64,000 nt of DNA from a virus, in the IMG/VR virus record IMGVR_UViG_3300025009_000051, positions 62,001-126,000 of that record; one strand, 5' to 3'. The notes under the pieces were generated by a model. It was given only the letters and a program-made list of their open reading frames with translations. It did no database searches and was not told where the DNA came from. The position numbers were made by a program, and so were the translations under genes. Below, one piece after another: positions 1 to 64,000 of the stretch (position 1 is its first letter; each line of letters starts with the position of its first letter).

Positions 1-2647
1 GAGAATATAAGTGTATTAAAGCAAGTTTTGTTAATTCAGTTTCTACTACTCTTTGAACTCGTTCTATTGATCTACTAAATCTAACATCTTCACTCGCGAG
101 ATTCGATTTCGCATTCATGGATTCTTCGAAAGTTAGGAACGATTTTGGAATCTTTAAACTTGCTAATAAATTATTCATCTCATATTGAATATCTTCTAAT
201 CCTGTGAATTCCATTCCTGGTAATGTATCAAATTCAGTTCCGCTTTTATCTCCTCGAACGGGTAAAAAGAAATCCTCCAAGCTTGAATTTTTAACAAATA
301 TACCGTTTCTCGATTCTCCTTCATGAGTAATAGTAGCAAAATTATGATATTCGGCTACCGTCATACAATATACATCTTCTTTTTTTGTTAATAATTCAAT
401 TTTTTTAATTTTATGATTTATTTTTGATGTAGAAACCTTTTTCATGAATTCATCTACATTTATATATCCTCTTTCTCGAATTGCTCTTTTAATTGTATGC
501 ATCATAAATTCTTTAGGTTTTTTTCTACCTGCGTTTAATTTCAAATAATATTCATATAATCCATTAATATTATTCATCTCATCACATATTTTTCTTATTG
601 TCATATTTTCATTTTCTGAAACGATTATCTTAATAGTATTAAATAAATAATCATCAAATTTATCTTTCATTGCATTTGTTACTTTTTCTTTATAATTTTT
701 ATCTTCCCATCTTCGTTTATTTTCTTGTTTCATAAAATTCCTTTTCTTTAATCTTTCTTCCTTAGACATAGGATTTAATTTTAAAGTTAATTTTATTTTA
801 TTTTTTATTTCGTTTGCTTTTTCAATTCCAAATACTTCTTCGTAAGATTTTCCCTTTAATTTATTTTCGAATTTTGATTTTTTTCCTTTTTTACTATCGC
901 TTAATTTTTTTATTGTTTCCTCAGTTCTTATATAGGGTATCATATTTTCTTTCATCCATTTTGAATGTTCCGGTCGTTTTTTATCTTGAAAAGTTGCAAC
1001 CCTACCATTTTTAAATTGTTCAGAAACAACACCAGATATTTTTTCTCCTAATTTTTTTAATCTGATATCTGTTTCTTTAGTCTTGCCTTTGCTCCAAATT
1101 TTTAATTCTCCTGAACTAAACATTTCTTTTAATGTTGCTTTTCTTTTCTCATTAATAATATTTAATTCTTCTTGAGATTTATTATTCCACATCGTATTAT
1201 TTCTATGATATCTAATATGTTCTGAAGATGTCATAGAACAATCTAAATTATCTGGAGAATTGTTTAATTTTTTAAAATCCTTATGATGAACTACATTTTT
1301 GTTTGCATTATACTCATTTAGATTTAAAGCAGATGCAACTAATCTATGAGTATATTCATATTTTTCTGTTTTTGGATTAAAAATTAATTCATAATCTGCA
1401 ATGTTTTTTTGAGTTGATAAAGTAGTATAAAACGGCATTATAGATTCTTCTTCTTTTAAATCTTTAGCCATTTTATAATCTCCATTTCTTAACATTACTG
1501 GATGTGATGGCTCAACATCTAAATAACTACTATCATCTAAAGTTATTCTTATTATATCTGCTTCTTTAATAGTTAATCCGCACCATTCAACTTTTCCGGG
1601 TACAATTTTATTATTATCATTTTTATCTATAGAATATACATAATTTATTTTTCCTTGTTCATATTCTTCTGATAATTCTTTTATTGTTATTTCTCTTCCA
1701 TCTAATAAAGGAATTATTGAATACCATGCAATTGGCATAAGGTTAAATCTCATATTGTATTCACCCGTTTCCGGATCCATATAAGGAACCTTTTTCATAT
1801 TATTTATTACTAAATTCATATGAGCGGCTACTTCATTAGGTGGAATATTTCCTACATCAACTTTAATTACTCTTCTTTCAGGTGCTCTCATTATTCTTGC
1901 TAATAACATTGCATCTTCTAATAAAGTAATTCTTTTCCAAGTTCTTCTACCATTTTCTAAAATACTCTTACCATAAGGAATAAGATTAAAATCAGATAAT
2001 AATCTAAAATGCACTATTTCATAATCTTGAAAAGTTTTAATTTTATATGACGGAGCCATTTGCAAACTTAATGAAGGATCATATTTAAACGAAACATCTC
2101 CATTGTCTCCATCTAATCTTTGTATTGCATAACAAGATAATGGATAAGCATTGGTAATACCAATTTTTTCAGTAATATCTAATTTTAAAAATAAATCTCC
2201 ATATTTTACTAATATTCTAACCCAAGGCCATAAATTAAATTCTATGTTTAATATATCATAAAATAAATTTTCTAATGCATTTTTAATATTTTCATCTTCT
2301 GTATCTATATGAATTATTTCTCCGAACTCGTTCCGAGTTGAGGCCTCATCCGAATATATGTCGAGCGCCGAAGATAGTCTGGCATCTGCATCCATTGCTT
2401 CATAATCCATATACAAATTCTTTCTGGTAACTTGTATTCCATGCATTAAAATATTATCTGCATAAGAAGATTTCAAAAACCCAGAAGTCGTGTCTGCATT
2501 AACTATGTTTGTATCTAATTTTAATTTTGATTGAATTTTATCAATATCAAAGTTTCTTATCTTTGCATATTCTTGTCCTTTTAATAATATTCCTTTTCTG
2601 AATATTTTTTCTAATCTGTCGAAAAATGTATTGTTTTGTTCTGCCAT
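1..2647 (-). CDS. gp20: Portal protein (gp20-like) interrupted by an HNH intein; 3' end outside window
   Basis: T4-type portal vertex protein, the dodecameric ring through which DNA is packaged. The reading frame runs unbroken from the ATG at 2647 to the window edge (about 882 codons visible). The N-extein is about 304 residues. The C-extein begins SSLEDFFLPVRG and continues GTEFDTLPG, matching the conserved gp20 region (MLEDFWLPRR, TEISTLPG). Between them lies a 483-residue intein (separate entry). A TTTAT-type late promoter motif stands 15 nt upstream. Unlike T4, the portal is on the strand opposite the prohead protease. Family assignment is firm; the true C-terminus is not visible. Confidence 0.93.
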   Translation of the reverse strand, partial: MAEQNNTFFDRLEKIFRKGILLKGQEYAKIRNFDIDKIQSKLKLDTNIVNADTTSGFLKSSYADNILMHGIQVTRKNLYMDYEAMDADARLSSALDIYSDEASTRNEFGEIIHIDTEDENIKNALENLFYDILNIEFNLWPWVRILVKYGDLFLKLDITEKIGITNAYPLSCYAIQRLDGDNGDVSFKYDPSLSLQMAPSYKIKTFQDYEIVHFRLLSDFNLIPYGKSILENGRRTWKRITLLEDAMLLARIMRAPERRVIKVDVGNIPPNEVAAHMNLVINNMKKVPYMDPETGEYNMRFNLMPIAWYSIIPLLDGREITIKELSEEYEQGKINYVYSIDKNDNNKIVPGKVEWCGLTIKEADIIRITLDDSSYLDVEPSHPVMLRNGDYKMAKDLKEEESIMPFYTTLSTQKNIADYELIFNPKTEKYEYTHRLVASALNLNEYNANKNVVHHKDFKKLNNSPDNLDCSMTSSEHIRYHRNNTMWNNKSQEELNIINEKRKATLKEMFSSGELKIWSKGKTKETDIRLKKLGEKISGVVSEQFKNGRVATFQDKKRPEHSKWMKENMIPYIRTEETIKKLSDSKKGKKSKFENKLKGKSYEEVFGIEKANEIKNKIKLTLKLNPMSKEERLKKRNFMKQENKRRWEDKNYKEKVTNAMKDKFDDYLFNTIKIIVSENENMTIRKICDEMNNINGLYEYYLKLNAGRKKPKEFMMHTIKRAIRERGYINVDEFMKKVSTSKINHKIKKIELLTKKEDVYCMTVAEYHNFATITHEGESRNGIFVKNSSLEDFFLPVRGDKSGTEFDTLPGMEFTGLEDIQYEMNNLLASLKIPKSFLTFEESMNAKSNLASEDVRFSRSIERVQRVVETELTKLALIHLYS
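287..1735 (-). mobile_element. Intein with HNH homing endonuclease inside the portal gene
   Basis: A 483-residue in-frame insertion in the portal. It has Hint-fold landmarks: PLLDGREITIKEL and NYVYSID near the start, KIVPGKVEWCG, a block B region (VEPSHPVML) followed by YKMAKDL, block F (VYCMTVAEYHNF) and C-terminal NGIFVKN followed by Ser. A central HNH nuclease (VVHHKDF...NSPDNL...SSEHIRYH, about 1209-1296) makes it a homing element, followed by a Lys-rich DNA-binding stretch. Aligning the exteins places the boundaries at Met|Pro and Asn|Ser. The first intein residue is therefore Pro instead of Cys/Ser, block F position 4 is Cys, and the penultimate residue is Lys instead of His. Splicing is inferred, not shown. 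Confidence 0.9.
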
Positions 2648-2661
2648 TGTTGATTTATTTT

Positions 2662-2676
2662 ATAAATAAATATATG
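2662..2676 (-). promoter_or_regulatory. Late-promoter-like motif before the portal gene
   Basis: On the minus strand this reads CATATATTTATTTAT, a variant of the TTTATATTTATA motif found before other structural genes in the window. It ends 15 nt before the portal start codon. Confidence 0.5.
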
Positions 2677-2694
2677 TTTGTTTTATTTCCTTAC

Positions 2695-3129
2695 TTAAAT
2701 TCTACTCTTGTATTCTTTTAATAATGTATTTATCAATTCTGATTTTTTAATGTGTTTATTTTCCAACCAGTCAATTATATCTTTATCCAGAGTTATTTGA
2801 ATATTTTTTTTAAGATTAGCGGGAGAAGATAATTTTCTTGATTCATTGTATTTTGGTTTGTGCTTTCTACCTTGTTGCCTATTATACGTATCAGAACGGT
2901 TTATAAACTCCCATGTCAATAGTTCTGCTTCTTTTTCTCTCATCTGTTCCTCATCATCATAATCATATAAAATTTCTTTCTTAAAATTTTGAAATCCATC
3001 TTGTAATATTGCTTCTGTTAATTCCTTTCCTTTTCCAATATATCCGTCTTGAATGTCTTCTGTTATATGTGAGCCAATGTAGATTTTACCATTTAATTGA
3101 TTTGTAAGCTGGTAGATTAAATAATGCAT
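2695..3129 (-). CDS. GIY-YIG endonuclease, free-standing homing type
   Basis: 144 residues. The N-terminus carries the GIY-YIG nuclease signature (YLIYQLTN, then GKIYIGSH at about 14-21), followed by GYIGKGKEL and the Glu-bearing KEAELL segment typical of this fold. The C-terminal 35 residues (IQITLDKDIIDWLENK...KSELINTLLKEY) look like a ribbon-helix-helix DNA-binding element, an unusual partner for this nuclease. It sits next to the portal gene, the usual position of a free-standing homing nuclease that targets a conserved neighbour. Nuclease family is clear; target and mobility are inferred. Confidence 0.85.
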   Translation of the reverse strand: MHYLIYQLTNQLNGKIYIGSHITEDIQDGYIGKGKELTEAILQDGFQNFKKEILYDYDDEEQMREKEAELLTWEFINRSDTYNRQQGRKHKPKYNESRKLSSPANLKKNIQITLDKDIIDWLENKHIKKSELINTLLKEYKSRI

Positions 3130-3140
3130 ATAATTATTTT

Positions 3141-3452
3141 TTAGTTTGATATGAATGCTCTAATTATATTTTGTTCGTTTATTAATTTTCCGTCTGAGTG
3201 AGCCATTAAAACAATTTTTTTATCTTGATATAAATTTAAAAAATTTGAAAAATTTAGTTCTTCATTTAATGTATAAGATAAAACTTGTTTTATTTCACTA
3301 TTTGTGGGTATTTCTTCTAAAGCCGAAATTTCAGTTTCTATTACTTTATCGCCATCCCACAAAAAACAAGGCTTATCAGTTATAGAAATATTTGAATGCC
3401 CCAAAAGAATTAATAATTCATTTACCATTTGTTTGTCTACGAAAGATTTCAT
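3141..3452 (-). CDS. Hypothetical protein, 103 aa
   Basis: Not recognised. A 103-residue, mildly acidic soluble protein with no membrane segment or known motif; it contains a central FSNFLNLYQDKK stretch. It is the first gene after a late-type promoter motif on the minus strand (3484-3495) and lies just upstream of the GIY-YIG gene, which may have inserted between it and the portal gene. A structural or assembly role is possible from position only. Confidence 0.6.
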   Translation of the reverse strand: MKSFVDKQMVNELLILLGHSNISITDKPCFLWDGDKVIETEISALEEIPTNSEIKQVLSYTLNEELNFSNFLNLYQDKKIVLMAHSDGKLINEQNIIRAFISN

Positions 3453-3483
3453 ATTTTTATTATTAAATTTGTTTATAATTGTA

Positions 3484-3495
3484 TATAAATATAAG
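3484..3495 (-). promoter_or_regulatory. Late-promoter-like motif (CTTATATTTATA)
   Basis: Minus-strand CTTATATTTATA, 32 nt before the 103-aa gene. It is preceded upstream (3498-3520) by the element AAAATTAAGTTCTTTTTTT, which recurs before the scaffold gene and before the intact tnpB. Confidence 0.55.
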
Positions 3496-3593
3496 AAATA
3501 AAAAAAGAACTTAATTTTTTCATCTAACTTATATTTATTTTATAAAAGAAGTCTTTTCGGTTTTTTTAATCTTTTTCGTATTTTATTTTTTTA

Positions 3594-3605
3594 TTTTATA
3601 TTTAT
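3594..3605 (+). promoter_or_regulatory. Late-promoter-like motif (TTTTATATTTAT)
   Basis: Plus-strand TTTTATATTTAT about 90 nt before the gene at 3696. The 3453-3695 intergenic stretch therefore looks like a divergent promoter region, with one motif on each strand. Confidence 0.5.
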
Positions 3606-3695
3606 TTAAAAATAATTAACTTTTTTTAATAGAAAACATCTATCATTTTCACATATCACAGAAGAAAAATAACGAAAAATAAAAATACTGTCAAT

Positions 3696-4547
3696 ATGGC
3701 AAAAAATTTTCATAAGAAATTAAAAAATACCGGAATTATATTTGAGTTGTTAATGAAACAAGTAACCTCAGATATCTTGTCCAACAAATCCAGCAAAGCG
3801 AAAAATATTCTTCAAAAATATTTTAATAAAGATACTGAATTAAGTAAAGAATTATTATTGTATCAAACTCTTGCTGAAGACAAATTCAAAAAATATAAAG
3901 ATGCAGAAATGTTATTAAACCTTTCTGTAAAATCTTTTAGAACTCTTAATTATAAGAAATTACAGAAAGAAAAATATATGCTAATCGGAGAAATTCGAGA
4001 TACATATGAAATGAAAGATTTCTTAAAAAGCAAGGTCAATAATTATGTTCTTTTAGCTTCTATCTATAAACTGTTAGAAAATGCTAAAATTAATATTTCT
4101 CCTTCTGAACTTGTTAAAGCAAAATCATTTTTAATTGAACATATATTAACAAATAAGGCAGCTAATAAAATTCAAACAGAATTAGAAGATTATAAAGGAT
4201 TAAATGAAGATTTAAGAATGCTTACTTATAAGATAATTGTTCAGAAATTTAATGATAAATATAAAGATTTAGATGATAAGCAAAAAAGTATATTGAAAGA
4301 ATATATTAATAATATTTCTGATTCAACTAAACTGAAAGAATATGTTGATAAACAAGCTTTAAATGCTAAGGTGATATTGACTAAATTAATTAAGAAAGTT
4401 AAAGAAGGAAATTTAAAGGTGAAATTAGAAGTAGTGTTGAATGAAATGGAAAATAAATTTAAAGGTAATGTCGCATCAGACGATCAAATATTGAACTTGA
4501 TGAGATATTATGAAATAATTAAAAATTTGAAAACTATTATAATCTAA
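3696..4547 (+). CDS. Conserved phage head-region protein, 283 aa, function unknown
   Basis: Predominantly helical and rich in Lys, Leu and Glu. It begins MAKNFHKKLKNTGIIFELL followed by KQVTSDILSNKSSKAKNIL. From memory, similar sequences (FxNTGxLFELLxRQVTxD) occur near the prohead protease gene in T4-like marine phages; this was not searched. No catalytic motif or membrane segment is visible. First gene of a plus-strand run that leads into the prohead protease, so a role in head assembly or as a head component is likely. No specific function is claimed. Confidence 0.75.
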   Translation: MAKNFHKKLKNTGIIFELLMKQVTSDILSNKSSKAKNILQKYFNKDTELSKELLLYQTLAEDKFKKYKDAEMLLNLSVKSFRTLNYKKLQKEKYMLIGEIRDTYEMKDFLKSKVNNYVLLASIYKLLENAKINISPSELVKAKSFLIEHILTNKAANKIQTELEDYKGLNEDLRMLTYKIIVQKFNDKYKDLDDKQKSILKEYINNISDSTKLKEYVDKQALNAKVILTKLIKKVKEGNLKVKLEVVLNEMENKFKGNVASDDQILNLMRYYEIIKNLKTIII

Positions 4548-4555
4548 AAAATATA

Positions 4556-5065
4556 ATGAACATAAAACTCTTAAATAAATACATCAAAAAATATTTAGAG
4601 GAAATAACCACTACTGCAAATGTAGCTGGATATAATACTCCGAATGCTTTTTCTACCGATATGACTCAACAAAAGAAAAGAGCTAAGAAGCAAGGGTATA
4701 AAGTTTTAGATGATTTAACTGGAAATAAAAAATCAGATTTAAAACCAAGAAAAACAAAGAAACCAGAAAAGATAATGAATGTTCCTTCTAATGTAATTGG
4801 TACAATAGATATTGAAAAATTGACCGAAGCAAATTATAAAGAGTTTAAATCAGATGATAAATTATCCACCAAGAAAAAAATTAATCAAGCAGTTTCTAAG
4901 ATAAACGGAGATTTATTTAGATTAGATAGAATGGTAAATCAAATTTATAAATTAAAAACTGAAACAGAATTCAGTTCAGAAAAATATTGGGCGTCTACTA
5001 AAAATAACTTGAATAAAGCCCAAGATAAATTGACTAAATTATTAATTAAAATGAAAAAAATATAA
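4556..5065 (+). CDS. Conserved phage protein with probable capsid-targeting leader, 169 aa
   Basis: The N-terminus (MNIKLLNKYIKKYLEE followed by ITTTANVAGYNTPNAF) is a short amphipathic basic helix ending in LEE, then a TANVAGYNTP segment that I associate with small proteins of T4-like marine phages. The remainder is Lys-rich and helical (RLDRMVNQIYKLKTE, then a C-terminal coiled-coil-like stretch). Starts 8 nt after the preceding gene and ends 3 nt before the next. The leader resembles those of its neighbours, so it is probably packaged in the prohead and processed by the protease encoded at 5368. Function otherwise unknown. Confidence 0.7.
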   Translation: MNIKLLNKYIKKYLEEITTTANVAGYNTPNAFSTDMTQQKKRAKKQGYKVLDDLTGNKKSDLKPRKTKKPEKIMNVPSNVIGTIDIEKLTEANYKEFKSDDKLSTKKKINQAVSKINGDLFRLDRMVNQIYKLKTETEFSSEKYWASTKNNLNKAQDKLTKLLIKMKKI

Positions 5066-5068
5066 ATC

Positions 5069-5347
5069 ATGAATAAAAACGAAATTAAACTTAGAACAAT
5101 CATTCGAGAAGAATTGAAGAAACAATTAACAGAAGCAGTTGACGACAAATGGAAAAAATCAGACTACTCCGTAAATAAAATTAAAAATTTGCATTTTGAT
5201 TTATTTCAAAAATTAATGAAATCTATTCAAGTAGACAATGCAAAATCTACACCAAAAGAAGAATTTGATTTTATTTGGGAATCTTTAACTGCTTTATTTA
5301 ATAATACTAAATTTAGAGATGAAGTTTTTAAAGAAAATAATAAATAA
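5069..5347 (+). CDS. Predicted capsid-targeted internal protein, 92 aa
   Basis: The first 22 residues (MNKNEIKLRTIIREELKKQL, then TE before Ala) are nearly identical to leaders at 6204, 7316 and 50862. The pattern is a basic amphipathic helix ending L-x-E before a small residue, the cleavage preference known for T4 gp21. The remaining 70 residues (FDLFQKLMKSIQ, EEFDFIWESLTALF) match nothing I recognise. It directly precedes the protease gene. Read as an internal head protein delivered into the prohead; packaging and cleavage are inferred from the leader. Confidence 0.75.
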   Translation: MNKNEIKLRTIIREELKKQLTEAVDDKWKKSDYSVNKIKNLHFDLFQKLMKSIQVDNAKSTPKEEFDFIWESLTALFNNTKFRDEVFKENNK

Positions 5348-5367
5348 TATTTTTTAAAACAAAAAAC

Positions 5368-5973
5368 ATGAAAGAATTATTAACATCTGAAATAGTACAA
5401 ATAAGAGTATCTGCTCAATTAATCAATGAATCCAAATTACAAAATAATGGAAGATTAATATTAAGAGGAGTAATTCTTCAAAGAGCAAATGCAAAAAATG
5501 CTAATGGAAGAATATATCCAAAACCGGTATTATTGAGAGAAGCAAATAAATATCAAAAAAACTATATCTCAATAAATAACGCCATTGGGGAATTGGATCA
5601 TCCTGACTCATCTACAATTTCTTTAAGTCGCGGTGCATTAAATGTAGTTAAGATGTGGTGGGAAGGCGACGATTTAAAAGGAGATGTTGAAGTATTAACT
5701 AATCTTCCAAATGGGAAAATCCTGGAAGGTTACCTTCTGCACGGAATAACTGTTGGTATTTCAAGTAGAGGATTGGGGTCAGTAAAAGAATCTGCAAATA
5801 ATACAGTTGAAGTTCAAGATGATTTTGATCTTGTCGCTTTTGATTGTGTGAGTACTCCTTCAACTCAAGGAGCATATATGAGATTGACAGAAGGAAAAAA
5901 TATGAACGCTGTTAATGAATATACTAAAGCATTAGAAACTTTGAACCAACTAATTGATGAAATTATATTTTAA
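5368..5973 (+). CDS. gp21: Prohead core protease (gp21-like)
   Basis: Serine protease (U9/S80 type) that cleaves scaffold, capsid and internal proteins inside the prohead. At 201 residues it is close to T4 gp21. Landmarks in order: ANGRIYP (about 46-52), GELDHP with the catalytic His (about 73-78), GISSRGLGSV with the catalytic Ser (about 127-136), and DFDLVAFDCVSTPST (about 151-165). Its likely substrates are the leader-bearing proteins beside it, the scaffold (47979-49088) and the major capsid protein. A C-terminal tail after LTEGKN may be an autocleavage segment. Identification is firm. Confidence 0.93.
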   Translation: MKELLTSEIVQIRVSAQLINESKLQNNGRLILRGVILQRANAKNANGRIYPKPVLLREANKYQKNYISINNAIGELDHPDSSTISLSRGALNVVKMWWEGDDLKGDVEVLTNLPNGKILEGYLLHGITVGISSRGLGSVKESANNTVEVQDDFDLVAFDCVSTPSTQGAYMRLTEGKNMNAVNEYTKALETLNQLIDEIIF

Positions 5974-5978
5974 AAAAT

Positions 5979-6449
5979 ATGAATACAAAAGAAAAAATTG
6001 AATCATTGTTTAATTATTCGGGTGTAAGAGTAAAGCAAGCAAAAAACTATTTTGAAGTATTAAATCTTTCCGCCAGTAAGCACGATTATAAATCTGTAAT
6101 TAATGACATAGAAAAAGCTACAAATAAAAAAGTAGTAGATTTCCAATCTGATATGTTTTCAATTAAATTTGAATTAAAAGAATCTTTAAATAAAAAAAAT
6201 AATATGAAACAAAACGAAATAAAACTTAGAACGATAATTCGAGAAGAATTGAAGAAACAATTATCAGAAGGAAAAAACTTTGAACATATAATAAATGATA
6301 CATTATATCAAAAAGCAACTAAAGAAAAATTAAATGATAAAGAAGCTGAAGAATTAGGTAAGCTTCTTAATTGGTCATTAAAAAATCTTTGGTCTTCAAT
6401 TTCTTCTTATGGATATAGTCTTAATTATTCTTCTGATGAAGCAGGGTAA
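5979..6449 (+). CDS. Two-part protein with an internal capsid-targeting leader, 156 aa, cut by a stop codon
   Basis: The first 75 residues (MNTKEKIESLFNYSG..., a small alpha/beta-looking domain) run in frame into MKQNEIKLRTIIREELKKQL-SEG, the same leader seen at 5069 and 7316. An internal ATG at 6204 would give a leader-first protein like its paralogues, so this may be two proteins from one frame or two fused genes. The frame ends at TAA 6447-6449 but stays open afterwards to 6545 (GERDRILIGLKGVL..., ending YEKLK), suggesting a nonsense mutation or readthrough. Function unknown. Confidence 0.6.
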   Translation: MNTKEKIESLFNYSGVRVKQAKNYFEVLNLSASKHDYKSVINDIEKATNKKVVDFQSDMFSIKFELKESLNKKNNMKQNEIKLRTIIREELKKQLSEGKNFEHIINDTLYQKATKEKLNDKEAEELGKLLNWSLKNLWSSISSYGYSLNYSSDEAG

Positions 6450-6545
6450 GGTGAAAGGGATAGAATATTAATAGGATTAAAAGGGGTTTTAAAACTGAAT
6501 GCACCAGTTAATGATATGATTAAAATATATGAAAAATTAAAATAA
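6450..6545 (+). pseudogene. In-frame 3' extension of the preceding gene beyond a stop codon
   Basis: After TAA at 6447-6449 the same frame continues for 31 coding codons (GERDRILIGLKGVLKLNAPV, then NDMIKIYEKLK) to TAA at 6543-6545, with no start codon near its beginning. The composition matches neighbouring proteins. It is either a severed C-terminus or a readthrough extension. Confidence 0.5.
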
Positions 6546-6562
6546 ACAATAATTTTCAAACT

Positions 6563-6575
6563 TTTTATATTTATA
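6563..6575 (+). promoter_or_regulatory. Late-promoter-like motif (TTTTATATTTATA)
   Basis: Exact TTTTATATTTATA followed by ATAAG, 36 nt before the ATG at 6612. Confidence 0.6.
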
Positions 6576-6611
6576 ATAAGTAAAAAACAAAAAATTTAAA
6601 CACAAATCAAT

Positions 6612-7106
6612 ATGAAAACATTCGTAGACAAAAAAGGTAATATCATTGAACCTTCAGATGAAATTATAATCAACACCAAAAAAGGAAATTTAAAAGGAAC
6701 GATTATATCATTAAAGGAAGGAAAAATAAAAGTAAAAATAGGTAGCAAAGTAAAAGATTTAGATTATAATACATATAAAAATTTAATCTTAATCGAAAAT
6801 ATTTCTGACGCTTATTCAGATAATGGACATAATATTAATCCAATATTAAATGAATTATTAAATGATACAAGAAAAGGAGAAAAAAGAGACGATTCAATTC
6901 AATTAGATGAAATGTTTGGTAAAGGTATTTCTACTATTTCTGTAAATACACCTAAAGCTAAATTTTTGTATAAGAAAAATAAATTGATTGCTTTGATTAA
7001 AGAAGCTAAATCATTAACAAGAGATTATAAAGAATTATTGCCGTTGACAGAACAGTTTAATAAGATGCTGAAACAATTGTCAGATTCAAAAAAAAAAATT
7101 AAATGA
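6612..7106 (+). CDS. Conserved phage protein, 164 aa in the first frame; probably one gene with the next frame
   Basis: The N-terminal 50 residues look like a small beta-barrel (SH3/KOW-like): DEIIINTKKGNLKGTIISLK followed by KIKVKIGSKVKDL. Then come DNGHNINPILNELLND and a helical C-terminus. The frame stops at TGA 7104-7106, right after a run of 11 A at 7088-7098. Shifting frame at that run opens 7099-7314 without interruption (separate entry). The product is either a 164-residue protein or a longer fusion of about 233 residues made by slippage. Unknown function; probably a virion component from its setting. Confidence 0.65.
   Translation: MKTFVDKKGNIIEPSDEIIINTKKGNLKGTIISLKEGKIKVKIGSKVKDLDYNTYKNLILIENISDAYSDNGHNINPILNELLNDTRKGEKRDDSIQLDEMFGKGISTISVNTPKAKFLYKKNKLIALIKEAKSLTRDYKELLPLTEQFNKMLKQLSDSKKKIK
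7088..7098 (+). repeat. Homopolymer of 11 A at a reading-frame change
   Basis: An A11 tract inside the gene beginning at 6612. One base fewer would join two long open frames. It could be a slippery site (transcriptional slippage), a real indel or a sequencing error. Confidence 0.7.
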
Positions 7107-7314
7107 AGGAACCGAATATAAGGAAGGAGATATTATTAAATTCAAAGACGGTGAAGAATGGATTGTAATAAAATCAAGTAAACTAAGAACACACGGGCAG
7201 GTTGGATATGGAGATACAATTGCTATAAAGCCTTACAATAAACTCGCTAAAGATAGAAATATTAGTTTAGGAATTGAAGTAACTTCAGATTACATTGAAA
7301 AAAATACAAAATAA
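7099..7314 (+). CDS. Frame-shifted C-terminal domain (LNEGTEYKEGD...), no own start
   Basis: Open for 71 codons in the frame one base off from the preceding gene: KKKLNEGTEYKEGDIIKFKD, then GEEWIVIKSSK, ending DYIEKNTK. The GDxIKFKDGEEW..IKSSK pattern suggests a small beta-barrel. LNE-G resembles the L-x-E cleavage site of neighbouring leaders. No ATG with a plausible initiation region precedes it, so it is probably expressed as a fusion with the gene from 6612 via the A11 tract, or is broken. Confidence 0.5.
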   Translation, partial: LNEGTEYKEGDIIKFKDGEEWIVIKSSKLRTHGQVGYGDTIAIKPYNKLAKDRNISLGIEVTSDYIEKNTK

Positions 7315-7315
7315 A

Positions 7316-7738
7316 ATGAATAAAAACGAAATTAAACTTAGAACGATAATTCGAGAAGAATTGAAAAAACAATTGAATGAAGCAATGGAAGGATTTGACA
7401 TTAAATCAGTTCCTTTGGCACCATTAGAAAATAAAATTAAATCTCTTACAGGTGTAGCAATTAAATTTGATAAGGTAGAAGAAACCAATGGAGGATATTT
7501 TTCACTTTCAACAACAAAAAATCTTGTTTCACAAACTGGCATATTTAAAACAGTTTTTAAAGAAGTTTCAATGGGCACTGTTAATGCACAATACAACGAT
7601 AATGTCGAATCTAGTCCGTATTATTGGATGCCAATATATATATCATATAGACATAACGAACGCGGATCAAAAGGTATAAGAATTTTGACTGCTTTGTATC
7701 ATCCAAAAACAGATAAATGGGATTTTGAATTAGAATAA
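7316..7738 (+). CDS. Predicted capsid-targeted internal protein, 140 aa
   Basis: Start chosen at ATG 7316 because it reproduces the leader of the paralogues exactly (MNKNEIKLRTIIREELKKQL, then NE before Ala); an upstream TTG at 7295 is in frame but unnecessary. After the leader come about 118 residues with beta-strand character (NKIKSLTGVAIKFDKVEE, YYWMPIYISYRHNE, ILTALYHPKTDKWDFEL). Only 1 nt follows the previous frame's stop. Ends just before a bidirectional terminator. Packaging into the head is inferred from the leader; mature function unknown. Confidence 0.75.
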   Translation: MNKNEIKLRTIIREELKKQLNEAMEGFDIKSVPLAPLENKIKSLTGVAIKFDKVEETNGGYFSLSTTKNLVSQTGIFKTVFKEVSMGTVNAQYNDNVESSPYYWMPIYISYRHNERGSKGIRILTALYHPKTDKWDFELE

Positions 7739-7745
7739 TTTTTTT

Positions 7746-7778
7746 GAAGAATGAGTATAAAATTTATACTCATTCTTC
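7746..7778. terminator. Bidirectional terminator, perfect 16-bp inverted repeat
   Basis: Arms 7746-7761 and 7763-7778 (GAAGAATGAGTATAAA and its complement) around a single base. T-rich sequence precedes it on the plus strand. It lies between convergent genes and overlaps the last codons of the minus-strand gene. Confidence 0.8.
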
Positions 7779-8273
7779 ATCTAATAATCTTGCACAATAT
7801 TCAGACACAATCGAGTTATGTTCATTAGCTCTTCCAACAGATAAATGAAATCCATAAAATGGTTCACCCAATCCGAGTCCATTTCTTAAATACAAAAAAT
7901 ATTCTTCTGATTCTGGTAATAATTCTAACCACCAATGTTTACCATTACTTCTAATTTCATTAGATAAATAAACATCAATTATCTTATCATTACATTCATC
8001 CTTAAATTTATTCCAATATTCAGTAATAATCAAATCATTTTCTATTCCTAAACCAAATTTTATATCTTTAACACTATCATTGATTAAGGATATATGGCTA
8101 CCACGAATAGGTTTATTTAATTTTAAAAGATATTTCTTATAGATAAACCAAGAATAATAATCACATAAATCATCATCAAAAGAAATAATAGACATTCTTT
8201 TCCATTCAGATTGTTTTCTATGCTTATTAGTTATATCGTCTGGTTCTACTATAATTTTACCTTGAATGAGCAT
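7770..8273 (-). CDS. Putative 2H phosphoesterase, gp57B/Acb1-like anti-CBASS candidate
   Basis: 167 residues with two H-x-S motifs set far apart: RGSHISLIN (about residues 57-65) and GFHLSVGRANE (about 141-151), the arrangement of 2H phosphoesterases. Between them lie ITEYWNKFKDE, SNEIRSNGKHWWLELL and YLRNGLGLGEPF. As I recall, this resembles T4 gp57B, now called Acb1, which degrades cyclic oligonucleotide signals of CBASS immunity. Its partner gene at 8249 overlaps its start and encodes a nucleotidyltransferase fold. The 2H fold is likely; the Acb1 assignment is inference and no search was run. Confidence 0.6.
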   Translation of the reverse strand: MLIQGKIIVEPDDITNKHRKQSEWKRMSIISFDDDLCDYYSWFIYKKYLLKLNKPIRGSHISLINDSVKDIKFGLGIENDLIITEYWNKFKDECNDKIIDVYLSNEIRSNGKHWWLELLPESEEYFLYLRNGLGLGEPFYGFHLSVGRANEHNSIVSEYCARLLDEE

Positions 8274-9256
8274 AAATAAGAATCTAAAATATTTTTTATT
8301 TCTTCATTATAAAAATCACCTGTTGTTTTTCTTTTAAGTTCTGATATATAATCTCGAATAATAAATCCAATTTCTGGAATTGTATGATTTTCTTTTAAAA
8401 ATATAAGAACTTCTTCAAAAGTATCTAATTTAAAATTCTTTTTAATACTATATACTTCAGAGACTATATTCTTCCAATAAGGTATTCTATTATTTATTTT
8501 ATAAGGAATTTTTTCAAATAGTCCTTCAGTAAACGTATGTTCTATATCAGGATGAACAAATCCATATCTTGTTCTTAGAATATTATTATTTGTAAGATAA
8601 TCTTTTATATTCAATTTTTCTAATAAATCATATAATTCTTTCCAATGTTCTTGAATTTCTTCTTTATGAGCAGAATTAAATTTTTTAGTGATAAAAGATA
8701 AATATTGTTCATTGGTATTAAAAATTCCATTAGCTTTCAAACCAAATTTATTTATATTAGAAGTACCGATACTCAATCCTTTTGCTTTAAGCATACTTCT
8801 AATTAATTCTGTACGATGTAATCCTTTTAAAAATGGTTTTGTTTCATTAGAATAAAATCTTAATTCAGTAAGATAACTAAAATTATTTTTATTATTATCA
8901 GATATCATTAAATCTATTTGATATGTATTTTCATCTTGGTTAAGATATAAAGTAATGACATTTGAAAATATAATTTTTCTTGAATCTCCTTCTCTTAAAC
9001 TTACATTATATTCTTTTAATTTTATTTCTAATTCTGGAATTAAATCTTTAAGTTCTTCTTTCTTAAAATTTGAATTTAATTTAATTGCAAAATCTAAATC
9101 TTTTGATTCATCTTTACCCTTTCCTTGTAACATTAATCTGGTACTGCCTAAAGGAGTTAATGAAGTAATATCAAAATATTCTATTTTTTCTAATACAGAC
9201 AATAATTCATTAAAGATACGATATATATTATCTTTGGTTATAACAGTTGTTTCCAT
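8249..9256 (-). CDS. Nucleotidyltransferase-fold protein, 335 aa
   Basis: The N-terminal third has the polymerase-beta-type nucleotidyltransferase pattern: PLGSTRLMLQGKGKDES followed by KDLDFAIKL (paired Asp, about residues 54-58), then YQIDLMIS with the third Asp (about 112-117). The rest is helical with RTELIRSMLKAKGLSIG and EHWKELYDLLEKL. The substrate cannot be read; candidates include nucleotide or tRNA modification, or an abortive-infection-type enzyme. It overlaps the 2H phosphoesterase gene by 25 nt and starts 4 nt after the ATPase gene, so the three form one operon. Confidence 0.7.
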   Translation of the reverse strand: METTVITKDNIYRIFNELLSVLEKIEYFDITSLTPLGSTRLMLQGKGKDESKDLDFAIKLNSNFKKEELKDLIPELEIKLKEYNVSLREGDSRKIIFSNVITLYLNQDENTYQIDLMISDNNKNNFSYLTELRFYSNETKPFLKGLHRTELIRSMLKAKGLSIGTSNINKFGLKANGIFNTNEQYLSFITKKFNSAHKEEIQEHWKELYDLLEKLNIKDYLTNNNILRTRYGFVHPDIEHTFTEGLFEKIPYKINNRIPYWKNIVSEVYSIKKNFKLDTFEEVLIFLKENHTIPEIGFIIRDYISELKRKTTGDFYNEEIKNILDSYLCSFKVKL

Positions 9257-9259
9257 TTC

Positions 9260-10066
9260 TTATTCTTTAAATTTTTCTAAATATTGAGATATCTTAATAT
9301 AATCTTCCAATTCAAATTTATTTTTAATCACTGCAATCAATGTTTCATCAAATGTAAAATCACTTTGAATAAATTCTAAAAAAGAAGTTATTTGTTTAGT
9401 ATTAATAAATCTATTCATTTCTTGTTCTATATACTCTTCTCGAGTGAACATGGCTAAATCAACAATTTTAGTAATAATATCTACATCTATATCAGGAAAA
9501 TTAAATCTATGTAATTCTATTTCTTCTTCTTTATTTAATATATCCATGTCTATATCAATAAATCTTTCTTTAAATGCTCTGTCCAATTCTCTTGTAGAAG
9601 TATATTCATTTCCAATGTTTGCAGTTGCTAAAAAACAAACTCCGTTTGCTACATATATTTCTGGAGTATCTTTACTTTCATCTATTCTTAAAAATCTTTG
9701 TTGTTCGTCTAATACTGACATAAGAATTCTTTCAGCATCCATACTTGACCTTGAAATTTCTTCAAGTAATATTATTGCATTTTTTGTTTGAATTGCATTT
9801 ACAAAATAAGATGAAACCACAAATGTTCCTATCGTAGGATTATAATGTGTATTTCCAATTAGAGTAGCTCTTGCATCTTGGGATGAACCCATTGGTATAT
9901 TAAAAAAAGGACGTTCTGGAAATGTTTCCTTTAATTTGTACATTGTTTTCGTTTTACCTGTGCCTGTTGGACCAGTCAATAATACATTTTTTCCTTTTTC
10001 TATAGCAAAATTCAATATCTTCCAATTAAGGTTTGATATTTTCAAATCTTTCGGTATCTCTCTCAT
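9260..10066 (-). CDS. AAA+ ATPase, MoxR/AAA_5 type
   Basis: 268 residues. Walker A is LLTGPTGTGKTKTM (about 30-43), Walker B is AIILLEEISRSS (about 96-107), sensor-1 is FLATANIG (about 148-155), and an arginine-finger region is ELDRAFKERF (about 161-170). This matches MoxR/CbbQ-type ATPases, which remodel partner proteins, often metal enzymes or von Willebrand-domain proteins. No such partner is encoded beside it. The adjacent nucleotidyltransferase and phosphoesterase genes suggest a shared task. Confidence 0.85.
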   Translation of the reverse strand: MREIPKDLKISNLNWKILNFAIEKGKNVLLTGPTGTGKTKTMYKLKETFPERPFFNIPMGSSQDARATLIGNTHYNPTIGTFVVSSYFVNAIQTKNAIILLEEISRSSMDAERILMSVLDEQQRFLRIDESKDTPEIYVANGVCFLATANIGNEYTSTRELDRAFKERFIDIDMDILNKEEEIELHRFNFPDIDVDIITKIVDLAMFTREEYIEQEMNRFINTKQITSFLEFIQSDFTFDETLIAVIKNKFELEDYIKISQYLEKFKE

Positions 10067-10089
10067 TCTTTAAATATTTTATTAAATAA

Positions 10090-10413
10090 TTATTTCTTTG
10101 TATTTAAATCTCGAATTTTTTTATTTACTTCAAATAAAGTTTTATCAAACTGTTTAAATCTTTCTGTGATTTTTATTGCTTCTTCTTCTGAAGTTTTGTT
10201 TATTTTATTTAAATCTTTTTTAATGCTTTGAATAGCATCAAAGTATCCTTTGATAGTTTTTCTATCTTCCTTGAATACAGATATAAATTCAATAAATTTG
10301 TCTTCGACAAGCTTTAATTCAGTTTCAATTACTTTTTTTCTACGATTGTTTCTTATATGAAGAAATAATGCAGTGACACATGCCATTGCAATGGCAATTT
10401 CTAAAATTATCAT
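10090..10413 (-). CDS. Membrane-anchored coiled-coil protein, 107 aa
   Basis: One N-terminal hydrophobic segment (ILEIAIAMACVTALFL, residues 3-18) is followed by RNNRRKK, which suggests the rest stays in the cytoplasm. The remainder is charged and coiled-coil-like (VEDKFIEFISVF, AIQSIKKDLNKINK, FEVNKKIRDLN). Layout resembles small spanin-like or scaffold anchor proteins, but no family is recognised. Belongs to the minus-strand run 7770-11983. Confidence 0.65.
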   Translation of the reverse strand: MIILEIAIAMACVTALFLHIRNNRRKKVIETELKLVEDKFIEFISVFKEDRKTIKGYFDAIQSIKKDLNKINKTSEEEAIKITERFKQFDKTLFEVNKKIRDLNTKK

Positions 10414-10428
10414 ATGATTGTTATTTAG

Positions 10429-10677
10429 TTAGGTTTCTTTTTTTTGTGAGTTAATATAATAGTCTTCAAGTTTGTCCATCACTTTTGTATATGCTTTTAC
10501 AATTGCAGTATATTCTTTTTCAAAAAAATCTTCTGAAATATTAATATCTCCAACTGTAATATAAAACCCTTCATCTGGATTCATTGGTAAAATGCCGCTT
10601 CCCAATAGTTGAGATTTATAGGCATTTTCTTTCATCCATTTTTCTTTTCTTTCGATTTTATCTTGTTCATAATCCAT
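10429..10677 (-). CDS. Hypothetical protein, 82 aa
   Basis: Unrecognised acidic protein beginning MDYEQDKIERKEKWMKENAY. It has no membrane segment and no metal-binding pattern. Starts 11 nt after the HD-domain gene, so it is probably cotranscribed with it. Confidence 0.6.
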   Translation of the reverse strand: MDYEQDKIERKEKWMKENAYKSQLLGSGILPMNPDEGFYITVGDINISEDFFEKEYTAIVKAYTKVMDKLEDYYINSQKKET

Positions 10678-10688
10678 ATTCTAAAATT

Positions 10689-11177
10689 TTAAGGTTTATA
10701 GTTATCACATTTTTCAAAAGCAATTATATCATCAAAATATTTTAATCCTCTAAATTCTCTCCATTTTTTCTTAGAATAAATTCCAGATACAAAGTCGTGA
10801 GCTTTCAAATGATTTCTAATTATTGTTTCTACTTTAATCCAATTAATTGGTAAATCATCAAACAAATGTTTCCATTTACTAATATAAGGTAAAGCCAATA
10901 ATTCATGATTTAAATGACTTACTTTTATATGTGCTAATCCAGTTTTTTCATCTATCACTAATTCTTTTTCTGCTGTATCATCTTTAGCAATATCATGAAA
11001 AATAGCACAAATTTTTAAATCTATATCATCTCCAAAAAATCTTTCTACATTTTCAAATACATTTTTTATATGAATATCTACCCAAATTTCCGGATGATGT
11101 TTTTTACTTTGATATGTACCTGATAGACTGATTCGTTTCCAAATCGGAATTCTTTCCCAATAATCGTAAAATGTCAT
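10689..11177 (-). CDS. HD-domain phosphohydrolase
   Basis: The HD metal-dependent hydrolase signature is present: IHIKNVFENVERFFGDD (first His), CAIFHDIAKDD (HD pair), SHLNHELLA and a later RNHLKAHDF. Such phage enzymes usually act on nucleotides. Start chosen at the second Met (MTFYDYW, 11177). An in-frame ATG at 11195 lies only 5 nt downstream of the promoter's -7 box, so a transcript would begin at or inside that codon. Neighbour products (nucleotidyltransferase, phosphoesterase) fit a nucleotide-signalling or nucleotide-pool role. Substrate unknown. Confidence 0.75.
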   Translation of the reverse strand: MTFYDYWERIPIWKRISLSGTYQSKKHHPEIWVDIHIKNVFENVERFFGDDIDLKICAIFHDIAKDDTAEKELVIDEKTGLAHIKVSHLNHELLALPYISKWKHLFDDLPINWIKVETIIRNHLKAHDFVSGIYSKKKWREFRGLKYFDDIIAFEKCDNYKP

Positions 11178-11199
11178 ATTCTTAATTTGTATCATATTA

Positions 11200-11229
11200 C
11201 AAATATAACAATTTTTTTGAACTTAACAA
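11200..11229 (-). promoter_or_regulatory. Host-type promoter (TTG-N19-TATATTTG)
   Basis: Minus strand: TTG at 11229-11227, 19 nt, then TATATTTG at 11207-11200. This matches the Bacteroidota consensus TTG-N17-23-TAnnTTTG. Confidence 0.7.
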
Positions 11230-11262
11230 AAAAAATTTTTTAAAACCGTTGTATTATTTCAT

Positions 11263-11526
11263 TTAGAAGATATATTCCAACAAACATTCTTCAAGCACTA
11301 CATTTATTGGTTTTTTTAGCATCCTTTCATTATAATTTGATAGTTTGGCTTTTCCATTATCTTTACCACCTTGTAAAACAATTATATATTTTTGGAGTGT
11401 TACATTCTGTTCCTTTATCAAACTTTCAACAATATCTTCCATAACTTCATCTTCGTTATGTGTGGAGGTAGTTGTAGTGCTTACCGACCGTTCATTAATA
11501 ATAATTGTAAGTTTAAATTTTTTCAT
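11263..11526 (-). CDS. Hypothetical protein, 87 aa
   Basis: Unrecognised small protein beginning MKKFKLTIIINERSVSTTTT. It then has an acidic helix (EDEVMEDIVESLIKEQ) and a beta-rich C-terminus. Its ATG overlaps the stop codon of the 54-aa gene upstream (ATGA), indicating translational coupling. No function suggested. Confidence 0.6.
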   Translation of the reverse strand: MKKFKLTIIINERSVSTTTTSTHNEDEVMEDIVESLIKEQNVTLQKYIIVLQGGKDNGKAKLSNYNERMLKKPINVVLEECLLEYIF

Positions 11527-11687
11527 ATTAATTTTTCTTTTCTACTTCTATTGTAAATAAATTTGGCTAATTCTTCCGGTGCAGCTGTATCTACCAACGC
11601 AAATATTCCGAACCATTCACTATCCCATATATTTGAACTAATGTTTTTAAACCCAATTTGCAATAAAATTTCTTGTGTTTCTTTCAT
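11523..11687 (-). CDS. Small hypothetical protein, 54 aa
   Basis: ATG at 11687, TGA at 11525-11523 overlapping the next start by ATGA. It begins MKETQEILLQIGFKNISSNI and contains DSEWFGIFALVD and PEELAKFIYNRSRK. Codon composition resembles its neighbours, and coupling to a clear downstream gene supports it being real. Confidence 0.55.
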   Translation of the reverse strand: MKETQEILLQIGFKNISSNIWDSEWFGIFALVDTAAPEELAKFIYNRSRKEKLI

Positions 11688-11725
11688 AATTTTTTTGTAA
11701 TATGTTTATATTTCATATGTAAAAA

Positions 11726-11983
11726 TTATTCGAAGTTCTCTGCATAATAATTGCCATAGCTAACATTTTCAGTGAGTACTTCTTTAGTAACTTTGTTGAA
11801 CAAAATTAATTCATCTATATTAGATTTACATAAACATACTTTATGATTTTCAAACACAATTTCGGTCATATAAAAATCATCATATTTGAAACGACCTCTA
11901 TCAGAAGTAAATCTTACTTTTTTAGTTGTATTAATTTTTACTGAATGATTTTTATTTGTTGTATTATTCGGTAGATTACGCAA
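11726..11983 (-). CDS. Hypothetical protein, 85 aa, overlapping the end of a tnpB remnant
   Basis: Begins MRNLPNNTTNKNHSVKINTT and contains DRGRFKYDDFYMTEIVFENH and KVCLCKSNIDELILFNK. Not recognised. Its first 46 nt overlap the 3' end of the decayed tnpB, so the N-terminus may have been created or replaced when that element inserted and decayed; a later internal start is possible. Confidence 0.5.
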   Translation of the reverse strand: MRNLPNNTTNKNHSVKINTTKKVRFTSDRGRFKYDDFYMTEIVFENHKVCLCKSNIDELILFNKVTKEVLTENVSYGNYYAENFE

Positions 11984-12767
11984 TTCTTCGAATTTGTTTT
12001 CTTCAATTTTTGAATTTTATTAGAAGTATTTTTATTATTTACAGTTTTAGTAATCGATTTTAATTTAGATAATTCTTTGTTAAAATATCTATTTTTAGAT
12101 TTAATTAATTTCCCATCAAATAATATTGGTTTTTTATTAACATTATCAATACAAGCCAATAAATTATTAACTCCCAAATCAATGCTAATAAAATTATCAT
12201 TTTTTCCTATTTGTTTATATTCATTTAAATCTTTATAAATATATTGAATTTCAAACCATTTACCATTAAAAATTGGAACAATTCTAATTTCTTTAATTTC
12301 TTTATTTTCAAATAAATTTGAATTAATATTTAATTCCAATTGTTTTAAATTGTATTTTTGCTTAAATTCTTTGCTTAAAGTTAATAATAATTTATCTTTT
12401 TTTATTCTGAAATGGGCAGGAGTAAAAATTAAAACAAAGTAATCATCTTTATTTAGGTATCTTGGTAATTTAATTTTTCTATTATAATTCCCAAGATTTC
12501 TTTTTTTTAATAAACCAAAAAATGATTTAAATGTTCTATCAACTATTTTTAAAGTTTGTTGAGCAGTTTGACTCGGCAATAATTTATAATTTTCGTTTAT
12601 TTTTGCAATATGATAATTTGATTCATATGTTAAATAATTTGAAGTTTGAAAATAATGTTGCCTAATATTATACAATGCTACATTTTAGAAATATGACTCA
12701 TTTCTTTGATAATTTCATAAGAAATATTATCGTAAAATTTTAATCTATTTTTAATTGTTTTAAACAT
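11938..12767 (-). pseudogene. tnpB: Decayed TnpB (IS200/IS605 OrfB-type), truncated and frameshifted
   Basis: A reading frame from ATG 12767 (MFKTIKNRLKFYDN...) stops after 29 codons at 12680-12678. The protein continues in another frame from about 12675 (YNIRQHYFQTSNYLTYES). It keeps the central TnpB region with the first RuvC motif (FISIDLGVNNLLACID) but ends at 11938 soon after KSITKTVNNKNTSNKIQKL. The second and third RuvC acids and the zinc finger are missing. It cannot be an active nuclease. It is a different lineage from the intact copy at 51983: RuvC I and flanking sequences differ strongly. Confidence 0.85.
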
Positions 12768-12804
12768 TATCTTATAATATATATAATAAATAATTCTTAT
12801 CACA

Positions 12805-12816
12805 TATAAATATAAG
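12805..12816 (-). promoter_or_regulatory. Late-promoter-like motif upstream of the tnpB remnant
   Basis: Minus-strand CTTATATTTATA, 38 nt before the ATG at 12767. Confidence 0.45.
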
Positions 12817-12821
12817 ATAAA

Positions 12822-12850
12822 AAAAGAAAACATATTTTATGTTTTCTTTT
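12822..12850 (-). terminator. Intrinsic terminator, 13-bp stem
   Basis: Arms 12822-12834 and 12838-12850 (AAAAGAAAACATA and its complement) with a 3-nt loop, and a T run on the minus strand. Lies just past the 3' end of the membrane-protein gene. Confidence 0.75.
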
Positions 12851-12872
12851 TAAAAAACTATGAAAAAGAAGC

Positions 12873-13310
12873 TCAATAAAAATACCCAGTAAAAATATAT
12901 AGAACAATTCCCAACAATAACCATCTCCAAACCGTAACAATATTTCTAAGCATTGCTCCATGCTTTTCTGGTTGTTTTAATTTTAAGTATAAAATAGAAT
13001 CATAATTAAACTCATCAATTCCATTCATTGGAAGTTTATTGAATAAATTAAAAGCTATATAGAATCCAGAACTAAATCTTAAAATTAAAAATCCTAATGT
13101 AGCAATTATCATGTCCACAAAATTTAATCCGGTTGTTTGATTAATTGTAAATCCAACCAATAAAATTAAAAGAAAGGTTACAAAAATATTTAACGACTTT
13201 GATAATTTCTTTGACGAAAGGTCTGTTGAATTATCATGCCATACTTGTAAATATATAGTAGCACAAAAATTCAAACCCAATGCAATAATAGCAATTAAAA
13301 ATAAATTCAT
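12873..13310 (-). CDS. Integral membrane protein, 145 aa
   Basis: Four likely membrane segments: LFLIAIIALGLNFCATIYL (about 3-21), IFVTFLLILLVGFTI (about 46-60), MIIATLGFLILRF (about 71-83) and WRWLLLGIVLYIFTGYF (about 128-144). A cytoplasmic-looking loop (DEFNYDSILYLKLKQPEKHG) lies before the last. The family is not recognised. It is a monocistronic unit with its own late-type motif (13334-13346) and terminator. A role at the host membrane is likely, but lysis, exclusion and defence inhibition cannot be told apart. Confidence 0.7.
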   Translation of the reverse strand: MNLFLIAIIALGLNFCATIYLQVWHDNSTDLSSKKLSKSLNIFVTFLLILLVGFTINQTTGLNFVDMIIATLGFLILRFSSGFYIAFNLFNKLPMNGIDEFNYDSILYLKLKQPEKHGAMLRNIVTVWRWLLLGIVLYIFTGYFY

Positions 13311-13333
13311 ATCAATTATTATTTAAGTTTGTA

Positions 13334-13346
13334 TATAAATATAAAG
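13334..13346 (-). promoter_or_regulatory. Late-promoter-like motif (CTTTATATTTATA)
   Basis: Minus-strand CTTTATATTTATA followed by TACAAAC, 24 nt before the membrane-protein start. Confidence 0.6.
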
Positions 13347-13351
13347 TTTTT

Positions 13352-14407
13352 TTATTTTTTTAAACTCACCGAAAAAACACAATTTCTATCTTCTTTCCAA
13401 GAAAAGCTGGAATATCTAATAAAAGATAATTTTGATTTTAAATCTTGTGGATCTTTTAAAATTAAATATTTTGATTTGTCAATTAATATCATATAATTAA
13501 ATTTCGTTAAATGTTGATAATAATCAAACTGAAGAATAAGAAAATTATCTAAAAATTCTTGTCCTTTATTTTCTTTAATATCATCTATTAATTTATCAAT
13601 ATATTTGGTTAATAAAGCTTCTGAAATATCAGTATAAATCATTTTAAAAGTATGAAATAATAAATCAAAAATTTGTTCATATTCACACGCTTTTAATTTT
13701 ATTAATTTTTGAAATCTATTTATTATCCAATCAATTGTTGATTTATTAAAATTCCAGGTATTAGGATCTTCTAATTTATATTCTTCAATTAATAGTTGAT
13801 TATTGTTTAATTTATTCAATATTTCTTGTTTAAAATAATTCCAAGCTATTCTTACTGAATTATATCCATTTACATGCTTAAATCTTGAGAAGTCAGCTTT
13901 CACTTCAATATTTTCTTCATTTATTTTTAAATCTCCAATTAGACTTGATTTCTTTAATTGGGATAGCATTCCTAAAAATAATTCTCCTTTTCCAATACCA
14001 TTGTAATTATATTCAAATAATTCTTTAAAGAAATCTTCCTCATAATAAGAAGAGTAATAATTTGTAATATCTGAAATACTTGATGTGCAATTACTATTTA
14101 AATCTACTTGATATGGATATTTCTTTAATGTATTATCTACTTGAATTAAATCTTTCTTTTTATTTAATTTTAAATATTTTTTATTCAACTCAAAAATTCT
14201 AGAAGAATGCTGTTTAGAAATAAAATTATTCTCCTCCAATTGATTAACAGTAAAAGAATAAATTTCAGATGATAAAGACATATTATTAATTTCATTCAAT
14301 AGAATATGGTTAGTAATATCAATTTCTCCAAATTCTATTATATTGAAATTCTTATATTCTTTCTTTATCTTCTTTAATAAATTTTCTGATATAGATATTA
14401 GTTTCAT
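13352..14407 (-). CDS. PD-(D/E)XK-like phage protein, 351 aa
   Basis: A central segment GIGKGELFLGMLSQLKK followed by IGDLKINEENIEVKADFSRF (about residues 137-175) has the order Glu, then G-D-L, then E-V-K, the core of PD-(D/E)XK nucleases. I recall a similar PGExxLxLL...GDL...EVK pattern in conserved T4-like phage proteins near structural genes. The flanks are helical and unrecognised. It diverges from the fibre operon starting at 14480. Nuclease activity is inferred from the motif alone. Confidence 0.6.
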   Translation of the reverse strand: MKLISISENLLKKIKKEYKNFNIIEFGEIDITNHILLNEINNMSLSSEIYSFTVNQLEENNFISKQHSSRIFELNKKYLKLNKKKDLIQVDNTLKKYPYQVDLNSNCTSSISDITNYYSSYYEEDFFKELFEYNYNGIGKGELFLGMLSQLKKSSLIGDLKINEENIEVKADFSRFKHVNGYNSVRIAWNYFKQEILNKLNNNQLLIEEYKLEDPNTWNFNKSTIDWIINRFQKLIKLKACEYEQIFDLLFHTFKMIYTDISEALLTKYIDKLIDDIKENKGQEFLDNFLILQFDYYQHLTKFNYMILIDKSKYLILKDPQDLKSKLSFIRYSSFSWKEDRNCVFSVSLKK

Positions 14408-14446
14408 GTTGAAAATATATACAAATTAAATTTAAAAAACAAGAAA

Positions 14447-14460
14447 TTTTATATTTATAA
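14447..14460 (+). promoter_or_regulatory. Late-promoter-like motif (TTTTATATTTATAA)
   Basis: Ends 20 nt before the sialidase-like fibre gene. No TTG element 19-20 nt upstream. Confidence 0.65.
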
Positions 14461-14479
14461 TAAAAGAAATAGAATTTTT

Positions 14480-16213
14480 ATGAAAACAATGCTTCAAGCA
14501 ATACCTTATCCAGAATATACAACGACTCAAAGAGATGCGCTTACAGGTGTTATAAATAATTTCAGAATAAATAATACGACTACCGGCACTGTTCAAAAAT
14601 ATTATAATGGAAGTTGGACAGAAGACGACGGAAATAACATTTATTCTATACCAGAAGACACTTTAGAATTTTGGGATGATAGTCAGACAGATGCAGGAAA
14701 TGAATATTTAATGATACCGAGAATTACAAGAAATCCAAATAATGGAATGTTAATTACTTGTTATGGAATATATTCTTCTCATACTACTTCTACTCAATAT
14801 TTCTTTTTAAGACAGTCAACAGATAATGGTAAGACATGGACTGGATTATATGGAACCGGAACTCAGACAAGAATTGTTACAACAGATTATGGTAGAAATT
14901 GGACTGCAATGTTTACACAGACCGGAAGATTATTGATATTTTATCAATATCGAACTTCGCCGGATGTAACAGCAACAAAATCAAAGGTATTATATACAGA
15001 TGATGTTGGATTAACTTGGTCAGAACCATATGAAATTGTAAACCCGGACATACCAGATATTATATATCAACCATATTTATTTGATAATAAAGCAATATAT
15101 AATGATTTGGGAAATTTAGTTACTCCTTATTGGGTTAGAATTTCAGAAGTCGGAAGATGTGCAGTATGTTTAGCAGAAAGCGCCGATAATGGTGAAACAT
15201 GGGATCCGGATTATTCTGTTGCATTTATTAATGATACGGGTGATATGAAAGAATTTGGAGAACAATCTATGGTTGATTGTGGAAATGGTATTTTTATAAT
15301 GATTATGAGACTTTCAGCATATGAAAATCCAGATGGAGATAATGTACCTGTTATCATGACATCAAAAGACTATGGTAGAACTTGGGCGGACGGCACAGAA
15401 ACACTCACTCAAACAAATATTAATGATAAAGATTATTTAAGCGGATATGCTTATTTAGAAGGAGTAGGTGTGACAATGGGAACAGTAGTAAATTCATGTT
15501 CGGTATTGCCTCAAATGAATATTATTGAAATAAATAACGAAAAATGGTTGACGATAGATTATTGGATTAGAAACAATGGAGTAGAAGTTCAAACCTGGAA
15601 ATTAACTTTGATTAATTTAAGAGAATTTTTATTAGATGGTGTAGATTCAATAAAAACTGATAATGAATATTTACCATATATTATTAATACTTATACTGAT
15701 AATACTGCGGGATATAAAAATGGAGGAAATGGATGTAGCGTTGTAATTAATAATGAATTATTATTAACAAATTATAATCAATCTACATCCTATAGCGAAG
15801 GAGGAACAACTGAATTATCTTATTCTTATATTAGTAGCAATATTATTAATAAAATGATGTCTGCATATTATTCAACAGGAATAAATGTAAATAAAGAAAT
15901 TACTTTTAATGCCACCGAATCAATTCTCGATTATTCAAAATCTAATAATGCTTCTATTACTCTAACTGCTGACCTTGATTTGCTAACAATAAATAATATT
16001 CCTAATCAAGGTGGAGGAGATATTTTTGTATTGCAAGATGGAACCGGAGGATGGATAATATCTGCAGTAGAAAATGAAGATTTGACTACTAAATACATAG
16101 ATGGAACTCCTCCTATAAGTGGAAGTATAAATACTGAACCAAATGGTTATTCGGTTATTAGTTTTAAAAGATTTAATTCTAATTTATTTGTTACGTATGG
16201 TAAATTTATCTAA
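14480..16213 (+). CDS. Sialidase-like tail fibre or receptor-binding protein with BNR/Asp-box repeats
   Basis: 577 residues. The first 50 (MKTMLQAIPYPEYTTTQRDA ... YNGSWTEDDG) match the start of the protein at 17735 and probably attach both to the same virion part. Then a six-bladed-propeller sialidase-like region carries at least five Asp-box repeats (STDNGKTW, TTDYGRNW, TDDVGLTW, SADNGETW, SKDYGRTW). The C-terminus (LDYSKSNNASITLTADLDLL...) looks like a fibre or carbohydrate-binding beta domain. Likely binds or trims host surface glycans. Catalytic activity cannot be judged. First gene of the fibre operon. Confidence 0.85.
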   Translation: MKTMLQAIPYPEYTTTQRDALTGVINNFRINNTTTGTVQKYYNGSWTEDDGNNIYSIPEDTLEFWDDSQTDAGNEYLMIPRITRNPNNGMLITCYGIYSSHTTSTQYFFLRQSTDNGKTWTGLYGTGTQTRIVTTDYGRNWTAMFTQTGRLLIFYQYRTSPDVTATKSKVLYTDDVGLTWSEPYEIVNPDIPDIIYQPYLFDNKAIYNDLGNLVTPYWVRISEVGRCAVCLAESADNGETWDPDYSVAFINDTGDMKEFGEQSMVDCGNGIFIMIMRLSAYENPDGDNVPVIMTSKDYGRTWADGTETLTQTNINDKDYLSGYAYLEGVGVTMGTVVNSCSVLPQMNIIEINNEKWLTIDYWIRNNGVEVQTWKLTLINLREFLLDGVDSIKTDNEYLPYIINTYTDNTAGYKNGGNGCSVVINNELLLTNYNQSTSYSEGGTTELSYSYISSNIINKMMSAYYSTGINVNKEITFNATESILDYSKSNNASITLTADLDLLTINNIPNQGGGDIFVLQDGTGGWIISAVENEDLTTKYIDGTPPISGSINTEPNGYSVISFKRFNSNLFVTYGKFI

Positions 16214-16215
16214 TT

Positions 16216-17685
16216 ATGTATTATAATTTATTTTTCTCATTAAATAAAAATCAAGTAGAACCGGCTCCGCCTATACCTGTAAATACATTTTTAACTGATT
16301 TACAAGGATATTGGAAATTTGATGAAAGTAGTGGGGAGCAAGCAATGGATTCATTTGTTTATGAATATGATAGCATTTATAATAATACTTCTTCTTCAGT
16401 TGGTAAAATTAATACTGCTTTTGAATTTTCCGGGTCTTATGTTGATTTAGGAAATGTATTAGCCTTTGATTCTACAGATGCATTTTCATTTTCTGGTTGG
16501 GTAAGTGGGTCTGAATCAAGTGAAACTCAAACTATAATAGCAAATCATATTGGTTCTGGTTCATTAAGAGGATATTTCTTTTTTATTCAAGCAAATGACG
16601 AAGCAACTCCAAATAGTTTAAAATTAGTTTTAAGAAATGACGCAACAAGTGAAAATCAAATTGCGGTTGAAGGAAGCACGGTCGTTCCAGGATGGAATCA
16701 TGTTGCATTTACATATGACGGAAGTTCTACTGCAGAAGGAGTTCATCTGTATTTAAATTCCATTGAAAGTTCTTCAATTGAGTTCAATGTATTGTCTGGT
16801 TCAATAATTTCGTCTGGATCATTAAATTTCGGAATTGTGTCTGGATCCAGTTATCCGTTTAGTGGTAGTATGGATGAATTTGGAATTTGGGGTAAAGAAT
16901 TATCTGAATATGATATAGCAATTTTATATAATAGTGGAAGTGGATTTCCTTTTAGCAACTTTCAAGGAGATACTCCGGTTATAAATAATCTATTAACGAA
17001 TTTACAATCATATTGGAAATTAGACGAGGCGTCTGGAGCACAATCTTTAGATTCCCATGCCAATAATTATGATAGTGTATCTAATACGACGACAAGTGTA
17101 GCAGGTATATTAAATAATTGTGTTAATTGTGATGGCACTCAATATGTATCATACGGAAATGTGTTAGGATATGAAAGAACTCAGCCATTTTCATTTTCTT
17201 GCTGGATAAATCGAGATAATGAAACCTATTTAAATACAATAATAAGTAAAATGGAAGGAGCCGGCGATGGCCGAGGTATGTTATTAATGGCAAGAAATGT
17301 TGGAGCAGCGTTGCAACCAAATAAATTATATTTTTTATTAAGAAATACAACATCAAACTATTTGGCAATTTTTGGAAGTTTGTATGAAATAAATGCTGGG
17401 AGTTGGTATCATATAGTTGTGACATACAACGGCAATTCTTTGTCAACAGGAGTTAAAATGTATGTGAATAATCAATTAGAAGTAAATGATGTATATAATG
17501 ATAATTTATCCAATACGATTATAAATACTTCTAATTTTTGTATTGGTGCGAGACCTACTGCTACTACTCAATATCATATGGGAAAAATAGATGAAGTAGC
17601 ATTTTGGGATAGAGAATTAACTGCTGAGGAAGTAGAGTTATTATATAATAGTGGAGCAGGATTTGCTTATGAAGGGTTTAGTTAA
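16216..17685 (+). CDS. Tail-associated protein with two LamG-type domains
   Basis: 489 residues made of two tandem concanavalin/LamG-like units. Each starts with the same phrase (LTDLQGYWKFDESSGEQAMD at about 26; LLTNLQSYWKLDEASGAQSL at about 258) and ends with a matching IDE/MDEFGIWGKELSEYDIAILYNSGSG-type motif. The internal duplication is clear at protein level. LamG domains bind carbohydrate or protein. No signal peptide; starts 2 nt after the sialidase-like gene. Probably a receptor-binding or accessory adhesin on the virion. Confidence 0.88.
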   Translation: MYYNLFFSLNKNQVEPAPPIPVNTFLTDLQGYWKFDESSGEQAMDSFVYEYDSIYNNTSSSVGKINTAFEFSGSYVDLGNVLAFDSTDAFSFSGWVSGSESSETQTIIANHIGSGSLRGYFFFIQANDEATPNSLKLVLRNDATSENQIAVEGSTVVPGWNHVAFTYDGSSTAEGVHLYLNSIESSSIEFNVLSGSIISSGSLNFGIVSGSSYPFSGSMDEFGIWGKELSEYDIAILYNSGSGFPFSNFQGDTPVINNLLTNLQSYWKLDEASGAQSLDSHANNYDSVSNTTTSVAGILNNCVNCDGTQYVSYGNVLGYERTQPFSFSCWINRDNETYLNTIISKMEGAGDGRGMLLMARNVGAALQPNKLYFLLRNTTSNYLAIFGSLYEINAGSWYHIVVTYNGNSLSTGVKMYVNNQLEVNDVYNDNLSNTIINTSNFCIGARPTATTQYHMGKIDEVAFWDRELTAEEVELLYNSGAGFAYEGFS

Positions 17686-17700
17686 AATAAAAAACTATTT

Positions 17701-17719
17701 TTTTATATTTATATTAAAG
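17701..17719 (+). promoter_or_regulatory. Late-promoter-like motif (TTTTATATTTATATTAAAG)
   Basis: 16 nt before the fibre gene at 17735. Confidence 0.65.
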
Positions 17720-17734
17720 TAAGAATTAAAAAAC

Positions 17735-19354
17735 ATGAAGTCAATAATACAATCTATATCATATCCTGAATTTACAACTGCAAGTAGAAATGCTTATGTA
17801 GCTGCTACACCGCCACCGGTTAATTTCATTATAAAAAATACAGATTATAATAGATTAGAAAAATGGGATGGAACATATTGGAAAGAAGTGCATAAAACTT
17901 CATTGAAATCTGATTATGAAACACAAAGAGAATTAGCAAATGCCAATGAATTAGACTTTTATGATACAACAAAAGAAATATTAACAATTGCATCTGGAAG
18001 TTTAGGTAATGTTGAATCTTTTACTGAAGCTTATGCGAGATATAGCACAACTCATTTTGGAGACCCGCATGCAATAATTTATCTTAGAGGGCATTTATAT
18101 ATTGGAACAAGGCAAATGCCAGCAAGATTGGCAAAAATAAATGTGAGGGATTTTACTGATTCTACAATTATAACTTTTCCTGGTTCTAATGCTTTATCAT
18201 TATATTCTATTATTGAAACAATTACTTATTCAGAACATACAGATAAATTATATGTTGCATTTTCAGATCCAATAGATGATGGAAGAAAAATAAGAGTTGC
18301 TGAAATTGATCCTGTAGATTTATCATATGAAATAGTAATTGAAGAAACATCTTCAGATTATCAAGCAGGGGTTTGTAAATGTATTGCTAAGAATGATAAA
18401 TTATATGTGGTTACTGCATATGGAACAAAAAAAGTTGTAGAATATGATTTAAATAATTATACAATTTCAAATGAAATAAATATTCCGGTCACAGGAATTG
18501 AAGTTGTTTCATCTGTTGCAATTGATAGTGGTTCATTGTATTTGGCAGAAGTATATGGAGATGCAGCAGTAAAAAAATTAGATTTAGATTCTTTTACCTT
18601 TACAGATAATTACGCATTACCTACCAATGCTTTGGCGAGTAATTTAGTTGTCGTTGGAGATTATGTTTGGGCTTCTTCTTTAAATTCTTTGGATGCGGGA
18701 GCAGATACAAATAGAGGGATTTATAGATTAAATAAAAATGATTTTGCAGATTATATTCATTTATATGTTGAGGATTTAGACGATGCTTGGGGAATGTTGT
18801 ATGATGGGAAATATTTGTGGTGTCCAATGAAAGCTTCTCCTGTAAAATTGTTAAGAGTAAATCCAAATACATTAGAAATAAATTCTGTTACTCTACCAAC
18901 CGGACAAAATAAATTTAATAAATTGGCGACAGATGGAGTTTCATTATTTTTTACAACTTTTGAAAATCCTTGCAATTTAATTAAATTACAAGATACATTT
19001 AGATATGATGAAACATATTTTGCAGATTCTAATTTTGGAGTACCATTTAAAATAGATCATATTTCCGGTTCAATATATTTTGCAGGAAATTTATATGTTT
19101 CTGGTTCTAACTATTTATCTGGTTCCAACTATTTATCGGGTTCAAATTACATGGATGGAACAAACATTATTTCTGGATCTAACTATTTAAATGGTCCGCT
19201 ATATATAAACAATCAAGAATTAGATATTATAAATCCAAATAATAACGATATTATAGCATATAATTCTTCTACCCAAAAATGGGAACATACAACGGTAGAA
19301 GCCGTTACAGGATTAAGTGCGAGTTTCGTAATAGCAATGGCAGCTGCATTATAA
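17735..19354 (+). CDS. Tail fibre protein with propeller-like core and glycine-serine repeats
   Basis: 539 residues. The N-terminus (MKSIIQSISYPEFTTASRNA, then LEKWDGTYWKEV) is homologous to the start of the protein at 14480. The middle has repeated strand patterns such as KLYVAFSDPIDDGRKIRVAE and GSLYLAEVYGDAAVKKLDL, consistent with a beta-propeller. Near the C-terminus SGSNYL-type units repeat (about 455-490), followed by ELDIINPNNNDIIAYNSSTQ and a hydrophobic Ala-rich end, typical of fibre tips and trimer-forming segments. Likely host recognition. Confidence 0.8.
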   Translation: MKSIIQSISYPEFTTASRNAYVAATPPPVNFIIKNTDYNRLEKWDGTYWKEVHKTSLKSDYETQRELANANELDFYDTTKEILTIASGSLGNVESFTEAYARYSTTHFGDPHAIIYLRGHLYIGTRQMPARLAKINVRDFTDSTIITFPGSNALSLYSIIETITYSEHTDKLYVAFSDPIDDGRKIRVAEIDPVDLSYEIVIEETSSDYQAGVCKCIAKNDKLYVVTAYGTKKVVEYDLNNYTISNEINIPVTGIEVVSSVAIDSGSLYLAEVYGDAAVKKLDLDSFTFTDNYALPTNALASNLVVVGDYVWASSLNSLDAGADTNRGIYRLNKNDFADYIHLYVEDLDDAWGMLYDGKYLWCPMKASPVKLLRVNPNTLEINSVTLPTGQNKFNKLATDGVSLFFTTFENPCNLIKLQDTFRYDETYFADSNFGVPFKIDHISGSIYFAGNLYVSGSNYLSGSNYLSGSNYMDGTNIISGSNYLNGPLYINNQELDIINPNNNDIIAYNSSTQKWEHTTVEAVTGLSASFVIAMAAAL

Positions 19355-19378
19355 AAAAAATAAAATAAAAATTAATTT

Positions 19379-20062
19379 ATGAAAATATTAGTAGGCAAAG
19401 ATATAGGTTCTTATACATTTACTCCAGCATCTGGAAACATAACTCTATCTGGTTTGGAGACAATAAACCTTGAGGATCTGGTTTTAATCACAAACGCCAC
19501 CTCCGGCAGTATTATATATAATTTTGCTTCTCCTACTCAAGGAGGGTCTATATCAAGCAATGTAATTACACTTGAAACAAATACATCTGCAATGTATTCA
19601 ACAGATAATTTACAAATTTTAGTTGAATATGGAGAACCACATATAGATTTTGATATCGGAGCAATGAAAGTATCTGATATATCTCCTTTATATAATAGAT
19701 ATACAGATGTAGAAACTCTTGTATCTGCTCAAAATTTAACAAGCTCATATGCAGATTATGGTGCTGAAATAGATATGAGAGGATACACTCATTTAGGTAT
19801 TTTTGTGGTTGTAGATGCAAACGATAGTCAAGATGCATATATGAAAGCACTTGGAAAACATACAGAAAGTGGAACAGAAGAATTTATTATAGATGGAATT
19901 GGAGAAATTGTTTTATGGGAGAGTAGTTCATTAGATTTCAATAAATATTGGGAATTTGATACAGGTGTAATTCCATACATACAATTACAAGCATATGCGA
20001 CCACAGTTGGAGTGACTCCTGGAGATCTAACAATTTATATTACTAAATATTATAGACCGTAA
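19379..20062 (+). CDS. Virion tail protein, 227 aa, function unknown
   Basis: Beta-rich throughout, beginning MKILVGKDIGSYTFTPASGN. A middle part contains SSYADYGAEIDMRGYTHLGI and the C-terminus ends TIYITKYYRP. The style (SGSIxYNF, DxxAYMKALGKHTESG) resembles tail or fibre accessory proteins. No enzyme motif. It lies in the fibre operon between the propeller fibre and a frameshifted tail gene, so a structural role is likely. Confidence 0.7.
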   Translation: MKILVGKDIGSYTFTPASGNITLSGLETINLEDLVLITNATSGSIIYNFASPTQGGSISSNVITLETNTSAMYSTDNLQILVEYGEPHIDFDIGAMKVSDISPLYNRYTDVETLVSAQNLTSSYADYGAEIDMRGYTHLGIFVVVDANDSQDAYMKALGKHTESGTEEFIIDGIGEIVLWESSSLDFNKYWEFDTGVIPYIQLQAYATTVGVTPGDLTIYITKYYRP

Positions 20063-20064
20063 TT

Positions 20065-20731
20065 ATGGCAGGATTCATTGGAAAACCAAATTTTAAAGCT
20101 GCTTATATTGGTAATATGGGCACCGGAAATTATTTAGAAATAAATGAAAATGGAAATATAAGAGCATATGGGGATGCTATCCAATGGGATGTTATGAAAG
20201 TACCTATTACTTCAACAAAAGCGGGAGGATCAAAAGATCCTGGATTTACAGTTGCGTTTAATAGCGGCTCTTCTCAAGGAGTGTTTACTTGGTTTTTTGA
20301 CCCAGATGTAGAAGAAGAATTATATTTTCCTGTTCAATTACCTCACAATTGGGAGGAAGGAACCAATATAGAAGCCCCATGCACATTGGTTTCCTAAAAC
20401 TAACGGTGGAGCGGGTCAAGATGTCTGTTGGGAGTTGGAATATACTTGGGCCAATATAGGAGGAGTTTTTCCAGATACTCAAATAGTGTATGGAGATGTA
20501 AATAATTTATCTGAAGATTTAATTGCTGAAAAGCATTATATAACTGAAATTGGAACGTTATCAGCTATCGGAAAAACCTTTAGTTCTATGATTTTATGTA
20601 GAATTTTTAGAGATGCGACCAGTGCGAGTGGAACAGACGATTACACAGACGATGCAGGCCTAATAGAAATAGATTTTCATTATAAAATTGACAGCCTCGG
20701 TTCAGATGAAGAATACATAAAATATGAATAA
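20065..20731 (+). pseudogene. Frameshifted tail-associated protein
   Basis: The first frame (MAGFIGKPNFKAAYIGNMGT...) runs to TAA 20395-20397, ending in LPHNWEEGTNIEAPCTLVS. Removing one C from the run at 20375-20378 turns the end into NIEAHAHWFPKTNGGAGQDV and joins smoothly to CWELEYTWANIGGVFPDTQI, giving one continuous protein of about 221 residues to 20731. The restored LPHNW...HxHW stretch looks like an intact motif, so the split is a real indel or a base-call error. Probably a tail component; function unknown. Confidence 0.75.
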
Positions 20732-20751
20732 AAACAATTAAATAAAAATAT

Positions 20752-21093
20752 ATGTTTAATATAACAATTTCAAACCATCCTACATTTTCAGAAATTACAA
20801 GAAAGGTAGAAATATATGATCTTAAATTTGATGAAATAAATAAAAGCATTTCTATAGATTTAAAAGTGAAACATTTTATAGACGAAACTTTTATAGGGGA
20901 TTTAGATAGAACAGTTTCTCTTTTTATTAATAATTCGGCAACTTTCCTAGTTGCAGAAGGTAATCCTGTCGGAGACTATGACTACTTTGTGGGAATGGCA
21001 GAAGCGGGTGCACCTCTGAAAAGCTTAATAGAAGCAGGAGTTTCTGTAAGAGATACAGATGGTATAATAAATTCAAAATGTAATTATAGATAA
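20752..21093 (+). CDS. Tail-region hypothetical protein, 113 aa
   Basis: Beta-rich, beginning MFNITISNHPTFSEITRKVE, with GDLDRTVSLFINNSATFLV and GDYDYFVGMAEAGAPLKSLI. Not recognised. It lies in the fibre operon with its stop overlapping the start of the LamG remnant (TAATG). Likely virion-associated. Confidence 0.65.
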   Translation: MFNITISNHPTFSEITRKVEIYDLKFDEINKSISIDLKVKHFIDETFIGDLDRTVSLFINNSATFLVAEGNPVGDYDYFVGMAEAGAPLKSLIEAGVSVRDTDGIINSKCNYR

Positions 21094-21227
21094 TGTCTAA
21101 AAAGAGTTTATATACAGGAGATACACAGTTTTTAGGATTTATAAATCAATATAGAGTTTACAATAGACTCTTATCAGCAGCAGAAATATCACAATTGTAT
21201 AATTATCAAAAAAAGAACTACGAATGA
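21093..21227 (+). CDS. Short LamG C-terminal remnant, 44 aa
   Basis: ATG 21093 overlaps the previous stop and TGA 21225-21227 overlaps the next ATG. The residues FLGFINQYRVYNRLLSAAEI followed by SQLYNYQKKNYE match the last strand and helix of LamG domains (compare IEDIRIYNRALSINEI in the next gene). It is probably left over from a fibre-gene exchange or deletion but remains open and coupled on both sides. Confidence 0.6.
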   Translation: MSKKSLYTGDTQFLGFINQYRVYNRLLSAAEISQLYNYQKKNYE

Positions 21228-23065
21228 GCAAAATATTTGATATAGATTTTAGAAAGGGCAGCTTGCAAGATAGTGTGAGTAGTGTATTGCCTACTATTAC
21301 CGGAACATTTAATATAGCTCAAAATACCAAAGGTAATTGTTTAAGATATGGGTCAACAAATATGTCATTAAATTATGGTCAGATTGTAAATTATGGTACT
21401 TCTGATTTTACGATTGTTTTATATCTACATACCGAAACGTCTGGAATATTATTTTCAAATGGTTATAATCCGGGATTAGCTTGTTACTATCATTCAGTTA
21501 ATAAAACTCTTTTATTCTACTTAAATTCGGGGGGTGCTACATACACAATACCTAATATTTTGAACAATAAAAATCACTGTGTTTTGTTTAAAAGACAATC
21601 AGACGAATTTTTCTATTCTATAAATGGTGCTTCATTTATATCTTTAGGAACAAGTATAAAAGATTTAACATCTCCAACAGATTTTAAATTGGGGACAAAT
21701 GTTGGATTTACATCAACAAGCATAGGTAATAAAATATATGGATTAAAAATAGAGAGTGTAGCTTATACAGAAAGTCAAAAAAATGAAGCATATGCAGACT
21801 TCCTAAAAGGCAAACCATTAGCAAAACCAAAGTCAAACTTCACATATCCTAAACCTATATCATTAAGTAATGAAACAGGATTGTTGGCTGCTTATAATAT
21901 GAAGATAAGCAATAAGAATCAGATATTGGATATTAGCGGAAATGGTAATCACTTAACAGCATATAACAGTCCAGCTTCAAGAAAAAATGGTGTTTTATTT
22001 AATGGTGTTAATAACTATGCAAGCAAGACAGGATTAAATATAGCTGATTGGACAATAACATTTAGATTTTTATATGTTGGAAATGTCGGGGCAGCATATC
22101 ATTATATTATAGGTATTCAGAGCAGTGTTGGGATATTTGTTGGCGGAAGTATTATTGGATATTGGGGGTTTTATGATGCTTCAACTGTTACATCAGTAAA
22201 TACTCAAATTGCTGGAACATATTATACAATTACCGTGACAAAGGTAGGTACTTTATATAATTTTTATAGAGACGGTGAATATCAAACATCGGCAACAAAA
22301 GTAAGTAGAAGTATAACCGATTTATATGTAGCTAAAAGAGATGCCGGGTATGGCAATACCAATTGCATTATAGAAGATATTAGAATCTACAACCGTGCAT
22401 TATCAATTAATGAAATAAAAGATTATCACAATCAATTTGCTAAGAGAGTTAATTTTAAGGAAGATTTTGATTATGAATTGGGGTTAAGTATTAAACCAAA
22501 AGGGTGGATTAAAGGAACGGGTGGATTCAAAATTGAAGAGTTGACAACAGATGATGCTGTATTGACACATTTGAAGAAAGGTAGTAAGATGCTTACTTGT
22601 ACAACAGCAGGTACTATATCGTTTCCGAGTAAGCAGGCATACGGAATTTGGGAGTTTGATATAAGTAAAACCCAAGGAAACGCTGGAATTGGAATAACAT
22701 TTATAAATAATAAAATTACCAATACTTCCAATAACGGTTATACCATTTATATAAATAGTTCAGAGCAGTTAGATTTTGGTAGATATTCAAGTGGAGTTTT
22801 TACAAGATTAGCTTTATCTACTTCAGCATATTTAGAAGATAATAAAATATATAGAGTAAAAATAACAAGAACTATAGCAGGAGTATTTACAATTTATATT
22901 AAAGGTGGAAATTATGGAAATGTATATCAATTAATGACAGTATCTTCTGGTAATAATCCATCAACCGACAATACGCACACTTCATCAATATATTGTGTTA
23001 TAGCAGGTAGTTATGCAGGAGATAAAATAGGCAGCATCAAATTTACCGAAGGAATTGAGGTTTAA
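21224..23065 (+). CDS. Large tail protein with LamG-like domains
   Basis: 613 residues with three concanavalin-like units. The first (about 1-190) has NYGTSDFTIVLYLHTETSG. The second (about 210-405) starts NETGLLAAYNMKISNKNQIL, has VLFNGVNNYASKTGL, and ends CIIEDIRIYNRALSINEIKD. The third (about 415-613) has YGIWEFDISKTQGNAGIGIT and IYRVKITRTIAG. Overlaps the LamG remnant by ATGA. Probably a receptor-binding or decorating protein at the tail, presumably for host glycans. Confidence 0.85.
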   Translation: MSKIFDIDFRKGSLQDSVSSVLPTITGTFNIAQNTKGNCLRYGSTNMSLNYGQIVNYGTSDFTIVLYLHTETSGILFSNGYNPGLACYYHSVNKTLLFYLNSGGATYTIPNILNNKNHCVLFKRQSDEFFYSINGASFISLGTSIKDLTSPTDFKLGTNVGFTSTSIGNKIYGLKIESVAYTESQKNEAYADFLKGKPLAKPKSNFTYPKPISLSNETGLLAAYNMKISNKNQILDISGNGNHLTAYNSPASRKNGVLFNGVNNYASKTGLNIADWTITFRFLYVGNVGAAYHYIIGIQSSVGIFVGGSIIGYWGFYDASTVTSVNTQIAGTYYTITVTKVGTLYNFYRDGEYQTSATKVSRSITDLYVAKRDAGYGNTNCIIEDIRIYNRALSINEIKDYHNQFAKRVNFKEDFDYELGLSIKPKGWIKGTGGFKIEELTTDDAVLTHLKKGSKMLTCTTAGTISFPSKQAYGIWEFDISKTQGNAGIGITFINNKITNTSNNGYTIYINSSEQLDFGRYSSGVFTRLALSTSAYLEDNKIYRVKITRTIAGVFTIYIKGGNYGNVYQLMTVSSGNNPSTDNTHTSSIYCVIAGSYAGDKIGSIKFTEGIEV

Positions 23066-23084
23066 AAAATAAATAAAAAACAAC

Positions 23085-23522
23085 ATGAAACATTTAAAAA
23101 AATTAATTTTTATGATAGTTGCAATATTACTATCAACGGTATTATTCCCAATCGGATTAATAACCAATCTAATTCAAATATATAGAGTAGGGCATTTCTT
23201 TACTTATCTATGGAAATTCCTTGTAGAACTCTATAAATTAGTAATGGACTTCTTCTTATGGGTAGCTCTATTCTTTGATAGACTTGGAAATGTAGTCATT
23301 GGAAATATAATGTTATTCAACTATGTTAGAAAAGAATATAGAGATAAAACATTATTCAATCAATCTGAAATTACAATCTCTTGTTCTTTAGGACATTGTT
23401 TAGAAAACAATTATTTAAGTGAAAGCGGAATAAGATTTGTAATGGTAATAGATTTTATATTAGGAAAGAATCATTGTAAAGATGCATATGAATGGCAAAA
23501 GAATATAGATCTGAAAAGATGA
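23085..23522 (+). CDS. Membrane protein of the fibre region, 145 aa
   Basis: The N-terminal half is strongly hydrophobic (LIFMIVAILLSTVLFPIGLI at about 7-26; further segments around LWKFLVELYKLVMDFFLWVA, about 42-61). The C-terminal half is soluble with a CSLGHCLENNYLSESGIRF patch. No family recognised. It follows the last LamG gene and overlaps the GIY-YIG gene. Role at the host membrane or in adsorption cannot be decided. Confidence 0.65.
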   Translation: MKHLKKLIFMIVAILLSTVLFPIGLITNLIQIYRVGHFFTYLWKFLVELYKLVMDFFLWVALFFDRLGNVVIGNIMLFNYVRKEYRDKTLFNQSEITISCSLGHCLENNYLSESGIRFVMVIDFILGKNHCKDAYEWQKNIDLKR

Positions 23523-24073
23523 AATATACAATTTACAAGACGATAAATTTAATTAATAACAAAATTTATATTGGTATGCATTTCACTGAAGATATAAATG
23601 ATGATTATTTAGGATCTGGAAAACATTTACAAAGAGCAATTAATAGATGTGGGAGAGAGAATTTCAAGAAAGAAGTGTTATTTATTTTTGATAATGAACA
23701 AGAAATGATCGAAAAAGAAATTGAACTGGTTAATGAAGATTTTATTAAACGAAACGACACATATAATTTGAAGATTGGTGGATTAGGTGGCGGAGGGAAA
23801 CATTCAGATAAATCAAAAAGAAAAATGAGTAAATCTCCTAAAGGTAAAATATTTTCAGATGAAACTAAACGGAAAATCAGTGAAGCTAATAAAGGTAAAA
23901 AATTATCAGATAAAACCAAAAGAAAAATGAGTAAATCAGCTAAAAATAGACCTCCAGTTTCAGATGAAACTAAAAGAAAAATAAGTTCAACAGAAAAAGG
24001 TAAAATAGTTTCAGATGAAACAAGGCAGAAAATGAGAGAAGCTTGGAAAATCAGAAAAATTAAATCTATATAA
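23519..24073 (+). CDS. GIY-YIG endonuclease with NUMOD3 repeats
   Basis: The start at ATG 23519 gives MKYTIYKTINLINNKIYIGM, the GIY-YIG signature at the N-terminus; an in-frame ATG at 23492 would add nine residues of no clear value. DDYLGSGKHL and EKEIELVNEDFI follow. The C-terminal half is four or more NUMOD3 units (SDETKRKISEANKGK-type), which wrap DNA and give homing enzymes their specificity. About 184 residues. A free-standing homing nuclease beside the fibre genes. Confidence 0.88.
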   Translation: MKYTIYKTINLINNKIYIGMHFTEDINDDYLGSGKHLQRAINRCGRENFKKEVLFIFDNEQEMIEKEIELVNEDFIKRNDTYNLKIGGLGGGGKHSDKSKRKMSKSPKGKIFSDETKRKISEANKGKKLSDKTKRKMSKSAKNRPPVSDETKRKISSTEKGKIVSDETRQKMREAWKIRKIKSI

Positions 24074-24097
24074 AAATGAATAAGGTGCACCAGATCT

Positions 24098-24226
24098 ATG
24101 TCGGAAGCACTGTTAAATTTACTTAATTCTACATATACAAAAAATGTCATTAATAGATCAGACGATAGTAATATAATTCAATATTTAGATAATAGTAATG
24201 TTCTTCAATATCAAGAAATAAGTTAA
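24098..24226 (+). CDS. Possible small protein or fibre-gene remnant, 42 aa
   Basis: An open frame MSEALLNLLNSTYTKNVINR followed by SDDSNIIQYLDNSNVLQYQE. Composition resembles the fibre C-terminus at 17735 (Asn/Ser-rich). It may be the severed end of a fibre gene displaced by the GIY-YIG insertion. Weak call. Confidence 0.35.
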   Translation: MSEALLNLLNSTYTKNVINRSDDSNIIQYLDNSNVLQYQEIS

Positions 24227-24281
24227 AAAAAATAATTATTAATTATATATTACATATGTGTAGGTTTTTTATAAAATTTAT

Positions 24282-24312
24282 TTGTTTTTTTAAAAAAATT
24301 TTAATATATTTC
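24282..24312 (+). promoter_or_regulatory. Host-type promoter driving the glycan cassette
   Basis: TTG at 24282-24284, 20 nt, TATATTTC at 24305-24312: one mismatch to the TTG-N20-TATATTTG pattern found elsewhere in the window. Ends 16 nt before the first glycosyltransferase start. Confidence 0.55.
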
Positions 24313-24328
24313 TCAAAATTATTTAATC

Positions 24329-24964
24329 ATGCAAAATGATCCAATTATAAACATTCTAACAAGAACTGCAAGTAGACCAAATTATTTTAGACATTGCAGA
24401 GAAAGCATTTTAAATCAAACCTATTGTAATACTAATCATATATTAGGAATTGATGATATTAAAAGTTTAGATTATATTGATGAATATTATTATTCAAATG
24501 ATAATATTGTAAGATTAGACAGACAAACAAAACAAAATATAAATCACGCTCCTTATAATTTGTATCTTAATACCATGTTAAGAATTGTAAAAGATGGATG
24601 GGTGATTATATTAGATGACGATGATAAATTTATGAAAAATGATGCTTTAGAAATTCTTGTTCCATATATGAATAATGAAAGAAATTTATTATTGTGGAAA
24701 GTACAATTTCCTGGTTATACTATTCCTGGAGCCGCTTATTTTGGAATGAGACCAGTTAGTTGCAACATCAGTATGATTGGATTTTGTTTTCATATTAGTC
24801 AATTAAACAATACAAAATTTAATGATGCTCAAACCGGAGATTTCACATTTATAAATGAACTATATAATAAATTAAATCCTGTTTGGATTAATGACATTTT
24901 AACAGGATTGCAAAGAACAAATTCTGCAGGTGGATTTGGAAGTTTAATAGATTTACAAGAATAA
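24329..24964 (+). CDS. Glycosyltransferase, GT2-like (GT-A fold)
   Basis: 211 residues. The N-terminus INILTRTASRPNYFRHCRES, followed by ILNQTY, is the nucleotide-sugar-binding start of GT-A enzymes. WVIILDDDDKFMKNDALEIL (about 91-110) carries the DxD metal-binding motif. FGMRPVSCNISMIGFCFHIS and NDAQTGDFTFINEL complete the acceptor side. No membrane segment. First gene of the cassette, following its promoter. Donor and acceptor sugars cannot be read. Confidence 0.85.
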   Translation: MQNDPIINILTRTASRPNYFRHCRESILNQTYCNTNHILGIDDIKSLDYIDEYYYSNDNIVRLDRQTKQNINHAPYNLYLNTMLRIVKDGWVIILDDDDKFMKNDALEILVPYMNNERNLLLWKVQFPGYTIPGAAYFGMRPVSCNISMIGFCFHISQLNNTKFNDAQTGDFTFINELYNKLNPVWINDILTGLQRTNSAGGFGSLIDLQE

Positions 24965-24977
24965 AAAAATATTTGTT

Positions 24978-25586
24978 ATGTCGATAAATGAAATACCAAA
25001 ATTTTGTATAAATTTAGAAGAGAGAAAAGATAGATGGAATTCTTTTCTTATTCAAAAAGATAACTATCCATTTTTATCTAATACAGAAAGATTTAATGCA
25101 ATAAAGCATGCAAGAGGAGCAGAAGGATGCAAATTGTCATATTTAACTTTGTTTGATCATTGCATTCAAAATAATATCAACGAAGTATTAATTTTAGAAG
25201 ATGATGTTTTATTTTTAAATGATGTAGAAAATACATTACAATTGGCAATAAACCAACTTCCAGAAAATTGGGATTTATTATATCTTGGTTTAAATACACA
25301 TAAAAAATTAGATAGATATTCTGATAATTTATTTAAAGTTAAAAGTTCTTTTGCGACCCATGCTATATTATATAATAATAGAAATAATGTAATGAATTAT
25401 ATAATAGAAAAAAAAGATTCTTGCCCAGTTATAGATGTATTTTATTCTAATGAAATTCAACCTAAATTTCAATGTTTTACCGTCTATCCAATTATAGCCA
25501 CTCAAAATAATTCTTATTCTGATATAGAAAAAAAAGTTATAAATATGAATTTTATTGTTGATCGATTTTATACCAATACACGATGA
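24978..25586 (+). CDS. Glycosyltransferase family 25 (LPS-type)
   Basis: 202 residues. It has the GT25 start PKFCINLEERKDRWNSFLIQ, FNAIKHARGAEGCKLSYLTL with the conserved GCxxSH-like position, VLILEDDVLFLND with DD metal-binding residues (about 70-82), and PENWDLLYLG. The same family recurs at 27230, so two related linkages may be made. Overlaps the next gene by ATGA. Confidence 0.88.
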   Translation: MSINEIPKFCINLEERKDRWNSFLIQKDNYPFLSNTERFNAIKHARGAEGCKLSYLTLFDHCIQNNINEVLILEDDVLFLNDVENTLQLAINQLPENWDLLYLGLNTHKKLDRYSDNLFKVKSSFATHAILYNNRNNVMNYIIEKKDSCPVIDVFYSNEIQPKFQCFTVYPIIATQNNSYSDIEKKVINMNFIVDRFYTNTR

Positions 25587-26365
25587 TAGGATGTAATTTA
25601 AAAGGCGGATTATGCAATATGATGTTTCAAATTGCAACATTAGAATATATTTCTAAAAATTACAATATACCTATAACCTACCCAAACACAGATATTAATT
25701 TAAGAGATATTTCAAATGCGTATGGAAACAATGCAATTGAATACAAAAATATGTTTAAGAATTTTCATTGGAACAATGTTTACATGCAAAATCAAAGAAC
25801 AAAACAATTCCCATTTGAATATTCAGAAGAAATAAAAATACCAATCGAGGATATATTTTATGATGGATTTTTTCAATCAGAAAAATATTTTAATTGTGAT
25901 AAAAATTTTGTATATAATCTGTTTGAACCTGCAGATTTCATAAAAGAAAAATTAAATAGTTTTAAAAAATTATTTAAAGATAAAACAACTTGTTCAATTC
26001 ATGTAAGAAGAGGAGATTATTTAAAATATCCAGATATTCATAATACCCAACCAATAGAATATTATTTAAAAGGAATGAATATAATACCAGTTGACAAATA
26101 CATTATATTCAGTGATGATATTAATTGGTGCAAAAATTATTTTATAGGAGAACAATTTGTGTTCATAGAAAATGAAAAAGATTATGTAGAATTATTTTTA
26201 ATGTCTGTTTGTAATCACAATATTATTTCAAATAGTTCTTTCGGATGGTGGGGAGCATATTTAAATCAAAACATAGAAAAAAAGGTGATAGGACCAATAA
26301 AATGGTTCGAAAACAATACTTATAATAATAAAGATATAATTCCAGAAGCATGGATTCAAATTTAA
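25583..26365 (+). CDS. Glycosyltransferase family 11, alpha-1,2-fucosyltransferase-like
   Basis: 260 residues. GT11 motifs in order: GGLCNMMFQIATLEYISKNY at the N-terminus, CSIHVRRGDYLKYPDIH (about 137-153), YIIFSDDINWCKNYF (about 172-186) and NHNIISNSSFGWWGAYLN (about 211-228). The family transfers fucose, or a related 6-deoxyhexose, from a GDP-sugar. This fits the GDP-6-deoxyhexose route started by the dehydratase at 33313. Soluble, coupled to both neighbours. Confidence 0.9.
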   Translation: MIGCNLKGGLCNMMFQIATLEYISKNYNIPITYPNTDINLRDISNAYGNNAIEYKNMFKNFHWNNVYMQNQRTKQFPFEYSEEIKIPIEDIFYDGFFQSEKYFNCDKNFVYNLFEPADFIKEKLNSFKKLFKDKTTCSIHVRRGDYLKYPDIHNTQPIEYYLKGMNIIPVDKYIIFSDDINWCKNYFIGEQFVFIENEKDYVELFLMSVCNHNIISNSSFGWWGAYLNQNIEKKVIGPIKWFENNTYNNKDIIPEAWIQI

Positions 26366-27237
26366 ATATAATACAATTAACAAAATCTAATTCTTTTGAT
26401 TATGATGATATATTTAAGAATTCTTATAATCTAATAAAAAAAAGAAATAAATTAGATTTAAATGTAATAATTCCAGTTCGTGGAAGAAAAGAATTTTTAA
26501 AACCGTTGCTGCATTATTTTATAGAAGCTAAAAAAAATACTTCAAAAAAAATATCATTCACAGTAGTTGAAGATTCACCAGGAAAAGAACATGAAGAAAC
26601 TTGTAAGGAATTTAAGGTAAATTATATTTGGTTAAAATCTAATAAAATATTTAATAAATGTTTAGCACATAATATTGGAGTTTTATTTTCATCTAAATCT
26701 AAATATTTAATGTTTCATGATTTAGATTGTTTGGTACAAAAAGATTTTTTTATAAATGTATTTGAAAATATAAAACAAAAAGAATTGATTGCAATACAAT
26801 GTTTTAATAAAAGAAGAGTATTATATTGCAATGAAAAATTGACTAATTCATTAATAGAATTAAAAACAAATATAAACGATGTCAATATTAATCATCCAGA
26901 TATAAATTTATTTGAAAATGGCAAAGCTCCTGGAGGATCGATTTTATTAAATCGAGAAACATTTTTTAATATTGGAGGATATGATCCAGAATTATTTAAT
27001 GGGTATTCTCCAGAAGATTCTTTCTTCTGGGAAAAGATTGAGACCCTAACCAAAATTGGCAGCTGTGATTCTCCAATTGTAGAAATATTTCATATGCATC
27101 ACCCCCCTTCATATTTTAGAAAGGATGAGGCATTAACTAAAATGCATAAAATAGATAGATTGTATAGAATATCAAAAATGGAAAATAAATTAGAAATTTT
27201 AAAATATAAATCAGATTTAATTAAAAAATATGAATAA
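26350..27237 (+). CDS. Glycosyltransferase, GT2/galactosyltransferase-like
   Basis: 295 residues. LNVIIPVRGRKEFLKPLLHY (about 36-55), LAHNIGVLFSSKSKYLMFHD followed by LDCLV (DxD-type, about 105-128), and GGSILLNRETFFNIGGYDPE then GYSPEDSFFWEKIE (about 196-229), the C-terminal motif of chondroitin/galactosyltransferase-like enzymes. Overlaps the preceding gene by 16 nt and the next by 8 nt. Sugar specificity unknown. Confidence 0.85.
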   Translation: MDSNLNIIQLTKSNSFDYDDIFKNSYNLIKKRNKLDLNVIIPVRGRKEFLKPLLHYFIEAKKNTSKKISFTVVEDSPGKEHEETCKEFKVNYIWLKSNKIFNKCLAHNIGVLFSSKSKYLMFHDLDCLVQKDFFINVFENIKQKELIAIQCFNKRRVLYCNEKLTNSLIELKTNINDVNINHPDINLFENGKAPGGSILLNRETFFNIGGYDPELFNGYSPEDSFFWEKIETLTKIGSCDSPIVEIFHMHHPPSYFRKDEALTKMHKIDRLYRISKMENKLEILKYKSDLIKKYE

Positions 27238-27847
27238 ATATTTTGATAAAGCATATTGTATTAATTTAAATAAAAGAATTGATAGATGGAACAAAGCTCA
27301 GCAAGAATTTAACAAATATAATTTAGTTGTTGAAAGATTTCCTGCAATTGAAGGAAATATTCAAAATTTAGAAACTGAAATACTACCTGGAAATATAGGA
27401 TGCGTAAACAGTCATTTAAATATAATAAAAAATGCTAGAAAAAATAATTATAAAAGTGTAGCTGTTTTTGAAGATGATGTCGAATTTAAAGAAGATGTTT
27501 TAGAAAAATTTGAAGAATATTATAAACAACTTCCAGAAAATTGGGATATGATTTATTTTGGGGGCAATCACAATGATAGAGAAGGAGAGAATACATTAAT
27601 TAAAATATCGGATAATATTTATAAAGTGACTAAAACTTATACCACGCATGCTTATATTATTAAAAACACCGTGTATGATGAGGTAATAAAATTATTTTCT
27701 AAATATGAACATGAAGTAGATGTATTATATTCTGAATTGCAATTGAAATTTAATTGTTATGTTTTCAGACCTCATTTGGCGTGGCAAAGAGCAGACTTTA
27801 GTGATATAATGAATACATATGCAGATTATACTTCAATATTAAAATAA
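27230..27847 (+). CDS. Glycosyltransferase family 25 (second copy)
   Basis: 205 residues. DKAYCINLNKRIDRWNKAQQ at the N-terminus, ERFPAIEG, GNIGCVNSHLNIIKNARKNN with the GCxxSH motif, and KSVAVFEDDVEFKEDV with the acidic metal site; then LPENWDMIYFGGNHND. Homologous to the gene at 24978 but clearly diverged, so it probably makes a different linkage rather than being a recent duplicate. Confidence 0.88.
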   Translation: MNKYFDKAYCINLNKRIDRWNKAQQEFNKYNLVVERFPAIEGNIQNLETEILPGNIGCVNSHLNIIKNARKNNYKSVAVFEDDVEFKEDVLEKFEEYYKQLPENWDMIYFGGNHNDREGENTLIKISDNIYKVTKTYTTHAYIIKNTVYDEVIKLFSKYEHEVDVLYSELQLKFNCYVFRPHLAWQRADFSDIMNTYADYTSILK

Positions 27848-27854
27848 ATATATT

Positions 27855-28457
27855 ATGGATTTAATTCAATTAGAAAAATGGAAAGAAGATAATGGAGACC
27901 AAACTCATAGAATTCAATATGATCTAAATGAATTGTCTACTATAATTGATGTCGGAGGATATAAAGGAGAATGGACCAAATTAATGAGTTCTATTTATAA
28001 GTGCAACATATATACATTTGAGCCAGTTAAAAAGTTCTACGATGAAATGATAATTAATTTATACATGCATGAAAAAATTCATACTTTTAATTTTGGATTT
28101 TCACCTAAAACAGAATATAAAACAATTTATTTAGATGATGATTCTACGTCGTTGTTTGCTCCTTCAAGATATATAAATATTATTCAATTAATAGAATTTA
28201 AAGAATTCTTTATATCTAAGAATTTTCAAACAATAGATTTAATGAAAATTAACATTGAAGGAGAAGAATTTGATTTAATGGATCATATCATAGAAAATAA
28301 TTTACATTTAAAGATAAAAAACTTTCAAATTCAATTTCATGACTGGATGCCGCATGCCGAATATAGAAGACAACAAATATTAGATAAATTATTATTGACT
28401 CATTATCCTACATATCAATATAAATTTGTTTGGGAAAATTATAAATTAAAAGAATAA
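27855..28457 (+). CDS. FkbM-family methyltransferase
   Basis: 200 residues. LSTIIDVGGYKGEWTKLMSS (about 27-46) is the SAM-binding motif I, IYTFEPVKKFYDEM is motif II, and TIDLMKINIEGEEFDLMDHI (about 124-143) is the FkbM hallmark KIDIEG-like segment. The family O-methylates sugars, so the cassette probably caps or modifies a glycan by methylation. Confidence 0.88.
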   Translation: MDLIQLEKWKEDNGDQTHRIQYDLNELSTIIDVGGYKGEWTKLMSSIYKCNIYTFEPVKKFYDEMIINLYMHEKIHTFNFGFSPKTEYKTIYLDDDSTSLFAPSRYINIIQLIEFKEFFISKNFQTIDLMKINIEGEEFDLMDHIIENNLHLKIKNFQIQFHDWMPHAEYRRQQILDKLLLTHYPTYQYKFVWENYKLKE

Positions 28458-28461
28458 AAAA

Positions 28462-28878
28462 ATGGAAAAAATATATTCGAAGATAGAACCAAATAAATTA
28501 CTTCATATAATTTTTAGAAAAGAAGATTTTAAAAGTGGTAGAACAAATTTAATAGATGAAATGGAATTTATTCAATGTTCAGCCTTAAATTTGGTTATTG
28601 GAACAACCTTTAAGCCTCACAAACATATTGAAAGAAATATAACTTTCTCAAATCATATAGCACAAGAAAGTTGGTGTATAATACAAGGTTCAGTGAAATG
28701 TATTTTCTATGATTTAAATGATGAAATTTTAGAAACTCCAATATTAAATGCAGGAGATACATCATTTACGCTTCGCGGCGGCCATACCTATGAAATTTTG
28801 GAAGACGATACGTTAGTCATGGAATATAAAGTAGGGCCTTATTTCGGTCAACAATTAGATAAAATATTTATACAATAA
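28462..28878 (+). CDS. Cupin-fold protein of the glycan cassette
   Basis: 138 residues. Cupin motif 1 is present as TTFKPHKHIERNITFSNHIA, then ESWCIIQGSVKCIFYD, and motif 2 as LNAGDTSFTLRGGHTYEILE. The end EYKVGPYFGQQLDKIF is like sugar-cassette cupins (WbuC-like or nucleotide-sugar isomerase relatives). Its reaction is unclear: isomerisation of a keto-sugar is possible, given the dehydratase at 33313. Confidence 0.75.
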   Translation: MEKIYSKIEPNKLLHIIFRKEDFKSGRTNLIDEMEFIQCSALNLVIGTTFKPHKHIERNITFSNHIAQESWCIIQGSVKCIFYDLNDEILETPILNAGDTSFTLRGGHTYEILEDDTLVMEYKVGPYFGQQLDKIFIQ

Positions 28879-28881
28879 ACA

Positions 28882-29178
28882 ATGAAAGAAAAAATATTAG
28901 AATATATTAAAGAAAAATATGGAAATCCAATTACAAAAGTACATCAATCACATTGTATGTTTCCAGGTGAAGATTGCTCTTGTCGAAATGTAGAAGAAAT
29001 TACATATGATACCTCTTTAATTCATGGTGGATATGTAGATTCATTAAGTATGGTGCATGTATTAATAATGATTGAAACTCTTTTTAATATTGAAATTCCT
29101 GTAAAAGAATCAATACCAGAAAATTTTGATACTGTAAATAAGATGGTAGAATTGATAAATAGAATAAAAAATGGATAA
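28882..29178 (+). CDS. Acyl carrier protein
   Basis: 98 residues. GGYVDSLSMVHVLIMIETLF (about 50-69) has the D-S-L site where Ser takes the phosphopantetheine arm, and FNIEIPVKESIPENFDTVNK is the typical helix III. An insertion before it (HQSHCMFPGEDCSCRN, about 21-37) adds Cys and His residues not usual in this family. Adjacent to a KAS III gene two genes downstream, so it may carry an acyl group for attachment to a sugar. Overlaps the next start. Confidence 0.85.
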   Translation: MKEKILEYIKEKYGNPITKVHQSHCMFPGEDCSCRNVEEITYDTSLIHGGYVDSLSMVHVLIMIETLFNIEIPVKESIPENFDTVNKMVELINRIKNG

Positions 29179-30034
29179 ATTAAAAATAGTTATATATTCT
29201 ACATGCCAAGGCAGGGGGTTAGAAACATTTTTAATGCTCCATAAAAAATTTGTTAGTCAATATACGTTTGTGCAAACAATTTTAAATTATTCTTTTTTAC
29301 ATGAAAAAAAAATAATAATAGAAAATAATGTAATGCTTAATAATATAAAAAATGCTGATATTTTTATATATCAACCATTAGATGATATTTATGGTAAAAA
29401 TGCTACAAATTATGTAAAAACATTTTTAAAAGAAACTTGCATTGCAATATCTATACCTTATGTTTATAACACAAGTTTTTGGCCTCTAATAGTTGGAATA
29501 AAAGGAGACACGACAGACGATTGGTCTGCATTAGATAATTACAAGCATGTAATTGAAAACACTGATATATTAGATAATTTAATAAAACTTGGGCATTCTA
29601 AAGATACTATTTTAAATCTATATGATAATAATGAAATAAATTTTAATTATGATATTAGACATAGAGTTAATATGAATATTTTGAAAAATAAAGAAGAAAC
29701 GATAGATATAAAAATGCATGATTTTATTAATGATAATTTAAAAACAAAAAGATTATTTTTATATCATAGTCATCCTACTTCTTCTGTCTTTATTCATATG
29801 GCAAATCAAATTTTAAATATTCTTAATTTAGAACCTTTAGAAGAACATTCTAATATTGATTTAACAAATTTACAATCTGGAACTGTAATGCCAGGTATTT
29901 CTCCCGCTTTAATGGCATTCCCAAGCTCAGCTATTAGACATTTCGGTTTTGAATTTGAAACTCCACAATATGAAGCAATAGCAAATAATTTCTTTAGACA
30001 TACAATATTGACATATTTAAATAATAAAAGATGA
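29171..30034 (+). CDS. WcbI-like polysaccharide-biosynthesis protein
   Basis: 287 residues. The N-terminus KIVIYSTCQGRGLETFLMLH carries the TCQG/GNCQ-type motif of WcbI proteins, which are implicated in acyl transfer in capsule synthesis. A central DIFIYQPLDDIYGKNATNYV and IPYVYNTSFWPL follow. A late FLYHSHPTSSVFIHMANQIL gives a conserved His. Coupled at both ends (8 nt and ATGA overlaps) to the acyl carrier and KAS III genes, consistent with acylation of the glycan. Confidence 0.72.
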   Translation: MDKLKIVIYSTCQGRGLETFLMLHKKFVSQYTFVQTILNYSFLHEKKIIIENNVMLNNIKNADIFIYQPLDDIYGKNATNYVKTFLKETCIAISIPYVYNTSFWPLIVGIKGDTTDDWSALDNYKHVIENTDILDNLIKLGHSKDTILNLYDNNEINFNYDIRHRVNMNILKNKEETIDIKMHDFINDNLKTKRLFLYHSHPTSSVFIHMANQILNILNLEPLEEHSNIDLTNLQSGTVMPGISPALMAFPSSAIRHFGFEFETPQYEAIANNFFRHTILTYLNNKR

Positions 30035-30960
30035 ATTATACAAAAATAATAGGAACTGGTATTTGCCTACCAGAAGTTTATATAACTAATGACGATTTAA
30101 TAAATAAGTTTAAATTAGATACAACCAATGAATGGATTGTAGAAAATACTAATATTCGACAAAGATATATTTGTAAAGATGGAGAAACATCTACTTCTTT
30201 AGGTTGCACTGCCGTAAAACAAGCTATAGAAAATGCAAATTTAAAAAATGAAGATATTGATATGTTAATTGTAGCCACAACTTCTCCAGATAAAGTTTCT
30301 CCTTCTACAGCCTGTTTAATAAAAGATGAATTAAAATTAGAAAAGGCAATTGCATTTGATATTGCCGCAGTTTGTAGTGGATTTTTATTTGGTATGTCTG
30401 TCGCAGAAAAATATATATCTTCTGGAATGTGTAAAAATATAGTGGTTGTAGGTGTAGATAGGTTTTCAAAGATAACAGATTGGAATCATAAACATAGTAT
30501 CTTTTTTGGAGATGGAGCTGGAGCCGCAGTTTTATCACAATCTAAAACGAAGGGATTTCATGGTTTTACTTTATATTCTGAGAGTGAAAATAAAATTGGA
30601 TTTGAATGTGAATTTAATGAAACATATAAAATGAATACAAAGATGGTTTATGAAGCAGCAATCAAAACAATGCCAATTGCAATCGAAGATGTATTAAATA
30701 ATGAAAATATGAGTATCGATGATATAGATTATTTAATACCTCATCAACCAAGTATTAGAATATTAAAAGAAGTAGCAAAAAGAATAAATATGCCAGAAGA
30801 AAAAGTAATGATGAATATGGATAAATATGCTAATACAGTTTCTGGAACAATTCCTATTCTATTACATGAAACTTGGAGTAAATTAAAACCGGGAGACAAA
30901 ATATTATTTGCTGCTATTGGTTCGGGTTGGACTTATGGTGCGGCTTTATATGAATTTTAA
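30031..30960 (+). CDS. 3-oxoacyl-ACP synthase III-like (KAS III)
   Basis: 309 residues. The KAS III triad is visible: Cys in FDIAAVCSGFLFGMSVAEKY (about 109-128), His in YLIPHQPSIRIL (about 233-244) and Asn in KYANTVSGTIPILLHETW (about 268-285). GSGWTYGAALYEF is the family ending. KAS III condenses an acyl-CoA with malonyl-ACP or transfers acyl groups. With its own acyl carrier, WcbI-like and acyltransferase neighbours, it probably makes a short acyl substituent for a sugar rather than membrane lipid. This role is inferred. Confidence 0.92.
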   Translation: MNYTKIIGTGICLPEVYITNDDLINKFKLDTTNEWIVENTNIRQRYICKDGETSTSLGCTAVKQAIENANLKNEDIDMLIVATTSPDKVSPSTACLIKDELKLEKAIAFDIAAVCSGFLFGMSVAEKYISSGMCKNIVVVGVDRFSKITDWNHKHSIFFGDGAGAAVLSQSKTKGFHGFTLYSESENKIGFECEFNETYKMNTKMVYEAAIKTMPIAIEDVLNNENMSIDDIDYLIPHQPSIRILKEVAKRINMPEEKVMMNMDKYANTVSGTIPILLHETWSKLKPGDKILFAAIGSGWTYGAALYEF

Positions 30961-30971
30961 ATAAATTTATT

Positions 30972-31496
30972 ATGAATTTTAAATCAATTGGAGAAGATGT
31001 AAGAATTGATCCAACAGCACAAATAACACGACCAGAATTGATAGAAATTGGTAATCATGTTTCCATTGATATGTGCGTTTATTTTTCTACAGGAGCAAAG
31101 ATAGGAGATTACATTCATATAGCCCCACAAGTCAGTATTATCGGTGGCGCAAAGTCGCGATTAATTATGGAAAATTTTAGTGCTATTGCAACCGGTTCAA
31201 GAATTATATGTGCAAGTGATGATTTCACTCAAGGTTTTCTTTGTCCATTTATTCCTATAGAATTTAGAAATGTAATTAATAAACCAATTACATTTAAAAA
31301 ATATTCTGCATTGGGAGTAAATTCAGTGGTAATGCCAGGAGTAACTCTTGCAGAAGGATCTGTTGTAGGTGCAAATTCAGTCTTAACTCAAGATACAGAA
31401 CCTTGGATGATTTATGTTGGTTCTCCTGCAAGGGCGATTAAAATGAGAGATTCAAAATTAATTTTAGAAGGAGCCAAAAAATTAGGATATGATTGA
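30972..31496 (+). CDS. Hexapeptide-repeat acyltransferase (left-handed beta helix)
   Basis: 174 residues built from hexapeptide turns (IEIGNHVSIDMCVYFSTGAK, IGDYIHIAPQVSIIGGAK, ALGVNSVVMPGVTLAEGSVV) ending YVGSPARAIKMRDSK, as in WbbJ/NeuD-type sugar O- or N-acyltransferases. Likely to acylate an amino sugar made by the DegT aminotransferase two genes downstream, using acetyl-CoA or the dedicated acyl carrier. Overlaps the following gene by 8 nt. Confidence 0.88.
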   Translation: MNFKSIGEDVRIDPTAQITRPELIEIGNHVSIDMCVYFSTGAKIGDYIHIAPQVSIIGGAKSRLIMENFSAIATGSRIICASDDFTQGFLCPFIPIEFRNVINKPITFKKYSALGVNSVVMPGVTLAEGSVVGANSVLTQDTEPWMIYVGSPARAIKMRDSKLILEGAKKLGYD

Positions 31497-32265
31497 ATTA
31501 TTTAATACTTGGGGGCCAACCTATTTTTTAGAATATAATAAAGATGTAAATGTATTTGTAGATACTATTGGAAAGGTAGAATCAAATAAAAAAAATATCT
31601 TTGTTATTCTTGAACCATTTAACAAATTTTTTATTGATAAAATTAATAAAAATGATTTTGATTTTATTCTTACATATTTCCAAGAAATAATTGATTCTAT
31701 TCCAAATGCAAGATTATTTAATCCATCAAATACTTGGGTGCATCATTATACTTTTCCAACAAAAGAATTTTCAGTTTCTACATTGGTAGGAGGAAAAAAT
31801 ATTCATAATTTATCTGGATATGCTAAACGACACGAGTTGTGGAATAGGCAAAATGAAATAATAATTCCAAAGAAATTTTATTTGAGTAGTGCCAGTAAAT
31901 TGAATAATATTAATTATAGTAATCAGTTAGTATTATACAAATATAAAGAACCGCTATTTGATAGTCAATTTCACATAGTGATAGAAAACGAAACGATGTT
32001 AAATATGTGGTCAGAAAAAATTATAGATTGCTTTCAAACTAAAACTATACCGATATATGTTGGGTGTAAAAATATTGAAAATTTCTTTAATATTGATGGA
32101 ATAATAAAGGTAGAATCCGTTTCAGATATCATTTTAGCGTGTAATGAATTAACGCCGACTTTTTATAAATCTAAAGAAAAAGCATTGAAAGAAAATTTAA
32201 AAATATCAAATAATTATTTGAGTTTTGACAAACAATTAATAAATAAATTAAACGAAATTTTATGA
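31489..32265 (+). CDS. GT10-like fucosyltransferase-type protein
   Basis: 258 residues. The second half has FHIVIENETMLNMWSEKIID then TIPIYVGCKNIENFFNIDGI (about 164-205), the alpha-1,3-fucosyltransferase (GT10) nucleotide-binding pattern ENxxxxxYxTEKxxD...PIYxG, with Trp-Ser in place of the usual Thr before Glu-Lys. The N-terminal half is unrecognised. GT10 enzymes use GDP-fucose, matching the GDP-sugar enzymes beside it. Coupled to both neighbours. Confidence 0.78.
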   Translation: MIELFNTWGPTYFLEYNKDVNVFVDTIGKVESNKKNIFVILEPFNKFFIDKINKNDFDFILTYFQEIIDSIPNARLFNPSNTWVHHYTFPTKEFSVSTLVGGKNIHNLSGYAKRHELWNRQNEIIIPKKFYLSSASKLNNINYSNQLVLYKYKEPLFDSQFHIVIENETMLNMWSEKIIDCFQTKTIPIYVGCKNIENFFNIDGIIKVESVSDIILACNELTPTFYKSKEKALKENLKISNNYLSFDKQLINKLNEIL

Positions 32266-33329
32266 GCAGAATAGTACAATACTCACCAGTAATAGAAAAA
32301 AAATATATTCGTTCTGTCACCAAACAATTAAAAAGTGGTTGGCTTGGACCTGGAGAAACAACTAAAAAAGTAGAAGAAGAGCTATGTAAAATGACAGGAA
32401 ATAAATATTGTGTTGCAACCACCTCTGGAACCTCCGCATTAATAATGGCTATTCTATCTTTAAATATTCCTAAAGACAAAATAATTTTATTACCTGCATA
32501 TACTTTTATAGCTCCGCACAATGCAGCTAAATTTCTTGGATATAAAATTAGATTGATAGATGTCGATCCAAATACAATGTGCATGGATTATGGTGAATTA
32601 TTAAAGATATATTCTAAACATAAAAATAGCATTGGAGCAATTATTTTTGTAAATCATAATTCATATGCAGAAGGAGAATATTCAAAAATAGTAGATTTTT
32701 GTAACCGATATTCTACTCCCATAATTTCAGATGCATCTCAAGCATTGGGAAATATAAAAGCATTTAAAGGAACGGTTTCAGTAATTAGTTTTTCAGTGCC
32801 AAAAATAGCTACCTGTGGACAAGGCGGTGCAGTAGTAACAAATGATGAAAACATATATTTAGAATTAAAGAAAATACAAGATCATGGAGACGATTGGAGG
32901 AAAGATAGAATACATAAAAATTTAGGTGTTAATTTTAAATTTAATGATATATTAGCATCATATCTTTTACCACAATTAAAAGATATAAATAAATTGATAT
33001 TTAAAAGAGATATGATATTCTCTTGGTATCAAATATATTTGAAAAAAAATATAGTTACATATGGCATGGATTCAACTTGGATGGTTATTTATAAAACTAA
33101 AAAAATCCAACAGATTATAAAAGAATTAGAAGAAAATAACATACAATCCGTTCAATACTATAAACCTATTTCTTGGAATCCTCCATATTATACATCAGAG
33201 TTATTTGTTAATTCTGAAAAAATATATCAAGAATATTTATATTTACCAAGTAGTTTATCATTGACAAAAAATCAAATAAAAAGAATTTGTAGAATAATTT
33301 TAAAAATAGAAAATGGACAAAAAAATTAA
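32262..33329 (+). CDS. DegT/DnrJ/EryC1-family sugar aminotransferase
   Basis: 355 residues. PLP-dependent aldolase-fold enzyme: CVATTSGTSALIMAILSLNI (about 47-66), PAYTFIAPHNAAKFLGYKIR (about 78-97), IISDASQALGNIKAFKG (about 154-170, PLP Asp), SFSVPKIATCGQGGAVVTND (about 175-194, Lys Schiff base) and HKNLGVNFKFNDILASYLLP. With a GDP-mannose 4,6-dehydratase next to it, the likely reaction is amination of GDP-4-keto-6-deoxymannose to GDP-perosamine, as in the Per/RfbE branch of this family. That specific step is inference. Confidence 0.9.
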   Translation: MSRIVQYSPVIEKKYIRSVTKQLKSGWLGPGETTKKVEEELCKMTGNKYCVATTSGTSALIMAILSLNIPKDKIILLPAYTFIAPHNAAKFLGYKIRLIDVDPNTMCMDYGELLKIYSKHKNSIGAIIFVNHNSYAEGEYSKIVDFCNRYSTPIISDASQALGNIKAFKGTVSVISFSVPKIATCGQGGAVVTNDENIYLELKKIQDHGDDWRKDRIHKNLGVNFKFNDILASYLLPQLKDINKLIFKRDMIFSWYQIYLKKNIVTYGMDSTWMVIYKTKKIQQIIKELEENNIQSVQYYKPISWNPPYYTSELFVNSEKIYQEYLYLPSSLSLTKNQIKRICRIILKIENGQKN

Positions 33330-34296
33330 AAGTCTTATCATAGGAATATCTGGACAAGATGGAAGTTATCTTTCAGAATATTTATTATCTCTCGATCATG
33401 AAGTGTATGGTATTGTTAGACGGCATTCAGTTGCAGAAAACCAACAATATAGATTAGAAAATATAAAAGAAAATATTCATGTGTTTTATGGAGATTTATT
33501 AGATATTTCTTCTATAGAAAAGGTATTGAGAGAAGTAATGCCAGATTTCATATTTAATTTGGGGGCAATGAGCCATGTGAAAATATCATTTGAAATACCA
33601 TTATTTACTGCGCAGACAAATGCTCTTGGAGTTTTAAGTCTGTTGGAATCTTATAGAACTATTTGCCCAAATGCTAAATTTTACCAAGCTTCAAGTAGCG
33701 AGATGTTCGGATTATCTGTAGATGAAGATATGTATCAAAGAGAAACAACTCCAATGAATCCAACTTCACCTTATGGTATTTCAAAAGTTTTTGCATATAA
33801 TATGGTAAGACATTATCGTAGAGCATATGGATTACATGCAGTAAATGGTATATTGTTTAATCATGAAAGTCCAAGAAGAGGAAGTAATTTTGTGACCAGT
33901 AAAATTATTAAAGGAGCATGTATGATAAAACTCGGAATGCAACCAAATTTAGAATTAGGAAATTTAGATTCATTTCGTGATTGGGGGCATTCATATGACT
34001 ATGTTAGGGGAATGTATAAAATCATAAATCATTCTACTCCAGACGATTTTGTAATTAGTACAATGCAAACTCATTCAGTCAGAGATTTTTGTGAAATAGC
34101 ATTTAAAAGTTTAGATTTAGATTATAAAGATTATGTTGTTCAAAATCCAAAGTATATGAGAGCTGAAGAATTACCCTATTTAAGAGGAGATTCAACAAAA
34201 GCAAGAACAGTATTAGGATGGAAGCCAGAATATACTTTTGAAACAATGATACAGGAAATGGTCAATCATTGGCTACATATTTTGCAGAAAAATTAA
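33313..34296 (+). CDS. gmd: GDP-mannose 4,6-dehydratase
   Basis: 327 residues. Extended SDR enzyme: LIIGISGQDGSYLSEYLLSL (GxxGxxG-type NAD site, about 8-27), RRHSV, FYQASSSEMFGLSVDEDMYQ (catalytic Ser-Ser-Glu region), TSPYGISKVFAYNMVRHYRR (YxxxK), NGILFNHESPRRGSNFVTSK and GNLDSFRDWGHSYDYVRGMY, all hallmarks of GMD. It converts GDP-mannose to GDP-4-keto-6-deoxymannose, the branch point to fucose, rhamnose and perosamine. Slightly shorter than cellular GMD. Last gene of the cassette. Confidence 0.95.
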   Translation: MDKKIKSLIIGISGQDGSYLSEYLLSLDHEVYGIVRRHSVAENQQYRLENIKENIHVFYGDLLDISSIEKVLREVMPDFIFNLGAMSHVKISFEIPLFTAQTNALGVLSLLESYRTICPNAKFYQASSSEMFGLSVDEDMYQRETTPMNPTSPYGISKVFAYNMVRHYRRAYGLHAVNGILFNHESPRRGSNFVTSKIIKGACMIKLGMQPNLELGNLDSFRDWGHSYDYVRGMYKIINHSTPDDFVISTMQTHSVRDFCEIAFKSLDLDYKDYVVQNPKYMRAEELPYLRGDSTKARTVLGWKPEYTFETMIQEMVNHWLHILQKN

Positions 34297-34311
34297 AGAT
34301 TTTTTAAAAAA

Positions 34312-34328
34312 TTTTATATTTATTGTAA
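34312..34328 (+). promoter_or_regulatory. Late-promoter-like motif (TTTTATATTTAT)
   Basis: TTTTATATTTATTGTAA, ending 17 nt before the start at 34346; the TTTAT core is at 34312-34323. Confidence 0.6.
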
Positions 34329-34345
34329 ATATAAACAATAATCAA

Positions 34346-34900
34346 ATGGCGTATCAACTATATTTAGATAAATCCAAACTATTCGAATGCGACATTAAAT
34401 TAAATGGCGCTTCCATAAAAAATACCACTGCAAGACTTGTATTAGAAAATTCTGATTATAATATCATGTTCTATGGTAAAGTAGATTCAGAGGGAAAATG
34501 TTCTATCCCAATCAAAAAATTAAAGACTTTAATTGAAGAAAAGGAAACAGGAAATATAAAATTAGAAGTAATTGCAGAAGAAACTTATTTCATTCCTTGG
34601 CAAGATACATTTGAAGTATTAACCAGTAAATCCGTTCAAGTAGAAATAAAAAATATTGAAAAACCAGTTGTAGAAGAAAAGAAAGTATCGGTTCAAGTAA
34701 AAGATGATTATAAAATAGATTATATAAGTTTGTTATCTGAAAAGATTACTTCTATGGGATTAAATTATAAAATGATTTCTGAGAATAAAAAACCTGTGTA
34801 TAATATCATGAAACAATATTTTGATTCGTTGAATATATCTGTTAATTTGAAAAAAGAATTCAATGAATTAATGAGAAATTTGAAAAGTCATAAAAAATAA
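34346..34900 (+). CDS. Conserved phage protein, 184 aa
   Basis: The N-terminal 105 residues are beta-rich (MAYQLYLDKSKLFECDIKLN, ARLVLENSDYNIMFYGKV, GNIKLEVIAEETYFIPWQD) and read like an Ig or decoration fold. The C-terminal helical part follows a VEEKKVSVQ linker. Monocistronic between a late-type promoter and a terminator, so probably a virion or assembly protein. Not assigned. Confidence 0.7.
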   Translation: MAYQLYLDKSKLFECDIKLNGASIKNTTARLVLENSDYNIMFYGKVDSEGKCSIPIKKLKTLIEEKETGNIKLEVIAEETYFIPWQDTFEVLTSKSVQVEIKNIEKPVVEEKKVSVQVKDDYKIDYISLLSEKITSMGLNYKMISENKKPVYNIMKQYFDSLNISVNLKKEFNELMRNLKSHKK

Positions 34901-34942
34901 GTTTGATTTTCATATATTCCCCAGAATGAGATATTTTGGGCC

Positions 34943-34964
34943 AGTCCTTTAGAAATAGAGGACT
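34943..34964 (+). terminator. Intrinsic terminator
   Basis: AGTCCT (34943-34948) pairs with AGGACT (34959-34964), followed directly by TTTTTG. It sits 43 nt after the preceding stop. The remaining 35-36 kb spacer before the lysozyme promoter shows nothing else recognisable. Confidence 0.75.
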
Positions 34965-35069
34965 TTTTGTTTTATATGTTGATCCATATAATCTGCTTCG
35001 TTTGAATTATTTTATATGTTCATACATACACTCCTTAAAAATTAATTAAAAAATAAATTAATTAATTCT

Positions 35070-35099
35070 TTGTTTATTCAAAAAAAATCACTATATTTG
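35070..35099 (+). promoter_or_regulatory. Host-type promoter (TTG-N19-TATATTTG)
   Basis: TTG 35070-35072, 19 nt, TATATTTG 35092-35099; 25 nt before the lysozyme ATG. Confidence 0.75.
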
Positions 35100-35123
35100 T
35101 TTATAAATTTTAAAAAAATAATT

Positions 35124-35705
35124 ATGAAAACACTAAAAAAGATTAAATTTATTCTTATATTTTTGTTTCTTTTTCCGCTATATATTCACCAAACTCCAGT
35201 TTTTTCTGAAAGTGTATATAAATATAATGTGCTAAAAGATCGTTTAAAATATGAGTTTATATATAACAGAATAATACAAAAAATCAAGGAACATGAGACC
35301 TTTAGTGGAGTAAGATATCATACTGGCATAGATACAGATGGTTGGACAATTGGATATGGACACAAAATAAAAGCTACAGATAATATTCCAGATACAATAT
35401 CAGAGGAATATGCAGATAGTTTATTAATAAAAGATTTTGAAGGTGCTATAAGAATGGTAAAATTTTATACTCCAATTTTAAATAAAGAAGAAAATAAATA
35501 TAAGATGTTAGCAATGAGTCATTTTGTATTTGCTAAAGGAATTGGAAATTTTAATAAGAGTAAATTGAAACAATTAGTAGAAGAGGAAAAACCAATAGAT
35601 AAAGAAATACTGAAATGGATAGTGGTTAGAAAAGATGGAGTTATTAAATATAATCAAAGAATGTTAAAGAATAGATTATTAGAAATAGAAATTTATAACT
35701 TATAG
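35124..35705 (+). CDS. T4-type lysozyme (GH24) with N-terminal signal
   Basis: 193 residues from ATG 35124; an upstream in-frame start would precede the promoter's transcription start. The N-terminal segment KKIKFILIFLFLFPLYIHQT (about 5-24) is a signal peptide or signal-anchor. The catalytic region IKEHETFSG then TGIDTDGWTIGYGHK (about 58-83) gives the Glu, Asp and Thr of GH24 muramidases. An export signal on a phage lysozyme suggests a signal-arrest-release enzyme or a role in the periplasm. It is preceded by a host-type promoter, and a second lysis enzyme (amidase) is at 55515. Confidence 0.88.
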   Translation: MKTLKKIKFILIFLFLFPLYIHQTPVFSESVYKYNVLKDRLKYEFIYNRIIQKIKEHETFSGVRYHTGIDTDGWTIGYGHKIKATDNIPDTISEEYADSLLIKDFEGAIRMVKFYTPILNKEENKYKMLAMSHFVFAKGIGNFNKSKLKQLVEEEKPIDKEILKWIVVRKDGVIKYNQRMLKNRLLEIEIYNL

Positions 35706-35737
35706 TAAAAATATTTTTTTATTTCAAAAAATCTACA

Positions 35738-35745
35738 TATATTTG
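35738..35745 (+). promoter_or_regulatory. Host-type -7 box (TATATTTG)
   Basis: TATATTTG 24 nt before ATG 35769; the upstream -33 position is TTT instead of TTG. Confidence 0.55.
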
Positions 35746-35768
35746 TATAAACTTTAAATATTAAAATT

Positions 35769-35945
35769 ATGTTTGAATATGAATTTTTCTTTAAAAGGAG
35801 TAGTTTCAAAGAAACAAATAAAGTAAAATCTGCAAAAGATTATATTGCAAGGAAAAAAGCTAAGTGTGCAAATCAAACTCATAAAGGTGTAAAAAAAGAA
35901 CATAAATTTGATTTTTTACCTGGAGGGGTATTACATTGTAATTAA
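35769..35945 (+). CDS. Small basic protein, 58 aa
   Basis: Begins MFEYEFFFKRSSFKETNKVK. It is basic in the middle (DYIARKKAKCANQTHKGVKK) and ends FLPGGVLHCN. The short length, promoter directly upstream and position at the head of the small-gene run suggest an early host-interaction protein. Not recognised. Confidence 0.55.
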   Translation: MFEYEFFFKRSSFKETNKVKSAKDYIARKKAKCANQTHKGVKKEHKFDFLPGGVLHCN

Positions 35946-35963
35946 TCATTAAAAATTAAGAAT

Positions 35964-36425
35964 ATGATACAAGTTAATAGGTATGAAGTGCAACTCGTTG
36001 AAGTGTTCAACAAAAAAGGAAATTCTCTTGGATTTTTAAACGAACATGAATTTAATGATTTAAGATGTCAAATTGCAGAACAAAATGCAATTGGATATTA
36101 TTTAATGTTCGACGGTTCAAAAATAGAAATTGAATCTAATGGAAGAATTAAAAATTGGCCATATGATTTATATAGCATTAATGAACAATTGCTTGCGAGA
36201 TTATTCAAAGCACAATTAATGAAAAAAAACATATACCCGAAAATACCAGTAGAAGAATTTTTAGAAGCGCAGAAACAGTTATTAAACATACCAAATGATA
36301 TTCAGCAAAGTAATCAATTATATTGCAGTGTGGTAGGAGCAGGATTATGTCCATATGAATATGAGAATGGCAAATGTAATTTAGAAAGTAAATGTACAAA
36401 TCAGATCACAAAAGATATAAAATAA
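35964..36425 (+). CDS. Hypothetical protein with C-terminal Cys cluster, 153 aa
   Basis: The N-terminal domain is beta-alpha (QVNRYEVQLVEVFNKKGNSL). A helical middle (FKAQLMKKNIYPKIPVEEFL) leads to a C-terminal Cys-rich end (YCSVVGAGLCPYEYENGKCN followed by LESKC), probably metal-binding. No family known to me. Part of the plus-strand early-type run. Confidence 0.6.
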   Translation: MIQVNRYEVQLVEVFNKKGNSLGFLNEHEFNDLRCQIAEQNAIGYYLMFDGSKIEIESNGRIKNWPYDLYSINEQLLARLFKAQLMKKNIYPKIPVEEFLEAQKQLLNIPNDIQQSNQLYCSVVGAGLCPYEYENGKCNLESKCTNQITKDIK

Positions 36426-36446
36426 TAAAAATAAAAAATAAATATT

Positions 36447-36695
36447 ATGGGAGTCATGTCATGTTCAAGAAAAGATTGTGGTAACATAATGTGTGATACC
36501 TATATTCAATCTATAGGTTATATCTGTTCCTATTGCATATCAGAATTTAAAGATTATTTGGAAAAAAATGAATTAAATCCAAAGACAGAAGGGCAGATAA
36601 TTAATGAATTAGAAAAGTTTATGCAAATTTCTAAAGACAATACAAGCAAAAAAGAAATGTCTGTAAATGAATTTTTTGATATCCATTCAAGATAA
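36447..36695 (+). CDS. Small zinc-ribbon-like protein, 82 aa
   Basis: MGVMSCSRKDCGNIMCDTYI then GYICSYCISEFKDYLEK: two Cys pairs (positions 6 and 11; 16, 28 and 31) that could bind zinc. The rest is an acidic helix. Likely a small regulator or adaptor, but no target can be proposed. Confidence 0.6.
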   Translation: MGVMSCSRKDCGNIMCDTYIQSIGYICSYCISEFKDYLEKNELNPKTEGQIINELEKFMQISKDNTSKKEMSVNEFFDIHSR

Positions 36696-36739
36696 AGATA
36701 TTTACAAATTAAAAAATAAAAATCAAATATAATAAAATT

Positions 36740-37153
36740 ATGAAATCACCGGAAGAAAGATTAACAAGAGGCACAAACGCTTTTATTAATTGTACAGATT
36801 ATGATGAGGCCATCAAAGCAATGAAAGAATATGCAATTGAATATCATGCTCAGCAAATAAAAGAATTGGAATATTCAATTAATGAAAATGTAATAGAATT
36901 AAATGAATTAAAAGAAGCAGTGAGAAGAAATCTCATTAAAAATGATATATCAATAGTGAATATAATTGCTGTTGGGCACAATCTCATAAGAGCATATGAA
37001 AGCAAAGATTGGAGTAGAGTTCATAAAAAAATTGTAGATTTTATTGATTCTTACAATTATTTAATAACAGAAATGAATAAAAAAGAAACTCCATTTGAAG
37101 ACAGAATATTAGAATTAGAAGCAAAAATTGAATTATTAAAAAAAATAAATTAA
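36740..37153 (+). CDS. Hypothetical coiled-coil protein, 137 aa
   Basis: Mostly helical: YHAQQIKELEYSINENVIEL and EDRILELEAKIELLKKIN are heptad-like. It begins MKSPEERLTRGTNAFINCTD. Unrecognised; one gene of a tightly spaced run (1 nt before the next start). Confidence 0.6.
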   Translation: MKSPEERLTRGTNAFINCTDYDEAIKAMKEYAIEYHAQQIKELEYSINENVIELNELKEAVRRNLIKNDISIVNIIAVGHNLIRAYESKDWSRVHKKIVDFIDSYNYLITEMNKKETPFEDRILELEAKIELLKKIN

Positions 37154-37154
37154 T

Positions 37155-37619
37155 ATGAAAATGTATTCAACAAAACAAATTCGAGAGTTTCTTGAAACTC
37201 AATTCATCTATTATTCAGAAGAATTTATTGAAGAAACCATGCAAGAAATTCAAGACAAAAAAATAGAATATTTAAAAATTCATCAAAGATGTTATTTTGT
37301 AGACGAACAAATTGAAGGTGATTTTGAGTATGTGGTATCAAATGATAGAATAAAAGAAAACACGAATACCGTTTCAGAAGGATTGAATGGAGATTGGTGT
37401 TTTAATACTATTCATAAGACAATCTTTCAAGTAGGAGATATTACTAATTATGATTGGAAGATTATTGCAACAAATAATCCAAAATTAAAGTTACCGAAAA
37501 TACCTAAGAATGTTTATGCAATATCAGAATTTTGGAAAGAAATTATAGTAGAATATGAATTTGTAGATAATGAATGGAAACCAAAAATAAATGGAGATAA
37601 TGAAATAATTTTAATTTAA
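37155..37619 (+). CDS. Hypothetical protein, 154 aa
   Basis: Begins MKMYSTKQIREFLETQFIYY; later LNGDWCFNTIHKTIFQVGD and DYDWKIIATNNPKLKLPK-like beta segments. No catalytic or membrane motif is visible. Ends in the promoter region of the lipoprotein gene. Confidence 0.6.
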   Translation: MKMYSTKQIREFLETQFIYYSEEFIEETMQEIQDKKIEYLKIHQRCYFVDEQIEGDFEYVVSNDRIKENTNTVSEGLNGDWCFNTIHKTIFQVGDITNYDWKIIATNNPKLKLPKIPKNVYAISEFWKEIIVEYEFVDNEWKPKINGDNEIILI

Positions 37620-37621
37620 AT

Positions 37622-37652
37622 TTGTTTGTTTCATTTTAATATTGTATATTTG
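37622..37652 (+). promoter_or_regulatory. Host-type promoter (TTG-N20-TATATTTG)
   Basis: TTG 37622-37624, 20 nt, TATATTTG 37645-37652; 25 nt before the lipoprotein start. Confidence 0.75.
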
Positions 37653-37677
37653 TTTATGAAATTAAAACAAAAAAGAT

Positions 37678-38016
37678 ATGAAAAAAATTAACTTATTATT
37701 CAAAATTATTTTGTGTTCAATATTGATTTTTGGTTTTGCTTCTTGTAATGAAGATGCAGGAATAACCACAAAACGATTAAATGGAGACGAACAATATTTA
37801 CCAGAAGAATTAAAAGGTTTGAAGATATATTCGGTAGCACTCGATCAAGGTGGTTATGTTAAAGTAGCTGTTCTGGATAATAAAATAAATTCAACAACTT
37901 ATCGCGTGAGGAAGGCAGATGAATCAGTAATTATATTGAATAGACAAACCAATAAATTAATTGAAGTAAAAGAAATTTTGGTAGAAAACGATAGCATTAT
38001 TGTATGTAGAAAATAA
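37678..38016 (+). CDS. Predicted lipoprotein, 112 aa
   Basis: A lipoprotein signal peptide MKKINLLFKIILCSILIFGF ends in the lipobox FASC at about residue 22. The mature part (YVKVAVLDNKINSTTYRVRK, DESVIILNRQTNKLIEVKEI) is beta-rich. Exported lipoproteins carried by phages can block superinfection or alter the envelope; no specific function is claimed. Confidence 0.78.
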   Translation: MKKINLLFKIILCSILIFGFASCNEDAGITTKRLNGDEQYLPEELKGLKIYSVALDQGGYVKVAVLDNKINSTTYRVRKADESVIILNRQTNKLIEVKEILVENDSIIVCRK

Positions 38017-38046
38017 TCTATTAGATTTAAATATAAAAAACAAGAA

Positions 38047-38721
38047 ATGAAAACAGAAAACGAAAAATGGTATTGCCCAGTATGTAAATCAGAAGTGGTT
38101 TATGAAAAGCACAGAAATTGTCAAACATTAGATGAGCACGTTTGCGATCCAAATGGAACTCCTTCATCAAAACCAACTTATCATTGTAGCAATCCAAAAT
38201 GTATTTGTAATAAGCAAAAAGTTTTTTGGGATTGGTATGGTGACATGTACGGGGGGTTTAAAATTCCAGACACTACCTTTATAAATGGTAATGATTCTCC
38301 TTTTGGTTCTCACTCAAGAAAACAAAATGTTGAAATTTACAAGAAAGGCTTACCGAGACAAAAATATTTATCTCCTTGGTGGACTCTTAAACTTTGGCAA
38401 CCAATGATTGAATATCATTATAAATCCAATACAGATGGGGAAGTATTAAAGAAATGGACAAAGATTGAATTCCTCAAAAAAACTGCTGGATTCGATAATA
38501 AATATTGTACTCATGTTTCTTTGTGGAGTCACACTTTAAATTTCTTATTGAAGAATGCAAAAAGACATTACAGAACAAACCAAATTGAAAGGCTATTCAA
38601 AAAATCAAACAATCGTGATTTTATATATAGGTTTGCAGAAAAGCTTGTTATACTTCTTTATTTACGAACTTATTTAAAGGAAGGAAAAAAATTGGATAAT
38701 AAACCAGATTTTCGTTGGTAA
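38047..38721 (+). CDS. Hypothetical protein with zinc-ribbon-like Cys motifs, 224 aa
   Basis: WYCPVCKSEVVYEKHRNCQT at the N-terminus, then HVCDPNG and YHCSNPKCICNKQKVFWDWY: several CxxC pairs. The remainder is a basic, aromatic-rich domain (SPWWTLKLWQPMIEYHYKSN, LKNAKRHYRTNQIERLFKKS). Could bind nucleic acid. Not recognised. The orphan TnpB-guide-like element starts close after its stop. Confidence 0.6.
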   Translation: MKTENEKWYCPVCKSEVVYEKHRNCQTLDEHVCDPNGTPSSKPTYHCSNPKCICNKQKVFWDWYGDMYGGFKIPDTTFINGNDSPFGSHSRKQNVEIYKKGLPRQKYLSPWWTLKLWQPMIEYHYKSNTDGEVLKKWTKIEFLKKTAGFDNKYCTHVSLWSHTLNFLLKNAKRHYRTNQIERLFKKSNNRDFIYRFAEKLVILLYLRTYLKEGKKLDNKPDFRW

Positions 38722-38767
38722 AAATAAATTTTGTAATCTTAATTTTTTTAGTTATAATTCTTGCATA

Positions 38768-38884
38768 TAAAACAAAATAGGGCCGAGTAGGTCCGAATTA
38801 ACGCCTTTGGAGAGTAACTCGTTGGAGCCTCATTGAATTAGGAAAAATGAATATAAAGAAATTTATATGAAATTTAATATTATG
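38768..38884 (+). ncRNA. Orphan TnpB guide-RNA-like element (omega RNA plus right end) without tnpB
   Basis: About 117 nt align almost without gaps to the 3' end of the intact tnpB (53108-53225), from AACAAAATAGGGCCGAGTAG to ATATGAAATTTAATATTAT. The stem GGGCC/GGTCC keeps pairing against GGGCT/GGCCC in the other copy, through changed bases. The TnpB reading frame is interrupted by TAG here, so the conservation is of RNA or DNA structure. The right-end palindrome around ATATAAAGAAATTTATAT is kept. No tnpB lies nearby. Sequence diverges after about 38884, where a guide would begin. Confidence 0.8.
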
Positions 38885-38903
38885 TTTTCGTTAAACTAAT
38901 AAA

Positions 38904-39347
38904 ATGAAACACAAAATCAATTCAGGTAAACTTCCTTTCTATATCGAATCTTTCGAAGTAGAAAAATCTTCTGTTCATATTTCATTTGAAACCTATACTT
39001 GTAAATGGTTAATAGATGGAATTAAAACAGAATATAATATCTTTGAATATCGCATTACTTCTTTATTTGATCTTACTGAAATCGAAGCAATGGATTTAGT
39101 TCAACCAATTATGATTGAGAAAGGAGAAATTATAGACGATGTGACAGGTGAACAATTAAAAGAAGATATGCTCATTGGATTTGAAAATTATATGAAAAAA
39201 CCTAAGCATGCGAATATTATGCATTTTAATTCTGCAATAGATTCTCTAAAATCTTTAATTCAATATGAATATTCAGAATATGATGATTCAAAAAATTATT
39301 TATTGATTATACCAAAACAGTTTAAAAATGGAAATTCTACCACATGA
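38904..39347 (+). CDS. Hypothetical protein, 147 aa
   Basis: Beta-rich start MKHKINSGKLPFYIESFEVE; SLFDLTEIEAMDLVQPIMIE and EDMLIGFENYMKKPKHANIM follow. Not recognised. It begins 20 nt after the orphan guide element, whose insertion may have replaced its upstream region. Confidence 0.6.
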   Translation: MKHKINSGKLPFYIESFEVEKSSVHISFETYTCKWLIDGIKTEYNIFEYRITSLFDLTEIEAMDLVQPIMIEKGEIIDDVTGEQLKEDMLIGFENYMKKPKHANIMHFNSAIDSLKSLIQYEYSEYDDSKNYLLIIPKQFKNGNSTT

Positions 39348-39366
39348 ACTCACAACGACTAAAAAA

Positions 39367-39966
39367 ATGAAGCAATCCTTTTATAAAAAATATTTAGAGT
39401 ATTCTTGGTTAGATGCTTTCTATTCTTTCTTTCGTTATGAATTAACCAATCTATTTAAAAATATTTGGTTATTCAGAAAAGATTTATGGAAATTTCGTTG
39501 GTATGATTATGGATATACTCTTAATATTCTACAGACATCTTTAGAAGCTATGGAAAAAGGAATGCATAATGGATATGAAGTACCTGAATCAAGAAATAAA
39601 AAAATTGCTAAAATGCAAAGATCAATTCAAATTTTAAATAATATTAAAACAAATAATTATTATGAATTGGCAGAAAATGAATTACATTTAAAATATACTT
39701 ATGTGCCTTTTGATTTTGAGCCATTAAAAAATAACCCAGAATATTTTAAATTAGTGTCTAAAGAATCTAAAGAAGTTAAAGAAACAAATCGTAAAATTAG
39801 TGATAGAGCGAGAGAAATAGAACAATCGGAATGGAATGAATTATGGGATATTTTTAAAGGTCGGGATATTAACGAATACATAAAATTAAGAAAAGAAAAT
39901 GAGAAAGATAATGGATTATACGATAATTGGTTTGACGGATCTGGAATGTTAGGTTGGTGGGATTAA
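39367..39966 (+). CDS. Hypothetical aromatic-rich protein, 199 aa
   Basis: Start at ATG 39367 (MKQSFYKKYLEYSWLDAFYS) avoids the overlap that an in-frame ATG at 39328 would create with the previous gene; either is possible. The N-terminal half is rich in Phe, Trp and Tyr with Lys/Arg. The C-terminus contains KGRDINEYIKLRKENEKDNG, a phrase also seen near the end of the 95-aa protein at 41615. Function unknown. Confidence 0.6.
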   Translation: MKQSFYKKYLEYSWLDAFYSFFRYELTNLFKNIWLFRKDLWKFRWYDYGYTLNILQTSLEAMEKGMHNGYEVPESRNKKIAKMQRSIQILNNIKTNNYYELAENELHLKYTYVPFDFEPLKNNPEYFKLVSKESKEVKETNRKISDRAREIEQSEWNELWDIFKGRDINEYIKLRKENEKDNGLYDNWFDGSGMLGWWD

Positions 39967-39994
39967 AAGATTTTTTACTATAAAAATAAATCAA

Positions 39995-40144
39995 ATGAAA
40001 ATAAAAATCGATAGAATATTGTGTCAATTTTATGTAATTCCTTTCGTTAAAATAACCTATGATAAATGGTTAAATGGAAATTACGAATTAATAATTGGAT
40101 GGCTGAATAGAGAGATTATAATATCTATTCAAGTAATACCGTAA
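39995..40144 (+). CDS. Small hypothetical protein, 49 aa
   Basis: Begins MKIKIDRILCQFYVIPFVKI, then TYDKWLNGNYELIIGWLNRE. It follows an A-rich leader and keeps tight spacing to the next gene. Weakly supported but consistent with the run. Confidence 0.45.
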   Translation: MKIKIDRILCQFYVIPFVKITYDKWLNGNYELIIGWLNREIIISIQVIP

Positions 40145-40153
40145 AATAAACAT

Positions 40154-40381
40154 ATGGCAAAAAATAATAAAATGAATAAAGAAATTATTTCAAAATTTAG
40201 AATTGGAAATAAAGCAAGTAAATTAAAAGGTTATAAATTTCCTTGTACCATTGTATCTGTTTTTAAAACCCTGAAAGGTGAAACAAGAGTGGTTGGCGAA
40301 ATGGATGAATATGGATTATTACATATATTCAATGAAGATCAATTAGAAAAAAATATTGATGCTGAGGAATTACCGTTTTAA
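40154..40381 (+). CDS. Small basic protein, 75 aa
   Basis: MAKNNKMNKEIISKFRIGNK, then KFPCTIVSVFKTLKGETRVV and DEYGLLHIFNEDQL. It reads as a small beta-barrel (SH3-like) with a basic start. Common as a conserved small protein of unknown function in phages. Confidence 0.6.
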   Translation: MAKNNKMNKEIISKFRIGNKASKLKGYKFPCTIVSVFKTLKGETRVVGEMDEYGLLHIFNEDQLEKNIDAEELPF

Positions 40382-40391
40382 CAAAATTAAT

Positions 40392-40616
40392 ATGAATGAA
40401 TATTTAATAAAATTATTTGTAAAACTATTAGAATTGCAAGGTTTAAATCGAATAATTAATTTTAATATAACCTCTTCTATAGAACCTACTTCAATAGATA
40501 CAAAAGGAAATGTGAATAATACAATGTATATTGATATAAAATGTCAATCAAAGCAAGATACTCAATATATAAATACTGAATTCGTTATTACTAAAAAAGG
40601 AATTGAATTTAAATAA
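40392..40616 (+). CDS. Small hypothetical protein, 74 aa
   Basis: Start at ATG 40392 (MNEYLIKLFVKLLELQGLNR) gives normal spacing after the previous stop; a start at 40356 would overlap it. Contains SSIEPTSIDTKGNVNNTMYI. Unrecognised. Confidence 0.55.
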   Translation: MNEYLIKLFVKLLELQGLNRIINFNITSSIEPTSIDTKGNVNNTMYIDIKCQSKQDTQYINTEFVITKKGIEFK

Positions 40617-40621
40617 AATAT

Positions 40622-40822
40622 ATGAATGAAGAATTAAAAACATCTGAAGAATGGCAAAAAATACATTCTCAAATTACTATATTTGATCCAGATGGATGGG
40701 ATAGACAAAATTTTCAATATTCTTGGCATGAAGAATTAATTACAGAAGCAGAGTTTCAAAAAAGAGTATTTAGCTCTACTTGTCTCGGTGCAAGCAGTTT
40801 ATTTCAAACAAAAATAAGATGA
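40622..40822 (+). CDS. Small hypothetical protein, 66 aa
   Basis: MNEELKTSEEWQKIHSQITI, then FDPDGWDRQNFQYSWHEELI and TEAEFQKRVFSSTCLGASS. The DPDGWDR...W..E.IT..EF..R phrase is a pattern I associate with short phage and bacterial proteins of unknown function. Stop overlaps the next ATG (ATGA). Confidence 0.6.
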   Translation: MNEELKTSEEWQKIHSQITIFDPDGWDRQNFQYSWHEELITEAEFQKRVFSSTCLGASSLFQTKIR

Positions 40823-41451
40823 CATTAAATGATATAAAAGCAATTTTTTATGCCGAGTGTCTTAAACATACTTCAGACATTCCAAAAATAAATGAATTGT
40901 ATCATACAATAGAACAAGCATACAAAGATAGATATTTTCACAATCTTTATCATTTAAAAAATATGTTTGAAAAATTACTTGAAGTAAAAGGGCACATTCA
41001 AGATTGGAATTCTATAGTTTTTTCTGTATTCTATCATGATATCATTTATGATCCTACTTCATTAATTAATGAAGAAAATAGTGCTTTTTTAGCTGTAGAA
41101 GAATTAAAGAAAATAGGAGTTCAAGAAGAACAATTAAATAAAATTAAACAACAAATTTTATCTACCGGATCACATACCAACCCAACTTCATTATCGGATA
41201 TAGATTATTTAATAGATGCTGATTTTTGTTTGTTGGGATCACCTTGGATAATATATGATAGCAATGGATATCTGATTAGACAAGAATTTGAGTTGTTATC
41301 AGATATAGATTGGAGTAAAGGTAGAAAGAAATTTTTAAAAGGATTATTGAATAGAGATTCAATTTTCTTAACTAAACATTTTATGAACAATTATGAGAAT
41401 AAAGCTATAGAAAATATTACCAGAGACTTAACTAATTTAATGAAAATATGA
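40819..41451 (+). CDS. HD-superfamily metal-dependent hydrolase
   Basis: 210 residues from ATG 40819 (MTLNDIKAIFYAECLKHTSD). KDRYFHNLYHLKNMFEKLLE supplies the first His, SVFYHDIIYDPTSLINEENS supplies the HD pair and downstream acids, and DIDYLIDADFCLLGS the last Asp. This is the bacterial predicted HD phosphohydrolase pattern; the substrate is probably a nucleotide. It differs from the HD protein at 10689. Coupled at both ends by ATGA overlaps. Confidence 0.82.
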   Translation: MTLNDIKAIFYAECLKHTSDIPKINELYHTIEQAYKDRYFHNLYHLKNMFEKLLEVKGHIQDWNSIVFSVFYHDIIYDPTSLINEENSAFLAVEELKKIGVQEEQLNKIKQQILSTGSHTNPTSLSDIDYLIDADFCLLGSPWIIYDSNGYLIRQEFELLSDIDWSKGRKKFLKGLLNRDSIFLTKHFMNNYENKAIENITRDLTNLMKI

Positions 41452-41618
41452 AAAAATATAATATTATTGTGATGTATCCTGGAATGAATAGTTTAAGATA
41501 TACAATTACAGGTAACTTTTTGGGGTCTGATTTTGGTTCTAGGGCATACGTATTCGAATTAGAAAATAAGAAAAGAATGTATTTTCCTGTAAATTTAACT
41601 ATAATAGAAGAACAATGA
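41448..41618 (+). CDS. Small hypothetical protein, 56 aa
   Basis: MKKYNIIVMYPGMNSLRYTI, then TGNFLGSDFGSRAYVFELEN and KKRMYFPVNLTIIEEQ. Overlaps the genes before and after by 4 nt (ATGA), the main evidence that it is translated. Confidence 0.6.
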   Translation: MKKYNIIVMYPGMNSLRYTITGNFLGSDFGSRAYVFELENKKRMYFPVNLTIIEEQ

Positions 41619-41902
41619 GACGAGATATCATTACCAAATTATTAGAATCAATTCCATTAGAAACAAGAATAAAAGTTTCTATAGAATGTGCATTTATTAC
41701 TTTAATAACTGAATTGGGATATCGAGAATCAAAAATGTGGACAGATGAAGAACAACCTATATTAGATAAACTGATGAAATTAGCAAAGGAAGAAACAGAT
41801 AGTATTTTAAAGGAAATAGAAGAATGGAAGAAAGGTCAAGATATAAACGAATACATGGAGTTAAGGAAAATAAATGAGAAAGATTCTTGGAAGTATGAAT
41901 GA
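41615..41902 (+). CDS. Hypothetical protein, 95 aa
   Basis: Helical: MRRDIITKLLESIPLETRIK, then ILDKLMKLAKEETDSILKEI. The end GQDINEYMELRKINEKDSWK resembles that of the protein at 39367. Unknown function. Confidence 0.6.
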   Translation: MRRDIITKLLESIPLETRIKVSIECAFITLITELGYRESKMWTDEEQPILDKLMKLAKEETDSILKEIEEWKKGQDINEYMELRKINEKDSWKYE

Positions 41903-41939
41903 CGTACTACAGAATTAAATAATAATTAACTAAAAAAAT

Positions 41940-42158
41940 ATGGAAGGATTTCATTATAAAGATGGATTATTTTTTAAACGAAATAAAGATAATTCAGTTA
42001 CAATAACACAATTAAAAGAAAACAACATTAATTGCACAGAATCTATTTTTGAAGTTATGATAGATGAAAATGGTTGGGCTTCAATTGTTTCTTCAGTTAG
42101 TAATAAAGGAGAGGAAGATAATAGATTTTGGAGAGCATTACAATTTCACAATGAATAA
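41940..42158 (+). CDS. Hypothetical protein, 72 aa
   Basis: MEGFHYKDGLFFKRNKDNSV, then TITQLKENNINCTESIFEVM and ENGWASIVSSVSNKGE. Small beta-rich protein; the DGLFFKR...G.V.I phrase resembles conserved short phage proteins. Not assigned. Confidence 0.6.
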   Translation: MEGFHYKDGLFFKRNKDNSVTITQLKENNINCTESIFEVMIDENGWASIVSSVSNKGEEDNRFWRALQFHNE

Positions 42159-42169
42159 ATTTAATAATT

Positions 42170-42604
42170 ATGGAAAATGATTGGCTTAATAAATATATGA
42201 GTTTGCAGCAAGCAATAGAAGCAATGTCAGAAGAAAATGAAAAATCTTGGGATGAATATGTTGATAAAATAATACACCAAGATAAAATATTACAAACACA
42301 ATTAGAAAGATTCCATATAAAATATTCAAATAATTTTTCTGAGATTGTTGAAAAAATAAAAGAAAAATATCAAAGTGATAAATATAGAAGTCATTGGTAT
42401 AATCAAGGAATTGAACCACCTGAACCCCTATATGATTTTTTATTCGATTATGCAACAATATATGGAAGAGAATGCCACGAAGAAGAGTGGAAAAGATTGG
42501 GAGGAATATTCACAACTCAGATATATTTTGTGAATGATTATTATTTTTGTCTGCAACAAGGTCAAGGTGCATATATAAGCATACATAAAAAATTACTTAA
42601 CTAA
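42170..42604 (+). CDS. Hypothetical protein, 144 aa
   Basis: Helical first half (AIEAMSEENEKSWDEYVDKI), then EPPEPLYDFLFDYATIYGRE and YYFCLQQGQGAYISIHKK. The last part resembles short conserved phage proteins of unknown function. Lies just ahead of thymidylate synthase. Confidence 0.6.
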   Translation: MENDWLNKYMSLQQAIEAMSEENEKSWDEYVDKIIHQDKILQTQLERFHIKYSNNFSEIVEKIKEKYQSDKYRSHWYNQGIEPPEPLYDFLFDYATIYGRECHEEEWKRLGGIFTTQIYFVNDYYFCLQQGQGAYISIHKKLLN

Positions 42605-42614
42605 AAAATATAAT

Positions 42615-43775
42615 ATGAATATAGATCATCAATACATTGAATTATTAAAAGATATTTTAGAAAATGGAATTAAAAAAGAAGTTAGAACCGGAGTAGGTAC
42701 TCTTTCTGTTTTTGGTAGACAACTCCGACATGATATGAAAGAAGGGTTCCCATTAATTACAACTAAAAAAATGTATTGGGGAGGAATTGTAACTGAATTA
42801 CTTTGGTTCTTGAGAGGAGACACAGATATCAGGTATTTATGGAAAAATAATTGTCATATTTGGGATGGAGATTGGTATAAAGCATATTCTAAATCTTGTT
42901 CTACTCCTTATTCATTAAAAGAAATGATTGAATTTGGATTAGAATGGGAAACAAATACAAGATTTTTTCATAAATCTGTTTGGGAGCTCGGTCCAATTTA
43001 TGGGAAGCAATGGCGGAGTTGGAGTAAGCCGGATCTACTATCAATAGACCAAATCCAACATTTAATCAATACCCTTAAAACAAATCCGGATTCTAGAAGA
43101 TTAATGGTTAATGCTTGGAATGTAGGAGAATTAGATGAAATGGTTCTTCCACCCTGCCATTATGGATTTCAAGTTTATACAAGAGAATTGAGTATAGTTG
43201 AAATGATACGAATTGCCAAATATAAGGATGAACAAATTCTAATAAATCAACGAAAAGAAAGAATAAATGAAATTAGTGAACAACTATTAAAAGATAATAT
43301 TCCAACACGAGCAATCTCTTTAATGTGGAATCAAAGATCGGTAGATACATTTTTAAGACTTCCTTTCAATATTGCTTCATATGGTTTATTACTTGAGATT
43401 ATTGCTAAAGAAGTGAACATGATTCCAGATCAATTAATTGGAAATTTAGGAGATACACATTTATATTTAAATCATATTGAACAAGCTAAAGAACAAATTG
43501 GTCGAGAATTAAGTTGGCCAGAAAGAATTGATAAAATGTATGAAATAAATAAAGACATGGCTAAAAATATATCAGACCAATGGGCGCTAAATCATGCATT
43601 CCTAGATGATTTAAATATTCCTAAAAGAACAAGAGAACCACTTCCATTACCTAAATTAGATAAGTTACCAGAATATTTCCTTAGGGGTTCAGATTGGAGC
43701 TGCTATGAACCAAAAGATATTAAATTATTAAATTACAAATCTCATCCTGAAATTAAAGCACCATTAAATAATTAA
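42615..43775 (+). CDS. thyA: Thymidylate synthase (ThyA type) with large insertions
   Basis: 386 residues; makes dTMP from dUMP with methylene-tetrahydrofolate. Visible: RTGVGTLSVFGRQLRHDMKE, FPLITTKKMYWGGIVTELLW, the active-site Cys in EMVLPPCHYGFQVYTR (about 176-191), FNIASYGLLLEIIAKEVNMI and GDTHLYLNHIEQAKEQI. It is about 120 residues longer than the E. coli enzyme. Extra segments follow WDGDWYKAYSKSCSTPYSLK (about 88-118) and VEMIRIAKYKDEQILINQRK (about 196-227). All core residues remain, so it is likely active. Confidence 0.95.
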   Translation: MNIDHQYIELLKDILENGIKKEVRTGVGTLSVFGRQLRHDMKEGFPLITTKKMYWGGIVTELLWFLRGDTDIRYLWKNNCHIWDGDWYKAYSKSCSTPYSLKEMIEFGLEWETNTRFFHKSVWELGPIYGKQWRSWSKPDLLSIDQIQHLINTLKTNPDSRRLMVNAWNVGELDEMVLPPCHYGFQVYTRELSIVEMIRIAKYKDEQILINQRKERINEISEQLLKDNIPTRAISLMWNQRSVDTFLRLPFNIASYGLLLEIIAKEVNMIPDQLIGNLGDTHLYLNHIEQAKEQIGRELSWPERIDKMYEINKDMAKNISDQWALNHAFLDDLNIPKRTREPLPLPKLDKLPEYFLRGSDWSCYEPKDIKLLNYKSHPEIKAPLNN

Positions 43776-43800
43776 TTTTTAAATATAAACTCAAACAAAA

Positions 43801-44094
43801 ATGAAAAAAACAAATTATCATTTATTCTTCTTCTTTGCACTCGTTATTATATTATTAATATTATTATCAGGTTGTGCAGATGTGACAAATGTTCAATCTT
43901 GTGCAACAACTGATGCCGCAGGATTTTTGAGCGGATTATGGCACGGATTTATATGCTGGGTAAGTTTCTTTGGCAGTTTATTTAGTGATAATATTGCCAT
44001 GTACGAAGTAAATAATACAGGAGGTTGGTACGATTTTGGATTTGTTCTTGGATCAGGAATTTTATTAGGAGGAGTAGGTAGATCATCTAAATAA
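43801..44094 (+). CDS. Predicted lipoprotein or small membrane protein, 97 aa
   Basis: A hydrophobic N-terminus (LFFFFALVIILLILLSG) leads to a lipobox LSGC at about 24. Further hydrophobic, Gly-rich segments (GFLSGLWHGFICWVSFFGSL and FGFVLGSGILLGGVG) follow. May be a small membrane protein found as DUF-type in bacteria; exact family not certain. Confidence 0.68.
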   Translation: MKKTNYHLFFFFALVIILLILLSGCADVTNVQSCATTDAAGFLSGLWHGFICWVSFFGSLFSDNIAMYEVNNTGGWYDFGFVLGSGILLGGVGRSSK

Positions 44095-44100
44095 AAAATT

Positions 44101-44574
44101 ATGAGAACAAAGTATGATGGAATAGAATACCACTTCTTTTGGAATGGACCATTTAGTAATTGGTATTTTTCTGAATTTGTAATTGATAATATAAAATTTA
44201 TCGGTGGTGAACAATATATGATGTATCAGAAAGCTATTGTTTTTAATGATACTGACACTGCAGAAAAAATTATGGAAGAAATATTCCCAAATAAACAAAA
44301 ATCATTAGGAAGATTAGTTAAGAATTATGATGATAAAGTATGGGCAGAAAAAAGATATGAATTAGTTAAAAAAGGATTGAGAGAAAAATTTAATCAAAAT
44401 CAATCTTTAAAAAATAAATTAAAATCATATCAAGGTTGTATCTTTGTCGAAGCATCTCCTTATGATAGAATTTGGGGTATTGGATTTTATGATGATGTAG
44501 CTTTACAACATATAGATGAATGGGGGCAAAATTTACTTGGTAAAATATTGACAGAACTGTCAAATGAATTATAG
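44101..44574 (+). CDS. NADAR/RibX-like protein, 157 aa
   Basis: FFWNGPFSNWYFSEFVIDNI then GGEQYMMYQKAIVFNDTDTA (about residues 11-60) and SPYDRIWGIGFYDD (about 119-132) match the YbiA/NADAR pattern (FSNWxxSxF, xEQxMMxxKAxxFxD, D.IWGIG). These enzymes act on ADP-ribosylated or riboflavin-pathway N-glycosides. In phages such a protein could reverse or exploit ADP-ribose modifications. Converges on the homing-nuclease gene, overlapping by 6 nt. Confidence 0.85.
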   Translation: MRTKYDGIEYHFFWNGPFSNWYFSEFVIDNIKFIGGEQYMMYQKAIVFNDTDTAEKIMEEIFPNKQKSLGRLVKNYDDKVWAEKRYELVKKGLREKFNQNQSLKNKLKSYQGCIFVEASPYDRIWGIGFYDDVALQHIDEWGQNLLGKILTELSNEL

Positions 44575-46257
44575 ATTGCAGATTACTTCATATTTTAAAC
44601 TACCACAATCCCAAATTCTATCATAACCTAAATTTATCATATTTTCCCATTCTGATAAATCTTTATTTCCATTGTATTTATTAACAATTTGATATTTGGT
44701 AAAATTAAATCTATGTTTTCTTTCCGAATAATTTAATAAATACCAATAATTTGGAGTTCCTTTATCTATTAATTTAAATCCTAATTTTTCATATAAAGTT
44801 GTATTAAGAGTAGAAGACCACCTTCTATCAGCATAACTATGAATTTTATTTGGTTTATATTTAGATATAAAATAATTTAATAGTTTGCCGGCAGTTCCAA
44901 TTGCAATATAATTTTCATTTGCAGCATATCTTATTAATTCATAATCATTTTCTGAATTTTCTTTTTTGCCATATATAATTCTTTTTTTACTAAATGTCAT
45001 AATTGCTATAATTTCATTATTAAAAAAAGCTCCTAATTTAATACTACTTTTATCCTTTCCTTGTATGTGATATTTTTCTAAAAATATATCTTTTTCTTGA
45101 CTCGATATTTCTTTGATAATTGTATTTCTGCCATAAATTCTTTCTTTATTAGTATTTAATTTTAAAATATATTTTAATTTATTTTTTATTAATTCTTTTT
45201 TATTGCACCATTCATCATCAAAAATGTGAATTAATTGAATTCCTTTTTCTTCACATAATTTTGTTTTTGTAATGTGATAATCTTTTAATTTTCCATTCAA
45301 TTCGGAATGCCAGTATAATCCATTAAATTCAATGGCAAGATTAAAATCTGGAAGATAAATATCTATTTCAAATGGATTAATAATAGATTTTGAATGTATT
45401 ACAATATTTTCTATATTTAATGTTTGTAGATATTCTTTAATCTCTATTTCTGGTTTTGATTGAAAAGAAGGAGAATAATTTCCTAATCCTAAAACATAAT
45501 TTTCTGATAATTTATTTTGTGTATTTTTAGATACTATTTCTCCATATTTTTGCTTGTATTCTTTTTGAGAAATATTGTGCAATTTTAAATGACTATTTGT
45601 TAAATATTTTAATTTTTGATTGCATATTTTACATTCGATATAATTTTCAATATTATCAGTTAAAAATTTTTTTCTTTCTAATATATAATGATATTGTTTC
45701 CATAAATAATTATATTCTGGATATTGTTCTAAAAATAAAGATATAGAAACTTTATGTTCTTTTAATAAATGTTGAGTAAACCAACCAGATTTATTTTCTA
45801 TATCAATTGTATTCCAATCACAATATGGGCATTGAAGAATTGGAGAAGTTTCTCTTTCTTCTAGAATATAATATTCTTTAAAATTTTTATCCGAAATATT
45901 GTGTTCATTTCTTAAATGCCTTGTTAATGCACCACTTGCATTTATTGAATCATAAAATATTTTATTGCATATTTTACATTTTAATTGCTTTGTTTTGTCT
46001 CCTTTATCTTTTCTTGCTCTTTTTTGATTTAATTCTACATCTGAATGTTTGCATGTGTTTGAACAATAAACCTTATCTATTGGTGTTTCTCTCTTTCCAC
46101 AAATTTTGCATTTATATAAATTTTCTTCAATTAAAAATTTCTTCTTATATTCATGTTTATCTAATCCATGAATTTTTATATGGTTATAGAAAGAACTCGA
46201 ATTTTGTATTGGTTTATTGCAATATGGACAATAATATAAATATTTTATTTTGATCAT
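44569..46257 (-). CDS. Vsr/EDxHD-like homing endonuclease with zinc fingers
   Basis: 562 residues. The N-terminal 230 hold several CxxC...H-type zinc-finger units (YYCPYCNKPIQNSSSFYNHI, CKICGKRETPIDKVYCSNTC, CKICNKIFYDSINASGALTR, CPYCDW). The nuclease follows: PEIEIKEYLQTLNIEN, FEIDIYLPDFNLAIEFNGLY then WHSE, and KGIQLIHIFDDEW, the arrangement of Vsr-like phage homing nucleases such as I-Bth0305I. The C-terminal 200 residues (KLGAFFNNEIIAIMTFSKKR, KIHSYADRRWSS) are GNAT-like, of unknown use. It lies beyond the capsid-gene terminator, next to the major capsid gene, its probable homing target. Confidence 0.85.
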   Translation of the reverse strand: MIKIKYLYYCPYCNKPIQNSSSFYNHIKIHGLDKHEYKKKFLIEENLYKCKICGKRETPIDKVYCSNTCKHSDVELNQKRARKDKGDKTKQLKCKICNKIFYDSINASGALTRHLRNEHNISDKNFKEYYILEERETSPILQCPYCDWNTIDIENKSGWFTQHLLKEHKVSISLFLEQYPEYNYLWKQYHYILERKKFLTDNIENYIECKICNQKLKYLTNSHLKLHNISQKEYKQKYGEIVSKNTQNKLSENYVLGLGNYSPSFQSKPEIEIKEYLQTLNIENIVIHSKSIINPFEIDIYLPDFNLAIEFNGLYWHSELNGKLKDYHITKTKLCEEKGIQLIHIFDDEWCNKKELIKNKLKYILKLNTNKERIYGRNTIIKEISSQEKDIFLEKYHIQGKDKSSIKLGAFFNNEIIAIMTFSKKRIIYGKKENSENDYELIRYAANENYIAIGTAGKLLNYFISKYKPNKIHSYADRRWSSTLNTTLYEKLGFKLIDKGTPNYWYLLNYSERKHRFNFTKYQIVNKYNGNKDLSEWENMINLGYDRIWDCGSLKYEVICNL

Positions 46258-46291
46258 ATAGAAATATAATAAATTTTTTTATATAAAACAA

Positions 46292-46320
46292 AAAAAGCTA
46301 CTGTTTTAGAGTAGCTTTTT
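46292..46320 (-). terminator. Intrinsic terminator of the capsid gene
   Basis: Arms 46292-46302 and 46310-46320 (AAAAAGCTACT and its complement), 7-nt loop, T run on the minus strand. Lies 22 nt past the capsid stop and ahead of the homing-nuclease gene. Confidence 0.82.
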
Positions 46321-46341
46321 CATTAAATATTTAATTATTGA

Positions 46342-47955
46342 TTAAACGTAGTTCAAATCTGCAACGTAGATTTTAGCATAAAATTCAGGTCTTGTTATCA
46401 CCTTAGCGTAGCGTGTCATTACACCCTTTCTTGGAGTCAAGTTATCAGGATCTAAAACAGTAGGAGTCATAATCAAAGGAATATAAGGACAATAAGCGGC
46501 CCCCGTTTCAAGGAATTGTGTTCCTCTAAATCCTTCTAAAATTACATTACTGTTCCAATAAGGAACTTTATAGATGTTGTATCTATTGTTCATCATACCA
46601 ACTTTTTGAACACCCATTGCGAACGAAGTAGTTCCCCAAGCAGTACCATCAGTATCTGCACTAAAACCAGGCATACTTTCCATTACCGTAGCAACGTCAG
46701 GAGAAGTAACTGCGAAGTTTGCTCCACCTCTCATAGTTTTTGTATGAATTTTATTAGAAACTTTTTGCATTTTTGTTCCCAAAGTTTGGAACCAAGTAGG
46801 TTGAGTATAAGCTAAAGCCGAACCTTGATCTGCATCTTGAGTTGTGAATGCACTACCATTCCAAATTGTATTAACTTTTGCTGACCATACATCAGCTGTC
46901 AAAGCGCTAACTGTCAACATTTCTAAAATTTCCAAATCAATTTCCATTGAAACATATTCGCTCATCATACTTGTCAATTCACTTTCAGCGTCAATTGAGT
47001 GATATGCATTTAAATCTTGACTTAATTCTGGAGTCCAAATAGCTTTCAATTTTCTTGTTTTAGCAACAATCGGAATTGATGAATAATCTACTTGTAATTC
47101 AGGAATGTGTAAAGCATTAGTACCCGACCATGCTGGATCACCCTGAGCTTCAAAATCACCTCTTTGATAATCTAACGGTTGTTTATGATAATAAACGGTA
47201 ACAGGAGTAGGAACAGTACCAGCTACAATAAAAGTAATCTTAGTTGTGCTTGCTGTACCATTTTCGTCTACTGCTTTAGTATGTGCGTTATAAACAGTTG
47301 TAATACCAGAACCAGAAACTAAAAATGCATTAATACCAGTAAAATCCGCACTTAACCCAGTCAAATCTACAGTTACCTTTGATAATGAACCAGTTGAAGC
47401 AGCTAATGTAGCATCATAATCAATTTCTGCATAAGTTGTTACTGAACCAGAAGTTGGAGCAATACTTGATGAATAATCGTTAATTGTGTATCCAAATTTA
47501 CCTGAACCGTATAACCCACCAGAAGCATCTGCAGAAGTTTTAGTTACACCAAAAATAGAGTTATCTTGATCAGTTGTTCCTTCACTTGAAGTAAAACCGG
47601 GTTGAGATGTACCATATTTAAAGTCCATATAAAATACCAACCCCGAAGGTAAAGTCATAGGTTGAACACTTACGAAATCTTTTGCAGCTATTTCAGCAAA
47701 AATTCTTCTAACCAACGGCAATGCAATACTTGACCATTCTTCAGCGTTTTGTCCGCCAGTTTTTGAAATTTCGTCAATTAATTGTCTTGCTTGGTTTTCC
47801 AACATAATAGCCATATTATGTTTCTCATATTTTTTGTTCAGTCCTTCTAAAAGTCCTGTTTTCCCCCATTTATTAACCAAACGCTTTGTTTCGTTAATTT
47901 GGCGTCTATAATGGGATTTAGTATCGTTTTGAACGATTTGTAATACTCTTGACAT
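46342..47955 (-). CDS. gp23: Major capsid protein (gp23-like)
   Basis: 537 residues, T4 gp23 size. The N-terminal region KTGLLEGLNKKYEKHNMAIM then LENQARQLIDEIS, ALPLVRRIFAEIAAKDFVSV then QPMTLPSGLVFYMDFKYG, and the C-terminal EFYAKIYVADLNYV are characteristic. The LLE-G site near residue 37 fits L-x-E cleavage by the gp21-like protease. A middle segment (TYAEIDYDATLAASTGSLSK..., about 170-265) looks like an inserted surface domain. Cotranscribed after the scaffold gene and followed by a terminator. Confidence 0.94.
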   Translation of the reverse strand: MSRVLQIVQNDTKSHYRRQINETKRLVNKWGKTGLLEGLNKKYEKHNMAIMLENQARQLIDEISKTGGQNAEEWSSIALPLVRRIFAEIAAKDFVSVQPMTLPSGLVFYMDFKYGTSQPGFTSSEGTTDQDNSIFGVTKTSADASGGLYGSGKFGYTINDYSSSIAPTSGSVTTYAEIDYDATLAASTGSLSKVTVDLTGLSADFTGINAFLVSGSGITTVYNAHTKAVDENGTASTTKITFIVAGTVPTPVTVYYHKQPLDYQRGDFEAQGDPAWSGTNALHIPELQVDYSSIPIVAKTRKLKAIWTPELSQDLNAYHSIDAESELTSMMSEYVSMEIDLEILEMLTVSALTADVWSAKVNTIWNGSAFTTQDADQGSALAYTQPTWFQTLGTKMQKVSNKIHTKTMRGGANFAVTSPDVATVMESMPGFSADTDGTAWGTTSFAMGVQKVGMMNNRYNIYKVPYWNSNVILEGFRGTQFLETGAAYCPYIPLIMTPTVLDPDNLTPRKGVMTRYAKVITRPEFYAKIYVADLNYV

Positions 47956-47978
47956 ATGTTTATATTATTTATTAATTA

Positions 47979-49088
47979 TTAATTTTTTGATTTTTTTATT
48001 CCTGCTAATTCTTGTAAGCGTCTTACTTGAGGATCTACATTAGAAACAATCTTTTTCATTGTCGGTTTAATATTTCTTGAACTTAATCCTTCTTGTAATT
48101 TTTTCTTCAAAGGACTGTTTACTTTTTTAGCAGCAACAACTTGTTTTTTATTAGCTAAATTTTCATTTAAAATTCTAAATACCAATTTAACTTCTTTAAC
48201 GGTGTCAGCTTTATCGAATGATTCAACCAATTTTAATTTTTGATCTTTATTCAAATCAAAGTTTTTAAATAATTTGTTCAAGTACAATAATTTTGAATTT
48301 AATAAATTAACTTCTGATAATGTGCTTTTCATTTCTCTAATTACTTTGTAAGCTTCACCTAATTTAGTACGTAATTCAGCAACCGGTTCTTCATCTTCAA
48401 CTTCTTCTTCGTCATCTTCTAATGCTTTTAAAATTTCTGAAATATCTTCATCTTCTTCAGGTTCATCTTCAGTAGTTTCATCTTCTTCAGTTATTTCTTC
48501 TTCATCTTCTTCAGTTCCATCTTCAAGATTTTTTAATATTTCATCTAATTCATCTTCACTAAATTCGTCGGTTTCATCTTCTTCAGTTACTTCTTCATCT
48601 TCGGAATTAAAGTCTTCGTCGTCAGATATGTCTAAATCTTCATCTCCGGTATCTTCAATATCTTCTAAATCTTCGTCTTCAATTTCTTCGATTTCATCTT
48701 CTTCTCCATCTAACATTTCTTCTAAATCATCATCTGATATATCGAAATCATCTTCGTCTTCCATGTTTTCATCTTCTTCAGTTACTTCTTCGTCATCCAT
48801 GTATTCGTCTTCGTCAAAGTTTTCATCTTCTTCAGTTACTTCTTCGTCATCCATGTATTCGTCATCTTCGATTTCGTCTTCTTCTGTGATTTCTTCATCA
48901 TCTGTAATTTCATCTTCAAAGTCATCTTCCATTTCTTGTTTTAAGTTCTTTTTAAATAAACTTTGCAATTGTGGAGTAAATGCTTCTTCTAATTGTGCTT
49001 TAGCGTTGGTTAATGCAGCTTGTTTAATTTGACGAGCATCTGCAATTGCTTCTTCTAACAGCGTTTTTTGCTTAATTTCTTTAGCCAT
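47979..49088 (-). CDS. gp22: Prohead core scaffold (gp22-like) with expanded acidic domain
   Basis: 369 residues. The N-terminal helix (LLEEAIADARQIKQAALTNA) is followed by some 180 residues that are almost only Glu, Asp and Thr, with near-repeats (EYMDDEEVTEEDEN twice; ITEEDE, VTEEDE several times). The C-terminus LSEVNLLNSKLLYLNKLFKN, FDLNKDQKLKLVESFDKADT and VKEVKLVFRILNE is the recognisable gp22 core. Scaffold is degraded by gp21 on maturation. T4 gp22 is about 270 residues, so the acidic region is enlarged. Confidence 0.88.
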   Translation of the reverse strand: MAKEIKQKTLLEEAIADARQIKQAALTNAKAQLEEAFTPQLQSLFKKNLKQEMEDDFEDEITDDEEITEEDEIEDDEYMDDEEVTEEDENFDEDEYMDDEEVTEEDENMEDEDDFDISDDDLEEMLDGEEDEIEEIEDEDLEDIEDTGDEDLDISDDEDFNSEDEEVTEEDETDEFSEDELDEILKNLEDGTEEDEEEITEEDETTEDEPEEDEDISEILKALEDDEEEVEDEEPVAELRTKLGEAYKVIREMKSTLSEVNLLNSKLLYLNKLFKNFDLNKDQKLKLVESFDKADTVKEVKLVFRILNENLANKKQVVAAKKVNSPLKKKLQEGLSSRNIKPTMKKIVSNVDPQVRRLQELAGIKKSKN

Positions 49089-49335
49089 TTTAATTTGTGA
49101 TTTTCTATAGTTACTATGAAACTATAATTCGGATTTTTTGTTTTCGGTTTACTCTATATATGAATAAAGTATTTTTTTCGATAAAGGTATTGAAAACCTT
49201 TAATGTAGTTTTGTTTTGAACTTCTACAACCTAAAGGATGTAAATTCCTATTCTAGACAGGCACAATCCGTAGTTCCTACGGCGATATTTTTTATTTAGT
49301 AGGATTATAATTCCTTCTTTAATATAAGTATAAAA
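49089..49335 (-). promoter_or_regulatory. Long structured 5' leader and late promoter of the scaffold-capsid operon
   Basis: Minus strand. TTTTATACTTATATT (49335-49321) matches the late motif with one change and is preceded by the AAAATTAAGTTCTTTTTTT element. The 232 nt down to the scaffold ATG hold no gene but at least three simple hairpins: CCGTAG/CTACGG (49268-49282), AAAGGT/ACCTTT (49183-49201) and TATAGTT/AACTATA (49106-49126). Most late genes here have leaders of 15-35 nt. A regulatory RNA leader is plausible but unproven. Confidence 0.5.
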
Positions 49336-49380
49336 TAAAAAAAAAGAACTTAATTTTTTTAATTAATTTTAAAGAAATAT

Positions 49381-49411
49381 TTGTTTATTTCATATTTTCA
49401 ATGTATATTTG
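49381..49411 (+). promoter_or_regulatory. Host-type promoter (TTG-N20-TATATTTG)
   Basis: TTG 49381-49383, 20 nt, TATATTTG 49404-49411; 20 nt before ATG 49432. Diverges from the scaffold late promoter. Confidence 0.75.
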
Positions 49412-49431
49412 TGTGTATAAAAACAAAAATA

Positions 49432-49737
49432 ATGGAAAAAACATTAGAAGAAATTAAAAATATTTTAGCAATTTCTCGAAAATTTAATATTTGGGACAAT
49501 CCAAAAAGACCAAATGAAGTTCAAGAAGGTTGCTGTGAATATTGTGGAAAGAAACATGGTAAAACTCCATTCATGGTTCATGTTACTATTTTAGGAACTT
49601 GCGTACCAAATAATATAACAGAAGAAGATCTTTCCAGAGTAAATGAAGAATCACAAGGAGGTTGGGCAATTGGATCTACATGTGCTAAAAAATTGTTTGG
49701 AGAAAAAATTTTAGAATATTGTACAAAACAGAAATAA
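49432..49737 (+). CDS. Small Cys-rich protein, 101 aa
   Basis: Start at 49432, downstream of the promoter. EGCCEYCGKKHGKTPFMVHV (two CxxC-like pairs, about 32-51) and a later GGWAIGSTCAKKLFG suggest a treble-clef or zinc-ribbon fold. Similar small proteins occur in phages of Bacteroidota by my recollection, without function. First gene of a plus-strand run leading to an HNH protein. Confidence 0.65.
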   Translation: MEKTLEEIKNILAISRKFNIWDNPKRPNEVQEGCCEYCGKKHGKTPFMVHVTILGTCVPNNITEEDLSRVNEESQGGWAIGSTCAKKLFGEKILEYCTKQK

Positions 49738-49744
49738 ATTAAAA

Positions 49745-50158
49745 ATGATAGTCAAAGAACAAATATCCAATAGAAAAAGAATTAATCATATAATTCTAAC
49801 TCCTACTCCACATATTAAATCTTACGCTGCATTAATATCTTTGAATGATTATTACAGTTCGTTAGATAGGGAAATTTTAGAAGAAATGGATTGGAGATAT
49901 CTTTTTATATTTAAACGTACATGGCTTAGACATAGAAAGGATGATAACGGTAATCATACTTGTGAATATTGTGGAAGAACGGATTTAAAAATTGGACCAA
50001 GGAAGTCTCATCCAGGTAAAAACCAAAAATCTTATATTACCCTCGATCATATAATGCCATTATCTAAAGGTGGAGGAAAATTTGATACTAATAATTTTGC
50101 CAAAGCATGTTTTAATTGCAATACTAAAAAAGGTGATACAATTATAAATTTAAAATAA
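49745..50158 (+). CDS. HNH endonuclease
   Basis: 137 residues. CEYCGRTDLKIGPRKSHPGK then SYITLDHIMPLSKGGGKFDT and NNFAKACFNCNTKKGD (about 78-131): the first CxxC, DH...G, N and second CxxC of zinc-bound HNH nucleases. No NUMOD or Hint region, so it may be a free-standing homing nuclease or a phage DNA-processing enzyme. Coupled by 7-nt spacing to its neighbours. Confidence 0.88.
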   Translation: MIVKEQISNRKRINHIILTPTPHIKSYAALISLNDYYSSLDREILEEMDWRYLFIFKRTWLRHRKDDNGNHTCEYCGRTDLKIGPRKSHPGKNQKSYITLDHIMPLSKGGGKFDTNNFAKACFNCNTKKGDTIINLK

Positions 50159-50164
50159 ATTAAA

Positions 50165-50410
50165 ATGATTACAAATTTTTATGTCGCTGAATTTAGATTA
50201 GAAGAATTAAAATTGTTTATTCGGTCTAATCTACCAACTGCAAGATTTATTGATAATCCGTATAAAGTAGGAAATAAATATTCTATATCTCTTGAAATGG
50301 AAATAAAAGATGCAAATAAATTAAATTTGCTGCAAAATAAATGGTATGATGAAGACAATGCAATTAACTCTCCATCGAAAAATATATTTAGAAAAATATT
50401 TAAAAAGTAA
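50165..50410 (+). CDS. Hypothetical protein, 81 aa
   Basis: MITNFYVAEFRLEELKLFIR, then DNPYKVGNKYSISLEMEIKD and NKLNLLQNKWYDED. Small alpha/beta protein; no recognisable motif. Confidence 0.55.
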   Translation: MITNFYVAEFRLEELKLFIRSNLPTARFIDNPYKVGNKYSISLEMEIKDANKLNLLQNKWYDEDNAINSPSKNIFRKIFKK

Positions 50411-50415
50411 ATTAA

Positions 50416-50586
50416 ATGAATACAAGAATAGCAACTAAAGAAGATTTTAAGGTTGGAACAACTCTTATAGATTCAGAAGGAAATGAATTTACTCTAAGAA
50501 GAAAATATTGTGATGGTATTTGGGAATGCAACCACAGAGTTCATATGGAAGATGAAGCAAGATTTTATAAAATAAAAATTACATAA
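50416..50586 (+). CDS. Small hypothetical protein, 56 aa
   Basis: MNTRIATKEDFKVGTTLIDS, then EGNEFTLRRKYCDGIWECNH and RVHMEDEARFYKIKIT. The EDFKVGTTLIDxEGNEFTLxxKYxDGIWE pattern is a common short phage-protein style (a small beta-barrel). Function unknown. Confidence 0.62.
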   Translation: MNTRIATKEDFKVGTTLIDSEGNEFTLRRKYCDGIWECNHRVHMEDEARFYKIKIT

Positions 50587-50604
50587 CTTTTCTAAAAAAG
50601 AAGA

Positions 50605-50862
50605 TTAAACTTCCATATCTTTTATTTTCTTGTACATATAGGTAAATTCTTCAATACTTATATCTAATCCTTTTAAAATATTATAGATAATAGCGATTTG
50701 TTGGTTTTTATTTAAATTAATCTTCTTAACTGTATCTGTAAATTTTTCTAAAAACTTTGTAAGATTTCCAGGTATTCTAACTTCTGCATAATCTACTTCT
50801 TTTAATTGTTGCTTTAATTCTTCTCGAATTATTTGTCTGAGCTTGATTTCGTTTTTATCCAT
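50605..50862 (-). CDS. Predicted capsid-targeted internal protein, 85 aa
   Basis: Leader MDKNEIKLRQIIREELKQQL, then KE before Val, closely matches those at 5069, 6204 and 7316 although it lies 43 kb away on the other strand. The mature part (NLTKFLEKFTDTVKKINLNK, YNILKGLDISIEEFTYMYKK) is helical. Late-type promoter 17 nt upstream. Packaging in the head is inferred from the leader. Confidence 0.72.
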   Translation of the reverse strand: MDKNEIKLRQIIREELKQQLKEVDYAEVRIPGNLTKFLEKFTDTVKKINLNKNQQIAIIYNILKGLDISIEEFTYMYKKIKDMEV

Positions 50863-50878
50863 TGTTTTATTTTTAATA

Positions 50879-50890
50879 ATAAATATAAAA
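50879..50890 (-). promoter_or_regulatory. Late-promoter-like motif (TTTTATATTTAT)
   Basis: Minus-strand exact motif, 17 nt before the start at 50862. Confidence 0.6.
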
Positions 50891-50903
50891 ATAATTTTTT
50901 TAT

Positions 50904-51782
50904 TTACTTTCTTACTCCTGAACTTCTTCCACTATTTGAATTACCGGAATTACTTCTATTATTATTGGTATTCGTGTTTATATTAAAATTAGAATTATTA
51001 TTTGAATTAGTATTTCTATTATAATTTGTAGAAGAATTTGTATTGGTAGAATAGTTAGAATTTGAATTACTGTAATTTGGTTTTACATTTGTCGTCCTAT
51101 TTGAATTAGAGTAATTATAATTTGGTTTTGTTGTATTGTTTGGTCTGACATAATTATTTTGATTATTCTGATTTGTGTTGGTATTTATTCTATTTTGGTT
51201 TGTAGTATTATTTGTTGATATTCTATTATGATTATTGTTTGTCGTTATATTATTTGAGTTTGTTCTAATCACATTATTTCTATTATCTGAATTAACTGTT
51301 TTATATTCGTGATTTGGTCTGATTGCATCATTTCTAACAATATTATTTCTTTCTCCTACATTTGTTCTATATCTATTTCCATAAGAAGAATAATTCTGAT
51401 AATAATTGTGATAATTGTAATTATAATAACCATTATAATATCCATTCCAATAACCATTATAATATCCATTCCAATAATTTTCATAATAATACCAATTGTA
51501 ATAAGAATATGAATAATAGTAAGAAGGATAATAATAAGTTGGATAATACCAATAATCATAAAAATAATAATCAAAATAAATATAATCTCTATGAAATCTA
51601 TCTATTCTTGAATTATAAGAAGAATAATTATAAATGTAAATGTCTACATCAGATTGATTTGTTTCTACATATATTGTGTCATTATGTTCTGGATAAGAAT
51701 CATCATAATATTGAACTACTTGAGTGGTCATACAAGAACTCAGAATAAATATTATACTGAGTAATAAGAATAATTTTTTCAT
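50904..51782 (-). CDS. Tyr/Asn-rich lipoprotein, 292 aa
   Basis: Lipoprotein signal MKKLFLLLSIIFILSS with lipobox Cys at 17. A short folded-looking part (VQYYDDSYPEHNDTIYVETN) leads to a Tyr-rich stretch of YNGYWNGY-type units (about 70-135), then about 150 residues dominated by Asn, Ser and Thr (NRINTNTNQNNQNNYVRPNN). Low-complexity, prion-like composition. Bacteroidota genomes carry similar Tyr-rich lipoproteins, so the gene may have come from a host. An outer-membrane or surface role is plausible; function unknown. Confidence 0.75.
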   Translation of the reverse strand: MKKLFLLLSIIFILSSCMTTQVVQYYDDSYPEHNDTIYVETNQSDVDIYIYNYSSYNSRIDRFHRDYIYFDYYFYDYWYYPTYYYPSYYYSYSYYNWYYYENYWNGYYNGYWNGYYNGYYNYNYHNYYQNYSSYGNRYRTNVGERNNIVRNDAIRPNHEYKTVNSDNRNNVIRTNSNNITTNNNHNRISTNNTTNQNRINTNTNQNNQNNYVRPNNTTKPNYNYSNSNRTTNVKPNYSNSNSNYSTNTNSSTNYNRNTNSNNNSNFNINTNTNNNRSNSGNSNSGRSSGVRK

Positions 51783-51821
51783 TTGATTTAATTTTAATTG
51801 GTTATAATATTATATAAACAA

Positions 51822-51854
51822 AAAACGTACAAATATTTATTCTTTGTACGTTTT
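51822..51854 (-). terminator. Intrinsic terminator, 12-bp stem
   Basis: AAAACGTACAAA (51822-51833) and its complement (51843-51854) with a 9-nt loop and a T run on the minus strand. It may end minus-strand transcripts coming from 54443-53281, into which tnpB appears inserted. Confidence 0.7.
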
Positions 51855-51923
51855 ATTCATTTGTATTATATTAATTTAACGAAATTATACAAAAATATAT
51901 TGATTTATATAAATTTATTGTTT

Positions 51924-51967
51924 GAAAAAAATTAGGTTCTTTTTTTATTTTTTATAGTTATATGTAT
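51924..51967 (+). promoter_or_regulatory. Promoter-like region before tnpB
   Basis: AAATTAGGTTCTTTTTTTAT, then TTTTTATAGTTATATGTATA: the same upstream element as before 3484 and 49335, followed by a degenerate late-type motif. tnpB starts 15 nt later. May also form the transposon left end. Confidence 0.45.
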
Positions 51968-51982
51968 AAAAAGAATGTATAA

Positions 51983-53176
51983 ATGTTAAAAGCAATTAAA
52001 ATAAGAATATATCCAAATCAAGAACAAATGAATTATATAAATAATTTATTAGGATCTGCAAGATTTGTTTATAACAACTGCTTGGCATTTAAGATTGATT
52101 CTTATAACAACGAAAAGAAAAATGTTGGATTCGCTGAATTAGGTAGATATTTGACTGAATTGAAACAGAAAGAAGAATTTATTTGGTTAAAAGATGTACA
52201 TGCTAAGGTCTTGCAGCAATCTCTAATTAATCTAAATCAAGCTTATTCTAATTTTTTTAAAAATGGATTTGGATTTCCTAATTTCAAGAGTAGGAAAAGC
52301 TACAAGCAATCTTGTAGATTTCCGAAAGATGCAATTGGTAAGATTGAAGAAAATAAAATAACTTTGATTAAACAATTAAAAAATATTCCATTTAGATGCT
52401 CTGAAAGAGATAAAAATTATTTGAACTCTCATCAAGAAAATATTCATTCTGCGACACTCTTAAAAACTAAAACAAATAAATATTATCTTTCAATTTTAAT
52501 TGATTTTGAGTTAAATAAAAAATTAAAAGAAACAGAAAAAATCATTGGAATTGATCTTGGAATTAAAAATTTTATTGTAACTTCTGAGAATGAAAAAATT
52601 GAAAATATTAAAATTATTAGAAACAATCAAGAAAAATTAAAAAAATTACATCAAAATTTATCAAAGAAGAAAAACGGATCAAAAAATAAAGAGAAAGCAA
52701 GGATCAAATTGGCCAGATTCAACGAAAAATTAAACAACAAAAAAGAGTTTTATTTGCATCAAATATCAAATCAATTATTAGATGAAAACCAAGTCATAAT
52801 AATGGAAGATTTAGATATTAAGAGCATGCTTCAAAATCATCAATTAGCTCGAAGTATCCAAGAATTGTCTTTATATACATTTAAATCAATCTTGAAATAC
52901 AAAGCTAAATGGTATAATAGAGACATCATTGAAATCAATAAATTCTTTCCTTCGTCAAAATTATGTTCTTCTTGTGGTTACAAGAAAGATGATTTAGAAT
53001 TAAAAGACAGAAATTGGACCTGTCCAGAATGTGGAGCAGAACATGAAAGAGATTTAAATGCAGCTAAAAATATTTTGAAAGAAGGAAAGAGAATATTAGA
53101 AATAAAAGAAAACAAAATAGGGCTGAGTAGGCCCGAATCAACGCTTGTGGAGAGCAACTCATTAGAGTCTCGTTGA
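51983..53176 (+). CDS. tnpB: TnpB RNA-guided nuclease (IS200/IS605 OrfB), apparently intact
   Basis: 397 residues. KAIKIRIYPNQEQMNYINNL then SARFVYNNCLAFKID at the start. RuvC acids are all present: Asp in KIIGIDLGIKNFIVTSENEK (about 190), Glu in QVIIMEDLDIKSML (about 274) and Asp in EHERDLNAAKNIL (about 355). A zinc finger CSSCGYKKDDLELKDRNWTC then PECG lies between. It ends GLSRPESTLVESNS, the usual TnpB tail encoded within its guide RNA. No TnpA transposase gene is present, so it is non-autonomous or used for guided cutting and homing. Confidence 0.93.
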   Translation: MLKAIKIRIYPNQEQMNYINNLLGSARFVYNNCLAFKIDSYNNEKKNVGFAELGRYLTELKQKEEFIWLKDVHAKVLQQSLINLNQAYSNFFKNGFGFPNFKSRKSYKQSCRFPKDAIGKIEENKITLIKQLKNIPFRCSERDKNYLNSHQENIHSATLLKTKTNKYYLSILIDFELNKKLKETEKIIGIDLGIKNFIVTSENEKIENIKIIRNNQEKLKKLHQNLSKKKNGSKNKEKARIKLARFNEKLNNKKEFYLHQISNQLLDENQVIIMEDLDIKSMLQNHQLARSIQELSLYTFKSILKYKAKWYNRDIIEINKFFPSSKLCSSCGYKKDDLELKDRNWTCPECGAEHERDLNAAKNILKEGKRILEIKENKIGLSRPESTLVESNSLESR

Positions 53177-53225
53177 AACAAGAAAAAATTCATATAAAGA
53201 TTTTTATATGAAATTTAATACTATA
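53108..53225 (+). ncRNA. TnpB guide RNA (omega RNA) and right end of the element
   Basis: Overlaps the 3' end of tnpB and extends about 50 nt past it. It is a near match to the orphan copy at 38768-38884. Stem GGGCT/GGCCC (53120-53134), an internal GGAGAGCAACTC segment, and a right-end palindrome CATATAAAGATTTTTATATG (53191-53210). Homology to the orphan ends at about 53225; the guide should follow (ATTGACTATAATCTCTAATC). Transcription and processing are inferred from the family. Confidence 0.82.
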
Positions 53226-53280
53226 TTGACTATAATCTCTAATCTGACTCAAAAGATGTGTGGCACGATCGCCAAATTGT

Positions 53281-53565
53281 CTAATACAGATATAAATCTA
53301 AAACTTCGTCTGAACAAGGTACACATTTTAAAATATTTTCTTTTGAAATTAATTTATCTCCAGAATTTCTAACATATTCTTCATTAAACTTGGACCAGTG
53401 GCAATAAATTGCCCAATCATTTCCATATCCCTTTACCGCAACCCATCTTAATTCTCCCCCAGCTCGTGTCATAAATAATCCTTCTGGACTATTTGGTAAA
53501 ACTCCTGTTCCTATTTCTTCTCCAGGTAAAATTTTATTAAATTCTTCTAAGGTTAATTGTTTCAT
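53281..53565 (-). CDS. Hypothetical protein, 94 aa
   Basis: Start placed at the second Met (MKQLTLEEFNKILPGEEIGT, ATG 53565) because AATAATAAAGACATG there repeats the initiation region of the next gene upstream; an ATG at 53580 is in frame. Contains FMTRAGGELRWVAVKGYGND then WAIYCHWSKFNEEYVRNSGD. Conserved small-protein style; not assigned. Confidence 0.6.
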   Translation of the reverse strand: MKQLTLEEFNKILPGEEIGTGVLPNSPEGLFMTRAGGELRWVAVKGYGNDWAIYCHWSKFNEEYVRNSGDKLISKENILKCVPCSDEVLDLYLY

Positions 53566-53572
53566 GTCTTTA

Positions 53573-53740
53573 TTATTCATATTTTATTCCTCTCCTTTTT
53601 AATTCATCTATTCCTTCATTCATTAATTTAAAAGAATTGCTACGATATTCCTCTAATTCAGGCTTTCCAGTGCACAAACTGAATACTTCTTTAAGCTTAA
53701 CTGTAAGATCAATTAAACTCGATGTTGGTAATGTTTCCAT
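53573..53740 (-). CDS. Small hypothetical protein, 55 aa
   Basis: Start at ATG 53740 (METLPTSSLIDLTVKLKEVF) after TAATAAAGAC, rather than the farther in-frame ATG at 53797. Helical, ending NEGIDELKRRGIKYE. Unrecognised. Confidence 0.52.
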   Translation of the reverse strand: METLPTSSLIDLTVKLKEVFSLCTGKPELEEYRSNSFKLMNEGIDELKRRGIKYE

Positions 53741-53803
53741 GTCTTTATTATTTAATGTTCGTTTTACAAATATATAGATAATAAATGAAAGAAACAAATA
53801 ATT

Positions 53804-53971
53804 TTATTGATCTTCTTCGGTTAATATGTTTAAATCTGTTAAAAAATTTTCCACCTTCTCACATGATTCGCCAAGCAAGAAAAGGTAGGTGGCATCATAA
53901 ATTAAAGTTTTCATTTGTTCGCTTGTTGCACTACTAAATGCTGTTTCTAATTGTTTTGTATCAATTTTCAT
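53804..53971 (-). CDS. Small helical protein, 55 aa, paralogue A
   Basis: MKIDTKQLETAFSSATSEQM, then KTLIYDATYLFLLGESCEKV and ENFLTDLNILTEEDQ. Homologous to the next small gene (54044-54205): both read MKI-x-T...KTLIY-x-A...NFL-x-DL-x-IL. The shared pattern across two tandem frames supports both. A repeated promoter-like sequence lies upstream. Function unknown. Confidence 0.62.
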   Translation of the reverse strand: MKIDTKQLETAFSSATSEQMKTLIYDATYLFLLGESCEKVENFLTDLNILTEEDQ

Positions 53972-53984
53972 AACTAATATATTA

Positions 53985-54030
53985 GGTTAATAAATATATT
54001 GAATTATAGTAAAAATCTTTGAAAAAACCG
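53985..54030 (-). repeat. Direct repeat copy 1 (promoter-like), about 45 nt
   Basis: GTTAATAAATATATTGAATT then ATAGTAAAAATCTTTGAAAA, nearly identical to 54505-54548. On the minus strand it ends in AATATATTTATTAAC, a late or host-like -7 sequence, before paralogue A. Confidence 0.7.
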
Positions 54031-54043
54031 AATAATTATCCGC

Positions 54044-54205
54044 CTATTTTTTAATTAAAATTTGTAAATCAATTAGAAAATTTCTATTGCTTTCTGAGGC
54101 GTCTCCAGATAAATAATTATTTACAGCATTGTAAATTAAAGTTTTCAGATGCTCACTTTTTTCAATTTCAAATATTGTTCGTAATAATGTGGTATTAATT
54201 TTCAT
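54044..54205 (-). CDS. Small helical protein, 53 aa, paralogue B
   Basis: MKINTTLLRTIFEIEKSEHL, then KTLIYNAVNNYLSGDASESN and RNFLIDLQILIKK. Tandem homologue of 53804-53971. Together they look like a diverging duplicated pair. Confidence 0.62.
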   Translation of the reverse strand: MKINTTLLRTIFEIEKSEHLKTLIYNAVNNYLSGDASESNRNFLIDLQILIKK

Positions 54206-54224
54206 AATTCTTATTTTTTAGTTA

Positions 54225-54443
54225 TTAAACAGACTTTTGCAACACTAACCAACTTTCTGGTAAGAACTGACGTATATTGTCAGCATCATACATATAAAAC
54301 CCTTCTTCGTTATAATATGCTTTGGTACTGAAATGAGCGAAAGTTGCTTCTCCGTCTGGAATTAAAAAATAAGCACGTTTCATAACATCGGATATATCTA
54401 ATTCCGATACGTGTCCTAATAAAGTGTTTTCGTTTTCTGGCAT
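54225..54443 (-). CDS. Hypothetical protein, 72 aa
   Basis: MPENENTLLGHVSELDISDV, then MKRAYFLIPDGEATFAHFST and KAYYNEEGFYMYDADNIRQF. Acidic and small; unrecognised. First gene of the minus-strand run after repeat copy 2. Confidence 0.6.
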   Translation of the reverse strand: MPENENTLLGHVSELDISDVMKRAYFLIPDGEATFAHFSTKAYYNEEGFYMYDADNIRQFLPESWLVLQKSV

Positions 54444-54504
54444 TTTTCTATTTATTTAAGTTTATAGTAATTAAAAAATCTGAACTAAAATATATCCAAG
54501 AACA

Positions 54505-54548
54505 GTTAATAAATATATTGAATTATAGTAAAAATTTTTGAAAAAAAC
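54505..54548 (-). repeat. Direct repeat copy 2 (promoter-like), about 44 nt
   Basis: GTTAATAAATATATTGAATT then ATAGTAAAAATTTTTGAAAA. Upstream of the 72-aa minus-strand gene; see copy 1 at 53985. Confidence 0.7.
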
Positions 54549-54566
54549 AAATAAAAAATAAAAAAA

Positions 54567-54576
54567 TTATATTTAT
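54567..54576 (+). promoter_or_regulatory. Late-promoter-like motif (TTATATTTAT)
   Basis: 17 nt before the holin candidate at 54593. Confidence 0.5.
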
Positions 54577-54592
54577 TTAAAACACTATAAAA

Positions 54593-54889
54593 ATGGCAAA
54601 AACAAAATTAAAATTCAGTGATTGGAGAATATTTGAATTCTTAAAAGAAGATAATGGTAGATTTAGCTCTGCAAGATTATTTGCTTTTTTTATAATATTT
54701 AATGCTATTCTTGAATGGCAAAATGCTATTTGGAAAAGTATAGCTTGGACTCCTTCTTGGGAAGAAATATCATTGATTGCAGGTGTATTAGGATTTAAAA
54801 TAGTTCAAAAATCATTTGAAGAAAAGAAAAGTAACAATAATATTCCTACTAAAGAGGATAAAGAAGAAGCTGAAGAAGTTAAAATCTAA
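54593..54889 (+). CDS. Holin candidate or small membrane protein, 98 aa
   Basis: The DNGRFSSARLFAFFIIFNAI start (about 20-39) followed by a second hydrophobic stretch ISLIAGVLGFKIVQ (about 60-73), with a charged C-terminal tail. The NGRFSSxR phrase occurs in small phage membrane proteins near lysis genes. The amidase gene lies 625 nt downstream under the same late-type promoter. Holin function is inferred from topology and position. Confidence 0.6.
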   Translation: MAKTKLKFSDWRIFEFLKEDNGRFSSARLFAFFIIFNAILEWQNAIWKSIAWTPSWEEISLIAGVLGFKIVQKSFEEKKSNNNIPTKEDKEEAEEVKI

Positions 54890-54924
54890 AAAATAAACAT
54901 AAATAAACATAAATAATTATAGCT

Positions 54925-55491
54925 ATGGAAAACAAAAAAATCGTTCACTTTTATTATATTTTTAAAAATAATAATAAAATAAATTACATGGTGTCGTTTG
55001 AAGAAAATTCAGAAGATATAAAAGAAAAAATTTCAGATTGGGGCAAAAAAAATGGATTGACAATTTTAAAAATAGAAATTGTTGGATATTCTAATGGATT
55101 TAAAGAAGACACAGGCAATGCAAAAAAATTAGATAATTTAGCGCATAGAGAAGGAAAAAAAGAAGTAGAGAATTATAGAAAGAAAGACATGAATGAGCAA
55201 AAAATAAAAATCATGAAACCAGAATTAAAACTCAAATTACAAAAAATAATCAAAGAAGAATATCAAAAACTTCTTGCTGAAGATGATAGATGGATTCAAA
55301 AAGCAACTAAAGATTCTTCTAAAGGGAATTTACATAAAGCATTAGGAATACCAGTAGATGAGAAAATTGGTATTACAAGAATGAATAAAGAACTTGCTGC
55401 ATTGAAAAAGAAATATCCAGACGGGGGTTATTCTAAAGGAGATTTAAAATTACAACGAATGCTGCAGGCAGCCATAAATATGCAATCATAA
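54925..55491 (+). CDS. Two-part protein with internal capsid-targeting leader, 188 aa
   Basis: The first 88 residues (MENKKIVHFYYIFKNNNKIN, SFEENSEDIKEKISDWG) form a small separate domain. From internal ATG 55213 the sequence MKPELKLKLQKIIKEEYQKL, then LAE before Asp, copies the layout of the leaders at 5069 and 7316. A tail then contains DDRWIQKATKDSSKGNLHKA and LGIPVDEKIG. As with the gene at 5979, either two products come from one frame or a domain was fused before the leader. Function unknown. Confidence 0.65.
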   Translation: MENKKIVHFYYIFKNNNKINYMVSFEENSEDIKEKISDWGKKNGLTILKIEIVGYSNGFKEDTGNAKKLDNLAHREGKKEVENYRKKDMNEQKIKIMKPELKLKLQKIIKEEYQKLLAEDDRWIQKATKDSSKGNLHKALGIPVDEKIGITRMNKELAALKKKYPDGGYSKGDLKLQRMLQAAINMQS

Positions 55492-55514
55492 ATAAAAAAT
55501 AAAATAAAAAAGTC

Positions 55515-56165
55515 ATGAGCACAATCACAACTAAATCAATCGTGCAAATAAATTTTCCCGAGTCACAGTTCAAAAAAGTTATCACGGATAAGAATCAAAT
55601 CACACTTCACCATACAGTCAGTGGAGATAACGCACAAGGAGTTGCAGACTGGTGGAAATCAAATCCGGAGCGGGTGGCAACTTGTATTATCATTGAAAAA
55701 TCTGGTGTTCCATTCCAATGCTATAGCTCCCAATATTATGGGTATCATTTGGGCGTGAAAGCAGCTACCTTTAAAAAATATAATTTAGAATATAAATTGC
55801 TCGACATGTATTCGATAGGAGTCGAACTATGCTCTTGGGGAGGATTAGTTAAAAGAGGAGATAAATTTTATAATGCCTATGCTGGGGAAGTTAAAGCTAA
55901 AGATGTTATAGAAATGGATTATAGAGGATATAAATACTTTGATAAATATTCAGATGCACAAATAAATACCTTAAAGGAATTATTAATTTATTGGGGCAAA
56001 ACCTATGATATACCTTTAGACTATTCTGAAGATATGTGGGAATTTAATTTAGATGCCTTGAAGGGAGTTCCTGGAATTTATAGCCATACGAGTTATCGTG
56101 AAGATAAGAGTGATTTGTATCCAGATCCACGAATTATTGAAATGTTAAAATCGTTGAAAAAATAA
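55515..56165 (+). CDS. N-acetylmuramoyl-L-alanine amidase (endolysin)
   Basis: 216 residues. QITLHHTVSGDNAQGVADWW (first zinc His, about 29-48), ATCIIIEKSGVPFQCYSSQY, YSIGVELCSWGGLVKRGDKF and IYSHTSYREDKSDLYPDPRI (second zinc His, later Asp ligand region) are the amidase_2 signature. No signal peptide, so it would need the holin candidate upstream to reach peptidoglycan. Complements the exported lysozyme at 35124. Confidence 0.92.
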   Translation: MSTITTKSIVQINFPESQFKKVITDKNQITLHHTVSGDNAQGVADWWKSNPERVATCIIIEKSGVPFQCYSSQYYGYHLGVKAATFKKYNLEYKLLDMYSIGVELCSWGGLVKRGDKFYNAYAGEVKAKDVIEMDYRGYKYFDKYSDAQINTLKELLIYWGKTYDIPLDYSEDMWEFNLDALKGVPGIYSHTSYREDKSDLYPDPRIIEMLKSLKK

Positions 56166-56175
56166 TTATGGTTGT

Positions 56176-56694
56176 ATGATTAAATTAAAATCATTATTAA
56201 AATTAAATGAAGTCGGCGATGCTTCGGCTCAAGCTTATCCTGTAAAAAATTTAGACCAGGTAATAGAATTGTTTAAAAATTCGGTTAAGATTAAATATGG
56301 AACTCACGATGAAATATTTTTTAAGACGAATTCAAATGACAGATACATTATAGATTTGAACATTACTCTGGAAAATAATAATAATTTTAATTTAGATATT
56401 TCATTTAGTACTTCAAATTCAATAGAAACCGGTTCCTACGATTATTCCTTAACAAATAAACCCAAAGAATTATTTAAGGTTATGTCAACCATTACAACTA
56501 TAATAAAAAAGATTGCAGAAGCAATCCCAGAAATAACTACAATATCATTTGAACCCGCTAAGAAGGAAAGTGAACAAGATACTTCCGCATTAAGAACAGA
56601 TAGGGCTAAACTATATATGGCATTTATTAAGAAGGCAGTTCCAAATGCAAGGGTAATGACTAATGGTTCTGAAATTACTATTAAGATAAGGTAG
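56176..56694 (+). CDS. Conserved phage protein with capsid-targeting-type leader, 172 aa
   Basis: A short leader MIKLKSLLKLNE before VGDASAQAYPVKNLD fits the L-x-E pattern. A beta-rich middle (RYIIDLNITLENNNNFNLDI) leads to a conserved-looking C-terminus KELFKVMSTITTIIKKIAEA, ISFEPAKKESEQDTSALRTD, RAKLYMAFIKKAVPNA. I recall similar proteins in other T4-like marine phages. Probably an internal virion protein. Confidence 0.68.
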   Translation: MIKLKSLLKLNEVGDASAQAYPVKNLDQVIELFKNSVKIKYGTHDEIFFKTNSNDRYIIDLNITLENNNNFNLDISFSTSNSIETGSYDYSLTNKPKELFKVMSTITTIIKKIAEAIPEITTISFEPAKKESEQDTSALRTDRAKLYMAFIKKAVPNARVMTNGSEITIKIR

Positions 56695-56726
56695 AATAAA
56701 TTTGATTAAATTTTTAAATAAAAATT

Positions 56727-57635
56727 ATGATAATATATAAAACAATCAATTTAATTAACGGTAAATTTTATATAGGAAAAGATTCAAAAAATAATCCCGA
56801 TTATTTTGGATCAGGAATAATTCTAAAAAAAGCTATTAAAAAATATGGTAAAGAAAATTTTAAAAAAGAAATTCTAGAATATTGTAATTCTGAAAAGGAA
56901 TTAGATCAAAAAGAAATATTTTGGATTAAAAAATTAAATTCCATTGAGAACGGATATAATATTGCTTTGGGAGGAACTGGAGGAGATACATTTACAAATA
57001 ATCCAAATAAAGAAAAAATTATTCAAAATTTAAGTCAAAAATTAACCGGAGGAAAGTTATCAGAAAAAACAAGAAAAAATATGAGTAATGGTAGAAAGGG
57101 AATGAAATTTTCAGAAGAACATAAACAAAATATAAGTAAAGCTCAAATAGGAATAAAATTTATATATAATATTAAAACAAGACAGATAAGAAAAGTAAAA
57201 AAGAACGAATTAGAAGAATTTTTATTAAATAATTCTGATTGGAAATTAGGAAAAGGAATTACATTAACTAAAGAACATAAAGAAAAATTAAATAACTCAA
57301 GAAGAGGCATAAAATCATCTAATGAGACAAAGCAAAAAATAAGTCAATCAAAAAAAGGAATCAAATTAACAGAAAAGCATAAACAAAATATAAGTATAGC
57401 CCTAACAGGTATAAAATTGTCAAATGAACACAGAAAAAATATGAGTATTTCTCATCAAGGAAAGAAAAGAAAACCTTTTAGCGAAGAAACAAAGAAAAAA
57501 ATGAGTAAAGCAGCTAAAAATAGGCCGGACGTTTCAGATGAAACTAAACAGAAATTAAGTGAAGCTAATAAAGGTAGAATACCTTGGAATAAAGGAATTC
57601 ATTATTCTAAAAATATTAAAGAAAATGAATTATAA
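56727..57635 (+). CDS. GIY-YIG endonuclease with long NUMOD3 array
   Basis: 302 residues. MIIYKTINLINGKFYIGKDS is the GIY-YIG start; DYFGSGIILKKAIKKYG and KELDQKEIFWIKKLNSIENG follow. From about residue 115 to 290 some seven NUMOD3-like units (SEEHKQNISKAQIGIK, SNETKQKISQSKKGIK, SDETKQKLSEANKGR) form the DNA-binding arm. Related to the enzyme at 23519 but longer. A free-standing homing nuclease at the boundary with the minus-strand protease genes. Confidence 0.9.
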   Translation: MIIYKTINLINGKFYIGKDSKNNPDYFGSGIILKKAIKKYGKENFKKEILEYCNSEKELDQKEIFWIKKLNSIENGYNIALGGTGGDTFTNNPNKEKIIQNLSQKLTGGKLSEKTRKNMSNGRKGMKFSEEHKQNISKAQIGIKFIYNIKTRQIRKVKKNELEEFLLNNSDWKLGKGITLTKEHKEKLNNSRRGIKSSNETKQKISQSKKGIKLTEKHKQNISIALTGIKLSNEHRKNMSISHQGKKRKPFSEETKKKMSKAAKNRPDVSDETKQKLSEANKGRIPWNKGIHYSKNIKENEL

Positions 57636-57797
57636 TTGATTTTTGTGTTTTCGGTCTCGATATAACTTCTTTCTTTGACTTTGATGCGGTCCACCTTTAA
57701 TAAGTCCCACATCAATATTTGATTTATTTAACACTTGAAATTGAGTGAGAGCAATATCATTTTTAGTTATCTTATTTTTTGTTTTAGTTCGTTTCAT
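57630..57797 (-). CDS. Small basic protein, 55 aa
   Basis: ATG 57797: MKRTKTKNKITKNDIALTQF, then QVLNKSNIDVGLIKGGPHQS and QRKKLYRDRKHKNQL. Highly basic, so possibly nucleic-acid-binding. Starts 4 nt after the M16 peptidase stop; overlaps the GIY-YIG end by 6 nt in convergent orientation. Confidence 0.6.
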   Translation of the reverse strand: MKRTKTKNKITKNDIALTQFQVLNKSNIDVGLIKGGPHQSQRKKLYRDRKHKNQL

Positions 57798-57800
57798 ATC

Positions 57801-58907
57801 TTAAACAAATTCAATTTTATCAATACTAAAATGAAAGTTATTAAAATATTTCTTATACACTCTAAACACATCTTCAAGAGTCATAGTATCTAAATAATTT
57901 TCTACGTACCATTCTTTATCCATAAAATATTTTCCAACATTTGAAAATCTATTAATATTATCTTTAGCAAATTCAATTCTATTCAATTGTTTAAATATTC
58001 TAAATCTTTCTTCAGTCAAATATTTTTCTGGATTATCTAAAACATAGTTCAATATCTTTTCTATTTTATTAGCTGATTTAATATCATCTGTAAGAGTTTG
58101 AAAATACAATACTCCTTCTTTATTTGTAATTGGTTCTATCAGCATTGATAAATTATAAACCAATCCATATTTTTCTCGAATTAACTTATATAATGGACTA
58201 TTCAATCCTTCACTTAACATTCCAGATATAAAATCTACAATTGCATAATCATCTTTAATAATATTCTTACTTATAGAAATAATAGATACTTTATTAAAAT
58301 GATTCTTATCTTGTGGTTTATAGGTTGGATTATCTTTAAATTCTATTTCTTTATAATCTTTCCTTGGTAAATATTTTATTTGTTCTTTAAATGGATATGA
58401 TTGAGAAACATTTATAATAGCAGTAGGAGCAGAAAAATATTTAGAATAAAATTCATTTGCTTTTTCATATGTCAAACTTTTTAAATCTTTTATACACCCG
58501 ATTGGTCCATAAAAATTTAAATACTTTCTGAATAAATGTTCATGATGGAAAAACGGTTGTTGATCAAAATAATCGGAATATTCTTGTAGAATTATGCTTT
58601 TTTCATTTAAGAATGTTTTTTTATCTACATTAAATGAAGAAATATTTTCTAGAAATTTATATTTAAATCTATCTATTAATTTATCTAATCCTGTAATATG
58701 AAATGCTATTTCAGTGTTGGTCGTAAAAGCATTATTGGAAATTGCGAATTCATCAAATTTATTATATAAATGCTTATTTTGACCGTGCAGCAAATGCTCC
58801 ATTAAATGACTAACTCCTCTAAATCCTATTTCTTCATTTTGAGTGGCACCATTATAAAGTATATAGAATCCAGCTAATTGAGTTTGTGACGAAATATTAT
58901 ATATCAT
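57801..58907 (-). CDS. M16-family zinc metallopeptidase
   Basis: 368 residues. GFRGVSHLMEHLLHG (about 28-42) has the inverted zinc motif HxxEH, and FLNEKSIILQEYSDY (about 99-113) the downstream Glu ligand. The rest follows the M16 two-domain layout (NEFYSKYFSAPTAIINVSQS, EGLNSPLYKLIREKYGLVYN with the R/Y pair near the C-terminal domain). M16 peptidases cleave small or unfolded proteins. Its own late-type promoter is 14 nt upstream. The substrate may be a phage structural or host protein. Confidence 0.9.
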   Translation of the reverse strand: MIYNISSQTQLAGFYILYNGATQNEEIGFRGVSHLMEHLLHGQNKHLYNKFDEFAISNNAFTTNTEIAFHITGLDKLIDRFKYKFLENISSFNVDKKTFLNEKSIILQEYSDYFDQQPFFHHEHLFRKYLNFYGPIGCIKDLKSLTYEKANEFYSKYFSAPTAIINVSQSYPFKEQIKYLPRKDYKEIEFKDNPTYKPQDKNHFNKVSIISISKNIIKDDYAIVDFISGMLSEGLNSPLYKLIREKYGLVYNLSMLIEPITNKEGVLYFQTLTDDIKSANKIEKILNYVLDNPEKYLTEERFRIFKQLNRIEFAKDNINRFSNVGKYFMDKEWYVENYLDTMTLEDVFRVYKKYFNNFHFSIDKIEFV

Positions 58908-58920
58908 TTTATTTTTATTA

Positions 58921-58932
58921 ATAAATATAAAA
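58921..58932 (-). promoter_or_regulatory. Late-promoter-like motif (TTTTATATTTAT)
   Basis: Minus-strand exact motif, 14 nt before the M16 peptidase start. Confidence 0.6.
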
Positions 58933-59229
58933 TTAATTTAAAATTTTAATTCTTTTAGCTAAATACCAAATTCCACCTTGCTTCTCAGGTCTATTCATTA
59001 CAATTGGATTATCTTCAATTTCTACTTTCATCCAAACTCTATTTTTCATAGATAAATGCGGAGCATTCGGTGAACCAGTACAATGCCAATAAGGTCTTAT
59101 TTTAAAATTTTTAGTTGGAATATTTTCTGCTTCTAACCATTCATTTACAGGTAATCTTCTTGTATTATTGATGAATAAAGAAGTGATGTTTCCATCTTTT
59201 AATTTTCTAAATAATTTATATGCAATCAT
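58933..59229 (-). CDS. Conserved protein, 98 aa
   Basis: MIAYKLFRKLKDGNITSLFI, NNTRRLPVNEWLEAENIPTK and YWHCTGSPNAPHLSMKNRVW, then WMKVEIED. I recognise this family as widespread in phages and bacteria (MIAYKLFR..DG...LFIN....L....W..A) but know no function. Overlaps the upstream gene's stop. Confidence 0.75.
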   Translation of the reverse strand: MIAYKLFRKLKDGNITSLFINNTRRLPVNEWLEAENIPTKNFKIRPYWHCTGSPNAPHLSMKNRVWMKVEIEDNPIVMNRPEKQGGIWYLAKRIKILN

Positions 59230-59513
59230 CTTCTCATCATTTTTTTAATTGCCTCTTTAGATTGTATAGATGTTTTGACATCTATAAATTTTTGTTTTTC
59301 TTTTTTAGTTAATATTTTTTTAAAATTTTTAGAGATTGGATTAATACCAATTATTGATCTTTGCCCCGTTTCAATATTCGTCCAATTTATTGGATTAGAA
59401 TCAGTCGGAAAATTTTCATAAAGAAATTGTTCCAATTTGCATGCTTCATCAAAAGAATATAACCCTCCGATATGTTTGTTTAAAAATTGTAATTTTGATT
59501 CTATGATTACCAT
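59226..59513 (-). CDS. Hypothetical protein, 95 aa
   Basis: Start at ATG 59513 (MVIIESKLQFLNKHIGGLYS), overlapping the previous stop as TAATG; a Met three codons earlier is less likely. Contains DEACKLEQFLYENFPTDSNP and SIIGINPISKNF. Not recognised. ATGA overlap with the next gene. Confidence 0.6.
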   Translation of the reverse strand: MVIIESKLQFLNKHIGGLYSFDEACKLEQFLYENFPTDSNPINWTNIETGQRSIIGINPISKNFKKILTKKEKQKFIDVKTSIQSKEAIKKMMRR

Positions 59514-59710
59514 TACAAACAAATTTTAAATAACTCAATATATTTAATTGTTTTATCTAGACATTCGGCTATTTTCAAAGTATCTTCTTGTTCTTTAGGT
59601 TTATGCCACATTAATTGACCCGTATTTTGTAATATATTCCTTTCATCATTTAACCATTTCAATAGGTCTATTGCGAGCATATTAGAATTGTTTTCTTGTT
59701 TTGTTGACAT
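59513..59710 (-). CDS. Hypothetical protein, 65 aa
   Basis: MSTKQENNSNMLAIDLLKWL, then NDERNILQNTGQLMWHKPKE and DTLKIAECLDKTIKYIELF. Helical; no known motif. Coupled to the downstream gene. Confidence 0.58.
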   Translation of the reverse strand: MSTKQENNSNMLAIDLLKWLNDERNILQNTGQLMWHKPKEQEDTLKIAECLDKTIKYIELFKICL

Positions 59711-59721
59711 AATTTTATTAT

Positions 59722-59940
59722 TTATTCTAAAAGATGATTTGTCAATAATAAATAAGTATTTTTAAGATCCTCTAATGAAGTCAATCTTTTAATTGGAAAA
59801 GTTTCTCCTGTCACTTCATCATACTCTGAAAATACCCATCCTTTTCCATCGTGTTCTATACAATAGTCATTATCATAAAATAAGACATCTGATTCTTTAT
59901 TAAAATAGTTTAATGATTCTATTTCTTTTTTAGTTAGCAT
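59722..59940 (-). CDS. Hypothetical protein, 72 aa
   Basis: MLTKKEIESLNYFNKESDVL, FYDNDYCIEHDGKGWVFSEY and DEVTGETFPIKRLTSLEDLK. Small acidic protein immediately downstream of the SNF2 helicase stop (adjacent bases), so cotranscribed with it. Confidence 0.6.
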   Translation of the reverse strand: MLTKKEIESLNYFNKESDVLFYDNDYCIEHDGKGWVFSEYDEVTGETFPIKRLTSLEDLKNTYLLLTNHLLE

Positions 59941-61689
59941 TTATTTGATTAATTGATTGATTATGTCTTTAAAAATTGATTGTTTTTTATTTCCAATATA
60001 TTTTGCTTCATATTTTATTCCAGCATTTATTGCATTTGTTATTACCATTTTATCTTCTAATACATCATACATATTAATATCAAATGTATCTGCTCCGAGA
60101 AGGTAATATATGTTTGCAACATTTTCTTGGCCCATCCTATGAATTCTATCCTCCAGCTGCAAAAGATCGTCTGGCATCCAGCTTAATTCTACAACTGCTA
60201 AATTTGAAGCGGCTGTTAGATTAAATCCAACTTTACCACTATCTATATTTAAAACGATTAATTTTTCATTTGGATCATCTTGAAATTTTTGTACATATTC
60301 TTGTCTTTGTTCAACAGGTGTACCACCATAAATTCTATTACATTTAAAATGATCTGCTATTGAATCCAAGATCGCCACATGATAAGCGAAACAAACCAGC
60401 TTTTGCCCACTTTGCAAAAAAGTATATATCCATTCAATAACATTGTTTAATTTTCCATGGGCGGTTAATTGTCTTAAATAATTTGCTCGAATTAATGCTT
60501 CATATTTTGATACTTTATTAATTGCTTCTATCTTCTCTAATTTAGAATTTAAAGCATTTAGAACTGTAGGTATTTCATCATCATTTATATCTTCATTTAC
60601 TACTTTATTTTTTAAAATAAAATTAACCAAATCTCTTTTAGCTAATTCATATTCTTTTCTATTATCAATGTCTAAATATACAATAGAACGAACTTTATCA
60701 GGTAATTCTTTTAATACATCTTTTTTATTTCTTCTGATATAACAAACTTGTCGTAATTTTTCGTGTAATTCTTCAAGATTACTTGCTCCATATTCCCACC
60801 CATAATATCCTTCTTTAGCATCGCAGTATCTTAATTTAAAATTTTGAGAACCTCCAAAATCTTGTAATCTATCTAATATTTTTAATTGATGTACCAAATC
60901 TAAAGGAGCATCTCCCGTAGGAGTTCCTGTCAATAACATTTTATATTCTACTTTTCTGGATAGTGTGAATACAGCTTTAGATCTTTGTGATTTATGTGAT
61001 TTGACGAAATGTGATTCATCTACTATCAATAATTTTATTTTTTTCTTTTCTAATATTTTTAAATACTTTGTCAAAGCTTGATAATGAATGATGATTATAT
61101 CTGCTTCAAAATTATCTTTTTTATTATTTCGTATAACAGATATTCTTTCTTTATCAATATCAATCCATTTTAATATTTCATAATACCAATTTAATTTTAA
61201 ACTATTTGGACATATAATGGTAATAGGATATTTACCTAATGTAAAAAAAGAAGCAATTGCTTGAGGAGTTTTACCTAATCCTTGTTCATCGCCTAATAAT
61301 ACTCTTTTATTTTTAAGAATGTATTGAACCCCAGCAGCTTGAAAAGGTCTTAAGGTTAGTTTTAAATTTGGTATTATAAAATCAGTAGATTCGGCAGCAC
61401 TTAAAATTTTATTTTCTTTGTTCAGTTCTTTTAATTGTTCTACAAATACCTTAAATTCTAAAGGAGTTTCAAAATTATAATAAGAACAAAAAGCATCTAG
61501 ATATTCAAGAGTAGTTTTATTTAAAGGAACTTCCCAAAAATATTCATTCCAATTAAATTTTCTACCGGGTATTTTTTTAATATTTTCTTTTAATTCAGCA
61601 GACATTTCATCATTAAAGAAATGAGGATAATGAATGGTAACATAATGTTTTTTTCTTCTTTCAATTAATTTTATATGATAATCGCTCAT
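59941..61689 (-). CDS. SNF2-family DNA helicase/translocase
   Basis: 582 residues. A short HARP-like N-terminus (FNWNEYFWEVPLNKTTLEYL) precedes the helicase core. Core motifs: I VLLGDEQGLGKTPQAIASFF (about 130-149), II LLIVDESHFVKSHKSQRSK (about 219-237), III MLLTGTPTGDAPLDLVHQL (about 250-268), V/VI NIDSGKVGFNLTAASNLAVV and LLQLEDRIHRMGQENVANIY (about 498-530). SMARCAL1-like enzymes remodel replication forks. Overlaps the Clp-M41 gene by ATGA, tying a DNA-remodelling and a protein-remodelling enzyme into one operon. Confidence 0.93.
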   Translation of the reverse strand: MSDYHIKLIERRKKHYVTIHYPHFFNDEMSAELKENIKKIPGRKFNWNEYFWEVPLNKTTLEYLDAFCSYYNFETPLEFKVFVEQLKELNKENKILSAAESTDFIIPNLKLTLRPFQAAGVQYILKNKRVLLGDEQGLGKTPQAIASFFTLGKYPITIICPNSLKLNWYYEILKWIDIDKERISVIRNNKKDNFEADIIIIHYQALTKYLKILEKKKIKLLIVDESHFVKSHKSQRSKAVFTLSRKVEYKMLLTGTPTGDAPLDLVHQLKILDRLQDFGGSQNFKLRYCDAKEGYYGWEYGASNLEELHEKLRQVCYIRRNKKDVLKELPDKVRSIVYLDIDNRKEYELAKRDLVNFILKNKVVNEDINDDEIPTVLNALNSKLEKIEAINKVSKYEALIRANYLRQLTAHGKLNNVIEWIYTFLQSGQKLVCFAYHVAILDSIADHFKCNRIYGGTPVEQRQEYVQKFQDDPNEKLIVLNIDSGKVGFNLTAASNLAVVELSWMPDDLLQLEDRIHRMGQENVANIYYLLGADTFDINMYDVLEDKMVITNAINAGIKYEAKYIGNKKQSIFKDIINQLIK

Positions 61690-63602
61690 TTAATCTTTTT
61701 CTTAAATTTTTCTGGTAAGTAATCAAAATATGCGTCTTTAGATTTTACTTCTGATAATTCTGTTTCATATCCATTTTCTTGTAAAATATTAATCACATCT
61801 TCAGATAAAAGTAGAGTATTTTCAAATAATTTTTCTGCTATTAATTCTACTAACTGTTTATAATCTTTAATGAGTTTTTCAGTTTCTTTGGAACATTCTT
61901 TTATTATTTTTCTTATCTCTTTATTCTGTTCTTTGATAGAAGAATAAGCATATTCAGATTCTTGTTTATTTTGAACATAAATTAAATCATCATTTAATCC
62001 GTGCTTATAAATTAATGCAGCCAAATTTGTAGCAGAAGAAATATCGGACGCAGTTCCAGTTGAAATGTTTTCACTCCCAAAAAATATTTTCTCTGATATT
62101 GGTCCAGCTAAATAACATTTTATTTTTGATAATATTAATTTTTTGTTTGATTCATGATCCGGATATTCAGTAAAAGTTAATCCAAGACTATCTGCATCTT
62201 TATCTTGTAATGCGATATATTTTGGAATTAATTTGGTATCAATAATATTTACTACCGCGTGCGCGGCCTCATGTATAGAAGTAATGTATTTAATATTTTT
62301 ATCAATTGAAATCGAATCAGAAATATATGGTTTTATAATCCATTGATCATTTTTAAACAAAAGAATATTATTATTCTCTTTGTCATAATCTAAGCTTGAA
62401 GAAGTTGTATTTTCTTCTAATAATTCACTGATAATTAATTCTTCAACATACTGTTTTATATTTTTCTTTATTCTCATTCCTTGAGTAGGAAATACAAATT
62501 TGTCATATAAAAAATCTACAAAATTATCACTATATTTAAATTCAATTAATTTTATTTCTGATAAGAGTTTTTTAATTACTTTGATATAATCTTCTCTTTT
62601 AAATGAATAATAAATAATATGATTGTGACCTAATCTCGCAATGTGTTCTGGATTAAAATATGTTAATAACGCATCTTTAATATTTTTAATAGTGATTTTA
62701 GAAGTAATATCATACAACATATCCGCGGGTATCTTTTCAAATTCAAAACTCATGGTATATAATTGATCCAAATTACCAATCACAAATATCAAACTTTTTC
62801 TTAAATCATATACTTTTGGTTTTAAATCTAGAATAGCATGTTTAGTTAAAATATCAATTATTTCTTTGATAGAGTATTCTTTTTTTCTATTTTCTAATAA
62901 CTTTCTATATTCTAATCTATGATGAATTTTTATTTGCCTTAAAAATTCATCATATATAAAAGATTTTCTTTTTTCTTTTAGTGAAATTGTTTTTCGTTTA
63001 GTAATATTAATGTTAGATCCATAATCATATTCAAGTAATAAATCAAAATATTCAGAATAATTTTCTTCAGGTATTATATTTTTATTTAATTCAATTCCTC
63101 TATTTTGTATTTCTTCTAAAAATTTAATAAATTCTTTAATGCTCGAATGTGAACTATTATACATTGAAACAGTTTCTCCGGTATCTATAAACTTCCAAAT
63201 AAAACTTTTATTTGAATTGCTTTCGATATTATATTGATTTCTTATTGCCGCATATTGAATGTCATCAAATACTATTATTGGAGTATTTGTGTCATACATA
63301 TAACTCATCTTATCAAACTTATAATATAAAGTACCATCGTCTTCATGATAAGAAGGAGCCATATCAAAAGAAGAATATAAATGAGATAAATCCAATTTTT
63401 TAACTAAAGAAGATATCAACTCACTTTTACCTACCCCTGTCATTCCCCATAAATTTATAATGGTAGGAAATGTTTGCTTATCTCGATATAGAAACCAAGG
63501 TTTAATGAAATTAATTAATTGATCAATTTGATAATCAATTCCGACAAATTCTTCTTTTAATTCTTTTTTGACTGTTTCTAATAAAATTATTTTTTCTTGC
63601 AT
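61686..63602 (-). CDS. Clp-like AAA+ ATPase fused to FtsH-type M41 metallopeptidase
   Basis: 638 residues. N-terminal AAA+ domain: INLWGMTGVGKSELISSLVK (Walker A, about 48-67), NTPIIVFDDIQYAAI (Walker B, about 105-119), SLIFVIGNLDQLY (sensor-1), FNPEHIARLGHNHIIYY (Clp/HSP100-like). From about 445: YITSIHEAAHAVVNII (zinc HEXXH), then LAGPISEKIFFGSENISTGT, ASDISSATNLAALIYKHGLN (third ligand Asp), the M41 peptidase of FtsH. No membrane segment is visible, unlike cellular FtsH. An AAA+ gene of FtsH type lies just upstream (63616). Confidence 0.85.
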   Translation of the reverse strand: MQEKIILLETVKKELKEEFVGIDYQIDQLINFIKPWFLYRDKQTFPTIINLWGMTGVGKSELISSLVKKLDLSHLYSSFDMAPSYHEDDGTLYYKFDKMSYMYDTNTPIIVFDDIQYAAIRNQYNIESNSNKSFIWKFIDTGETVSMYNSSHSSIKEFIKFLEEIQNRGIELNKNIIPEENYSEYFDLLLEYDYGSNINITKRKTISLKEKRKSFIYDEFLRQIKIHHRLEYRKLLENRKKEYSIKEIIDILTKHAILDLKPKVYDLRKSLIFVIGNLDQLYTMSFEFEKIPADMLYDITSKITIKNIKDALLTYFNPEHIARLGHNHIIYYSFKREDYIKVIKKLLSEIKLIEFKYSDNFVDFLYDKFVFPTQGMRIKKNIKQYVEELIISELLEENTTSSSLDYDKENNNILLFKNDQWIIKPYISDSISIDKNIKYITSIHEAAHAVVNIIDTKLIPKYIALQDKDADSLGLTFTEYPDHESNKKLILSKIKCYLAGPISEKIFFGSENISTGTASDISSATNLAALIYKHGLNDDLIYVQNKQESEYAYSSIKEQNKEIRKIIKECSKETEKLIKDYKQLVELIAEKLFENTLLLSEDVINILQENGYETELSEVKSKDAYFDYLPEKFKKKIK

Positions 63603-63615
63603 TGTTTAAATTTAA

Positions 63616-64000
63616 TTAAAAATGTGTTGGTATATCATCAATCGTAATTATTTCTGCAGCTTTAAGAAATCCAATATCAGTTTTTACCTTGCCTACCATC
63701 TTGCTATTTTGTTTAGAATACTCAGGAAGTTTATCAAAAATTTCTGTCATTATTTTTACTGTTTCGGCTAAAATTTCGAGAGTTATATCTTTTTGATTTG
63801 CCACTGCATATGAAAGAGAAGCGTTTACTAATTCTCGAATTTGTGCTCCTGTCAAATTATTAACTATACTTATAATTAATTTTTCTTTCTGTAAATCTTC
63901 ATTTGAATATATTCCTTTAGCATACAATTTAAAACAATTATAAGCATACTCGCCTGTCAACGACCCCATGTGTATTATTTTATCAATTCTTCCAGGACGC
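63616..64000 (-). CDS. C-terminal part of an FtsH-type AAA+ ATPase; start outside window
   Basis: The frame is open to the window edge (64000). It begins, as read, RPGRIDKIIHMGSLTG, the second region of homology of AAA ATPases, with the arginine finger, followed by EKLIISIVNNLTGAQIRELV then NASLSYAVANQKDITLEILA, the helical lid. No peptidase domain follows, so it is a free-standing ATPase of about 128 visible residues ending DDIPTHF. Only 13 nt separate it from the Clp-M41 gene, suggesting the two ATPases act together. Confidence 0.85.
   Translation of the reverse strand, partial: RPGRIDKIIHMGSLTGEYAYNCFKLYAKGIYSNEDLQKEKLIISIVNNLTGAQIRELVNASLSYAVANQKDITLEILAETVKIMTEIFDKLPEYSKQNSKMVGKVKTDIGFLKAAEIITIDDIPTHF

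What the first reader, a model, noticed from the sequence alone, without database searches (positions are those of the whole stretch)
38768..38884. Orphan TnpB guide-RNA element without a nuclease gene, with a matching intact TnpB 14 kb away
The segment aligns over about 117 nt to the guide-RNA region of the intact tnpB (53108-53225). Paired stem positions vary together (GGGCC/GGTCC versus GGGCT/GGCCC), while the overlapping reading frame is broken by a stop. Its downstream sequence, where the guide starts, differs. It may be a separate guide that programs the same TnpB, or a solo transposon end.
Basis: partly seen in the sequence, partly recalled or inferred. Interest (0 to 1): 0.85.

Follow-up and report, generated by a model that had tools for sequence, protein, structure and literature searches.

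The report
Stand-alone TnpB guide-RNA gene in phage
A Bacteroidetes-type T4-like phage carries one gene for the RNA-guided DNA cutter TnpB plus two separate short copies of its guide-RNA gene with different guides, an arrangement that turns out to recur in many phages and suggests that one nuclease may be aimed at several sites by guides made elsewhere in the genome.

Summary
Window 38774-38883 is a complete TnpB guide-RNA (reRNA) scaffold with no nuclease gene beside it; one intact tnpB with its own scaffold lies at 51983-53224. A second orphan lies outside the window (phage record 147439-147554, minus), 97% identical to the first. Two sub-claims were overstated: within the trio helix A shows only G-U wobble changes, and the aligned frame is open inside the segment (its stop lies just upstream). 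Across 33 family members, however, covariation is strong (66 two-sided cells against 20 +/- 3.5 shuffled). The core resembles Rfam RAGATH-18, the known guide RNA of IS607-type TnpB. A pattern scan of viral contigs found 59 scaffolds: 27 beside TnpB, 19 clear orphans (about 16 distinct), 13 undecidable. Paired orphans in two other genomes share exactly a promoter-sized 36-37-nt upstream module plus scaffold, then different guides. In Staphylococcus Silviaviruses a tnpB deletion fused its promoter to the reRNA, leaving a guide that matches the uninterrupted allele of sister phages 20/20. Best reading: a stand-alone guide-RNA gene used in trans by the resident TnpB to cut, and home into, phages lacking the insert. 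Trans use and homing are inferred; for this phage no target was found.

The parts
38774..38883 (+). orphan reRNA scaffold (TnpB guide-RNA scaffold without adjacent nuclease)
   Evidence: 84% identical to tnpB-linked scaffold; hit by model R1 at G000:100776-100846, 79.4 bits, E 4.8e-17; Rfam RAGATH-18 full-length but sub-threshold, 21.7 bits
38780..38794 (+). helix A: GGGCC (38780-38784), 5-nt loop, GGTCC (38790-38794)
   Evidence: 4 of 5 pairs have changes on both sides across 33 family members
38804..38842 (+). helix B (CCT 38804-38806 with AGG 38840-38842) enclosing helix C; the RAGATH-18-like core
   Evidence: C-G in the orphans and U-A in the tnpB copy at pair 32/121 of alignment A1
38851..38868 (+). 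3' hairpin ATATAAA-gaaa-TTTATAT before the guide
   Evidence: same hairpin at 53192-53209 in the tnpB copy
38884..38903 (+). predicted 20-nt guide GTTTTCGTTAAACTAATAAA; ends at the base before the ATG of the next ORF
   Evidence: start set by the end of similarity among the three copies; no second match in held phage DNA or exact match in viral contigs
38719..38734 (+). 16-nt block TAAAAATAAATTTTGT shared with the other orphan at a similar distance upstream; possible promoter -33 region
   Evidence: longest shared run of 16 occurs in 0.1% of 3000 pairs of upstream regions of this window; gapped comparison not significant, P 0.11
38904..39347 (+). downstream ORF of 147 aa, no Pfam match; its 5' leader is the guide segment
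38047..38721 (+). upstream ORF of 224 aa, no Pfam match; shows that no tnpB remnant sits upstream
51983..53176 (+). intact tnpB (397 aa): OrfB_IS605, Cas12f1-like TNB zinc ribbon, HTH; RuvC motifs GIDLG (189), MEDL (274), ERDLNAA (355) present
53114..53224 (+). tnpB-linked reRNA scaffold overlapping the 3' end of tnpB
   Evidence: (80.9 bits, E 1.9e-17)
53225..53244 (+). predicted guide of the tnpB-linked reRNA, ATTGACTATAATCTCTAATC

Best explanation
The segment is a stand-alone guide-RNA gene of a TnpB system. It is transcribed without tnpB, folds into the same scaffold as the tnpB-linked reRNA, and can be loaded in trans into the phage's single TnpB. Its guide is the DNA immediately 3' of the scaffold (38884-38903), the leader of the next gene. 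In this phage the match is split from any target-adjacent motif by the insert itself, so the phage is spared; a co-infecting relative without the insert carries motif and target joined and is cut, and repair from the carrier copies the insert in. One nuclease thus maintains several dispersed inserts, two of which encode only RNA. Shown: scaffold, structure conservation, second orphan, single intact TnpB, distinct guides; in related phages tnpB loss with promoter fusion, shared promoter-like modules, and a guide matching the empty allele. Inferred: transcription, loading, cutting and homing in this phage.
For: Scaffold and single tnpB. Family covariation. Own unit: in two other phage records the two orphans share 37 nt (TTGAAA..TATAAT) or 36 nt upstream plus scaffold and nothing further out, then differ in guide. 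Origin by tnpB loss: MR003 has promoter-tnpB-reRNA, while StAP1 (1,801 bp identical in SA11, PBSA08 and SAC) has the same promoter fused to the reRNA; orphan G015:86672 keeps about 10 codons of TnpB C-terminus upstream. Homing logic: the StAP1 guide AAGTCCCCGTGATGATGGCT matches the uninterrupted portal gene of V1SA22 20/20; the two other Silviavirus inserts have guides matching the empty alleles with one or two base changes consistent with recoding. Co-occurrence of orphan and TnpB in one record: G000, G015, G016, G017, G023, G026. Not decaying: the orphans keep outgroup letters at most columns where they differ from the tnpB copy and have shorter branches.
Against: No transcript or binding data. 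Orphan folds are only slightly better than shuffles (z -1.3 and -1.8, against -3.6 for the tnpB copy). Structure retention within the trio is not significant (P 0.20). The resident reRNA changed helix B in company with its TnpB, so the older orphan form may no longer fit it. Empty sites and target-adjacent motif are unknown for this phage; two exact guide scans found nothing and close relatives are not in the collections. Three orphan-bearing records (G013, G014, G018) show no TnpB, though they may be fragments. The promoter pattern TTTG-N-TAnnTTTG is not enriched in the window (5 sites against 4.1 expected).
Confidence: 0.5

Rival explanations
1. Inert remnant: a solo right end left after deletion of tnpB, then duplicated once within the phage, with no function.
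For: tnpB loss is seen directly in Silviaviruses and as a C-terminal remnant in G015; RM378 keeps an N-terminal TnpB fragment beside its reRNA; structure retention in the trio alone does not beat chance; fold z-scores are weak.
Against: Both orphans keep the ancestral letters and all of helices A and C and the hairpin, with shorter branches than the linked copy; orphans recur in many unrelated phages; paired orphans carry intact promoter-like modules.
Confidence: 0.3
2. Guide for attack on rivals or host: the orphan guide targets a sequence unrelated to its own insertion site.
For: Guides differ between the copies; phages use homing nucleases for exclusion of relatives (general knowledge).
Against: No near match to any of the three guides in held DNA and no exact match for two of them in viral contigs; the related cases that could be checked match the cognate empty site instead.
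Confidence: 0.08
3. Regulatory RNA: scaffold plus TnpB binds at or controls the downstream gene, whose leader is the guide (TldR-like or cis leader element).
For: Both G000 orphans sit directly 5' of a same-strand gene, 38904 and the RlaP-like gene; RNA-guided repressors derived from TnpB are encoded by prophages (PMC13418256).
Against: The resident TnpB keeps the RuvC motifs, unlike nuclease-dead TldR; the guide target in cis lacks a separate adjacent motif because the scaffold occupies that place.
Confidence: 0.07

Closest known systems
RAGATH-18 RNA (Rfam RF03064), guide RNA of IS607-type TnpB (PMC11061315)
   Same: Same core helix arrangement: full-length model match 1-71 on the orphan; the StAP1 orphan passes the Rfam cut-off (60.6 against 44.9 bits).
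   Different: The window copy scores below the cut-off (21.7 bits, E 0.07); the paper reports 64% of RAGATH-18 RNAs next to IS607 TnpB and, in the text read here, does not analyse the rest; the tnpB-linked copy here overlaps the coding sequence, which the paper says IS607 reRNAs do not.
ISDra2 TnpB and its reRNA (IS200/IS605; PMC8612924)
   Same: Second-best solved relative by sequence (E 2.2e-64, after an AI-designed nuclease); reRNA overlaps the 3' end of tnpB; guide is flanking DNA; the authors propose transposon homing.
   Different: ISDra2 has tnpA and makes the reRNA in cis; no Y1 transposase was found in this phage record and two scaffolds stand alone.
IStrons (group I intron plus IS605/IS607 TnpB; PMC4227781)
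   Same: The Silviavirus inserts used here as the natural experiment look like IStrons: insertion in coding sequence at GG-containing sites; ORF-less variants are known.
   Different: The G000 orphans are intergenic and about 110 nt, with no intron; Rfam intron models did not hit the StAP1 insert.
TldR RNA-guided repressors of prophages (PMC13418256)
   Same: Phage-encoded TnpB relatives with guide RNAs; trans supply of a guide from a locus with a broken tldR was suggested there.
   Different: Nuclease motifs are intact here; no target in a host gene is known.

Membership tests
TnpB reRNA / omega-RNA | scaffold homologous to the reRNA of a resident TnpB | tested here: met
   84% identity over 115 nt to 53108-53225; R1 hit 79.4 bits
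TnpB reRNA / omega-RNA | conserved secondary structure across the family | tested here: met
   66 two-sided cells against 19.9 +/- 3.5 shuffled; covariation score 0.386 against 0.157
TnpB reRNA / omega-RNA | variable guide immediately 3' of the scaffold | tested here: met
   three copies end together, then unrelated sequence
TnpB reRNA / omega-RNA | RNA is made and bound by TnpB | not testable with these tools
   needs RNA sequencing and pull-down
RAGATH-18 (RF03064) | Rfam gathering score of 44.9 bits | tested here: not met
   21.7 bits, E 0.071 in a 251-base search; the StAP1 relative passes at 60.6. Filed as similar, not as a member.
active TnpB nuclease | RuvC D/E/D and zinc ribbon present in the resident protein | tested here: met
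   GIDLG 189, MEDL 274, ERDLNAA 355, CSSC 328, CPEC 347; aligned with solved TnpB. Activity itself not tested.
IS200/IS605 non-autonomous element | left-end and right-end hairpins around the unit | tested here: inconclusive
   right-end hairpin present; no left-end hairpin seen by eye upstream of the G000 orphans; one is present in G013 and G018 orphans
IS200/IS605 element | Y1 TnpA in the genome | tested here: not met
   no PF01797 in G000; record may be a fragment
TnpB-driven homing insert | guide matches the empty allele | tested here: inconclusive
   met in three Silviavirus inserts, one of them an orphan; no relative with an empty site was found for G000

The most novel reading that the evidence does not exclude
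Phages carry dispersed sets of stand-alone guide-RNA genes, each with its own promoter, that a single TnpB uses in trans. This would be an unlinked multi-guide arrangement resembling an early step towards separate CRISPR guide and effector loci, in which about 110-nt RNA-only inserts spread by borrowing the nuclease.
Probability: 0.35. Interest if true: 0.85.

Novelty: new variant of a known kind. Interest (0 to 1): 0.6.

Why it matters
If the orphans work in trans, one small nuclease serves several guides made from separate genes, and an insert of about 110 nt with no protein gene can be a homing element. That bears on how TnpB guide RNAs could have come apart from the nuclease gene on the way to CRISPR, and on how phages exclude relatives. 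Cultured Silviaviruses with and without the insert make it directly testable.

Tried and rejected
Exact pattern of the G000 scaffold in viral contigs: no hits. Neighbour proteins of both orphans in viral contigs: no relatives, so no empty site for this phage. Exact 20-nt scans with the orphan-1 guide and the tnpB guide: none. Guides against window and held loci: best second match 3 mismatches, in A-rich sequence. Bacteroidetes promoter motif as evidence: not enriched in the window, so treated as weak, although orphan 3 has TTTG-N19-TAAATTTG directly upstream (read). Lak-type contigs first classed as orphans were in fact TnpB with in-frame TAG codons and were removed. Target-adjacent motif from Silviavirus junctions: ambiguous. 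Papers describing stand-alone phage reRNAs: none found in the held library; my recollection that trans-acting omega-RNAs and ORF-less IS605 elements with omega-RNAs were reported in subscription papers could not be checked.

Full report
Setting. The window is 62001-126000 of a 183,716-base IMG/VR phage record. Its major capsid protein is T4-like, with best relatives at up to 58% identity in environmental contigs and 51-53% in Microcystis, Flavobacterium and uncultured phages. No close relative of the genes next to the orphans was found.

Observation. Window 38768-38884 matches the 3' region of tnpB (53108-53225) at 84% over about 115 nt, E 8e-30; a third copy at G000:147439-147554 (minus) is 97% identical to the orphan. 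Only one tnpB exists in the record. Orphan 1 fills the gap between a 224-aa and a 147-aa ORF; orphan 3 lies in the gap 5' of an RlaP-like gene. All three copies end at the same place, and the following 20 nt differ. For orphan 1 those 20 nt (38884-38903) fill the space up to the ATG at 38904.

Two corrections. In helix A the pair of sequences quoted differs only by G-C/G-U changes. The aligned reading frame is open for 22 codons in both orphans up to the same TGA as tnpB; the stop lies just upstream. In the trio alone helix retention is not significant (P 0.20; 0.03 without helix B), and the orphan folds are only modestly better than shuffles.

Family. A pattern from the core found 57 stretches in viral contigs with 59 sites, and the sequences printed all show the same scaffold layout. 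By HMM and tblastn, 27 sites have TnpB upstream, 19 have at least 1.9 kb upstream without any TnpB signal (four of these are one virus), and 13 are too near a contig end (counts by hand). An alignment of 33 scaffolds gives 89.7% paired cells, 66 cells changed on both sides against 19.9 +/- 3.5 in shuffles, and collapses when partners are slid. Rfam names the core: RAGATH-18, full length but below threshold for the window (21.7 bits), above it for a Staphylococcus phage copy (60.6 bits). RAGATH-18 is the guide RNA of IS607-type TnpB; 64% of copies lie next to such a gene (PMC11061315). By protein sequence the resident TnpB is nearer to ISDra2 TnpB (E 2.2e-64) than to 8iaz (E 2.3e-39), and the RuvC and zinc-ribbon motifs are present.

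Genome context. With the covariance model and the TnpB protein run over whole records, six records hold orphan and TnpB-linked scaffolds together: G000, G015, G016, G017, G023, G026. G013, G014 and G018 have orphans and no TnpB in the held sequence. Assignment of sites as linked or orphan was made by comparing coordinates in the two tables.

Own transcription unit. In G013 two orphans share 37 nt upstream that begin at a TTGAAA / TTTAAA and include TATAAT / TATACT, then the scaffold; similarity stops beyond. In G014 two orphans share 36 nt upstream in the same way. In G000 the two orphans share a 16-nt block upstream, seen in 0.1% of pairs of upstream regions, though a gapped comparison is not significant. 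These are sequence resemblances to promoters, not measured promoters.

How an orphan arises, and what its guide matches. At the portal gene of Staphylococcus Silviaviruses, V1SA22 has an uninterrupted gene; MR003 has an insert with promoter, a broken tnpB and RAGATH-18; MRSA28 has part of tnpB deleted; StAP1 has promoter and RAGATH-18 fused, with tnpB gone. The StAP1 guide AAGTCCCCGTGATGATGGCT equals the V1SA22 sequence directly 3' of the insertion site. At two further sites (an SbcC-like gene and a tail lysin) guides match the uninterrupted Stau2 alleles apart from one or two base changes (the exact count depends on where the guide is taken to start). StAP1 retains other TnpB-like genes. This is the ground for the homing reading; whether those other TnpBs use the orphan RNA is not known. 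G015 shows another deletion, with about ten codons of TnpB C-terminus left before the orphan.

Age and state of the G000 orphans. Of 11 columns where both orphans differ from the resident copy, most show the orphan letter also in the outgroup scaffolds (including TnpB-linked ones), and the tree gives the orphans short branches and the resident copy a long one (0.15; small alignment, modest support). The two-sided change in helix B therefore lies in the resident copy. This argues against decaying remnants, but also leaves open that the resident TnpB has drifted away from the older scaffold.

Mechanism. Committed reading: stand-alone guide RNA loaded in trans by the resident TnpB, cutting the allele without the insert and so copying the insert into co-infecting relatives. 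Shown here: scaffold, family structure, second orphan, single TnpB, distinct guides, precedents. Inferred: expression, loading, cutting, homing. Confidence 0.5; an inert remnant is the main rival at 0.3.

Novelty. The scaffold family, TnpB homing and ORF-less IStrons are known. Multi-copy orphan guide-RNA genes with their own promoter-like modules in phages were not described in the papers that could be searched; subscription papers were not available. Rated a new variant of a known kind.

Noticed in passing
L286-L290 (G013:94220-94440, 119520-119740, 133100-133320, 149940-150160, 180-400): At least five dispersed copies of another element of about 125 nt ending in an IS605-like right end (..AGTGGTAGTAGTTCAC), each followed by different sequence; its core is not among the R1 matches. 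Possibly a second ORF-less guide-RNA family.
   Followed up: partly
L256 (G013) and L292 (G018): Orphan reRNAs preceded by a left-end-like hairpin CCATCTTCTATAAGATGGAGATGAATTG (L256; similar in L292), giving left end, promoter-like stretch, reRNA, right end and no ORF.
   Followed up: partly
L220 (Klebsiella phage FBKp34, record 101338-102926, minus): Three reRNA-like scaffolds around one TnpB: two just upstream of it and one downstream.
   Followed up: no
L111 (Prevotella phage Lak-B8, 1440-1510 and 2780-2850): The TnpB is followed by a near-copy of the 3' end of the gene upstream of it (GGCATAAATAATAAGATTAAGG against GGTATAAACAATAAGATTAAAG), as expected for a guide derived from, and recoded against, the neighbouring gene.
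   Followed up: partly
L233 (Lak-B8 186854-186963, minus): An orphan reRNA in a Lak megaphage that also has three TnpB-linked scaffolds.
   Followed up: no
L127, L133, L172 (metagenome 3300012009): Four contig ends lie in near-identical reRNA scaffolds, suggesting a multi-copy repeat that broke the assembly.
   Followed up: no
window 51930-51975 and G000:167351, 10768, 111305, 65483: A repeated AT-rich block (AAAAATTAGGTTCTTTTTTTATTTTTTATA and variants) upstream of tnpB and several other genes, perhaps a phage promoter.
   Followed up: partly
window 44569-46257 (-) and 49745-50158 (+): A 562-aa protein with zinc-finger matches and a 137-aa HNH endonuclease, possible free-standing mobile nucleases.
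   Followed up: partly
L219/L225 (Rhodothermus phage RM378, 25478-25710): A 47-residue TnpB N-terminal fragment directly before a well-scoring reRNA: an internal-deletion derivative.
   Followed up: no
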